In this document: piece after piece, positions 1 through 35,328 of the stretch
How the letters are laid out: the number at the start of each line of letters is the position of its first letter
Numbering within the stretch: position 1 is the stretch's first letter
Virus record (IMG/VR): IMGVR_UViG_3300024327_000023
Span: 1 to 35,328 of that record
Length of the DNA stretch: 35,328 nucleotides
Direction: 5' to 3' (one strand)
Origin: a virus
The notes under the pieces: model-generated
Told to the model about the DNA's origin: nothing
The model's input: only the letters and a program-made list of their open reading frames with translations
Database searches by the model: none
Position numbers and translations under genes: made by a program

Positions 1-64
1 CTAAATATTCGCCGCACCCTTCACACATCGTGCCGTCGAGCATCGTCTCAGCTATCTGACCCAT
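1..64 (-). CDS. Small Cys-containing phage protein, cut by window edge
   Basis: The first 21 codons of a leftward gene are visible before the window ends, with no stop. The start is set by a perfect AGGAGG Shine-Dalgarno seven bases upstream of the ATG. The visible product begins MGQIAETMLDG and contains a CxxC pair (CEGC), as in small zinc-binding phage proteins that usually carry a second Cys pair further on. It follows the 61-residue zinc-ribbon gene by ten bases in the same operon. Function is unknown. The reading frame and ribosome site make it a confident partial gene; the zinc role is inferred. Confidence 0.7.
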   Translation of the reverse strand, partial: MGQIAETMLDGTMCEGCGEYL

Positions 65-74
65 TGGTTTCCTC

Positions 75-260
75 CTATTCGTCCATTGGTTGACCAGTAT
101 TGATCACATTACCCACACCATCTTTACAGTCAGGGCATTCCATTTTCTTGAGCAACACATTTGCTCGCGTGACAGCAATCCAGCGGTGATTACAGTTCAT
201 ACACATTGCCTCGAAAAACATATGCGGCAAGTGTTCATCAATGTCGTGTACGTCAGCCAT
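75..260 (-). CDS. 61-aa zinc-ribbon protein
   Basis: This is a small leftward gene with two CxxC knuckles, C20/C23 (CMNC) and C42/C45 (CPDC), spaced as in a zinc ribbon. The first knuckle is followed by a HRW sequence, typical of small phage zinc ribbons of unknown role. It starts three bases after the stop of the upstream 47-residue gene and is probably expressed from the promoter near 2717. Such proteins can bind nucleic acid or bridge proteins, but nothing here shows which. The Cys pattern is seen directly; metal binding is inferred. Confidence 0.8.
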   Translation of the reverse strand: MADVHDIDEHLPHMFFEAMCMNCNHRWIAVTRANVLLKKMECPDCKDGVGNVINTGQPMDE

Positions 261-263
261 AGC

Positions 264-407
264 TCAAATCCTCGTCTCCTGCATAGCCACTATGGCGGCC
301 TTCGCCATGCTGTTAATATCCTCATCACGCCAGTCCTGTAGCATGGACGGTAGTCCTGTCATATCGGTGAGTATAGCCTTTGCCACTCGCTCAATCATTT
401 CACTCAT
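264..407 (-). CDS. 47-aa small phage protein (MIERVA/ARAAI type)
   Basis: This short leftward ORF begins MSEMIERVAKAIL and ends with a helical MAKAAIVAMQET segment. The layout recalls a small family common in phages of Proteobacteria, in which a first helix (IERVARAI) and a last helix (ARAAI.AM) flank a variable acidic middle. Its ATG overlaps the TGA of the 23-residue ORF upstream, and it ends three bases before the zinc-ribbon gene, which supports translation as part of a coupled operon. Function is unknown. Family assignment is from memory of the pattern, not a search. Confidence 0.75.
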   Translation of the reverse strand: MSEMIERVAKAILTDMTGLPSMLQDWRDEDINSMAKAAIVAMQETRI

Positions 408-475
408 TGCCTACTCCACATTTTACGCCAGAGCCAAGCGTCTAGCCTAGCGACGCGGCTGGCTAACCAGCGCAT
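404..475 (-). CDS. 23-aa Trp/Arg-rich microprotein
   Basis: A tiny ORF starts MRWLASRVARLDAWLWRK and ends with a TGA that overlaps the ATG of the next gene. It begins four bases after the stop of the 72-residue gene upstream. If helical, it would be a cationic amphipathic peptide with three tryptophans. Two neighbouring small genes (starting 1038 or 1110, and 1717) carry similar WLRKWL or WLWRKLFKKK segments. The ribosome site (GGAAAAG) is weak and distant, so it may serve only to couple translation. It is annotated because it fills the gap exactly between two coupled genes. Confidence 0.45.
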   Translation of the reverse strand: MRWLASRVARLDAWLWRKMWSRQ

Positions 476-479
476 AGTT

Positions 480-698
480 TTACTTTTCCACATTGTGTTT
501 CTCCACTAGCGCGTCTGCTGCGCCTTTACGATCACGAAAAAGATGGCCGATTATGTGGATCGACGGGCTTTGCTTGTTTTGCTTGCGCCGCTCCCACCAG
601 CCAACAAGCGGCGCATAAAATGGTGAATGTGGTGACACCAAGCAATAATCTATGGAGCCGTCATCGTAGCGTGTCCAGACTGCTACAGGGCGTTTCAT
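480..698 (-). CDS. 72-aa phage protein with MKRPVAVWTR start
   Basis: The product begins MKRPVAVWTRYDDGSIDYC. The start at 698 is preferred over a longer form because its ATG overlaps the TGA of the XRE regulator (ATGA), as at other junctions in this operon. The first ten residues are repeated almost exactly at the start of the gene at 910-1110, where the DNA differs at three silent positions. The C-terminal half contains a WWERRKQNKQ segment. No enzyme motif is recognised and the function is unknown. Confidence 0.75.
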   Translation of the reverse strand: MKRPVAVWTRYDDGSIDYCLVSPHSPFYAPLVGWWERRKQNKQSPSIHIIGHLFRDRKGAADALVEKHNVEK

Positions 699-913
699 TT
701 TTTCATCCAATCCCATTCATAGCCGTAAAAATTCATCAGGCGCTCCAGCGTGCGTAGGTTGGGGCTGGTATGCCCACGCTCCCAATACGACAGCACACTG
801 CTGGAGATGCCCACCTCTGCCGCTAACTCAACGATGGTTAGACCGGCCTCTAGTCGCAACTCGGTGATCATGGCGGGAAAACCCGCGGATCTCTTATTGT
901 GCGGTCTGCTCAT
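695..913 (-). CDS. XRE-family helix-turn-helix regulator
   Basis: A 72-residue protein made almost entirely of one Cro/CI-type HTH domain. Residues about 16-66 read ITELRLEAGLTIVELA, then GISSSVLSYWERG (recognition helix) and SPNLRTLERLMNFYG. There is no C-terminal cleavage or dimerisation domain, so it is a short DNA-binding protein rather than a full CI repressor. Both ends are coupled to neighbours by ATGA overlaps. It is a candidate ligand for the shared TTGA-N8-TCAA operators, although the Cro-like gene at 10729 is the other obvious candidate. The fold is strong; the target is inferred. Confidence 0.88.
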   Translation of the reverse strand: MSRPHNKRSAGFPAMITELRLEAGLTIVELAAEVGISSSVLSYWERGHTSPNLRTLERLMNFYGYEWDWMKK

Positions 914-1110
914 CGTCGTTTACTCCGAAGTCGGTTCAGCATCCCTGGCAGCGCGACGTTACTGATCATGTTCGGTGTGCGGCGGTGTTGTCGCCGGAAC
1001 CAACGTCGGTATAACCATTTCCGCAACCAATCAATCATCGGCTTGTTCCTTTTTTCTAAGTTGTAACTCCAAAACCGCCAGCGCGTCCAGACTGCTACAG
1101 GCCGCTTCAT
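910..1110 (-). CDS. 66-aa Arg/Trp-rich protein, possible chimera
   Basis: The start at 1110 overlaps the TGA of the preceding 40-residue gene, and the stop overlaps the ATG of the XRE gene. The first ten residues duplicate those of the gene at 480-698, while the rest is unrelated and strongly basic (MIDWLRKWLYRRWFRRQ). A second plausible start at 1038 (M25) has its own AAAGGA site eight bases upstream. So the original gene may be the shorter 42-residue one, extended by a duplicated 5' piece. Function is unknown. Confidence 0.6.
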   Translation of the reverse strand: MKRPVAVWTRWRFWSYNLEKRNKPMIDWLRKWLYRRWFRRQHRRTPNMISNVALPGMLNRLRSKRR

Positions 1111-1229
1111 TGCATCCACCTGATGATGAAATTAATGCAGACACCAGCCAGCGCACCATAGGCGGCTGGACGTAGCAGTTCAGTGGTGATCCAGCTTGCT
1201 GCCGGGACGTATGTGATGATCTCGTTCAT
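1107..1229 (-). CDS. 40-aa single-pass membrane protein
   Basis: This small ORF begins MNEIITYVPAASWITTELL. A hydrophobic stretch follows at residues about 22-36 (AAYGALAGVCINFII), and it ends RWMQ. One short membrane segment with a positively charged end is predicted by eye. The ATG overlaps the TGA of the upstream 41-residue gene, and its own TGA overlaps the next ATG, so it sits inside a coupled string. It could be an inner-membrane accessory, perhaps for superinfection control or lysis timing, but nothing in the sequence decides this. Confidence 0.65.
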   Translation of the reverse strand: MNEIITYVPAASWITTELLRPAAYGALAGVCINFIIRWMQ

Positions 1230-1351
1230 GACGCCACCGGATGCTGTGCCAGAAACCGGCGGCACAAGGCACGGTATGACTTGGTCGATGGCACAGAGTA
1301 CGACAGCACGGCTAAAGCCTCGCGCCGTAGGCGGTTGATTGTCTTATCCAT
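1226..1351 (-). CDS. 41-aa basic small protein
   Basis: The product begins MDKTINRLRREALAVLSYS and is rich in Arg. The ATG at 1351 lies inside the last codons of the preceding ORF (1344-1541), and its TGA overlaps the next ATG, which fits the coupled layout. The same frame stays open upstream to a TTG at 1423, and the extension (AIDAFATLAAALALTNAYLW) looks like a membrane helix. A longer 65-residue membrane form is therefore possible, in competition with the other frame. No function is recognised. Confidence 0.55.
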   Translation of the reverse strand: MDKTINRLRREALAVLSYSVPSTKSYRALCRRFLAQHPVAS

Positions 1352-1541
1352 TGGCTTTCTCCATAAATAGGCGTTGGTTAAAGCAAGTGCAGCGGCCAGT
1401 GTTGCAAAAGCATCTATCGCCAATCAGGCTAGACCACAACTCTTTGGATGCCGCTAGTGTCCGTGGCGATTCCGGCCATCCTTGTCGGCCTTCCACAACT
1501 TTCCGCATTCCTTTGCGTCTTCCTTCGTCAGTGATATTCAT
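1344..1541 (-). CDS. 65-aa hypothetical protein
   Basis: This ORF begins MNITDEGRRKGMRKVVEG. Its ATG overlaps the TGA of the capsid-fragment gene, and a GAGG ribosome site lies eight bases upstream. The N-terminal 40 residues look protein-like. The C-terminal part (CFCNTGRCTCFNQ) is unusual and coincides with the stretch where another frame encodes a membrane-helix-like segment. Either the two frames overlap, or the C-terminus here reflects a past frameshift. Function is unknown. Confidence 0.5.
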   Translation of the reverse strand: MNITDEGRRKGMRKVVEGRQGWPESPRTLAASKELWSSLIGDRCFCNTGRCTCFNQRLFMEKANG

Positions 1542-1717
1542 CGTTGGTTCCTCGCTGCTTCGCCATTTTCAGCCGACAAACTATTGTAGCGATGGGCAAA
1601 GCCGGTGAACTCTTCAGGATCAGTAGATTCATCACCATAAAAGATTTTCGTAGCCAGGGTTGGGGTGTGGCTCTTCTTTTTGAAGAGCTTTCGCCATAGC
1701 CATCTAAGGCAGTTCAT
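1538..1717 (-). CDS. 59-aa chimeric ORF carrying a major-capsid fragment
   Basis: Residues 1-19 are basic (MNCLRWLWRKLFKKKSHTP). Residues 20-52, starting TLATKIFYGDESTDPEEF, match residues 124-156 of the major capsid protein encoded at 21767-22768. I count 30 of 33 identical residues, with 85 of 99 bases identical and most differences silent. The last seven residues are unrelated. The ATG lies inside the preceding gene's end, with GAGG upstream, and the TGA overlaps the next ATG, so it is placed to be translated. It cannot form a capsid fold alone. It may be a recombination scar or an interfering peptide; both are inferences. Confidence 0.75.
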   Translation of the reverse strand: MNCLRWLWRKLFKKKSHTPTLATKIFYGDESTDPEEFTGFAHRYNSLSAENGEAARNQR

Positions 1718-1856
1718 TTTTAGCCTCGTCTTTCATTTGCTCCTCACGTTGCGACTCGATTTCTGGAAGATCGTCGGACACGAGCCTGTTTGGCGTTAAT
1801 GGTGTCTCCATGACGATGGGCGTGTTGCTGTATGCACTCCATACTGAATAGCTCAT
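1704..1856 (-). CDS. 50-aa acidic hypothetical protein
   Basis: The product begins MSYSVWSAYSNTPIVMETP and ends in a charged tail (EIESQREEQMKDEAKNELP). The start at 1856 is chosen over a longer form because its ATG overlaps the TGA of the 95-residue gene (GGATGAGC). Its last codons overlap the ATG of the capsid-fragment ORF by 14 bases. No domain is recognised. Confidence 0.65.
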   Translation of the reverse strand: MSYSVWSAYSNTPIVMETPLTPNRLVSDDLPEIESQREEQMKDEAKNELP

Positions 1857-2140
1857 CCTTCGTGTACCTTTTCTATTGCGGCTTCGATTAAAGCATCTTC
1901 CAAACACTTCGGCTCCGTTTTCGCAAACGGGCGAAATAATACGTTGCCGGGGAAAAATTCTACCCTGCCGCCGTCGCCGTCAACCATCCAAACATCGGTG
2001 ATTTCGACAGTATCGTCTTCGGCTGGCTCCGCATCTTCTGGCAAGCAGTTGATACGGGCTGGCTTGCCCAGCGTGACTTCGGCTTCAACTTCCAACTTGT
2101 TATCGTCGCCAAAGTAAAAATCGAAATATACGTTTTCCAT
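1853..2140 (-). CDS. 95-aa acidic hypothetical protein
   Basis: A strongly acidic protein begins MENVYFDFYFGDDNKLEVE. Alternating hydrophobic residues through residue 70 suggest a small beta-rich domain, and the C-terminus is helical (LEDALIEAAIEKVHEG). The ATG overlaps the stop of the upstream gene (TAATG). Acidic early proteins of phages sometimes mimic DNA or bind host proteins, but there is no specific evidence for that here. Confidence 0.75.
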   Translation of the reverse strand: MENVYFDFYFGDDNKLEVEAEVTLGKPARINCLPEDAEPAEDDTVEITDVWMVDGDGGRVEFFPGNVLFRPFAKTEPKCLEDALIEAAIEKVHEG

Positions 2141-2316
2141 TATTCGAACTCCGCCATCAGGTAACGAAGCTCTTCTTGGTCTTCGTCATAACGAGACTGA
2201 TCGTCGCCCGTCAGCATGTCGATCTGGCTGGCGGTCAGCGAAACACAGTTCATCTGAATATCTTCGATGTCGCCGTTGGGGTATCTGGTTAAAGCTTTGA
2301 ATTCTTTGTTGGTCAT
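2140..2316 (-). CDS. 58-aa acidic hypothetical protein
   Basis: The start at 2316 (MTNKEFKALTRYPNGDIEDI) is chosen because a GAGGA ribosome site lies nine bases upstream. A longer frame starting at 2424 would run through the hairpin at 2334-2353 and into the upstream gene. The C-terminus is acidic (YDEDQEELRYLMAEFE). The stop shares a base with the next ATG. Function is unknown. Confidence 0.7.
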   Translation of the reverse strand: MTNKEFKALTRYPNGDIEDIQMNCVSLTASQIDMLTGDDQSRYDEDQEELRYLMAEFE

Positions 2317-2333
2317 TTTTTCTTCCTCAGTTT

Positions 2334-2353
2334 GGGGGAGCCGAAGCTCCCCC
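2334..2353 (-). other. Stable stem-loop with UUCG tetraloop
   Basis: On the minus strand GGGGGAGC pairs with GCTCCCCC around a TTCG loop, giving an 8-bp GC-rich stem with an extra-stable cUUCGg-type tetraloop in RNA. No U-tract follows, so it is not a standard terminator. It lies between the stop of the 99-residue gene and the ribosome site of the 58-residue gene, where it could act as an mRNA processing or stabilising element. Confidence 0.7.
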
Positions 2354-2360
2354 GGTTTGG

Positions 2361-2660
2361 CTAAACTAACTTGTTGTCGTAGGCGTAGTTGATGCCATCG
2401 TCGGTCATTACCCAGTCGGTGCATTTCGCGCCTCTCGCGCTGTCTTGCGTGTCGCAGATCATTGACTTGTTTGACAGCGAAGCCATGACGCCGCCAATGG
2501 CCTGTTTGCTCCAGTTTAACTCAGCCATTAAATCGTCCGCATTCGTCCATGTCATGTTGTCATTGATCATGTCTTCAGCACACTCGGCACCATTGACGTT
2601 GACGCCTTCGTTGATGAAGACTACGAGCATTTGGCGTTCTTGCTGGGTCAGGTTGGTCAT
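2361..2660 (-). CDS. 99-aa winged-helix-like protein
   Basis: First gene after the leftward promoter at 2717-2745, with a strong AGGAG site. The protein begins MTNLTQQERQMLVVFINEG. Residues about 37-65 (WTNADDLMAELNWSKQAIGG, then VMASLSNKSMI) follow the helix-turn-helix-helix course of a winged helix. They are followed by a wing-like strand pair (DWVMTDDGINYAYDN). It may be a small DNA-binding or adaptor protein. The fold is suggested by pattern only. Confidence 0.75.
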   Translation of the reverse strand: MTNLTQQERQMLVVFINEGVNVNGAECAEDMINDNMTWTNADDLMAELNWSKQAIGGVMASLSNKSMICDTQDSARGAKCTDWVMTDDGINYAYDNKLV

Positions 2661-2677
2661 TTTGGCTTCTCCTATTT

Positions 2678-2704
2678 GGGCGGTGCGAGAAATTCGGGTT
2701 GCCC
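2678..2704 (-). promoter_or_regulatory. Leader hairpin copy A
   Basis: The minus-strand transcript reads GGGC, AACC, CGA, AUUUC, UCG, CACC, GCCC. The outer GGGC pairs with GCCC and the inner CGA with UCG, leaving an AACC/CACC internal loop. The other three copies have GCGC outer arms, so this outer stem differs on both sides in a compensating way. It begins 12 bases beyond the -10 box and ends four bases before the AGGAG site. An alternative CGGG-CAA-CCCG hairpin is possible in this copy. Confidence 0.65.
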
Positions 2705-2716
2705 GTTTGATGATTT

Positions 2717-2745
2717 AAAGTACTCCCTATTGACTTCAGGGTCAA
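2717..2745 (-). promoter_or_regulatory. Leftward promoter A with operator
   Basis: TTGACC (2740-2745) and TACTTT (2717-2722) are separated by 17 bases, a good sigma70-type match. The 16-bp dyad TTGACTTCAGGGTCAA (2730-2745, plus-strand reading) covers the -35 box and part of the spacer, and here it has 5-bp perfect arms. It should drive the string of small genes from 2660 to the left edge. Confidence 0.8.
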
Positions 2746-2754
2746 CAGCTAATA

Positions 2755-3078
2755 TCAAATAATATGCATTATTTTATCTTTTGCATCTTCAAAGCCGTTT
2801 CCGATTACACACTTATGACCGATTTTCTTCAGGTATTTGATCCAGTTCTTTTGATCGGCGGATGTCTTGCCGCCCGTCTCCCGTTTCATCTCAATCCACA
2901 ACAGCAGTTCTGGGACGAATAGATCTGGCACTCCCCGGCAAACGCCTTCGACTTTCAGTTTCATGGCGGTGGCTTTGTGCCGGTGGCCCCCATTTGGAAT
3001 TGCGAAGATTCGGATCTCTGGAAACTTCTGCCGAAACCATTGTACAAATTCGCGCTGCTCTTCATGCTCAGTTTTCAT
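2755..3078 (-). CDS. VRR-NUC domain nuclease
   Basis: The 107-residue protein is a stand-alone PD-(D/E)xK-type VRR-NUC domain. E7-Q8 lie in the first helix (HEEQREFVQWFR), with AIPNGG at 26-31. G49-V-P-D52 carries the catalytic Asp, E63-M-K65 carries the Glu and Lys, and Q76 follows. Stand-alone VRR-NUC proteins of phages act as structure-specific or Holliday-junction-type nucleases. It ends the recombination block, and its ATG overlaps the stop of the pyrophosphohydrolase-like gene. All expected catalytic residues are present. Confidence 0.88.
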   Translation of the reverse strand: MKTEHEEQREFVQWFRQKFPEIRIFAIPNGGHRHKATAMKLKVEGVCRGVPDLFVPELLLWIEMKRETGGKTSADQKNWIKYLKKIGHKCVIGNGFEDAKDKIMHII

Positions 3079-3401
3079 TTTTTTGGCCTGTCATCCAATA
3101 AGCACCCGTGTTCTTGGGCATCCAGTAAAATTCCACAACACGCTATGACATTTCCAAGGTGTGATTTCATTGTGTCAGGATCGTTGTCTTCGACTTCCTT
3201 CCACTCCTGTATATGCCGCATCATGGCGTTGACATATGTCATCGAAGAGACGCTCTTCTCTCGCCAATTCCACGGCCCATACTTATCGGCTCCAAGCTGG
3301 TGCGCTGCTGCTGCCGCTTCCAGCGCGGCCTTCGGTATGAGGCCCATGCTGGGTTTCTGATCGCCGTATTGTGTTTTTGGATTTGTGTCTTTCACTCCCA
3401 T
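3075..3401 (-). CDS. dATP/dGTP diphosphohydrolase-like (DUF5664-type) protein
   Basis: The 108-residue protein has the hallmark YGPWNWR (41-47), an R-H-x-x-x-W helix (62-67) with E71-D72, and HLGNVIACCGILLD (81-94). This fits the phage family annotated as the N-terminal domain of dATP/dGTP diphosphohydrolases. Members are thought to hydrolyse or bind dNTPs and so alter nucleotide pools during infection. The short length suggests a single domain. Its ATG lies within the end of the SF2 helicase gene. The family is recognised by pattern; activity is not shown. Confidence 0.75.
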   Translation of the reverse strand: MGVKDTNPKTQYGDQKPSMGLIPKAALEAAAAAHQLGADKYGPWNWREKSVSSMTYVNAMMRHIQEWKEVEDNDPDTMKSHLGNVIACCGILLDAQEHGCLLDDRPKK

Positions 3402-4978
3402 GTTCTCCCTATAACTCTGTGGTATTTCCCGTTCATTCTATATTGAATGTGGGACGGCGGCACGGCTGAATTCATTTCATCCGTTGCTATCTCATAGTCC
3501 AAAAATCTCATAGCCTCTATGTCCGCTCCAGACTTCATAGCCAATTCAGCGAATGTCCGAAGCGCCTTCTTCCCGGCGTATCCATCGTGTTCGATGGTCA
3601 GATATTCATGCACAGGCTTGTCCGATAATGCACCGTAATATGTGACGCGAAACATATCCTTGCCGCTGTTATAGCTGGTGTGTTTTCTCCACGTCCAACT
3701 GGTGACGTTCATCTCTATGTTTCCATAGCCCATGATATCGTCATCGTGCAGTTTTGGCTTCACAGGCGGCGCGGATTCGGGGAATGCCATGCCACAGGCT
3801 GGGCAGACTTTCACTGACAGGTGGACGATCTCGTCGCAGTTCTCACAGATCTTCATTGGCGCTTCGCCTGTCCCGGCCTTGCGGCCCGGATCGATTGCGG
3901 TGATCGGGCCATGCGTCCTGACAACTCCAGCGAAATCAAGAACCATGCAATGATCGGTGTGGCTCTTCGGCCTCATGCCTCTCCCTGCCATCTGCACATA
4001 CAGGGATGGCGACATAGTTGGGCGTAGCATAACGATCAGATCCAAATCCGGGTGATCGAAGCCGGTGGTCAGGACGTTGGCGTTTGTCAGCGCCTTAATC
4101 CGTCCCGCCTTGAAATCGTCAATGATCTGTTCTCGCTCCTTCTTCGGGGTCTTTCCGGTGATTGTTTCACATGAAACATTATTCTCCCTTAGTTCGTCCC
4201 TGATGTTATAGGCGTGGTTCACGCCGACACAGAAGAACAGCCAAGACTTCCTTTCCGCCGCCAATCTGATCGTCTCGTTGACGGCGCTCATGTTCTGGTA
4301 GATTGTATCGACAGACTTCTGAAGCTCGCTCTCAATGAATTCGCCGCCGCGCTTATGTACGCCGTCAGTGTCTAATCTCAGATTGGTTGTCTTGGAACTA
4401 AGCGGCGCGAGATGGCGCTTGGCTATCAGTTCTTCTATGGTGACGGGATCGATCAGGTCAGAGAATAAGGCTGGCTCATCTGTGATTAGGCCATGCCCAA
4501 GGCGATATGGCGTGGCGGTCAGCCCAACTACACGAATATGCGGATTAATTGTAGTGAGCTTTTCTATCAGATTCCGATACCCGCCTTCGGCCTTGTGGCT
4601 GACAAGGTGGCACTCATCGATGATCACAAGATCGACATGACCGATTTCCTCTGCGCGGTTCCTGACAGACTGAATCCCGGCGAATGTGATTGGCTCATCC
4701 AGCCGTCTTGATCTCAGCCCGGAAGAGTAGATGCCCATTGGCGCGTTGGGCCAATGCTCACGCATCTTCTCAGCATTTTGCTCAATCAATTCCTTCACAT
4801 GGGTCAGCATCAGAACACGGGTTTCAGGCCAGTTGGTCAGGGCATCCTTACAAAGCGCCGCGACAATATGGCTCTTCCCAGATCCGGTGGGTAGGACAAT
4901 GCACGGGTGTCCATCGTTCCATGCCCTGAACCAGCCGTAAAGCTGGTCGATGGTTCGCTGCTGGTAATCCCTAAGCAT
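3392..4978 (-). CDS. SF2 DEAD/DEAH-type helicase with zinc ribbon
   Basis: The 528-residue ATP-dependent helicase shows motif I PTGSGKS (30-36), motif II DECH (121-124), motif III TATP (154-157) and motif VI QMAGRGMR (329-336). Two Cys pairs (C378/C381, C392/C395) form a zinc ribbon after the second RecA-like lobe. The C-terminal 130 residues resemble the tail found on phage UvsW/RadD-like helicases. It overlaps the Cas4-like exonuclease gene by eight bases, so the two are probably made together for recombination-dependent replication. Fork or branch-migration activity is inferred from the family. Confidence 0.92.
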   Translation of the reverse strand: MLRDYQQRTIDQLYGWFRAWNDGHPCIVLPTGSGKSHIVAALCKDALTNWPETRVLMLTHVKELIEQNAEKMREHWPNAPMGIYSSGLRSRRLDEPITFAGIQSVRNRAEEIGHVDLVIIDECHLVSHKAEGGYRNLIEKLTTINPHIRVVGLTATPYRLGHGLITDEPALFSDLIDPVTIEELIAKRHLAPLSSKTTNLRLDTDGVHKRGGEFIESELQKSVDTIYQNMSAVNETIRLAAERKSWLFFCVGVNHAYNIRDELRENNVSCETITGKTPKKEREQIIDDFKAGRIKALTNANVLTTGFDHPDLDLIVMLRPTMSPSLYVQMAGRGMRPKSHTDHCMVLDFAGVVRTHGPITAIDPGRKAGTGEAPMKICENCDEIVHLSVKVCPACGMAFPESAPPVKPKLHDDDIMGYGNIEMNVTSWTWRKHTSYNSGKDMFRVTYYGALSDKPVHEYLTIEHDGYAGKKALRTFAELAMKSGADIEAMRFLDYEIATDEMNSAVPPSHIQYRMNGKYHRVIGRTWE

Positions 4979-6023
4979 CGAATGTATCCTCTACGCTTTC
5001 CACTATCTTCGCCCCCGGAAACGCCCTGCGCACTTCTTCAACTAACTCACGGCCTACGGCGTCGGGGTTGGCAATAATTTCGGAAGACGCATATGTGTAT
5101 GCGTCTCCCTCTCCATTACGGATAGGTTCGCCGTTGATAATATAAACGGCCTCATGTGGGTCAGTGCTTTCGCCCATCTCCCACGGGACAAGGTCAGGAT
5201 GCAGAACATGGCTATCGCAGCCGTCAACTTGGAACTTGGTAGGAATGTCGCCAGACTCATGCCGCGCACATGACCAAGAACCGTCTTCTTCGGCGGTGAC
5301 GTGAGCGCACGTCCGACAATTAACTTCCTTCGTCAATTTGGTTTCATGGCAGAAGCTATAGCTGTCGCAGAATTTGCACTCAAACCAACTGGGATCGGCG
5401 GATATGCCGTCAGGCATCCGCTCCGACAGTACGATGCGCTTGGATCTTTCCAGCAACTCTTTCGCAAACTTCTTGTCGTATCGGACGCGCTCTATGTACA
5501 AATTATCGTCGTCTTTGCAGACGGCGACATATAGCGCACGGTCAATCTTGGTTCCGTGCATGTACAACTGAAGCTGGGCATAATGAACAGGCTTTGATTT
5601 TTCAACGCCGTTTTTCTGCATGTCGGTGAATGACTTCAGGTTATGCGTCTTGAATTCGGCAACGTGCGGCTTTGTCGGCGCTTCTGGTACGCCATCAGTT
5701 ATGATGCCATCCAGACTGCCTGAGATATGGCATCCGAAGGTAACACGTTTCTGCATCTTCCCGGTGTGCGTGATGCGGATACCCGCCGCCTTCAAATCGG
5801 CAACTACCCAGTTTTCCTCGTTATGCCCACGGCGGAACATACGTAAGATCCTGCCGGGGAACTCAGGCTTCACGGCCCAGCGGAATGAAAGCCAAAGCTC
5901 ACGGTCACATTTTTTCCCTGCCATAGACGCACCGAAGTGTGGTCTGGGCCTTTCGGCACGGTCTTCGTGCGACTTGTCGATCCGGGTGATTAGGTCGTTG
6001 TCTCGTTTAGGTATTGCGGTCAT
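4971..6023 (-). CDS. Cas4/RecB-like PD-(D/E)xK exonuclease
   Basis: The 350-residue protein has the order of a RecB/Cas4-type nuclease. C39-D-R-E-L comes first, then H67-N-E-E, G-S-L-D105-G, E123-F-K125 and a QLQLYM motif (150-155). Possible zinc or iron-sulfur ligands follow at C216, C219, C225 and C236/C239. The arrangement of one N-terminal and three C-terminal cysteines suggests an Fe-S cluster as in Cas4/AddB. With the Sak4-like ATPase and DUF669-like ssDNA-binding protein upstream, it probably supplies 5'-end resection for phage recombination. About 100 C-terminal residues are family-specific. Confidence 0.88.
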   Translation of the reverse strand: MTAIPKRDNDLITRIDKSHEDRAERPRPHFGASMAGKKCDRELWLSFRWAVKPEFPGRILRMFRRGHNEENWVVADLKAAGIRITHTGKMQKRVTFGCHISGSLDGIITDGVPEAPTKPHVAEFKTHNLKSFTDMQKNGVEKSKPVHYAQLQLYMHGTKIDRALYVAVCKDDDNLYIERVRYDKKFAKELLERSKRIVLSERMPDGISADPSWFECKFCDSYSFCHETKLTKEVNCRTCAHVTAEEDGSWSCARHESGDIPTKFQVDGCDSHVLHPDLVPWEMGESTDPHEAVYIINGEPIRNGEGDAYTYASSEIIANPDAVGRELVEEVRRAFPGAKIVESVEDTFDA

Positions 6024-6529
6024 TGCTCTCTCCCAAAAAATTGTGTCCTGGTATTGGTTGCGATAAATAGATACCAGGCGCTATTCTCCATGCCGGTCAT
6101 ATTGCCAAACCATTTAACCCGTCCGACACTGACTACCTTCACGCACTTTTTCATATGCACTCCCATGCGCTTGTTGTGCATCATGTCAGCCGGTAATAGC
6201 AGCCAGGTCGGCGCGATATCCGACAAGTGATAGATTAGCGGATTTAAAATTGACCAGGTGTAGGGTGGATTGGTGATGAACATATCGCCTACACATTCCT
6301 GCAAATCCAATGCATCAACCCAAACACAAGGTCTGGATTCTTCTATATCTGATGCCCGCCGACACACAGCCCCGGCAAAATCTAAATGCTTTACAAGATC
6401 GCCAAGCCCTGCACATGGCTCGTCATATTCGACAAGCGGCGGCAAGTGTGCGAGTAGCGGAACAACAGCCTCATATGGTGTTGGATAAAAATCTTTTTCT
6501 ACCCTTTTAAATTCTGATCGTTTTCCCAT
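6020..6529 (-). CDS. Adenine-type DNA methyltransferase-like protein
   Basis: The 169-residue protein starts MGKRSEFKRVEKDFYPTP. The upstream open frame is basic and low in coding character, so 6529 is the best start. SAM-binding motif I is EPCAGLGDL (37-45), an acidic D61-I-E follows, and the catalytic motif IV is NPPY (87-90), as in N6-adenine methyltransferases. It is much shorter than most Dam-type enzymes, like the small phage methylases that lack a separate recognition domain. It could protect phage DNA from restriction. Its stop overlaps the exonuclease start, although a terminator lies just upstream. Confidence 0.8.
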   Translation of the reverse strand: MGKRSEFKRVEKDFYPTPYEAVVPLLAHLPPLVEYDEPCAGLGDLVKHLDFAGAVCRRASDIEESRPCVWVDALDLQECVGDMFITNPPYTWSILNPLIYHLSDIAPTWLLLPADMMHNKRMGVHMKKCVKVVSVGRVKWFGNMTGMENSAWYLFIATNTRTQFFGREQ

Positions 6530-6583
6530 ATTACTCTTGATCCTTCTCTTTGTTTTTCTGTTTTGAGCTTTTTGACCATGATG

Positions 6584-6616
6584 AAAAAAGCCGGGAAGCT
6601 TCTTAACTCCCCGGCT
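6584..6616 (-). terminator. Rho-independent terminator after DUF669 gene
   Basis: Read leftward, AGCCGGG pairs with CCCGGCT across a 14-base loop and is followed at once by TTTTTT. It lies just beyond the stop of the gene at 6627-7109 and upstream of the methyltransferase. I see no promoter between it and the methylase start at 6529. Genes from 6529 to 2755 therefore depend on read-through or antitermination. Confidence 0.8.
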
Positions 6617-6626
6617 ACTCCCCCTC

Positions 6627-7109
6627 TTATTTCTGCCAAGGCGCTTTCTTCGCGCCGTCATCGGATGCTTCGGAAGCTGGTGCAGACTTCGGCATCGGTG
6701 GCGAAGATCCGTCGATAGCCTTATAGGCTTTGACTTCGTTGCTATCCCCCCACTCTTCGGAGCGGCGGATCGATACCTTAATGGTGCAACTGCCGCCAAT
6801 AAGCTGATCCGTATCTTCGACAGTCGCAATGCCGATTGATCGCATCAGGCTATCCAATTGCTGACGCCCGATTTCTTCGGCCTTCGGGGTTGGGTTCTTG
6901 ATGTTGAGGTTTGTCCAAACAACACGGCCTTCGTGGCTTGGACCCGTCACATCAAAACGAACCTTAATGTAATTACCTGTGCCAGCCTTCGTGTCTTTCA
7001 GTTCGGCATCGGTCACGGTGACGTTGTACCATCCAGCCGGGATCGGCTGAAAATCGTTTTCGCTCTGGGGCGTGTCGCCCACGTTGAAAGTTTCTCCAAG
7101 AAAAGACAT
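6627..7109 (-). CDS. DUF669-type ssDNA-binding-like protein
   Basis: The 160-residue protein begins MSFLGETFNVGDTPQSEND, followed by a beta-rich core (AGWYNVTVTDAELKDTKAGT, then YIKVRFDVTG). An acidic, Pro/Ala-rich tail ends in KKAPWQK. This matches the DUF669 family, found next to phage ATPases and nucleases and thought to bind ssDNA through an OB-like fold. The flexible tail with a terminal aromatic resembles SSB tails. It is the last gene before the terminator in this part of the operon. Confidence 0.8.
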   Translation of the reverse strand: MSFLGETFNVGDTPQSENDFQPIPAGWYNVTVTDAELKDTKAGTGNYIKVRFDVTGPSHEGRVVWTNLNIKNPTPKAEEIGRQQLDSLMRSIGIATVEDTDQLIGGSCTIKVSIRRSEEWGDSNEVKAYKAIDGSSPPMPKSAPASEASDDGAKKAPWQK

Positions 7110-7113
7110 ATCT

Positions 7114-7497
7114 TTATTCCTTTGTGATTGTGAATGAGGGACGGCCCGGAGTCGTGGTGATGCCGCCCAAGAGTGGTTTCGTGATTGAATCGTCTGAATG
7201 TTTCCATGCAGACATTATGATCGAAGGCTTCCAGCTAAACAGGGTTGAGAGTAGATCTTCCAGCCCATGTTCGGCGGCAATCTCTTGCAGTTTGTCGCCA
7301 TCGACTTTGCGGTTCATACGTCCGACAATCTTGACCTTGTGGCCGGGAGCCTCAAGGTTCAGCGTTCCTTCAAGATCGTCTTGAACACGATAGATTTTGA
7401 TAAGCTCATCCTCTATCTCGCGCCGTGCTTCCACGGCTTCTTTTTCGGCCTTCTTTGCATCCAGCCAAATGTCGAACTTTTTGGTTAGGTCATCCAT
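7114..7497 (-). CDS. 127-aa phage protein next to recombination genes
   Basis: The start at 7497 (MDDLTKKFDIWLDAKKAEKE) is set by overlap with the stop of the HTH gene. The first 40 residues form a charged coiled-coil-like helix (KKAEKEAVEARREIEDELI). A beta strand (GHKVKIVGRMNRKV) and a short domain with FSWKPSIIMSAWK follow. Related proteins commonly lie between Sak4-like ATPase and DUF669 genes in phages, which suggests a recombination accessory role. There are no catalytic motifs. Confidence 0.78.
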   Translation of the reverse strand: MDDLTKKFDIWLDAKKAEKEAVEARREIEDELIKIYRVQDDLEGTLNLEAPGHKVKIVGRMNRKVDGDKLQEIAAEHGLEDLLSTLFSWKPSIIMSAWKHSDDSITKPLLGGITTTPGRPSFTITKE

Positions 7498-7819
7498 TGT
7501 CAATATCGCTCCATTCAAGGCCAAGCTGAAGCATTATGAAATCCACAGCTTTATGGTAGTCACGGCCTGCGTCGATAACAGCCGGGATCTCAATAGCGGC
7601 AATGTCTTCGATGGTAATACCCAATACCAAGCATATTGCGGAAACTGATGCCTTGCCGACTCGATTGGTTGGGGATTTTTTTGAAGACATCTTAGAAATG
7701 GTGTTCTGTCCACATCCAGATTCTTCTGCCAGATGGATTTTTGTTAACCCGCTCGCCTTCAGATGCGCTCGCATCTTAGACGTGTCAACAATCACGCTGT
7801 TGTGGAATGCTCCAGCCAT
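7490..7819 (-). CDS. XRE-like HTH protein with C-terminal extension
   Basis: The start at 7819 (MAGAFHNSVIVDTSKMRAHL) follows a GGAG site just after the Sak4-like stop. Residues about 15-70 read as an HTH: MRAHLKASGLTKIHLAEESG, then CGQNTISKMSSKK. A helical C-terminal part (AVIDAGRDYHKAVDFIMLQL) follows. It sits inside the recombination operon rather than at a switch, so it may autoregulate the operon or act as an adaptor. Target unknown. Confidence 0.72.
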   Translation of the reverse strand: MAGAFHNSVIVDTSKMRAHLKASGLTKIHLAEESGCGQNTISKMSSKKSPTNRVGKASVSAICLVLGITIEDIAAIEIPAVIDAGRDYHKAVDFIMLQLGLEWSDIDNG

Positions 7820-7820
7820 C

Positions 7821-8498
7821 TTACTTACTCCCAATCTTGTTAATGATTTCGCCAAGGTCTGGCGCTTCCCATGCTTCAAGCTTCGCGCCCATCCGGTGCT
7901 TGGCTTGCCATAGGCCATCGCTTTCCATCATCAACGCACGTTGGTTGACGCCGTCTTCATCCTTTTCGACGCGCATTGCTGCGACGATGTCGAAAGCATA
8001 TGGCAGGGACTGTCCCGCCTTCTGTCCCGGCATCGACGGCCCGTAGAGAACACGGCCCATTTCGTCAGTGGTCTTGGATAGCTGGGCGGTCATGTAAACA
8101 TTTTTGCCCTTCAGATCACGGAACAACCGAATAACCTCAGACATGGTGGTTTGCATTTCGCCGTAGGCTGCACGGGGATCTTTGTTGATTTTCTTCTCGT
8201 TTGCCAGACAGACTTCAGCAATTTCCGTGATGCTATCCAGCGCCACAGATTTGAATTGCTTTGCATCCTTGTCTTCGGTCAGCCAAGCGTAGGCTTCCTT
8301 CAGTTCATCCATGCTGCCGATTTCCATGAATGGAATATTTTCGTCAGCAAGTGTAAGCAAACCGCCTTCAGCCGATAAGATAATCGGATCGGGCAGGGTC
8401 TTGATCAGCATTGTCTTTCCAGATCCAGCGGCTCCATAAGCCAAGATCTTGATACCATCTGCCGATATGGTATTGGTTGATTGTAGATTAACTGCCAT
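7821..8498 (-). CDS. Sak4-like RecA-fold ATPase (AAA_24)
   Basis: The 225-residue protein has a Walker A GAAGSGKT (22-29), a Walker B-like VALDSI (85-90, D88) and a MTAQLSKT strand-loop near 137-144. This is the compact RecA-like core of phage nucleotide-binding proteins of the Sak4 type, which stimulate single-strand annealing together with a cognate SSB. The DUF669-like protein two genes downstream and the Cas4-like nuclease support this role. Length is normal for the family. Confidence 0.88.
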   Translation of the reverse strand: MAVNLQSTNTISADGIKILAYGAAGSGKTMLIKTLPDPIILSAEGGLLTLADENIPFMEIGSMDELKEAYAWLTEDKDAKQFKSVALDSITEIAEVCLANEKKINKDPRAAYGEMQTTMSEVIRLFRDLKGKNVYMTAQLSKTTDEMGRVLYGPSMPGQKAGQSLPYAFDIVAAMRVEKDEDGVNQRALMMESDGLWQAKHRMGAKLEAWEAPDLGEIINKIGSK

Positions 8499-8544
8499 TT
8501 GGCATCTCCTAGCTAGACCAGTTCGCGGAATTGCGGGTCGGCCT

Positions 8545-8808
8545 TTACCCCTTTAAACTAATGCCCATTTCACGGGCCTCTTTGCGTAGGGACTTCGGAA
8601 GCTTCACGCCGCGTTGCAATAGGTCGCGGACAGTGCGCTCTGTGATTTTTCGGCTCTTCTCCGCCCAGTAGGCGAGGTTCTCCGGGGTGTTCATTGTGCG
8701 CGGATCTCCATACGCACGGGCCTTTTCTTCGGCAGACAAAGGCGGCGGCATCATGCCCAGCGCCTTGTATACCTTGGCGGTGTCGAGAATTTCCCGGTCA
8801 GATCTCAT
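8545..8808 (-). CDS. 87-aa helical hypothetical protein
   Basis: The protein starts MRSDREILDTAKVYKALGM after a GGGAG site and is helical and basic throughout. The C-terminal half (ITERTVRDLLQRGVKLPKSL) looks like a short HTH-type or scaffold helix pair. No catalytic motif is present. It lies in the early operon just upstream of the Sak4-like gene. Function is unknown. Confidence 0.72.
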   Translation of the reverse strand: MRSDREILDTAKVYKALGMMPPPLSAEEKARAYGDPRTMNTPENLAYWAEKSRKITERTVRDLLQRGVKLPKSLRKEAREMGISLKG

Positions 8809-8810
8809 AT

Positions 8811-8948
8811 CTATGCTCCCAACATTTTGATCATCATTAAGACGTGCTTCAAGGTTCCCATGTGGATCAAGCGGCCCTTCTCTGCGACAACATCCGCGCC
8901 CGAAGCCTTAAACGTCCAACCGCGAAATTCTGCTTCCTGCCTAGTCAT
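8811..8948 (-). CDS. 45-aa small hypothetical protein
   Basis: The start at 8948 (MTRQEAEFRGWTFKASGADV) is chosen because its ATG overlaps the TAA of the upstream 95-residue gene (TAATG). A longer frame would extend into that gene without support. The compact beta-alpha layout (GADVVAEKGRLIHMGTLKHV) is typical of tiny phage early proteins. Function is unknown. Confidence 0.65.
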   Translation of the reverse strand: MTRQEAEFRGWTFKASGADVVAEKGRLIHMGTLKHVLMMIKMLGA

Positions 8949-9235
8949 TATGCATTCTCCCTTGAGAGCTTGAGTGAAACGACAAGAGCTTGCTTGGAAT
9001 TTGCGAGAACCCAATCTTCGCCCAACTCTTCTTTCGCGGCCTTGGTGTCCATCGTCCAGCGGACGGCTTCGACTAACTTCAGGCCATGATCATCGTCTGT
9101 GCCGGTGACAAACTTGACGCCTTGGCCTTCCATGCCAGAAACGATGGCTTCTTTGAGTGCCTTCTTTTCGGCGGTGAGAGACTTGATCTTGGCGTCGATG
9201 TCGAGGTGGCGCTGGACTGCTTGGTTGATGTTCAT
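8948..9235 (-). CDS. 95-aa coiled-coil phage protein
   Basis: The N-terminal 40 residues are a charged helix with heptad-like spacing (RHLDIDAKIKSLTAEKKALK). A small domain follows with VRWTMDTKAAKEELGEDWV and a Ser/Lys-rich end. This arrangement is common in early operons of Proteobacteria phages, usually beside recombination genes. It has a GGAG site. Its biochemical role is unknown; a structural or adaptor role is likely. Confidence 0.75.
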   Translation of the reverse strand: MNINQAVQRHLDIDAKIKSLTAEKKALKEAIVSGMEGQGVKFVTGTDDDHGLKLVEAVRWTMDTKAAKEELGEDWVLANSKQALVVSLKLSRENA

Positions 9236-9294
9236 TTTAATTCTCCGGTTTGAAAAGTTCAGGTTGGTTTTACTACTGCCTCAAGCCCGTCCCA

Positions 9295-9319
9295 TTTCTG
9301 GGTACGGGCCTTTTGGGCG
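9295..9319. other. Intergenic hairpin with bulge
   Basis: GCCCGT pairs with ACGGGC, and a CCCA/TGGG inner stem is separated from it by one bulged base. On the minus strand the loop is GAAA, a stable tetraloop type. It is not followed by a T-tract on the minus strand, while a short TTTT follows one base later on the plus strand. It lies between two leftward genes, and its role is uncertain (partial terminator or processing site). Confidence 0.5.
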
Positions 9320-9333
9320 TTCTGCTGATTATC

Positions 9334-9564
9334 TTACGCTAATTCAACTTTCGTCTGGTGGACGGTTTCCTGCCAAGCCATCAAGGCGATTTTGGCAACG
9401 ACAAAGCAGAGTGACTGTCTGGTCGGAAGGCCGTTGTCGGCTAATGCCTCTTTGGCTTTCCATGCTACTGCCTTGACTGATGAACGGGTGTGCAAATCCC
9501 CGACTTCAAACAGTGACTGCATCTCATCTGCAATCTCTGTGATTTTTTGATCCGTTACAAACAT
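9334..9564 (-). CDS. 76-aa helical hypothetical protein
   Basis: First gene after promoter B and its leader hairpin, with a GGAG site. It begins MFVTDQKITEIADEMQSLF and is all-helical by pattern. The C-terminal helix (LCFVVAKIALMAWQETV) is amphipathic. No motif is recognised. Its position as the promoter-proximal gene ahead of the recombination operon suggests early expression. Confidence 0.72.
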   Translation of the reverse strand: MFVTDQKITEIADEMQSLFEVGDLHTRSSVKAVAWKAKEALADNGLPTRQSLCFVVAKIALMAWQETVHQTKVELA

Positions 9565-9583
9565 CGTCCGTCTCCATTTTCTT

Positions 9584-9608
9584 GCGCGGTCAGATTTTCT
9601 GGGTGCGC
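9584..9608 (-). promoter_or_regulatory. Leader hairpin copy B
   Basis: The minus-strand transcript reads GCGC, ACC, CAGA, AAA, UCUG, ACC, GCGC. The outer GCGC arms and the inner CAGA/UCUG arms pair, leaving a symmetric ACC/ACC internal loop. It starts 12 bases beyond the -10 box of promoter B and lies upstream of the GGAG site of the 76-residue gene. Confidence 0.75.
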
Positions 9609-9620
9609 TTCAATGATTGA

Positions 9621-9649
9621 AATATAGGGGATATTGATGTTGGGGTCAA
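9621..9649 (-). promoter_or_regulatory. Leftward promoter B with operator
   Basis: TTGACC (9644-9649) and TATATT (9621-9626) are 17 bases apart, close to the sigma70 consensus. The dyad TTGATGTTGGGGTCAA (9634-9649, plus-strand reading) overlaps the -35 box. This is probably the main promoter for the recombination operon from 9564 leftward. Confidence 0.82.
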
Positions 9650-9663
9650 CAACTAAATGCAAA

Positions 9664-9858
9664 TTAATTCAATCTTTTTTGCAGTTCGACGGTGACGGCG
9701 TCCCATTCGGCCCAGAGCTTTTCGCCATACGGGTGATCGGTTTTCTGCCAATCGACGTTCGCCGCCCAACACTCTTTGATGTCCCTGATGATGAACCGAA
9801 GCTCATCGTCAGATTTGAATTTGGCGGCGGCTTCGTATTTTGCTAAGAGGCTTTCCAT
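9664..9858 (-). CDS. 64-aa hypothetical protein
   Basis: The protein begins MESLLAKYEAAAKFKSDDEL with a GGGAG site. It is helical and charged, with a WAANVDWQKTDHPYGEKLW middle section. It is the second gene after promoter C and ends just upstream of promoter B. Function is unknown. Confidence 0.7.
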   Translation of the reverse strand: MESLLAKYEAAAKFKSDDELRFIIRDIKECWAANVDWQKTDHPYGEKLWAEWDAVTVELQKRLN

Positions 9859-9869
9859 GATATCTCTCC

Positions 9870-10061
9870 CTACACTGCCATCTCAAGGTCGATGCCGATT
9901 TCTTTGTGTTCATCGATGATCGCTTGAGCTTCAATCGAATTGAATTCTTGGGCATTGTCTTCGCCGCGCCAATCGTATCCCCAAGTATTTCCTTCCGTCG
10001 AACCGAAATAGTGGGTGAGGTAGTGGGGGTAATCGGCGGTGGTGCGAATTGTGTAGATCAT
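9870..10061 (-). CDS. 63-aa small early protein
   Basis: First gene after promoter C, with a strong AGGAG site. It begins MIYTIRTTADYPHYLTHYF and has an aromatic-rich N-terminal half (TWGYDWRGEDN) and a helical acidic C-terminus. No known motif is present. The strong promoter, leader and ribosome site suggest abundant early expression. Confidence 0.72.
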   Translation of the reverse strand: MIYTIRTTADYPHYLTHYFGSTEGNTWGYDWRGEDNAQEFNSIEAQAIIDEHKEIGIDLEMAV

Positions 10062-10077
10062 TTGTTTTTCTCCTGTG

Positions 10078-10102
10078 GCGCTGTCAGATTTTCTGGTTGC
10101 GC
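10078..10102 (-). promoter_or_regulatory. Leader hairpin copy C
   Basis: The minus-strand transcript reads GCGC, AAC, CAGA, AAA, UCUG, ACA, GCGC. The outer GCGC arms and inner CAGA/UCUG arms pair around an AAC/ACA internal loop. It starts 12 bases beyond the -10 box of promoter C and ends three bases before the AGGAG site. Confidence 0.75.
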
Positions 10103-10114
10103 GTTTGATTATTT

Positions 10115-10143
10115 AAAGTACCCCATATTGAACTTTAGGTCAA
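10115..10143 (-). promoter_or_regulatory. Leftward promoter C with operator
   Basis: TTGACC (10138-10143) and TACTTT (10115-10120) are 17 bases apart. The dyad TTGAACTTTAGGTCAA (10128-10143, plus-strand reading) covers the -35 box. It should drive the 63- and 64-residue genes. Confidence 0.82.
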
Positions 10144-10148
10144 TAACT

Positions 10149-10619
10149 TTATTCAATTATTTCCAATATTTCTTTGACGATTTTGCGCTTGCCCCAGTAG
10201 TCGCTGATGTTCTCTTTGCCATGTTGGTCGATCACTTCGTCGCCGCGCACAACTTGGACATGGCCGGTGGTGGTGACGATGTAGCGTTTTCCAGCGGCGG
10301 TATGCATCAGGCTGAAATTCTTCAAGGACGTGCGGCGGGGCAGATCGATCTCTTTTGTTTTGACGCCCAGATCCGTCAGCGCCTTGGCGCGGAAGACTCT
10401 CTGCGTTCCGCCTTTCCAGTTGCCGCCCATTTTGTGATGTTTGGCATATGCAGCCCGTGCTTCGGACAGGTTACAGCCAGCGGCGATTGCCATCGCGGTC
10501 AAGCCACAGTTTGGACCCATCTTGGCATCGCCCGGAAGGCTCATGCCGTCAGTGCTGATTTTTTTGGGGGAGAAGTCGAAGAGATCAAATTGTTCGATCT
10601 GGAATTTCGTGCGGCTCAT
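10149..10619 (-). CDS. Papain/C39-like cysteine peptidase-fold protein
   Basis: The 156-residue protein has GPNCGLTA at 35-42, placing C38 at the head of a helix. GKRYIVTTTGHVQVVRGDEV follows (H120), then D131. This Cys-His-Asp order is that of papain-like and C39-like peptidases, a recurring type of small phage protein. It is the first gene of the leftward arm, directly after the switch promoter and leader hairpin, so it should be among the first proteins made and may act on a host protein. Peptidase activity is inferred from residue order. Confidence 0.72.
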   Translation of the reverse strand: MSRTKFQIEQFDLFDFSPKKISTDGMSLPGDAKMGPNCGLTAMAIAAGCNLSEARAAYAKHHKMGGNWKGGTQRVFRAKALTDLGVKTKEIDLPRRTSLKNFSLMHTAAGKRYIVTTTGHVQVVRGDEVIDQHGKENISDYWGKRKIVKEILEIIE

Positions 10620-10634
10620 GTGCTAGGCTCCTTG

Positions 10635-10660
10635 GCGCGGTTGGAAAATTCCGGTTGCGC
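10635..10660 (-). promoter_or_regulatory. Leader hairpin copy D
   Basis: The minus-strand transcript reads GCGC, AACC, GGA, AUUU, UCC, AACC, GCGC. The outer GCGC arms and inner GGA/UCC arms pair around a fully symmetric AACC/AACC internal loop. The inner stem sequence differs from copies B and C on both sides. It starts 12 bases beyond the -10 box and lies two bases from the AGGAG site of the peptidase-like gene. Confidence 0.72.
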
Positions 10661-10667
10661 TTTTCTA

Positions 10668-10696
10668 TTTACATAATACATTATTTGAACTATGGT
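10668..10696 (+). promoter_or_regulatory. Rightward promoter for Cro-like gene
   Basis: TTTACA (10668-10673) and TATGGT (10691-10696) are 17 bases apart on the plus strand. The -10 box falls inside the 16-bp dyad shared with the leftward switch promoter. An AAAGGA ribosome site follows at about 10716, ahead of the ATG at 10729. The match is moderate. Confidence 0.6.
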
Positions 10697-10700
10697 GCAA
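10673..10700 (-). promoter_or_regulatory. Leftward switch promoter D with operator
   Basis: TTGCAC (10695-10700) and TATTAT (10673-10678) are 16 bases apart. The dyad TTGAACTATGGTGCAA (10685-10700, plus-strand reading) overlaps the -35 box here and also the -10 box of the opposing promoter. One operator could thus control both directions. Confidence 0.75.
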
Positions 10701-10728
10701 CATCTAAATGCAAAGAAAGGAAAATAAA

Positions 10729-10890
10729 ATGAAGACTTCTGAGGCAATTGAGCATTTCGGCAGCATTAAAAAGCTCGCAGATGCCCTTGGCATCTGGCCC
10801 CATCCAATTTACCGCTGGAAAGATTCGCCGCCCAAGCTGAGACAGTTTGAGCTTGAGCGTTTGACTGACGGTGAATTGGTGGCTGACTGA
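10729..10890 (+). CDS. Cro-like DNA-binding protein
   Basis: The 53-residue protein begins MKTSEAIEHFGSIKKLADAL and continues GIWPHPIYRWKDSPPKLRQFE, matching the small P22-Cro/YdaS type: helix 1, HTH, then a short LTDGELV end. The start at 10729 is supported by AAAGGA; an upstream ATG at 10708 lacks a site. It sits alone at the divergent switch and overlaps the primase start by one base. It probably represses the shared operators. Small size and position fit a Cro role. Confidence 0.82.
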   Translation: MKTSEAIEHFGSIKKLADALGIWPHPIYRWKDSPPKLRQFELERLTDGELVAD

Positions 10891-12902
10891 TGGCAAACAT
10901 AACGGGGATACTTGGCGACAAGTGGAACAAAGCGCCAGAGAACATCGATCCGCCTGAGATGCAATTGGCAGATGCCATGCGACAGGCCGGGATTGAGCCG
11001 CCGATAAAAATAAGCCTTGATGGGCAGTTGCACCGATTTGGAACCAAGGGCCGCAAGAAAGATGACAGCGGCTGGTATGTGGCATTTGATGATGGCATCC
11101 CGGCTGGCCGGTTCGGTTGTTGGCGTGATGGCATTGAACAATCATGGAAGGCTGATGTTGGACGTGAGCTTACAGCGTCAGAGCAAATGGCAATATCCAG
11201 ACGCACGGCGGAAGCCAGAGCAACGCGAGATGCGGAGCGCCAGAAGAAAAATGAGATAGCGGCATCGACAGTTGATACCATTTGGGAGAAGGCCACAGGC
11301 GCAGAGCCTGATCATCCATATCTGCACCGAAAAGGCATCTCAACTCACGGCGCTCGCGTCACAGGTGATGGCCGGTTGATCGTTCCAATGCGTCATGCGG
11401 ACGGCGCTCTCTCTTCGTTGCAATATATTTCAGTCGATGGTGACAAGAAGTATCATCCCGGCGGTGCCGTTAAAGGCTGCTTCTGGATTCTCGGCACAGA
11501 AGAACAAACAATATTTATCGCGGAAGGCTTCGCCACAGCGGCGACAATCCAAGAGGTGACAGGCCAGTCGGTTGCCATAGCATACAGCGCCGGTAACATC
11601 CCAGCCGTTGCCATGCAAATGCGAGACAGGTACGGCCCAACACAGAACATCGTGATCGTTGCCGACAATGATGAGTCCGGTGTTGGTAAAAATTACGCTG
11701 ATCAAGCCGCCGCAAAAATGGGGGCTAGAATAGTGATACCGCCAGAACATGGTGACGCAAACGACTATCGCGCAAGCGGGGGGGATCTTAATGAGCTATT
11801 GTATCCGCCAACAACAGAATGGGTTGTCGATGGTGATGTGTTCTCAGACCAGCCAGCACCGATATCATGGCTGGTAAAGCATTGGCTGCAATCAAAGGCG
11901 CTGGTCATGGTTCACGGCCCCAGCGGTGGCGGAAAAACATTTGTCGTTCTCGATTGGATGCTGCACATGGCAGCGGGAATACCAGAGTGGATGGGCCATA
12001 AGGTAAAGCAATCATCAATTCTATATCTAGCCGGTGAGGGCCATCACGGCCTGAAAGGTCGCATCGCCGCATGGAAGCAACATCATGGCATCTCAAGCCT
12101 TAATCAAAGCTTCCACATAACAATGACTGGCTGTGATCTGAATACCCCAGAGGGATATCAGAAAGTCCGTGAAGCCATACTGGCAATGCCAAAGATCCCA
12201 GATGTTCTTGGCATCGATACTCTCAATCGAAATTTCTACGGTGATGAAAACTCCGCCCAAGATACAAAAGGGATGCTGGATTATATCGCTTTGCTGCAAA
12301 ATGAGTTCGGTATAACAATAGTTCTGGTGCATCATACCGGCGTATCCGATGAAGCCCAGCATAGAGCGCGAGGCTCCAGCGCATGGAAAGGCGCTCTCGA
12401 TGTCGAGATATCAATCGTGCCGTCCAAAAATGATGGGCCTATCGGTATCATCCAACGCAAATCAAAGGATGCCGAAGAAGCCGAAGATATGTGGGTGGAT
12501 CTGCAATCAGTGCCAATCAAAGGCTGGTTTGATGAGGATGAGGAACAGGTGACAAGCGCAGTGGTCGTGTCGGCGGATGCACCGATTAAGGCCAGTAAGG
12601 ACACAAAGCTGTCCAGCGCCATGAAGATATTTAATCGGGCTTGGCATAAAGCAAAGTGGGATATCGAAGAAGGTATGCCATATGTTACAAAATCTGCCAT
12701 GCGAGAATTGCTCGACGCTGACGGCATGGCAGAAAGGACAATCCAGAATCATATGAGCTTAAGTGCATGTTATAACGATCTTACAATCGGGCAGCTTATT
12801 AGCTCCGAATCCATAGTGCCGCACAGGGATGGATGGATCGTAAATGATCGGGTTTGGGGTAACGCTTTACGCATACAGAAGGGTAAAAAGCCATCCCCCT
12901 GA
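10890..12902 (+). CDS. TOPRIM primase / RecA-like helicase fusion
   Basis: In this 670-residue replicative protein the N-terminal region (HRFGTKGRKKDDSGWYVAF, near 48-66) is of the kind found in putative phage and plasmid primase-helicases. The TOPRIM part has AEGFATA (E212), an ADNDE motif (D259, D261) and DAND (289-292). A RepA-like ATPase follows with Walker A GPSGGGKT (343-350), a Walker B-like D443 and VLVHHTG (478-484). About 130 C-terminal residues may bind DNA through a wHTH. The repeat tract begins in its last codons, so it may act on that site. No classical primase zinc finger is visible. Confidence 0.9.
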   Translation: MANITGILGDKWNKAPENIDPPEMQLADAMRQAGIEPPIKISLDGQLHRFGTKGRKKDDSGWYVAFDDGIPAGRFGCWRDGIEQSWKADVGRELTASEQMAISRRTAEARATRDAERQKKNEIAASTVDTIWEKATGAEPDHPYLHRKGISTHGARVTGDGRLIVPMRHADGALSSLQYISVDGDKKYHPGGAVKGCFWILGTEEQTIFIAEGFATAATIQEVTGQSVAIAYSAGNIPAVAMQMRDRYGPTQNIVIVADNDESGVGKNYADQAAAKMGARIVIPPEHGDANDYRASGGDLNELLYPPTTEWVVDGDVFSDQPAPISWLVKHWLQSKALVMVHGPSGGGKTFVVLDWMLHMAAGIPEWMGHKVKQSSILYLAGEGHHGLKGRIAAWKQHHGISSLNQSFHITMTGCDLNTPEGYQKVREAILAMPKIPDVLGIDTLNRNFYGDENSAQDTKGMLDYIALLQNEFGITIVLVHHTGVSDEAQHRARGSSAWKGALDVEISIVPSKNDGPIGIIQRKSKDAEEAEDMWVDLQSVPIKGWFDEDEEQVTSAVVVSADAPIKASKDTKLSSAMKIFNRAWHKAKWDIEEGMPYVTKSAMRELLDADGMAERTIQNHMSLSACYNDLTIGQLISSESIVPHRDGWIVNDRVWGNALRIQKGKKPSP

Positions 12903-12941
12903 ATCCCCCTCTATCCCCCTCAAGGGGATTTAAGGGGATTG
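12893..12941. repeat. 10-bp periodic repeat array, candidate origin
   Basis: ATCCCCCT starts at 12893, 12903 and 12913, then AAGGGGATT starts at 12922 and 12932. The units are therefore spaced one helical turn apart, with dyad symmetry around 12920. The first unit lies in the end of the primase-helicase gene. A further ATCCCCCT occurs at 12961, and GGGGATTGGCAG recurs at 12934 and 13004. Such iteron-like arrays next to a primase gene are typical of origins, but a transcription-factor site is also possible. Confidence 0.7.
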
Positions 12942-12960
12942 GCAGAAAACAGCCATTCTT

Positions 12961-13009
12961 ATCCCCCTCCCTCCCCCTCTCTCCCTATAGGGAGAGGGGA
13001 AAGGGGGAT
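12961..13009. repeat. Long hairpin with 18-bp perfect palindrome
   Basis: The core CTCTCCCTATAGGGAGAG (12979-12996) is a perfect palindrome, extended by one wobble and two GC pairs to 12976-12999. It is flanked by ATCCCCCT (12961-12968) and its complement AGGGGGAT (13002-13009). The whole could fold as a long stem in RNA or a cruciform in DNA. No T-tract follows, so a terminator role is doubtful. Confidence 0.7.
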
Positions 13010-13031
13010 TGGCAGTGCAGGGGAGTTAGGG

Positions 13032-13060
13032 TTGCACTGAGGTTCAATATTTGGTAGGGT
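13032..13060 (+). promoter_or_regulatory. Rightward promoter E with operator
   Basis: TTGCAC (13032-13037) and TAGGGT (13055-13060) are 17 bases apart on the plus strand. The dyad TTGCACTGAGGTTCAA (13032-13047) has the same length and half-sites as those of the four leftward promoters. The expected transcript starts only about 13 bases before the ATG at 13080, around the GGAG site. It would drive the oxygenase, terminase and perhaps all virion genes. Confidence 0.65.
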
Positions 13061-13079
13061 TATCTTGGAGAAAAAAATA

Positions 13080-13565
13080 ATGACTAAAGTCGTCGATAAC
13101 TTCCTGCCTGATGCAGTGTTTGAAAAGCTGCATCATGTGATGATGGGGAATTACGTTCCGTGGTATTACAATCCAAATATCACAAATGAAAAAACAGACG
13201 ATAAGCATTTCTATATGTCTCACAAATTCTACGGAAATAATTTCTTCTCAGAGATGTTCAAATTCGTCGAGCCGCTGCTCAATGCCGTGGCTCCAAAACA
13301 GCTAATCAGAATCAAAGGAAATCTATATCCTAATCAAGGCGAATTGGTTATCCATGAGCCGCACTTCGATTATGAGTTCTCACATCAAGCGGCGCTCTTC
13401 AGCATCAACGACAATGACGGTGGAACAATCATTGACGGCGAGATGGTGCAGTCGGCGGCGAACCGAATAGTCTTCTTCGATGGGTCTGAGCTACACTCCA
13501 GCACAACTTGCACAAATGCCAGCGCAAGAATAAATATTAATATGAATTGGATGAAAGAAAAATAA
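13080..13565 (+). CDS. 2-oxoglutarate/Fe(II) oxygenase-like protein
   Basis: The 161-residue protein starts MTKVVDNFLPDAVFEKLHHV after GGAG. The double-stranded beta-helix shows the metal triad H95-x-D97 (EPHFDYEF) and H139 (SELHSST), with R150 (ASARININ) eleven residues on to bind 2-oxoglutarate. This is the compact oxygenase type often carried by phages. Its substrate is unknown; a protein side chain or a nucleic acid base is possible. It is translationally coupled (TAATG) to the PLD-like gene. All four key residues are present. Confidence 0.85.
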   Translation: MTKVVDNFLPDAVFEKLHHVMMGNYVPWYYNPNITNEKTDDKHFYMSHKFYGNNFFSEMFKFVEPLLNAVAPKQLIRIKGNLYPNQGELVIHEPHFDYEFSHQAALFSINDNDGGTIIDGEMVQSAANRIVFFDGSELHSSTTCTNASARININMNWMKEK

Positions 13566-14239
13566 TGGTAGATCAGGTGAAATTAAAAAAGGCAATCCTG
13601 CGGCGTGATAAAGCTGACACAAAGATCATCAAAGAATCTATGGTCATGCGAAATGAAATTCGCGAAGGTCTGAACGAGGGCCGTGACATATTCGGTTACA
13701 CAATGGGAATGCTCAACGTGATCGATATCGTTGAGGTCGCATCCGAATGCGCTGGCGGTGAATGTGATCTGGCATTGTCAACATGGTCAATCGCTCAAGC
13801 TGACGTGATGAAGCTGGGCGCATTGAAAGATCAAGGGCTAATCCAAAATTGTAGAATGATCATCGATCCGTCTGTTGGTTCTCGCCGCCCAGCCGAAGTG
13901 GAATTGCTGTATCATATGTTCGGACAAAATGCCGTGCGCTCCGTAAATACTCACGCGAAATTCGTCGTGCTTCAAGGTAAAGAGAAAACTCTCACGGTTT
14001 TATCAACAATGAACTTCACAAAAAATCCGCGCATCGAACAGTTCCAATGCATACACGGTGATGATATAGCTGTGACTACTTTGGAGATGGTCGATGACAT
14101 CTGGGACAAATGTGATCCCGGTGAAAATTTCACTACGCAAGCAATGGATAACTTTGAAAAACTGAGGGATAGGATGCAGGGAGACTTGGGATTGGATGAC
14201 GGTTTCGATATGTCCATGAACAATTTCTCCGCACTATAA
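13565..14239 (+). CDS. PLD-like phage protein
   Basis: The 224-residue protein starts MVDQVKLKKAILRRDKADTK. A Rossmann-like core (GGECDLALSTWSIAQADVM) precedes the single HxK motif in NTHAKFVVLQG and a LSTMNFTKNPRIEQF strand, as in one-HKD phospholipase-D-like proteins. Only one HxK is present, so activity would need a homodimer, and the usual Asp after HxK is not clear. Such proteins occur just upstream of terminase genes in related phages, with a possible nuclease or packaging accessory role. Confidence 0.72.
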   Translation: MVDQVKLKKAILRRDKADTKIIKESMVMRNEIREGLNEGRDIFGYTMGMLNVIDIVEVASECAGGECDLALSTWSIAQADVMKLGALKDQGLIQNCRMIIDPSVGSRRPAEVELLYHMFGQNAVRSVNTHAKFVVLQGKEKTLTVLSTMNFTKNPRIEQFQCIHGDDIAVTTLEMVDDIWDKCDPGENFTTQAMDNFEKLRDRMQGDLGLDDGFDMSMNNFSAL

Positions 14240-14245
14240 AAAGAT

Positions 14246-14629
14246 ATGACAGATAAAAAGAAAGTCGGACGCCCAGCGTATAAGCCTACGGATGAGCATC
14301 GTAGGACGGTGGCTGTCATGGTGGCGGCTGGAATACCCCAAAGATCAATCGGGCGGTGTCTGGGCGCTGACGTGAAGACGTTGATGAAACATTACAAGCA
14401 TGAGTTTGACAACAGTGCCGACATTGCAAACGCCAAGGTCGCGGAGAGTTTGTTCAAACAGGCCACACAAGGAAACACCGCCGCTGGGATATGGTGGACG
14501 AAATCCAAGATGGGCTGGAAGGAAACGAGAGATCAGAACATCAATATCACAAAAGTGGAATTAACAGATCGGATCAATGAGGGCCGCGCTCGGGTGGCGA
14601 AACTGAGGTTGGTGCAGAATGAAAAGTAA
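14246..14629 (+). CDS. terS: Small terminase subunit candidate
   Basis: The 127-residue protein starts MTDKKKVGRPAYKPTDEHRR. An N-terminal HTH (RTVAVMVAAGIPQRSIGRCL, then GADVKTLMKHYKHEF) is followed by a helical segment (ANAKVAESLFKQATQ) and GIWWTKSKMGWKE, a course common in phage small terminases. It lies two small genes upstream of the large terminase. The role would be recognition of the packaging site. The C-terminus overlaps the next gene. Assignment rests on layout and position. Confidence 0.75.
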   Translation: MTDKKKVGRPAYKPTDEHRRTVAVMVAAGIPQRSIGRCLGADVKTLMKHYKHEFDNSADIANAKVAESLFKQATQGNTAAGIWWTKSKMGWKETRDQNINITKVELTDRINEGRARVAKLRLVQNEK

Positions 14630-14804
14630 CACAGAGCATAAGTTTGGCCCTGCTCCTGCCGGGGCTGGCCGACTGCGTGTCTGCACGGTGTGTGGTGATC
14701 GTGAAACGAAAGACGCGCATGATCGTACACATCCGAATAGTGCGTGTGGTGGTAGGCCAGTGGTCGATGCTACGAGTGAGGTTGAGTATGATCCTATCCC
14801 CTGA
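14619..14804 (+). CDS. 61-aa zinc-finger-like miniprotein
   Basis: The ATG overlaps the end of the small-terminase gene. The protein begins MKSNTEHKFGPAPAGAGRLR and then has VCTVCG (C22, C25), H34 or H38, and C43, a possible treble-clef or short zinc finger. The last codons overlap the start of the next Cys-rich ORF in another frame. Function is unknown; the position suggests a packaging accessory. Confidence 0.6.
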   Translation: MKSNTEHKFGPAPAGAGRLRVCTVCGDRETKDAHDRTHPNSACGGRPVVDATSEVEYDPIP

Positions 14805-14967
14805 CGCTACTGAGCGGTGCGGCACGGTGTTGCTGTTCAGCGAGATACCTGAAAGCTTCTATAGGTTTTCAATAGATAATGAATGTGTGACGTGCGGCGC
14901 TTCTATCTGCTCGTATTGTGATGAGCATTACTACGACTATTCCTGTGATTGTTCTGATTATGACTGA
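14788..14967 (+). CDS. 59-aa Cys-rich miniprotein
   Basis: The ORF begins MILSPDATERCGTVLLFSEI and contains C33, C36, C41, C44, C53 and C55, two CxxC pairs plus a CxC, enough for a zinc site. The start has a GAGG site six bases upstream. It lies within the end of the 61-residue gene, and its stop lies within the start of the large terminase, so three frames are stitched together. The longer form in this frame (from 14644) reads poorly and is not used. Confidence 0.55.
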   Translation: MILSPDATERCGTVLLFSEIPESFYRFSIDNECVTCGASICSYCDEHYYDYSCDCSDYD

Positions 14968-16462
14968 CGAGAGCGACGAAGAACCGAAAACTCCTGAAGA
15001 TCCCGATGTGGTGCTGGCGACAATGATGTCAGAGTTCTATGACGATCCGTTGGCGTTCGTCATGTTCGCGTTCCCTTGGAACACGGGGCCGCTGGTCGGA
15101 TTTCACGGGCCTGACAAGTGGGCGATAAAGTTCTTTGAGGATCTTAGCAAGGATATCAGGAAACGTGGATTCGACGGTGTCGATAGTGTCGATGCAATCA
15201 TGTATTCGGTTGCGAGCGGTCACGGCATCGGCAAGTCGGCAATGGTGGCTTGGCTGATACTCTGGATCTTATCGACAAGGCCGTGGGCAAAAGGCGTGGT
15301 GACAGCTAACAGTTATGTGCAGCTACGAACCAAAACGTGGAGCGAATTGGCTAAATGGCACAATATGTGTGTGACGAAGGATTGGTTCACTATCAATTCC
15401 AGTTCGGGGTCGATGTCGATCCATCACGTTGATCATAAAGAAACATGGCGAGCGGATGCTCAATCATCTGATGAACACAACAGCGAGGCGTTCGCTGGGC
15501 TACATGCTGCGACATCGTCGCCGTTCTATATCTTTGATGAGGCTTCGGGCATCCATGAGAAAGTCTTTGAAGTATCTGAAGGCGGCATGACGGACGGAGA
15601 ACCGTTTCACTTCAGTTTCGGCAATCCAACGCGAGGATCTGGTCGGTTCTATGAGAACATGCTTGGCAAGCATCGTCATCGTTACAACAGACGGTTCATC
15701 GATAGCCGTGATGTTGCTATTACGAATAAGGACGTGTTCGCTGAATGGATTGAAGCGTATGGCATTGAATCGGATTTCGTGAAGACGAGGATCTTAGGCC
15801 AGTTCCCGTCACTGTCGGACATGCAGTTCGTATCGACAGACAATGTCAGAGCTTGCATCCTGCATGAAGTCATTGTTCAGCCGCACGATCCTTTGGTGAT
15901 GGGCGTTGATGTTGCCAGGTTTGGTTCGGATCAATCGGTGATCTGGATGAGGCAAGGCCGTGATTGCGAAAGCCAAGGTCTTCACACATATCGGGGCATC
16001 GACACAATGGCATTGGCGGCAGAGGTTGCGAGGTTTGCGAATGAGAAAAGACCGGATACGATCTTCATCGATGGCGGTGGTGTTGGCGGCGGTGTGATTG
16101 ATCGATGTAGGCAGATCGGATTGGATGTCGTTGAGGTCAACTTCGGTGGCAAGGCAACTCAGGCTGGGTATGCGAATATGCGAGCGCAGATGTGGGGCAA
16201 TATGCGAGATGCGATTGCCGATGGTATTAGGTTGCCAGACAATGAAGACATGGTCAGAGATCTGACGGGTCTGGAATACAGCTACAATCTGAAGAACGAT
16301 ATCATGCTGGAAAAGAAAGAGGATGCCCGGAAGCGTGGGTTGGCGAGTCCTGATCTTGGTGACGCATTGGCATTGACGTATGCGTATCCAGTTTATCCCA
16401 GCCGTGTGGGCTATGATGGCTTCGCCGCCAAGGTTGCGACTGAGTATGATCCGTTTTCGTAA
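14960..16462 (+). CDS. terL: Large terminase subunit
   Basis: The 500-residue DNA-packaging motor starts MTDESDEEPKTPEDPDVVLA at 14960, chosen for overlap with the upstream stop. The ATPase has Walker A SGHGIGKS (86-93) and Walker B YIFDEAS (190-196) with the catalytic Glu. The RNase H-like nuclease begins GVDVARFGSD (D317) and includes IFIDGGG and a late Asp in SPDLGDALAL. It pumps DNA into the procapsid through the portal and cuts concatemers. Length and motif spacing are normal. Confidence 0.93.
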   Translation: MTDESDEEPKTPEDPDVVLATMMSEFYDDPLAFVMFAFPWNTGPLVGFHGPDKWAIKFFEDLSKDIRKRGFDGVDSVDAIMYSVASGHGIGKSAMVAWLILWILSTRPWAKGVVTANSYVQLRTKTWSELAKWHNMCVTKDWFTINSSSGSMSIHHVDHKETWRADAQSSDEHNSEAFAGLHAATSSPFYIFDEASGIHEKVFEVSEGGMTDGEPFHFSFGNPTRGSGRFYENMLGKHRHRYNRRFIDSRDVAITNKDVFAEWIEAYGIESDFVKTRILGQFPSLSDMQFVSTDNVRACILHEVIVQPHDPLVMGVDVARFGSDQSVIWMRQGRDCESQGLHTYRGIDTMALAAEVARFANEKRPDTIFIDGGGVGGGVIDRCRQIGLDVVEVNFGGKATQAGYANMRAQMWGNMRDAIADGIRLPDNEDMVRDLTGLEYSYNLKNDIMLEKKEDARKRGLASPDLGDALALTYAYPVYPSRVGYDGFAAKVATEYDPFS

Positions 16463-16501
16463 CACTGGACGTGAGACGTGGTTTATGGTAATAGGATTGA
16501 C

Positions 16502-17116
16502 ATGAAAGCTTTCATAGTATTTGGCTCTGACAACGAGCATCCGTTTTCTTTTCTACTTAACAGGAAGAGGCGGCATGTTTGGTGCATTATGGCCGACAAC
16601 GATGCTGGTATGTGGGTGAGTTACAACTGGCATCAGGGTGTTCCACAGGTTCGCGTTGAGGCGGCGCTTGATTTTGATATAGCGTCATACTATCGGCAGG
16701 ATGGCTGGGACGTTATCCCCTACGAATATGAACCCGAAGCTGTCGCAACTCCATACGTTCTGAACAATTGTGTTGGTCATGTGAAGTCGGTGCTTGGCAT
16801 TGGTGGCTGGTCGCTGGTTCCGAATCAGCTATACAAATACATCACAAAGGCGAGGCTCTTCCCTATGTCCCTGTTCACGGTTCCCGGCTTCGGCGGTCAA
16901 AGGGCTGCGGCTGCTCCCACGCATTACAGTGATGGGACGCCGATCAATGCAACGCCTGTCACGCCAGAGAAAACAGAGACGAAGACGGCCAAGGCTGATG
17001 ACAAGACTGCGGTGAAAACGACAACCAAGACAACTGGCACTGGACTTGGTGATCTTGGCGGCAATGAAGGCGATAATGAGAATTTAACTCTTTTAAGAAA
17101 GAAGGCTTCGACATGA
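16502..17116 (+). CDS. 204-aa protein, NlpC/P60-like candidate with linker tail
   Basis: The start at 16502 (MKAFIVFGSDNEHPFSFLLN) is set by AGGA. Residues 1-120 include RHVWCIM and NNCVGHVKSVLGIGGWSLVP. C90 at the head of a helix and upstream histidines allow a cysteine-peptidase-like fold, but this is unproven. From residue 122 (MSLFTVPGFGGQRAAAAP) the protein is low complexity and resembles the start of the next gene. An internal ATG at 16865 has GAGG upstream, so it may be a fusion of two genes. It lies between terminase and portal. Confidence 0.68.
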   Translation: MKAFIVFGSDNEHPFSFLLNRKRRHVWCIMADNDAGMWVSYNWHQGVPQVRVEAALDFDIASYYRQDGWDVIPYEYEPEAVATPYVLNNCVGHVKSVLGIGGWSLVPNQLYKYITKARLFPMSLFTVPGFGGQRAAAAPTHYSDGTPINATPVTPEKTETKTAKADDKTAVKTTTKTTGTGLGDLGGNEGDNENLTLLRKKAST

Positions 17117-17343
17117 GCAAGTTATTCAAGATACCGGGATTCGGTGGCGCTCCTGCCGCACAGCCAGTTGCGCCCCCACCCCCGCCAGAGCCTGTAGCAA
17201 GGAAAGCTGACAAGGATGTTCAGACGGCACGGCGTGAAGAGATGAAGCTGGCTCGTATCAAGGCTGGTCAGGGTGGTACGAATGTGACGGGCGGCGCGTT
17301 GAGTACAGCCGATGCCACAACAACCAAAACCTTGTTGGGATAG
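17113..17343 (+). CDS. 76-aa Pro/Ala-rich head-region protein
   Basis: The protein begins MSKLFKIPGFGGAPAAQPVA, followed by a poly-Pro stretch, a charged helix (KDVQTARREEMKLARIKAGQ) and a GG/LLG end. Short proteins with this plan commonly lie between terminase and portal in podoviral genomes. Its first residues echo those near residue 122 of the preceding gene. It overlaps that gene by four bases. Function is unknown, probably virion-associated. Confidence 0.72.
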   Translation: MSKLFKIPGFGGAPAAQPVAPPPPPEPVARKADKDVQTARREEMKLARIKAGQGGTNVTGGALSTADATTTKTLLG

Positions 17344-17346
17344 ATC

Positions 17347-17631
17347 ATGCCAGAGCTTGGTAAAAAACCGCTTGGCGGCACATTGTTGGATAGCGAGACT
17401 GAGAGCAAGAATTATCCACGTTTGTATCTGATGGACGGTGATGTCGATGCTGTTCCGAATGACGCTGAAGTCGGAGACGAAAGGCTTATTACCGGGAAGG
17501 TGCGTGTTTCTGAGATGGGCAAGAGCAAGGACGGGTCGCGCAATGCGTCCCTTGAAGTGCTTGAGATCTATCTTGAAGAGAAAGACAAGCCTCATCCTGC
17601 TGAAAAGATCTATCCGACGATGAAGGAATAG
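17347..17631 (+). CDS. 94-aa conserved head-region protein
   Basis: The protein begins MPELGKKPLGGTLLDSETES, contains YPRLYLMDGDVDAVPNDAEV and ends with an acidic helix (LEVLEIYLEEKDKPHPAEKI). The plan (TYPRLYL, then KVRVSEMG) is that of a small beta-rich phage protein encoded just before the portal in related phages. Function is unknown; a role as a capsid or portal accessory is inferred from place. Confidence 0.72.
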   Translation: MPELGKKPLGGTLLDSETESKNYPRLYLMDGDVDAVPNDAEVGDERLITGKVRVSEMGKSKDGSRNASLEVLEIYLEEKDKPHPAEKIYPTMKE

Positions 17632-17635
17632 CATT

Positions 17636-19384
17636 ATGGCGCTCTTAGCCACTCCAGAGAATTTACACTCGATGTCCTTGATGAAGGGCAAGCGAGGCTT
17701 GGCTGTTCGTCGCTATAAGCAGTTGGAGAATGATCGCTACTCTTGGCGCTCGCACTGGATGGAGATCAGTGACTTTCTGGCCCATCGACGTGGGCGGTTT
17801 TTGATCGAGGATAGTTCCAATACACGGGGCAGGGTTCGCAACAACAAGATCATAGATAGCACCGGCACTCAGGCGCTGCGGACGATGACGGCTGGCATGA
17901 TGTCTGGCATGACAAGTCCTGCTCGGCCTTGGCATCGTCGTAAGATCGGCGGTGATCCAGCAATTATGGAAGACGCCGAAGTTAAGGAATGGGTCAGCAA
18001 TGTCGAGCGCATCGAGCGTAGCATTCTGAACAAGTCCAACTTCTACAATTCGGTGAGTACGGTTTACACAGAGCTTGGCGCTTTCGGTACGGCTCCGCTG
18101 TATCGTCAGCCGTCATTGGAAAGTATTATTCACTTCCGCCCGTTTACTGCCGGTGAATATGTGATTGCCGAAAATCATCAGGGTCAGGTCGATACTGTTG
18201 GTCGCTACTTCACGATGACGGTCAGTCAGGTTGTTGAGAAGTTTGGGTTTGATCCGGACACGGGAAAGATCAATTGGAAGGGCATCAGTGCGACAACTAA
18301 GAAGCTCTGGGATTCCAATCAGTTTGATAGTTTGATTGCCATTATTCATTTGATCGAGCCGCGCCGTAATGAGGACCGCGATTTTACCAAGCGTGATCAG
18401 ATTAACATGCCGATACGGTCTGTGTATTTTGAGTACGGCGGTGAAGGTGAAGAGGTTCTGTTTGAAGGCGGCTTCCGTAAGCTGCCAATCTATGTCCCTC
18501 GCTGGGATGTATTGAGTGGTGACGTTTATGGCAGATCTCCCGGCATGGATACGCTTGGCGACATTAAGCAATTGCAGCATCAACAGAAGCGCAAAGCACA
18601 GGCCATCGATAAGATGGTGAATCCGCCGATGGTGGCGAGTGTGAATTTGCGAGGCAAGCCATCGACTACACTTCCGGGCGGCAACACATACGTTGATCCG
18701 ACACAAGGCGGTCATGGTTTCGCTCCAGCATATCAGGTGCAGCCTCGCATCAACGAGATGATGATGGACATCAACGAAGTGCAGGAGAGAATCCAGCGTG
18801 GGTTTTATGCTGATCTTTTTGCCATGATGATCAATTCAGATCGTCTTCAAATGACGGCAACCGAAGTAGCAGAGCGTCACGAAGAGAAGCTCGTGCTACT
18901 TGGGCCTGTGCTTCAACGGTTGAACGTCGAGTTACTTGATCCCCTGCTCGACGATGTTTTTGACTTTGCTATGGATGCGGGTCTCCTCCCCCCAATCCCA
19001 GAAGCTCTTGAAGGTCAGGAGCTTGAAGTCGATTACATCTCGCTGTTGGCACAGGCCCAGCAAGCTGTGTCGGCAACGGCAATTGAGCGGACGATGGGCT
19101 TTGCAGGAAATTTGGCTGCTGTGTTCCCCGGCGTTACTGACGTGCTTGACGCAGACTTTGCGTTGCGCGAATACAGCGAAGTGATGGGCAACAATCCGAA
19201 GCTGTTGAAACCCAAAGATGAGGTTGACAAAGGCCGCGAAGAACAGGCCCAAGCCGCGCAAGCCCAGCAAGGCATGGAAGCTGCTGGTGGCATGGCTCAG
19301 AGTGCGAAAGTCTTGAGTGAGACAGACACGCAAACGCCTAATGCCTTAACTGATCTGCTCGGCGCTGGTGGGGTAGTTCAGTAA
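17636..19384 (+). CDS. Head-tail connector (portal) protein, T7 gp8 type
   Basis: The 582-residue protein matches the T7-like head-to-tail connecting protein. It contains RYKQLENDRYSWRSHWMEIS, a GTQALRTMTAGMMSGMTSPA segment, the portal core (YFTMTVSQVVEKFGFDP) and a C-terminal QAQQ-rich tail. It should form the dodecameric ring at one vertex, through which DNA enters and leaves. AGGA lies upstream. Its stop shares a base with the next start. Confidence 0.93.
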   Translation: MALLATPENLHSMSLMKGKRGLAVRRYKQLENDRYSWRSHWMEISDFLAHRRGRFLIEDSSNTRGRVRNNKIIDSTGTQALRTMTAGMMSGMTSPARPWHRRKIGGDPAIMEDAEVKEWVSNVERIERSILNKSNFYNSVSTVYTELGAFGTAPLYRQPSLESIIHFRPFTAGEYVIAENHQGQVDTVGRYFTMTVSQVVEKFGFDPDTGKINWKGISATTKKLWDSNQFDSLIAIIHLIEPRRNEDRDFTKRDQINMPIRSVYFEYGGEGEEVLFEGGFRKLPIYVPRWDVLSGDVYGRSPGMDTLGDIKQLQHQQKRKAQAIDKMVNPPMVASVNLRGKPSTTLPGGNTYVDPTQGGHGFAPAYQVQPRINEMMMDINEVQERIQRGFYADLFAMMINSDRLQMTATEVAERHEEKLVLLGPVLQRLNVELLDPLLDDVFDFAMDAGLLPPIPEALEGQELEVDYISLLAQAQQAVSATAIERTMGFAGNLAAVFPGVTDVLDADFALREYSEVMGNNPKLLKPKDEVDKGREEQAQAAQAQQGMEAAGGMAQSAKVLSETDTQTPNALTDLLGAGGVVQ

Positions 19385-19689
19385 TGGCGATGCACGTCAT
19401 CACAGATAGCACCGATAAGGGCCAGATTGATAAAGCCGAAGATCAGGAGCGTGATCGGGAGCGGGATCTTGAATGGGTTCTGTCTTCGATGCGTGGTCGG
19501 CGGTGGATGTATTCACTTATTTATGACAAGTCACACTGCTCTGGCGGTAGTTTTGTCATGGGTGAGTCTGATAGCACGGCATATAACGAAGGCGGCAGGG
19601 CAATTGGCAATGCTATCCTGGAAGATGTCAGGCAGAGGCATCCCAAGATGTTCCTGAAGATGCACGAAGAGAATCACTTCGATGGCTGA
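19384..19689 (+). CDS. Bbp19-like 101-aa protein
   Basis: The protein begins MAMHVITDSTDKGQIDKAED with a charged N-terminus. It then has VLSSMRGRRWMYSLIYDKSH, ESDSTAYNEGGRAIGNAIL and a helical end, matching the small family named after BPP-1 Bbp19. It is usually encoded after the portal. It overlaps both neighbours. Function is unknown, probably linked to head assembly. Confidence 0.8.
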   Translation: MAMHVITDSTDKGQIDKAEDQERDRERDLEWVLSSMRGRRWMYSLIYDKSHCSGGSFVMGESDSTAYNEGGRAIGNAILEDVRQRHPKMFLKMHEENHFDG

Positions 19690-21049
19690 TCCGACATATT
19701 CATACCCGCCAGCGTCTGAGCCGGGGCCGATTAACGACAGTCGTTATAAATCTATTCCGATTGTGGAAGATGCTGACGGCACGTTTCACAATATCAGTGA
19801 TGCTGCTCCGATGCCTACGAAAATCAAGTCATTCCCGGATAGCCCCAACTTCGATGCGTTCTCCCGGTTAAGGGTATCCAATCCCGTCCCGCTGTTTGAC
19901 AGCCAATCTCAATACGATGACAGCACTAAGGATACATTCTTCCACAAGGCGACTGGTGCAGCGTCATCAAGCCATGACATCAACCAAGCCTGTGTGGATA
20001 TGGTTACAACGACAGGCGCGACGGATGCTTATATCCGACAGAGCCAGCGATATATCCGCTACCAACCGGGCAAGTCTCAACTAGTCTTCATCACGTTTGA
20101 CTTCAGTGCAGTCGATGGCGGTACGAAGAAGGCGGGTTACTTCGATGGCGACAACGGAATTTACTTTGAGATGGCGGCTGATGGGTCATTGGCTATCGTC
20201 AAAAGGTCAAAGCAATCTGGCTCTGTTGTAGACACTGGTGCCAATCGCATTGAGCAAGCAAGCTGGAACACAGATGTCTTTGACGGCACAGGGCCAAGCG
20301 GTCACACGCTTGACGGCACACAATCTCAAATCCTTGTGATTGACCTGCAATGGCTGGGAGTAGGCCGCGTCAGGGTAGGCTTTGATATTGAGGGCCATAT
20401 TCATTACGCACATGAGTTCCTCTGGGCCAACGCCAACAACGGCGTTTCTATGTCCACGGCTAACTTGCCTATCAGATATGAGCTAACGGGCAACGGTAGC
20501 GTCAGCCATCTGTTTGCCATCTGTGCAGCGGTTATGAGTGAAGGCGGCTTTGTTGGTGACTTGGGGCATGAGCATGTCACGCCTGTCGGTACGACCGGCA
20601 TCTCATGTAGCACAGGCTCAGAGACACATCTAATATCTATCAGGCCGAAGGCATTGTTCAAGACTTACGCCAACAGAGGTGAGTACCAAGTTACAGGCAT
20701 CTCTTTCTTTGTCACGGACAAACCCATCCTGCTTCGCCTATACCACGGCTCCACGTTGACCGGCGGGGCATGGGTTAGTTCTGATGCTGAGGGTGGCATT
20801 GAGTACAACATCACCAACACCGTGTCGGCCAACGGCCATTTGACTAACAGCGAATATGGCGCGGCGGCTTCGGGTGGTAGTAAGTCGTTCTCAACGACGG
20901 GCGGCGCTGAGAGTACCAACAAGATCTATCTGACGTTGGATATCGACGCAGCCAACGTAGACAACGGCAATTTCACTGTGGTTGGCACAGGCATCGGCGG
21001 TACGGCTACTGTTTACTGCAACGTCCATTGGATGAAATCAAATAGCTAA
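19682..21049 (+). CDS. Beta-rich phage structural protein
   Basis: The 455-residue protein carries the conserved FDAFSRLRVSNPVPLFDSQS (near residue 58) and, later, TQSQILVIDLQWLGVGRVRV and GFDIEGHIHYAHEF. Both recur in a phage structural family found between portal and coat genes. The sequence is beta-rich and glycine/serine-rich near the C-terminus, as expected for a decoration protein or a spike on the head. It begins inside the end of the Bbp19-like gene. The exact virion position is unknown. Confidence 0.75.
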   Translation: MADPTYSYPPASEPGPINDSRYKSIPIVEDADGTFHNISDAAPMPTKIKSFPDSPNFDAFSRLRVSNPVPLFDSQSQYDDSTKDTFFHKATGAASSSHDINQACVDMVTTTGATDAYIRQSQRYIRYQPGKSQLVFITFDFSAVDGGTKKAGYFDGDNGIYFEMAADGSLAIVKRSKQSGSVVDTGANRIEQASWNTDVFDGTGPSGHTLDGTQSQILVIDLQWLGVGRVRVGFDIEGHIHYAHEFLWANANNGVSMSTANLPIRYELTGNGSVSHLFAICAAVMSEGGFVGDLGHEHVTPVGTTGISCSTGSETHLISIRPKALFKTYANRGEYQVTGISFFVTDKPILLRLYHGSTLTGGAWVSSDAEGGIEYNITNTVSANGHLTNSEYGAAASGGSKSFSTTGGAESTNKIYLTLDIDAANVDNGNFTVVGTGIGGTATVYCNVHWMKSNS

Positions 21050-21061
21050 TAGGAGGAAACT

Positions 21062-21742
21062 ATGGCTGAAGAAGAAGTAATTGAAGAGACTGCTGAAACT
21101 ACGGAAGTAGTTGAGGAAGTAGTTGAGGAAAAAGTTGAAGCTGCCGGTGAAGCCGGTGGACAAGAAGAATCTAAAACCCTGCTGTCGGATGACGGGGGTG
21201 ATGGGTCTGGTGAAGAGGATTCAGACAAAGCTGGTGTAGTGCCAGAAAAGTATGAATACGATTCTCCAGAGGGCATTGATCTTAGCGAGGATGCTCAAAA
21301 AATGCTGGATGCGTTCGGAGATCGTGCAAGAGACATGAAGCTGACACAAGAGCAATATCAGGGGATTGTCGATTACGATATGGAACGTGGTAAGGCGGCT
21401 GTTGAATATCAAGCAATGGCATTCGACGAGCGTGTTAACTCTTGGGGCGAAGAGGTGAGGGCAGATAAAGAGCTTGGGGGTGCAAACCTTGAAGCGAACC
21501 TGGGCCTCGCCAAAAAGGTTCTTGTTGGGTACGGGAGTGAAGGCTTCCAACAATTGCTCGACAAACCCTCTGCCGAAAATCCAGATGGTCTGGGTTTGGG
21601 CAATCATCCTGAGATGATACGTTTTCTAAAACGTGTCGGAGTATCCGTTGGTGAAAGCGAATTCATTGACGGTGATGGTCACAAGGCTCAAGACAAAGAC
21701 GGTCTGAAGCGGATGTATCCATCGATGGCACAATTCCAATAA
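21062..21742 (+). CDS. Scaffold protein candidate
   Basis: The 226-residue acidic protein has an AGGAGG site and an N-terminus almost entirely Glu/Val/Thr (MAEEEVIEETAETTEVVEEV). Helical stretches (MLDAFGDRARDMKLTQEQYQ) follow, then a C-terminal MIRFLKRVGVSVGESEF and basic end. This fits a scaffold: disordered acid region, helices, and a basic tail that binds coat. It lies directly before the coat gene, as in T7. It has no protease motif. Confidence 0.82.
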   Translation: MAEEEVIEETAETTEVVEEVVEEKVEAAGEAGGQEESKTLLSDDGGDGSGEEDSDKAGVVPEKYEYDSPEGIDLSEDAQKMLDAFGDRARDMKLTQEQYQGIVDYDMERGKAAVEYQAMAFDERVNSWGEEVRADKELGGANLEANLGLAKKVLVGYGSEGFQQLLDKPSAENPDGLGLGNHPEMIRFLKRVGVSVGESEFIDGDGHKAQDKDGLKRMYPSMAQFQ

Positions 21743-21766
21743 CGCCATTTATAAAGGAGAAAACAA

Positions 21767-22768
21767 ATGGCTGCTCTAGGTACTGAAAACCCTACCCTCG
21801 CTGATCTTGCGAAGGTTACTGATCCCGATGGCTCAATTGCTGACGTGATCGAAATCCTGAACCAGACCAATGAAATTCTGGAAGATATGACTTGGCTTGA
21901 GGGCAACCTCACCACTGGTCATCGTACTTCCATGCGTTCCGGTCTGCCTTCACCAACTTTCCGTAAAATGTACGGTTTTGTGCAGCCCACGAAGTCACGA
22001 TCTGTGCAAGTTACCGACGCATGCGGCATGATGGAAGACTATTCACAGGTCGATAAAGCTCTTGTGGATATGGCCGGTAACCCTGCCGCTTTCCGTCTTC
22101 AAGAAGATCGTCCTCACATTGAGGGCATGAACCAAACCTTGGCAACGAAGCTCTTCTATGGTGACGAATCGACTGATCCTGAAGAATTCACTGGCTTGGC
22201 TCCCCGCTACAATAGTTTGTCGGCTGAAAACGGCGACAATATTATAGAAGGCGGTGGGACTCAGACGGACAACGGAAGCATTTGGTTGCTTTGTTGGTCG
22301 CCAAATACCCTGCACGGCATCATTCCGAAAGGCTCCAAAGCTGGCGTTCAGCAGCGGGATCTGGGTGAACAGACTGTGCAGGACACTGTCGGTTCGACTT
22401 CTGGTTTGATGCAAGCATACCGCACTCACTATCGGTGGGATGTTGGTCTGTCTGTCCGTGATTGGCGTTATGCGGTTCGTATCGCCAACATTGATCGGTC
22501 ATTGCTGATTGCCGATGCTTCGACTGGTGCGGATCTTAACGATCTGATGCATCAGGCCGTGACGGAGATTCCAAACACTTCAATTGGTCGTTGTGCTTGG
22601 TATATGGATAAGCAGATGCTTGCCTTCCTTCGCCGTCAGACTGCGAACGCTGTTTCCAACTCCACGTTGTCGATGGACATGGTTGGTGGTACTATGCAAA
22701 CATCTTGGGGCGGATATCCCATTCGTCGCGTAGATGCGTTGCGTACCAACGAAGCGCGTATTACCTAA
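21767..22768 (+). CDS. Major capsid protein
   Basis: The 333-residue coat starts MAALGTENPTLADLAKVTDP after AAAGGAG. Hallmark parts are NQTNEILEDMTWLEGN, RSGLPSPTFRKMYGFVQPTK, FYGDESTDPEEFTGLAPRYN and a C-terminal GGYPIRRVDAL. This is the coat family of BPP-1-like podoviruses, expected to have the HK97 fold. Residues 124-156 are duplicated in the small ORF at 1538-1717. A terminator follows six bases after the stop, which should limit downstream expression. Confidence 0.92.
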   Translation: MAALGTENPTLADLAKVTDPDGSIADVIEILNQTNEILEDMTWLEGNLTTGHRTSMRSGLPSPTFRKMYGFVQPTKSRSVQVTDACGMMEDYSQVDKALVDMAGNPAAFRLQEDRPHIEGMNQTLATKLFYGDESTDPEEFTGLAPRYNSLSAENGDNIIEGGGTQTDNGSIWLLCWSPNTLHGIIPKGSKAGVQQRDLGEQTVQDTVGSTSGLMQAYRTHYRWDVGLSVRDWRYAVRIANIDRSLLIADASTGADLNDLMHQAVTEIPNTSIGRCAWYMDKQMLAFLRRQTANAVSNSTLSMDMVGGTMQTSWGGYPIRRVDALRTNEARIT

Positions 22769-22774
22769 CCCCAA

Positions 22775-22812
22775 GGCGGGGAGATTTGCTAACCCACTCC
22801 CCGCCGTTTCTC
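22775..22812 (+). terminator. Terminator after coat gene
   Basis: GGCGGGGAG (22775-22783) pairs perfectly with CTCCCCGCC (22797-22805) across a 13-base loop, followed by the T-rich GTTTCTCTT. It lies directly after the coat stop and before the cement protein's GGAAGGAG site. The T-tract is interrupted, so partial termination is likely. Confidence 0.72.
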
Positions 22813-22830
22813 TTGGAAGGAGAAATTGCT

Positions 22831-23271
22831 ATGATTATGGACTCATTACTTGAGTTTGGTGACGGTTTTGACCTCACTGAAACAACTGGTACATATCTTC
22901 TGACGAATCAGATTGATATGCAGGAAGCGAAAGATCTGGGCAATGGTCAGCCCGTCTATCTGGTTATCCAGATTGACACTGCCATTTCCGGTACGTCTTC
23001 CACCATCAACTTCCGTCTGCGCTCAGATAGCTCTGCTGCTATTCACGCCACCACTTCGACTGCTCATATCGAAACTGGCGCGATTGCTGAAGCTACTTTG
23101 GTCGCCGGTTACACGGTTGTTATCCCTCTGCCCATCGAAGGCAACGTCTACGAGCGTTATCTTGGTGTTCAGGCTGTTATTGGCGCTGCGACAATTACGG
23201 TTGGAACTTGTTCCGCCTTCTTGACGCTTGATCCAATCGGTTGGAAGTCCTACCCGGACGCCACCAACTAA
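22831..23271 (+). CDS. Bbp16-like capsid cement protein
   Basis: The 146-residue protein starts MIMDSLLEFGDGFDLTETTG at 22831 after a strong GGAAGGAG; the longer frame runs back through the terminator and coat gene. It has the beta-rich layout of Bbp16-type cement proteins (GNGQPVYLVIQIDTA, then RSDSSAAIHATTSTA). Members trimerise on the coat surface and stabilise the head. It is bracketed by two terminators, suggesting finely set expression. Confidence 0.85.
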   Translation: MIMDSLLEFGDGFDLTETTGTYLLTNQIDMQEAKDLGNGQPVYLVIQIDTAISGTSSTINFRLRSDSSAAIHATTSTAHIETGAIAEATLVAGYTVVIPLPIEGNVYERYLGVQAVIGAATITVGTCSAFLTLDPIGWKSYPDATN

Positions 23272-23276
23272 AAACT

Positions 23277-23333
23277 GATGAGGTGCTGTTCAGGCAAATG
23301 CTTGGACAGCGCCTCATTACTTTCAATTTTTTC
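23277..23333 (+). terminator. Terminator after cement gene
   Basis: TGAGG, T and GCTGTTC (23279-23291) pair with GGACAGC, G and CCTCA (23304-23316), giving a 13-bp stem with two wobble pairs. A T-rich run including TTTTTT follows. It lies between the cement gene and the 82-residue gene. Confidence 0.75.
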
Positions 23334-23347
23334 GGAGGAGAAAATAA

Positions 23348-23596
23348 ATGGTTGCGATGATTAAGGTTGAATTCAGACAGGCGTTCTACAGCGGCGACAA
23401 GTATTACAACAAGGGCGAGACTTATGATCTCCCTGCCGACACGCCCATCCCATCTCGCGATGTTGTTATTCTTGAGGGGAAATCGACATTTAAGCCCGGA
23501 TCCAAGGGCAAGTCAGCGCCACGGGTTACGAAGATGCAGAAAGACGAAGCCGCTAATCTGCGGCGGAAACAAGAAGCAGCCGTCACAAAGGAATAA
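23348..23596 (+). CDS. 82-aa small structural-region protein
   Basis: After a GGAGGAG site the protein begins MVAMIKVEFRQAFYSGDKYY. A short beta domain (NKGETYDLPADTPIPSRDVV) resembles small head-completion or decoration domains, and a basic tail ends in RRKQEAAVTKE. It lies between cement and tail-tube genes. Function is unknown. Confidence 0.7.
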   Translation: MVAMIKVEFRQAFYSGDKYYNKGETYDLPADTPIPSRDVVILEGKSTFKPGSKGKSAPRVTKMQKDEAANLRRKQEAAVTKE

Positions 23597-23599
23597 GTC

Positions 23600-24193
23600 A
23601 TGGCAAGCCAAGTCCAGATTGCGAAACTCGCGCTTCAACATATAGGTGATCGATACGACATTGCTGACATTGATGAAGAGAGCGTTGAGGCAGAGCAGAT
23701 CAATCTGGTTTGGGATGATACCAGAGACGAGTTGCTTCGGCGCTATCCTTGGCGCTTCGCGAAAAAGTACACAAGTCCTGCGGCGCTGTCGGTGACAGTT
23801 CCGGGCTTGTGGACGTATGCATACCAGTATCCAAGCGCCTGTGTGAAGGTGCGAGGCATTACCAATCCCCTTGGCATCGACGTTGAGGCGTTGAAATTTG
23901 AGGTTGCTTTGCTGGAAGATGACACAAAGGTTGTCCTGACAGACGAAGATGACGCCGAATTATTTTACACGTCACGGGTTACGGATACGACACGGTTTGA
24001 TCCTGAATTTACGATGGCGCTTAGTTTCTTGCTTGCGTCTCGTATTTGCATGTCCCTGACGGGGAGCCTTGATATTACCAGCAAGCTTGATCAGGAAGTG
24101 CTTCGCACGATGGGTCATGCTGCCGACACAGATAGTAGTGAAGGTCGCAATAGGGTTGCACCGGAAGCTTCTTGGATTGACGCGAGGGCATAA
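23600..24193 (+). CDS. Tail tubular protein A-like adaptor (T7 gp11 type)
   Basis: The 197-residue protein has the family course MASQVQIAKLALQHIGDRYD, then WDDTRDELLRRYPWRFAKKY, and a helical LSFLLASRICMSLTGS. It should form the ring joining the portal to the nozzle. Its stop overlaps the nozzle ATG. Length is normal for gp11-like adaptors. Confidence 0.9.
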   Translation: MASQVQIAKLALQHIGDRYDIADIDEESVEAEQINLVWDDTRDELLRRYPWRFAKKYTSPAALSVTVPGLWTYAYQYPSACVKVRGITNPLGIDVEALKFEVALLEDDTKVVLTDEDDAELFYTSRVTDTTRFDPEFTMALSFLLASRICMSLTGSLDITSKLDQEVLRTMGHAADTDSSEGRNRVAPEASWIDARA

Positions 24194-27100
24194 TGACAAA
24201 ACTAATCCAGCCAAGCTTTGCTGGGGGGGAAGTCTCCGAAAGCGTAGGTGCGCGGGTTGATGTTGATAAATACAAATCTTCGCTGTCCAAATGTGAGAAT
24301 ATGTATGTTAAGACATCCGGTGGCGTTGCCAACAGGCCGGGGCTGGAATATGTGTGTGAGGTGAAGGATAGCACAAAGATAGTGCGAATTATTCCTTTTG
24401 AGTACAACACAGAACAGACATACACACTGGAATTTGGTGACCTGTATATGCGGGTCGTCACGGGTGGCGGTCTGGTTGTTGACAGCGATAAGCTCAAGAC
24501 CATCACCGGCGCTACTGCCGCTGATCCTGTTGTTGTGTCGGTTGTCCCGAATATCTGTTTGCAGAGCGAGGACGTGACGACAACGTGGACGAACACGAAT
24601 AGCACAGATACGGCCAACAGCGCCGTCGCACCTGACGCGGCGACTACTGCCGACACGCTGACAGAGGACGGCACGGCGTCAGATAATCACGCTTTGTATC
24701 AAGATATTACAATTGCCGCCGCCGCCAATACGTTCTCTGTGTATGTGAAAGAGCCTACATCCAACTCCCGGCGCTATGTCACTGTTGAACTGAGCGATAG
24801 CACCAACGCTGCCAAGTATGGCAGGGCGACCTTCGATATCCAGGGCGGCGTCATTTCGGCGGCGGCTTCGGCGGCGACCTTCACCAGCGCCTCGGCGGTT
24901 ATCACGTCCGTTGGCGACGGTTGGTATCGCTGCTCGATTACGGTCACGTCAACGGTGACTACTGGCCGGGTGAGCGTCTATCTGAATGATGACGGCCTCG
25001 ACGGCGGGATTTCCTACAACGGCGATAGCACCTCTGAGATGTATATCTGGGGGATGCAGCTTGAGGCGGAATCTTCGGTTGGATCGTACAGCGCGACAAC
25101 GACAACGGCCTCTATTGGTATTGCGGACGGCGAGGAAGTGTTCATTTCTTCGGTTGCGGGGATGACTGAGCTTAATGGCCGGCAGTTCAAGGTTAACAAC
25201 GCTGGCACGTCCTCGTTTGAAATACAGGATATGGGCAGTACGGACATCGACGGTGCCGCCTACACCGCCTATTCATCCGGCGGAACGGCGTCTGTGGTCT
25301 ATGAGATCGTAACGCCGTACGCCGAAGCCGATATCTACGATTTGCAGTATGTTCAGTCCGCCGACAAGATGACGTTTACGCATCCAAGTTATGCCCCTCG
25401 CGAGTTGACGCGAACGGGTAATGACGCATGGGCGTTCTCGCAGATTGTCTTTCAGCCAGAACAGGCATATCCGACAAATGTGTCTTCTTCAGCCAATACC
25501 ACTGGGGCGGTCACTGAACGCTATGTTGTGACGGCGGTAGGCTACGACACTGCTGAAGAGAGCTTGCGTGGTGTGGGGTCATCGTGGACGATCTCAGGGG
25601 CCACTCAGGCCAATCCGGTGGTCATTACAGTCACTGGTCATGGAATTAGCGAAGGCAATGAGTTTCATATTGACTCTGTCGTTGGAATGACCGAATTGAA
25701 CGGTCAGCGATTCAAGGCCAACAATGTCCTGACCAACTCCATTGAGCTTACTGATAGTTCAGGCAACGATGTCGATGGCACTGGTTACACGGCCTATTCG
25801 TCTGCTGGTAGCGCCTATTTGACATATACAGAGCTTACCAACGGCGCTGTAACTGCTGATAACGATGTTACCTGGAACAAGGTCACTGGCGCTGAGAGCT
25901 ATAACATCTACAAATATGACAATGGTCAATTTGGGTTTATTGGTTCTTCTGAGGAATTGACGTTTACCGATGACAATATTGAAGCTGATCTGAGCGATAC
26001 GCCACCAAAGACTCGTAATCCTTTTGTTTCATCCACGTCATATCCATCGACGGCGGGGTTCTACCAACAGCGCAGGATTTTCGGGAATAGCACTGACAAT
26101 ACCCAGCGCAACTGGTTTACCCAGATTGCCAACTTTTACAATATGTCGGTGTCTTCCCCTGCGAAGGACAGTGACGCTATCACGGCAACGATTGCGGCCT
26201 TGAAGGTTAATGAGATTCGGCACTATATCCCGCTAACGGAATTGATCGTTCTCACGTCTGGTGGCGAATGGGTCATATCCGGTGTCGATGACAGTATCAC
26301 GCCAAGCACGATCCAGGTTAAGCCTCAATCCTATTATGGCGCTACCTGGCTGAAGCCGATTGTCGCCGGTGACGTTGCTATTTATATGCAGCCAGGTCAG
26401 ACAGTTCGTGACATGGGTTACAAGTTTGAGACTGATGCCTACGCTGGTAACGATATTTCGATTCTCGCACGGCATCTGTTTGAGCGGAACACGATGGTTG
26501 ATTGGACGTTTGCCCCAGCGCCTTATTCCATTCTGTGGGCGGTGCGTGATGACGGCATTCTTGTCGCCCAGACATATCTGCGCGAACAGGAAATCTACGG
26601 CTGGCATCGACACACAACCCAAGGCCATTTCAAATCTGTGGCAACTGTTCGCGAGGATGTTGCCGATATCACATACTTCATCGTTGAGCGCCATGTCGGT
26701 GGGCGTGACGTGAAATACATTGAGCGCATGGATGAGCGTGACTTCACTGACGTTCAGGATTCTTTCTTTGTCGATTCTGGCATCAAGATAAATACACCGA
26801 TTGCCATATCTGGCTTCACCTCTGCTGATCCTGTGGTGGTGACAACTTCGGCAGCGCATGGGTTTTCCAACGGCGACACTGTCGATATTGAGGGTGTTAA
26901 TATTGTCAATTTGGCTGAGAATACGGGTCAGGAGCCAGCTACGGCTCTGAACGGCACGGGCTACACTGTCGCTAATGTTGCCAGTACGACATTTGAGCTT
27001 CAGAATAACGGAACTGATGTTGATGGCACTTTGTTTGGCACATACCATGACGGCGGCAATGTCAGGCTGGCGTTCACCAGTGTTGGCAATTTGTGGCATT

Positions 27101-27543
27101 TGGAAGGTCTGGAAGTCACGGTTCTGGCGAATGGCTATGTTGTTCGGGATCTGACGGTTGCCAGCGGCACGATTACGCTCCCTGACGCAGCCAGTAGGGT
27201 CGCGGTGGGCCTTGGGTACACTTGCGAGATAGAAACACTGAGGCTCGACGCTGGGGCCAGTGCAGAGACTATACAGGGCAAGGATAAAAAGATCAGCCGC
27301 CTGACAGTCAGGGTTGAAGATACTCTTGGCTTCTGGGCTGGACCGGATCGTGATCATATGCGCGAGGCTAAGTTTGGCCTTCCTGCGCTGCTTGGTCAGC
27401 CGCCTGAAATGGTCAGCGGTGATCGGAACGTGACGCTATCTCCGCACTGGGGTAAAGAAGGAAAGTATGTTATACAACAGCGAGATCCGTTACCATTAAC
27501 CATATTATCCCTGATACCAGATGCGATTGTAGGCGGGAACTGA
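24193..27543 (+). CDS. Tail nozzle (T7 gp12-like) with inserted domains
   Basis: The N-terminus MTKLIQPSFAGGEVSESVGA and LSKCENMYVKTSGGVANRPG (31-50) are typical of tail tubular protein B. At 1116 residues it is about 300 longer than T7 gp12. Three FCCH-like beta modules are visible: about 103-117 plus 307-369, 466-546, and about 870-960, each with ADPVVV or ANPVVI and an LNG motif. A carbohydrate-binding-like module (about 118-306; GDGWYRCSIT, MYIWGMQLEA) splits the first. It forms the tail exit tube, and the insertions probably face outward to bind surface sugars. Confidence 0.88.
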   Translation: MTKLIQPSFAGGEVSESVGARVDVDKYKSSLSKCENMYVKTSGGVANRPGLEYVCEVKDSTKIVRIIPFEYNTEQTYTLEFGDLYMRVVTGGGLVVDSDKLKTITGATAADPVVVSVVPNICLQSEDVTTTWTNTNSTDTANSAVAPDAATTADTLTEDGTASDNHALYQDITIAAAANTFSVYVKEPTSNSRRYVTVELSDSTNAAKYGRATFDIQGGVISAAASAATFTSASAVITSVGDGWYRCSITVTSTVTTGRVSVYLNDDGLDGGISYNGDSTSEMYIWGMQLEAESSVGSYSATTTTASIGIADGEEVFISSVAGMTELNGRQFKVNNAGTSSFEIQDMGSTDIDGAAYTAYSSGGTASVVYEIVTPYAEADIYDLQYVQSADKMTFTHPSYAPRELTRTGNDAWAFSQIVFQPEQAYPTNVSSSANTTGAVTERYVVTAVGYDTAEESLRGVGSSWTISGATQANPVVITVTGHGISEGNEFHIDSVVGMTELNGQRFKANNVLTNSIELTDSSGNDVDGTGYTAYSSAGSAYLTYTELTNGAVTADNDVTWNKVTGAESYNIYKYDNGQFGFIGSSEELTFTDDNIEADLSDTPPKTRNPFVSSTSYPSTAGFYQQRRIFGNSTDNTQRNWFTQIANFYNMSVSSPAKDSDAITATIAALKVNEIRHYIPLTELIVLTSGGEWVISGVDDSITPSTIQVKPQSYYGATWLKPIVAGDVAIYMQPGQTVRDMGYKFETDAYAGNDISILARHLFERNTMVDWTFAPAPYSILWAVRDDGILVAQTYLREQEIYGWHRHTTQGHFKSVATVREDVADITYFIVERHVGGRDVKYIERMDERDFTDVQDSFFVDSGIKINTPIAISGFTSADPVVVTTSAAHGFSNGDTVDIEGVNIVNLAENTGQEPATALNGTGYTVANVASTTFELQNNGTDVDGTLFGTYHDGGNVRLAFTSVGNLWHLEGLEVTVLANGYVVRDLTVASGTITLPDAASRVAVGLGYTCEIETLRLDAGASAETIQGKDKKISRLTVRVEDTLGFWAGPDRDHMREAKFGLPALLGQPPEMVSGDRNVTLSPHWGKEGKYVIQQRDPLPLTILSLIPDAIVGGN

Positions 27544-28013
27544 TGCAACAAGGAATTATTAGACAAGTCTACGATGATCCGGTTGGGATCCCCGCTGGCA
27601 ACACCAAGGCTATTGACGATGTTCGCCGCTTAGAGACGGCAATGATTGAGAATTTTGACAACGTACACATCGATACACACCACACGCTTCATGCTGGGAC
27701 GTATTGCAGGACGATGATGATCCCCGAAGGCCATCTGGTTACCGGGGCGCAAGTTAAGGTGGATTCGACGCTAATTATCAGCGGAGACATCACGCTATAT
27801 ATTAACGGTGAGCCAAAGCGGTTTATTGGCTATCACGTTCTGCCAGCATCCGCCGGGAGAAAACAGGCGGCATATGCCAATCTTGATACCCATGTTACCA
27901 TGCTTTGCCACACAGAGGCAGAATCTGTTGAGGATGTCGAGGTTGAATGCACTGATGAGGTTGATAGGCTTATGTCTCGCCGTCCAATGCTAATAAAGGA
28001 AGGTGCGCCATGA
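27543..28013 (+). CDS. 156-aa conserved tail-region protein
   Basis: The protein begins MQQGIIRQVYDDPVGIPAGN. A cupin-like beta stretch follows (HAGTYCRTMMIPEGHLVTGA, then VDSTLIISGDITLYI), then GYHVLPASAGRKQAAYA. Proteins with this plan lie between nozzle and internal core genes in related podoviruses. Overlaps at both ends indicate coupling. Biochemical role is unknown; a structural or tail-completion role is likely. Confidence 0.75.
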   Translation: MQQGIIRQVYDDPVGIPAGNTKAIDDVRRLETAMIENFDNVHIDTHHTLHAGTYCRTMMIPEGHLVTGAQVKVDSTLIISGDITLYINGEPKRFIGYHVLPASAGRKQAAYANLDTHVTMLCHTEAESVEDVEVECTDEVDRLMSRRPMLIKEGAP

Positions 28014-28519
28014 CATGGGCAGTAGTAGTCGCGGCGGTTGGCGTCGGTGTATCTGCGATGGGCTCTTACCAGCAGTCTAAGGCCGCGCAGTCACAGGCCA
28101 GATACCAACAACAAGTAGCAATGAACAATTCTATCATTGCACGGCAAAATGCGGCAGATGCTGTTGATCGTGGCAAACGTGACAAGGAAGAGCATCGTGA
28201 CAGGGTTGCCCAAACCAAAGGTGCGGTAAAGGGGCAGCAGGCGACACTTGGGTTTTTAATTGACGATCCGGGGTCTACCAATGTTGGTATGCTTGCGAGT
28301 GTTGCCGAAGCTGGTGCGCTTGACATTAAAAAAATTCAGGATGCTACTGATCGCGAAAAGCGCCGTGCGCTCATTCAGGGTGATCAGTTTGTTGCACAGG
28401 CTGGCCTGTATGGTCTGCAAGCCTCTGCTCAGAGTCCGGGCAGGGCAGCGGCTGGTACATTATTGTCCGGTGCTACCGATGTCTTTAAAGCTGGCAAAGG
28501 TGCAGGGTATTGGGGATAA
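28010..28519 (+). CDS. Internal virion protein (T7 gp14-like)
   Basis: The 169-residue protein begins MTWAVVVAAVGVGVSAMGSY, a hydrophobic segment suited to membrane insertion. A Gln/Ala-rich helix (QSQARYQQQVAMNNSIIARQ) and a Gly/Ala-rich end follow. This matches gp14-type core proteins, which are ejected first and form a pore in the outer membrane. The position before two larger core proteins agrees. Confidence 0.82.
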   Translation: MTWAVVVAAVGVGVSAMGSYQQSKAAQSQARYQQQVAMNNSIIARQNAADAVDRGKRDKEEHRDRVAQTKGAVKGQQATLGFLIDDPGSTNVGMLASVAEAGALDIKKIQDATDREKRRALIQGDQFVAQAGLYGLQASAQSPGRAAAGTLLSGATDVFKAGKGAGYWG

Positions 28520-28522
28520 ATA

Positions 28523-30178
28523 ATGGCAAGTAGATTACAGAGATCAAATTCGTCAAGGCGCGGTGGCCCGATTACTACACCCGCAACGCAAGGCGCTCAA
28601 TCCTCAGTCGGTGCGGTGCGGCCCGATGATCGTCTAAACACGCCGTTTCAGAGCCTAAAAACCAGCACGGATATGTTTGACGATGGACTGTCGGACACGC
28701 TCAAAACTGTTGGTGGTGGCATTCTTAAAGCGGCTCCCATTCTTGGTGCCATCAATCAACAAAATGACAAAGCGGCGGCGAGTGCGGCATTTAGAAATAA
28801 GCAGACGGAGCTTTTGCAGTGGGGTGTGGACTCTACGGTTGGCGGTATATTTACGAAGGATGGCAAAGGTCTTTATGGTGACGGCACGTCACCGACTGAT
28901 CAGCTAAAAACCTACGGAGAAAAGGCCACAGAATTTGGCAAGAGTGGCGCTGACGGCCTGAAGAACGATAATCAGAGAAAGATTTTCAATACCCTTTGGG
29001 CAGATCACTCAGCCTCTGCCTCAAGCCGCGCCAGTACGCATCTGACATCTGAGTGGACAAAATACGAGAAAGATAGTAGGGCGCTTGAGCTATCAAGCAC
29101 GGGTGAAAATTTTGCGCTTCAGCATTTAACTGCCGTGGTTGACCATTATCAATCTACGCATGAAAAAGCTGCGTGGGAGATTGTTGTAAAGGGTATGGAG
29201 TTGACTAAAGGTGGTCACTCTGAAAAAGATATAGCCAAGACGATTAACGGAATGAACGATCATTTGGCATCGTCTGTTGTCAGAAGCTATGTAAAACAGG
29301 CAAATGGTAGTGTTGCTGCTCTGACCGAGCTTGCTGGTGGTAGCTTCTCAGACCCCACTGTTAAGAAATATTGGGACAGTCTAGCCGACAATCCAAAGGA
29401 GCAAGAAAACATTCAGCGGGATCTTGTCCGACAGTACACAGAGATTGCCAAGGTGAAGAAGAATGAGCGCGACGAAATGGACAGGCGGCTTTTTGAAATT
29501 CGCGATAATCTTGAGCGCGACTTCCATAGGGAGGGTGATCCAAACAAGCGCCAGCAGATCTACAATGCGTACAAGGGTACTAGCAAGGCGGAAACGTCCG
29601 TTATGAACCAGATGAAAACGGAGATTGCTGGCGGCACAGCCGCAAAAGATTATGAGCCGGGGCTTCTTCAGCTTGAAGAGCTTATTGCTGATGGCACTAT
29701 CGATACAATATCAGACGCCAAGAGTTATAAGGCTGAAGGATATGTTGGGCGTGTTGGAACGCCTGAGACATTTAGGACACGGATATTGCCGCTCATAGAG
29801 CGCAAAAATGAGAAGGGTTTCAGCAGGGCGCTTCAGTTCGGACGTGCCAGCTTGGGTGTTGTTGAGGGTGGCATTACTGATACCGTTACATCCCAACGTG
29901 TCGGTGATTTCACAGCCAGCATGATTGAGTGGTCGGCAAAGCCTGAGAACAGAGGCAAAGACCCAATGGAGGAAGCTCGCGAGATCATCCGCAAATCCAA
30001 AGAACAATTCAAAATAGATCCGAAGTTTAAGAAAACATTGGATATAGCGTTTAAATTGTACGAGAAAAAATTATTAGAAGATCCAGTAAGTGCTGGGGAA
30101 TATTATGATAAGGTTTTAAAGTTGATGGAGTCGAAAGATATAACAATGAAAGATTACATAGCGGCAGGGAGAAGGTAG
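28523..30178 (+). CDS. Internal virion/ejection protein (T7 gp15-like)
   Basis: The 551-residue mostly helical protein begins MASRLQRSNSSRRGGPITTP. It has a hydrophobic LKTVGGGILKAAPILGAINQ segment and long charged helices (KKNERDEMDRRLFEIRDNLE). The size, composition and place between gp14-like and giant core genes fit gp15-type periplasmic tube proteins. No enzymatic motif is seen. It is followed directly by the ATG of the giant gene. Confidence 0.78.
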   Translation: MASRLQRSNSSRRGGPITTPATQGAQSSVGAVRPDDRLNTPFQSLKTSTDMFDDGLSDTLKTVGGGILKAAPILGAINQQNDKAAASAAFRNKQTELLQWGVDSTVGGIFTKDGKGLYGDGTSPTDQLKTYGEKATEFGKSGADGLKNDNQRKIFNTLWADHSASASSRASTHLTSEWTKYEKDSRALELSSTGENFALQHLTAVVDHYQSTHEKAAWEIVVKGMELTKGGHSEKDIAKTINGMNDHLASSVVRSYVKQANGSVAALTELAGGSFSDPTVKKYWDSLADNPKEQENIQRDLVRQYTEIAKVKKNERDEMDRRLFEIRDNLERDFHREGDPNKRQQIYNAYKGTSKAETSVMNQMKTEIAGGTAAKDYEPGLLQLEELIADGTIDTISDAKSYKAEGYVGRVGTPETFRTRILPLIERKNEKGFSRALQFGRASLGVVEGGITDTVTSQRVGDFTASMIEWSAKPENRGKDPMEEAREIIRKSKEQFKIDPKFKKTLDIAFKLYEKKLLEDPVSAGEYYDKVLKLMESKDITMKDYIAAGRR

Positions 30179-33100
30179 ATGGCTGAGAATTTAGATGCAG
30201 GATACCTCTCTCGTAAAGGATGGGAGAAAAATGAGGAGATGGGCATAGCATCCGAAGCCGGTGCCAATCATCCTTGGCATGAAACAACGCTGGAAGACCA
30301 GCCTGACGGCACTGTGCAGAAGTTTGGCATTGATAACGATGCCGGGATATCTGTTCCTCTTGATACATATCAGAATTTTACCGATGTCGGAAACGCTCCG
30401 CCCGAAGCTTTGGCTGGTGGAACTGGCACGGATACGGATTTTAGCAAACCAATCAAAATCACGCCGTCAGGTCTTACGGAAGAGGCTGCGTTTGAAAAGG
30501 CAAACTTTAATGGCTTGACCAATGTCCGAAGTGAGGGTGGCCGCTGGTTTGCCACAGACGCAGAACACGGTGAGGTTATCATGGGCCGCGCTGTCGGCGG
30601 TGACGGCAAAGATGGTGACCTAGAAACTAGGACGCTGCGTCCCGGCGAGGAAATTGACAATGGTGATGGCACGTTCTCGTCAGAGGTTAGCATTACCATT
30701 ACGAATGAGCGAATAAACGATGGCAAACCAACAAACATTCCCAGCATTTATATGGTTGACGGCAAGGTTGTCAGGGGTGATCTCAATGATGAGGAATCTG
30801 CCGTCGATAGGGCGTTAGCTACTGGTCAAGAGTTTAAGGCTTTTGAAAGCATCCCTGAAGCTGAAGCGGCTGCAAAGGCTCGCAGTGATGCTGGCGGCGC
30901 GAATGCTGACAAGCCAGACAGCGTTGCATCGACTATAACGCGAGGCATTGCTGATTTTGGACAGGCCATCGAATCCGTGCCAAGCGGCATTACCAGAGGT
31001 TTGGTTAATTTTGGGGCCAATGTTATTGGCGCTACTGGTCTTGTGGATCAAAAAGATATTGACAAGTTCACGGCAGCAATTGAAGAGATAAATGAAGTTG
31101 CTACCGAAGGTAATCCGGTGGCGAAAGTTGGTGGGTTTGTTGGTGAAATTGGGGGCCAGTTTGTTGCACCAGCAGTGGGTCTTTATAAGGCCGCGCTGCC
31201 TGTAGCGCAGTTTCTTCGCGCTGGCAAGGCTTCCCCGCTTGTTGCCTCAATAGTATCGGAAGCTGCTGTTGGCCTGTTTGGCTTGTCGCCAAATGAAGAA
31301 AATCTTTTCAATATGATTCCCGAAGATTCCGAAGCTTTCGGAGCGATTCGGGATTTGCTGGCGACTGACCCAGAAGGCGGTGAGTGGGAAAATCGCTCCA
31401 AGAACGCCGCTGAAGCTTTGATTATGCTTGGTGCTGGCGAAGCCGCTGTTCGTGGGTTGATTAAGGTCATAGGGGCAGCTAAGAAAATTGAACTTTCGGT
31501 AATACCAGCTATGCTGTACGGCGCTGTCGATGCCGCTGCTGATCGACTCTCTACAGAGGCTGAACAGGGCATTACGAGAGTATATGGTGGTGGCCCTGAC
31601 ACTGATGAGGTTCTGACGGCTCTCAAGCCTATGGCTGATGCCATGCGCGGAACAGATCAGCATGTGTTGGACATTGAGCGCCAAGCTCGTGTGACCGAAG
31701 CCGTGACCATTTCAGAATTGGAAGTCAAAGAGATCACTAATGCCCACAGAGGGCTGCACATCAAAAAGCAAAAGCGGTCTAATTATCGCAAGCTTTGGAA
31801 AAAGTCTGGGATTACGGAAGACGAAATCACGGCTTATGTGAACAAAGAGAAAGCACGGCATCCAAAATCCGCTGGCTGGACAGGATGGGAATTTGGCAAG
31901 GTTATCTTTGACGTTGATGATGCTGGCATTGTTAAGGCCAAGATCCTTCCGAAAGAACAGCCGTACACATACCAGTTGGATGCCAATGGCAAGACGATAG
32001 AAAAAGGCACGGCGGAATATACTGCCCATGTTGAGAATGTCGCTCAGAAGATGTTCGATGACGTGATGGACGTTCATGCCCGTAAGATGACAGGCAAAGA
32101 TAAGAACGCCGAAGCCATCATGCGTCAGGCTGGCTGGTATAAAAACATGCGGGACAGAATCCGCAAAGAGTTTGGAGGCATGGGGGATCTGTTCGCGGAT
32201 CTTCTTGGCGCTACGTCTCCGAATACGCCTGTGCGTGACAACTGGAAAAATTCCGTTGAGGCGCTTCGCCGCTATACTAACGGGGATTATGATGAGTTAA
32301 TTCCGAAGTGGAGCGAGTGGGCTGAGAATGTTGATAAGCTTGAAGCAGAGCTTTTGGATTTAGTCAACAAAGAATTGAGCAAGGGCGAGCCTCTCAAGGT
32401 CATCAAGGAAAGTCCTGAGTATACGCAAATCGCGGAGCCTATGGCGGCGAAAGTTTCGGACGCTGTCGCGAAGGCTGTTGAGAAAGTGAAGGCCAGTGAT
32501 GATTACGCCGCTTTGACGGCGGATATCAAGGCCATCACAAATGGTCAGAGCGGCAAAGATCTGGAGAAAGTAAAGAACGGCAGGAAATACAAGAAAGCCT
32601 TTGCTGCCCGTGCGGCGCTTGTTAAGGACACGCAAGTCAAGGCCCGTGACGCAGTTCGCGAATCTGGAGACTATGTCCAGATGAAAGGCGACTTGGATCT
32701 GCTGGTTCAGTCCCGTGTTACGCCGTCCAAGAAGGCGGTCAAGGAAACAGAGGAATATATTGAGCTTCTTGAAAAAGTAAAAGAAGCGAAGATACTGCCA
32801 GAAGATTTGCTGCCGAAAAAAGAGAACGGCAACAATTTCGGCTTCAACGGGCGGAACGCTGTTCGCGCCTTTGAAGATATGTGGCGGATTATCAAAGAGA
32901 AAAATGCCGACATTGGTCGCGGCGGCACGAAGCCGAAAGCTCTTAACTTTTCAGGAAATCTGATTGGCTTCAGGGATCGGGCGACGATTGATGTTTGGGC
33001 CGCTCGCATGTTGGAGCGCCTAACTAAAGGCCACAAAATTCCATCCGCTGCCGAAGGCGGTGTTAAGGGTGACATGCTTCCGTCTGGCGATACGACAGGC

Positions 33101-35328
33101 CAATTTGCCATGGGGCAGGATATCTTTACCGAAGCCCGGAAGCTTTTGAATGCCGAAGGCGTTAAGATTAAAGACAAAGATCTGGCGAAGCTCAATGACG
33201 ATGATCTGCAAGCCATCTCATGGTTTGTTGAAAAAGAGCAATGGGCCAAAGCCGATTCCACATCTGCCGCTGGTGAAGGCGGATCGTTTGAATTTGAGGC
33301 AGATCTGACAGGCACGGCGGCACAGGAACAAGTGACCGAATTACGCCGTATCATCGATAGTACGTTGTCTGATCCAGAAGAACGCGCAGCCGCCGTTGAA
33401 AAATTGAACATGCTTCACAGAACGGTTGATCGTTTCACGGCTGGTGTGAGTATCCAGAAATCTGGTGACATCCAGAATGTTGACTTTGTTCCGAATGATG
33501 CAGATCAGGCGGCGGTCAGCGCCCGGATTAAAGATTCCATCTATACTCAAGACAAGGAAGCCAAGGTTCTTGGCTCCAAGGTGATGAGTACGGAAGGCCG
33601 ATACGGTGGTGTCGAGCGGTCTTTTGATATGGAGATCGTCGCTCGCGAGGGTTACGACATTACGAATACCAGAAACGAGATCTTCAAGATTGCAAAAGAA
33701 AACGGGCAGGATAGCGCCTTCATCTCTCGCGTCCTTCGCGACGATGAAACCCCAGATTTTGCACTTCATAGACCGGGAATGGAGGTCTATTTTAAGGACA
33801 TGGGAGCCGTCGAAAAGCTCCAGCCAATGCTGGATTCCCTTGCAAAAGAAGGCTTAGAGTTCTATACTGTTGTTGTGGATGCGAGGAGAGGAGCCTCTGC
33901 CACAAGTGGTGAAATGCCCAACGCTGTGGGCGTTCGCATTATGAGTCTCCCCGAATTAGATGCCAGATACGATATCAATAGCTTGCCGAAAAGCCATGAG
34001 CTTCACGGCGTAAAAGTTAAAGATATGACAGACGAACAATTGGCAGAATATGTTGAAGCGTCACATGATAGTTTAAGTGATATAGCGGATCGCATAGCAA
34101 ATAATATCGATGGAACAACATCTGCAAACGTCAACTGGTACGATGTTGAAACAAGATTTGAAGGAGAATACGATGCCAAGCCAAATAGAGTTACTGGAGA
34201 GGCGGGTAGCCCGGACGCTGGAAGCCAATGGCGAGGACGCTCAGTCAACGAAGCTCGCGATGCAGCAATTGGACGCTCACAAGGCACGGGCGGAGCAACG
34301 GGCAACGGGGGATTATCCGGGCAATCCAGTGGAATTTTCGGTGGGGGGGATGCGGGGGCAGCAAGTCTAGCTGCCACTCCCTTTGCCGGTCTTGGCCTTG
34401 AAGGTCTTGATGAGCCAGAGCCAGATCGCAGCGGCGACTTTCAGGTCGCGTCTTCTAGTTCTCGCATCGTCAAGGCTCTTTTTGGAGAGCCTACCGGCAT
34501 AAGCAAAAAAGCCGTTAAGCCTGTTCGCGGCGAAGAGCAACTTTTGGAGAGCGAGAGGTATTCCGATTACAAAGTCGGAGATCCTGACGCGCTTGAAGAG
34601 ATTGATTTCAATTTTCAGAATCTAAACACTGATGACGATGTCAAGCAATTGATGGACGTTGTCAGTGATGAGTATGCCGCCGAAACGCTAGAGGCGACAG
34701 GCGGTGTTATTAGCCATCAAACGACAAACGATCTTTCTACGCTGCTTGGCGTAGATCCTGATCGTGTGGCAGACGTTGTCGAAAGCCTTCCCGGTCAAAC
34801 TCAAGACTTGCATGTCAAAGCATTGACGATGCGGAAGGTTCTTGTTGCCAGTGCAGAGCATACTGACAATCTCGCCAAGGCCGTAAGGGACGCACCAGCG
34901 GGAGAAAGCACGGATAAGCAGCTTCTGGAATTCCGCGAACAATTGATCAGGCACTCTCAACTACAAACCCAATTTAAGGGCGTTCAGACTGACATTGCTC
35001 GCGCTTTATCGGCGTTCAGAATAGCGGCAGATCCTAACTTTGCCAGAAACCAAGCCCAGCAAAATATGGATGAAATCATTGAGGCTCTTGGTGGTCGCGG
35101 GACTACAGAAGAAATTGCGGATAGATGGTTGAGAACACCAGTAGACCGCCGCCCAGAATTTGCGGCTAGGTCAGCATGGGCCAAGAGCAAAGATATGGTT
35201 TACGAAACGTGGATCAACGGCCTTCTATCTGGCCTGAGAACACATGAGGTGAATATCCTATCGAATGCGGTGTTCACTTTATGGCAGATCCCAGAACGTG
35301 CGTTGGCTGCGTCCATTGGATCAGTGTT
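30179..35328 (+). CDS. Giant polyvalent-type internal virion protein, open at right edge
   Basis: The frame stays open for more than 1,716 codons and leaves the window. It begins MAENLDAGYLSRKGWEKNEE. Residues about 150-235 hold a module with TNIPSIYMVDGKVVRGDLND. Residues about 250-440 are Gly/Ala-rich and partly hydrophobic (ITRGLVNFGANVIGATGL). Around 648-715 lies FADLLGATSPNTPVRDNWKN, and 888-1035 includes RDRATIDVWAARMLERLTKG. Around 1140-1250 is a large-polyvalent-protein-type domain (GRYGGVERSFDMEIVAREGY). The end (WINGLLSGLRTHEVNILSNA) is typical of such proteins. It is probably ejected with the DNA; enzyme activities are not identified. Confidence 0.82.
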   Translation, partial: MAENLDAGYLSRKGWEKNEEMGIASEAGANHPWHETTLEDQPDGTVQKFGIDNDAGISVPLDTYQNFTDVGNAPPEALAGGTGTDTDFSKPIKITPSGLTEEAAFEKANFNGLTNVRSEGGRWFATDAEHGEVIMGRAVGGDGKDGDLETRTLRPGEEIDNGDGTFSSEVSITITNERINDGKPTNIPSIYMVDGKVVRGDLNDEESAVDRALATGQEFKAFESIPEAEAAAKARSDAGGANADKPDSVASTITRGIADFGQAIESVPSGITRGLVNFGANVIGATGLVDQKDIDKFTAAIEEINEVATEGNPVAKVGGFVGEIGGQFVAPAVGLYKAALPVAQFLRAGKASPLVASIVSEAAVGLFGLSPNEENLFNMIPEDSEAFGAIRDLLATDPEGGEWENRSKNAAEALIMLGAGEAAVRGLIKVIGAAKKIELSVIPAMLYGAVDAAADRLSTEAEQGITRVYGGGPDTDEVLTALKPMADAMRGTDQHVLDIERQARVTEAVTISELEVKEITNAHRGLHIKKQKRSNYRKLWKKSGITEDEITAYVNKEKARHPKSAGWTGWEFGKVIFDVDDAGIVKAKILPKEQPYTYQLDANGKTIEKGTAEYTAHVENVAQKMFDDVMDVHARKMTGKDKNAEAIMRQAGWYKNMRDRIRKEFGGMGDLFADLLGATSPNTPVRDNWKNSVEALRRYTNGDYDELIPKWSEWAENVDKLEAELLDLVNKELSKGEPLKVIKESPEYTQIAEPMAAKVSDAVAKAVEKVKASDDYAALTADIKAITNGQSGKDLEKVKNGRKYKKAFAARAALVKDTQVKARDAVRESGDYVQMKGDLDLLVQSRVTPSKKAVKETEEYIELLEKVKEAKILPEDLLPKKENGNNFGFNGRNAVRAFEDMWRIIKEKNADIGRGGTKPKALNFSGNLIGFRDRATIDVWAARMLERLTKGHKIPSAAEGGVKGDMLPSGDTTGQFAMGQDIFTEARKLLNAEGVKIKDKDLAKLNDDDLQAISWFVEKEQWAKADSTSAAGEGGSFEFEADLTGTAAQEQVTELRRIIDSTLSDPEERAAAVEKLNMLHRTVDRFTAGVSIQKSGDIQNVDFVPNDADQAAVSARIKDSIYTQDKEAKVLGSKVMSTEGRYGGVERSFDMEIVAREGYDITNTRNEIFKIAKENGQDSAFISRVLRDDETPDFALHRPGMEVYFKDMGAVEKLQPMLDSLAKEGLEFYTVVVDARRGASATSGEMPNAVGVRIMSLPELDARYDINSLPKSHELHGVKVKDMTDEQLAEYVEASHDSLSDIADRIANNIDGTTSANVNWYDVETRFEGEYDAKPNRVTGEAGSPDAGSQWRGRSVNEARDAAIGRSQGTGGATGNGGLSGQSSGIFGGGDAGAASLAATPFAGLGLEGLDEPEPDRSGDFQVASSSSRIVKALFGEPTGISKKAVKPVRGEEQLLESERYSDYKVGDPDALEEIDFNFQNLNTDDDVKQLMDVVSDEYAAETLEATGGVISHQTTNDLSTLLGVDPDRVADVVESLPGQTQDLHVKALTMRKVLVASAEHTDNLAKAVRDAPAGESTDKQLLEFREQLIRHSQLQTQFKGVQTDIARALSAFRIAADPNFARNQAQQNMDEIIEALGGRGTTEEIADRWLRTPVDRRPEFAARSAWAKSKDMVYETWINGLLSGLRTHEVNILSNAVFTLWQIPERALAASIGSV
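34173..34370 (+). CDS. 65-aa ORF overlapping the giant gene
   Basis: This ORF lies in another frame within the giant gene. It begins MPSQIELLERRVARTLEANG seven bases after AAGGAG, which is the best ribosome site in this part of the window. The first 45 residues form a charged amphipathic helix (STKLAMQQLDAHKARAEQRA); the end is VEFSVGGMRGQQV. In the giant frame the same DNA gives only a Gly/Ser/Ala linker (residues about 1332-1397), so the small frame looks more constrained. Function is unknown; a virion or regulatory peptide is possible. Confidence 0.6.
   Translation: MPSQIELLERRVARTLEANGEDAQSTKLAMQQLDAHKARAEQRATGDYPGNPVEFSVGGMRGQQV

Follow-up and report, generated by a model that had tools for sequence, protein, structure and literature searches.

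We identified, in the leaders of phage early genes, a short hairpin whose stems change in sequence yet stay paired while its internal loop is constant, and because of this pattern we are highly confident that the RNA structure is real and regard it as a control element. It has apparently not been described before. With modest confidence, we favour the view that it is a cis-acting phage leader RNA at the 5′ end of its transcripts, with an internal loop bound by a putative factor, and that it tunes the translation or stability of early and recombination mRNAs.

The window analysed here is the whole 35,328-nucleotide stretch of IMGVR_UViG_3300024327_000023. The initial annotation had placed in it four hairpins, each 12 nt past a −10 box and shortly before a ribosome site, with outer arms GCGC/GCGC in three copies and GGGC/GCCC in the other and inner arms CAGA/UCUG, GGA/UCC or CGA/UCG. 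The sequence agreed: all four hairpins were found at these positions, all on the minus strand, and all of these arms could be read. A sigma70-like promoter precedes each hairpin, with exactly 12 nt from the −10 box to the hairpin, and the ribosome site starts 2–8 nt 3′ of it. These promoters also carry a DNA dyad (TTG-N9-TCAA), separate from the hairpin and situated upstream of it across the −35 box and spacer.

2678..2704, minus strand: leader hairpin 1 (4x4-loop form), GGGC-AACC-CGA-AUUUC-UCG-CACC-GCCC; from sequence, RNAfold and model R1
2717..2745, minus strand: promoter of hairpin 1, TTGACC-17-TACTTT, overlapping operator-like dyad TTGACCCTGAAGTCAA (2730-2745); from sequence
8517..8542, minus strand: probable fifth copy, degenerate and promoter-less, before Sak4, (AG)GCCG ACC CGC AAUUCC GCG AAC UGGU(CU)
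9584..9608, minus strand: leader hairpin 2, GCGC-ACC-CAGA-AAA-UCUG-ACC-GCGC; from sequence, RNAfold and leave-out model R2
9621..9649, minus strand: promoter of hairpin 2, TTGACC-17-TATATT, with dyad TTGACCCCAACATCAA (9634-9649)
10078..10102, minus strand: leader hairpin 3, GCGC-AAC-CAGA-AAA-UCUG-ACA-GCGC; from sequence, RNAfold and leave-out model R2
10115..10143, minus strand: promoter of hairpin 3, TTGACC-17-TACTTT, with dyad TTGACCTAAAGTTCAA (10128-10143); from sequence
10635..10660, minus strand: leader hairpin 4, GCGC-AACC-GGA-AUUU-UCC-AACC-GCGC; from sequence, RNAfold and leave-out model R2
10673..10700, minus strand: promoter of hairpin 4, TTGCAC-16-TATTAT, with dyad TTGCACCATAGTTCAA (10685-10700); from sequence

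Transcription usually starts 6–7 nt after the −10 box, which places the predicted start of the window hairpins near +6. The start near +7 that had first been suggested has to be moved, as the −10 spacing predicts a position nearer +1 to +6. The promoter-less sequence at 8517-8542 has the same fold as the other hairpins and a homologous copy with altered bases in L019/L127, and Sak4 is what the element usually precedes in relatives; for these reasons we read it as a probable fifth copy, with a covariance-model score that is close to noise within the window (E 2.3). The four copies of the original description were confirmed; beyond them there is the probable fifth, and the motif is not specific to this phage.

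The genes behind these leaders are listed below together with that for Sak4, the commonest gene behind such a leader in other phages.

2361..2660, minus strand: gene after hairpin 1, 99 aa, no family
7821..8498, minus strand: Sak4-like ssDNA annealing protein (phrog_124, E 6.8e-57)
9334..9564, minus strand: gene after hairpin 2, 76 aa, no family
9870..10061, minus strand: gene after hairpin 3, 63 aa, homologue in L261 (46% identity)
10149..10619, minus strand: gene after hairpin 4, 156 aa, phrog_3754, homologue in L284 (30% identity)

In L261, the homologue of the 9870-10061 gene is also preceded by the leader, with its core unchanged and its arms different. This is also the case for the L284 homologue of the 10149-10619 gene, whose leader is GGGGCAACCGGATAGGCCGACCGCCCC.

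RNAfold predicted the hairpin in all four window leaders and left the ribosome site unpaired in each. Folding energy by itself was weak evidence for the element: z scores against shuffles were −0.75, −1.33, −3.29 and −0.57 for hairpins 1–4, and on this measure alone three of the four copies could not be separated from shuffles. It is the comparative data that raise the element above chance. Covariation in relatives, which the initial annotation had set as a test, was found. Covariance model R2, made with the window and its near relatives left out, recovered three of the four window copies, namely hairpin 2 (match at 9583; 21.6 bits, E 0.0033), hairpin 3 (10077; 20.5 bits, E 0.0067) and hairpin 4 (10634; 16.0 bits, E 0.14). 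R2 gave no match for hairpin 1, the 4x4-loop form at 2678; model R1 scored it at 22.9 bits, with hairpin 1 itself among the R1 seeds. The covariation visible in the window alone is thin, amounting to one outer pair and the inner arms, and the bulk of it is supplied by relatives.

From IMG/VR contigs and phage genomes we gathered 135 elements with 91 distinct sequences and 31 different 4-nt arms. The outer stem is 4–6 bp of free sequence and leads into a symmetric 3x3 (or 4x4) internal loop of near-fixed bases, an inner stem of 3–4 bp whose closing pair is usually C-G, and a terminal loop of 3–7 nt, for a hairpin of 25–31 nt. The internal-loop bases, RA[AC] on the 5′ side and A[CA]N on the 3′ side, are kept as RA[AC]...[GA]A[CA]N while unpaired; they are the most conserved part, and the stems drift. 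A promoter was present for 108 of the 135 elements, and in nearly all 108 the hairpin starts 7–12 nt after the −10 box; promoter-less copies also occur. The ribosome site lies 1–11 nt 3′ of the hairpin in nearly all copies and the start codon 18 ± 3.7 nt after it, and the distance from promoter to hairpin varies less than that from hairpin to start codon. Sak4 follows 71 elements and the other 64 precede ~50 families of small, mostly unnamed genes; so many unrelated targets are the pattern expected of a regulon. Genomes usually carry one or two copies, heading the recombination operon, and some carry several before unrelated genes; many copies lead just one or two small genes. An early strict pattern that combined hairpin and ribosome site returned 31 hits, apparently by chance and mostly within coding sequence; a promoter-anchored pattern recovered true relatives mixed with chance hits.

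The pairing itself is strongly conserved. Among 51 seeds, 96.8% of cells were paired, compared with 63.6% after shuffling, and the covariation score was 0.819 as against 0.156 for shuffled and at most 0.143 for slid alignments. These seeds had been selected for pairing, so we added independent tests. Of 64 sites chosen purely on their core sequence and followed by a ribosome site, 41 formed all four arm pairs (shuffles: mean 4.9, maximum 12), and core-picked sites that had no ribosome site showed complementary arms in 4 of 120. A second independent pattern scan with the arms left free gave 38 of 43 sites with a ribosome site and 3 of 47 without. On a tree of 66 Sak4 proteins, the arms changed at least 25 times. 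Covariation in independent lineages and a site between promoter and ribosome site are general marks of a structured cis-acting leader RNA, and the element has both. The idea of a structured 5′ leader with covarying arms and constant loop bases, first drawn from the window, thus gained support from its relatives.

The element appears to belong to phages. In 464 alpha- and gammaproteobacterial genomes, with the best 27–150 candidate sites per genome scored, there was no convincing match at a host gene; the element with promoter and ribosome site occurred only on contigs carrying the phage module. Among these candidate sites a host regulon found no convincing support; the remaining model matches lacked a following ribosome site and start. 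The element is common among environmental phages and also occurs in two cultured ones, Idiomarinaceae 1N2-2 and Salicola CGphi29, which makes it directly testable. Roseobacter phage CRP-902 and Sphingomonas phage Kimi both have a homologue of the protein at 10149-10619 but not the element. CRP-902 and many loci with Sak4 identity under ~55% have a related module and no recognisable element; the element is therefore not essential to the module. In Alteromonas PB15/XX1924 a hairpin precedes Sak4, but it is diverged and gets no score from the model. Window DNA gave no match to annotated phages. No Rfam 15 family matched the window, and at E ≤ 5 Rfam gave four unrelated sub-threshold hits in L134, L152, L140, L178, L138 and L210, none at the element. 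A search of the openly available literature returned no description of it.

In our preferred reading, the element would be a short leader RNA that acts in cis and lies at the 5′ end of phage early transcripts or no more than about 6 nt from it. Its internal loop would most likely be recognised by a putative trans-acting RNA-binding factor, which is probably phage-encoded, given that the element seems to go unused by host genes. Once bound, the factor would set how translation starts on, or how long, the mRNAs of the Sak4–SSB recombination genes and other early genes last, as a group. Sak4 or the DUF669 SSB are candidate autogenous repressors; singling out one module gene as the ligand by its co-occurrence with the element failed, being confounded by relatedness. 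In the window leaders the hairpin does not sequester the ribosome site and hence provides no built-in switch, which counts against this reading, and this tighter spacing on the promoter side fits a function at the 5′ end at least as well as ribosome occlusion. More tentatively, this portable early-gene leader could be a new class of phage regulatory RNA, read by a putative RNA-binding protein of the Sak4/SSB/primase module; if so, phages of diverse hosts would have a whole early regulon under post-transcriptional control. Known RNA structures that one phage lineage reuses before unrelated early genes are few. This one marks such genes, so far ~50 families of small proteins, and should lead to its binding factor; it also hints that phage recombination genes are widely subject to post-transcriptional control or mRNA protection.

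Known systems resemble the element in part. The MS2 coat hairpin and the T4 gp32 leader, the latter controlled by its own product, an SSB, are also short hairpins before a ribosome site, and the element often heads a Sak4–SSB operon; those operators, however, each serve one gene and extend into its ribosome site or start codon. Rfam's phage-associated leader motifs are likewise conserved structured phage RNAs, but no Rfam 15 family among them corresponds to it. An intrinsic terminator or attenuator was rejected, as CAAGGAG-like ribosome sites and no U run follow the hairpin. So was a CsrA/RsmA site (loop GGA, ANGGAN), as GGA sits in the paired inner arm and is CAG, CUG or CCG in many copies.

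A less probable but serious alternative is a ligand-free stabiliser that shields early mRNAs from 5′-end-dependent decay (RppH/RNase E), like the ompA 5′ stem, which also lies near the mRNA 5′ end in a leader of ~50 nt. The hairpin is predicted from the −10 spacing to begin at about +1 to +6, and in 58 of 101 loci the operon's SSB-like DUF669 gene is followed by a strong GC hairpin that mostly has no U tract (median −13.9 kcal/mol, compared with −2.5 to −6.6 after five other genes), so that hairpins bracket the Sak4–DUF7173–SSB segment of the mRNA. However, classic 5′ stabilisers tolerate fewer than ~5 unpaired nucleotides before the hairpin, and the window hairpins have ~5. A plain stabiliser also needs no conserved unpaired bases, and known ompA-type stem-loops have no conserved internal-loop sequence, whereas here the loop is the most conserved part and the stems drift.

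We consider it unlikely that the element is a promoter-proximal antiterminator, through which a modified RNA polymerase would read through terminators in early operons. HK022 put, which suppresses termination without a phage protein, is likewise a phage-restricted structured RNA near the start of an early operon with conserved unpaired bases, and lambda nut also places a short hairpin in early transcripts. Tight promoter spacing, the usual one or two copies at the start of the recombination operon, restriction to phages of nonetheless different hosts, and a terminator-like site that follows DUF669 within the operon, seen in 22 of 113 loci and in the window at 6616-6589, would fit this role. 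But put is ~65–70 nt with two adjacent stem-loops and is linked neither to a ribosome site nor to single-gene cassettes, whereas the element is a single hairpin of ~27 nt whose leader folds without a second stable stem, always adjoins a ribosome site, often heads one or two small genes and can lack a promoter. Nut combines boxA with boxB, a 15-nt hairpin with a GNRA-like loop, whereas the full ~50-nt leaders contain no boxA-like stretch and the element has a symmetric internal loop. A terminator scan found none between the window's three neighbouring cassettes.

It is improbable that the hairpin merely opens or spaces the ribosome site as a translation-enhancing or insulating leader (a standby site), with the loop conserved for three-dimensional stability; the ribosome site does follow closely in nearly all copies and is unpaired in the four window leaders, but it was counted unpaired in just 67 of 135 bulk folds, and restriction to one phage module would be left unexplained. 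Least probable is a DNA operator, in which a repressor would bind the direct ACC repeats, as raised initially, or an inverted repeat, and RNA pairing would be incidental: the site lies directly downstream of regulated promoters, but its arms differ yet stay complementary even among copies in one genome, the constant AAC...ACC bases form no DNA dyad, promoter-less copies exist, and the same promoters already carry the separate TTG-N9-TCAA dyad.

The initial annotation had described four leader hairpins, and their positions (2678-2704, 9584-9608, 10078-10102 and 10635-10660) were confirmed, all on the minus strand. As it had also proposed, each hairpin begins 12 nt past a -10 box and ends within a few nucleotides of a ribosome site; the promoters are sigma70-like, and an ATG comes after the ribosome site. 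RNAfold predicted the same hairpin in all four leaders, but its stability clearly exceeded that of shuffled sequences in only one of the four, so the window alone is insufficient to make the case. The window is an IMG/VR virus record of 35,328 bases. With four copies and a probable, degenerate fifth before Sak4, a single-stranded-DNA annealing protein, it is rich compared with other virus records (25-53 kb), in which clear copies mostly number one or two. Its early region encodes Cro, primase, Sak4, DUF7173, the SSB-like DUF669, a Cas4/YqaJ-type exonuclease, an SNF2-like helicase, a dATP/dGTP diphosphohydrolase-like protein and a VRR-nuclease. Two adjoining genes beside the primase gene match nuclease PHROGs:

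13080-13565, plus strand, phrog_274 match (named DNA endonuclease V)
13565-14239, plus strand, phrog_16945 match (endonuclease)

Relatives bore out the suggestion that the arms covary. Across 51 seed sequences, 96.8% of cells were paired, and the covariation score was 0.819, compared with 0.156 for shuffled seeds and at most 0.143 with the partner slid. Because these seeds had been found with a pairing filter, we made two unbiased tests. When sites were picked by core sequence only, four arm pairs were present at 41 of 64 sites followed by a ribosome site and start, versus 4 of 120 without them; arm shuffling gave 4.9 such sites on average. A new IMG/VR scan with the pattern CAACCGGAT(N2-4)CCGACCG, in which the closing C-G is set and the other arm bases may vary, found at least three further arm pairs at 38/43 sites with a ribosome site versus 3/47 without. 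Across a phylogeny of 66 Sak4 proteins we counted a minimum of 25 changes in the 4-nt arm. With a leave-out model, two of the window's copies were clear hits and a third was a weak one.

Two contigs with a 73% identical primase (L003 and L019) carry three leaders with altered arms or inner stems. AT-rich phages (L005-L020; primase 55% identical) have AGCU-AACC-GGA...UCC-AACC-AGCU ahead of Sak4, and a promoter-anchored pattern scan found GGCGC-AAC-CCG...CGG-ACC-GCGCC there in a GC-rich lineage, together with a different operator. A Sak4-anchored search yielded 80 loci from viruses and another 41 from bacterial assemblies, many with the same architecture upstream of Sak4 and other arms (CACCAC/GUGGUG, CGCUUC/GAAGCG, UUGAUC/GAUCAA, GUCAC/GUGAC and others). 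For two of the genes targeted in the window, distant homologues carry this leader too, again with other arms. Alteromonas phages PB15 and XX1924 carry a diverged form; phages CRP-902 and Kimi lack the element. In L019 (5000-7560, minus strand), and also in L003, the second leader precedes a gene with a long tandem repeat, GTGGAGTGCTGCTGC..., around which the homologue of the window gene 10149-10619 appears split.

The outer helix is present in the predicted fold of 132 of 135 leaders, and the start codon lies 18 ± 3.7 nt past the hairpin. In nearly all of the 108 promoter-bearing elements the hairpin starts 7-12 nt past the -10 box, and thus at a predicted position of about +1 to +6. Some copies lack a promoter, including those before Sak4 in the window and in contigs L019 and L127, which ties the element to the message or gene start and not to promoter DNA. 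In five loci (L254, L263, L291, L340 and L368), promoter-less copies sit right after a GC-rich or terminator-like hairpin, for example GCGGGGCTCGATGCCCCGC; their target is Sak4, except for one other gene in L368. Sak4 follows 71 of the 135 elements; the rest precede small early genes that fall into about 50 families.

Cis-acting leader RNA is a known kind. This family appears to be new, as do its internal loop and its repeated deployment ahead of early genes: Rfam 15 has no matching family, and we found no description in the open-access papers searched.

Unpaired bases that stay constant while stems drift are a signature of ligand recognition. Among the best 27-150 candidate sites scored per genome in 464 alpha- and gammaproteobacterial genomes, and in six genomes around sampled loci, the element occurred in leader context only on contigs with the phage module. 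That host genes do not seem to use it suggests a phage-encoded ligand, or a conserved machine used by phage RNAs only. Some single-strand binding proteins, such as T4 gp32, control their own messages; here, the element most often heads the Sak4-DUF7173-SSB operon. Autogenous control, or an early-to-late switch, at this operon would therefore be a natural guess by analogy.

Hairpins after the SSB-like gene keep two other explanations in play. A strong GC-rich hairpin lies 3' of DUF669, within the early operon, in 58 of 101 loci (median -13.9 kcal/mol), mostly without a U tract; no comparable hairpin was seen after five other module genes in the loci compared. The window has one:

6589-6616, minus strand, strong GC-rich hairpin after DUF669

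Such a hairpin is perhaps a 3' mRNA stabiliser or a partial terminator, and the leader element may be the 5' stabiliser paired with it. Alternatively, the element may be an antitermination signal, as the hairpin after the SSB gene is terminator-like in 22 of 113 loci.

The leader promoters also share an operator-like dyad, TTG(A/C)-N8-TCAA:

2730-2745, minus strand, over the -35/spacer of a leader promoter
9634-9649, minus strand, the same
10128-10143, minus strand, the same
10685-10700, minus strand, the same
13032-13047, plus strand, over the -35/spacer of a fifth promoter-like site, without a hairpin

The Cro-like protein encoded at 10708-10890 probably binds this dyad. The perfect form of the dyad, TTGA-N8-TCAA, occurs just three times in the window, each time at one of these promoters.
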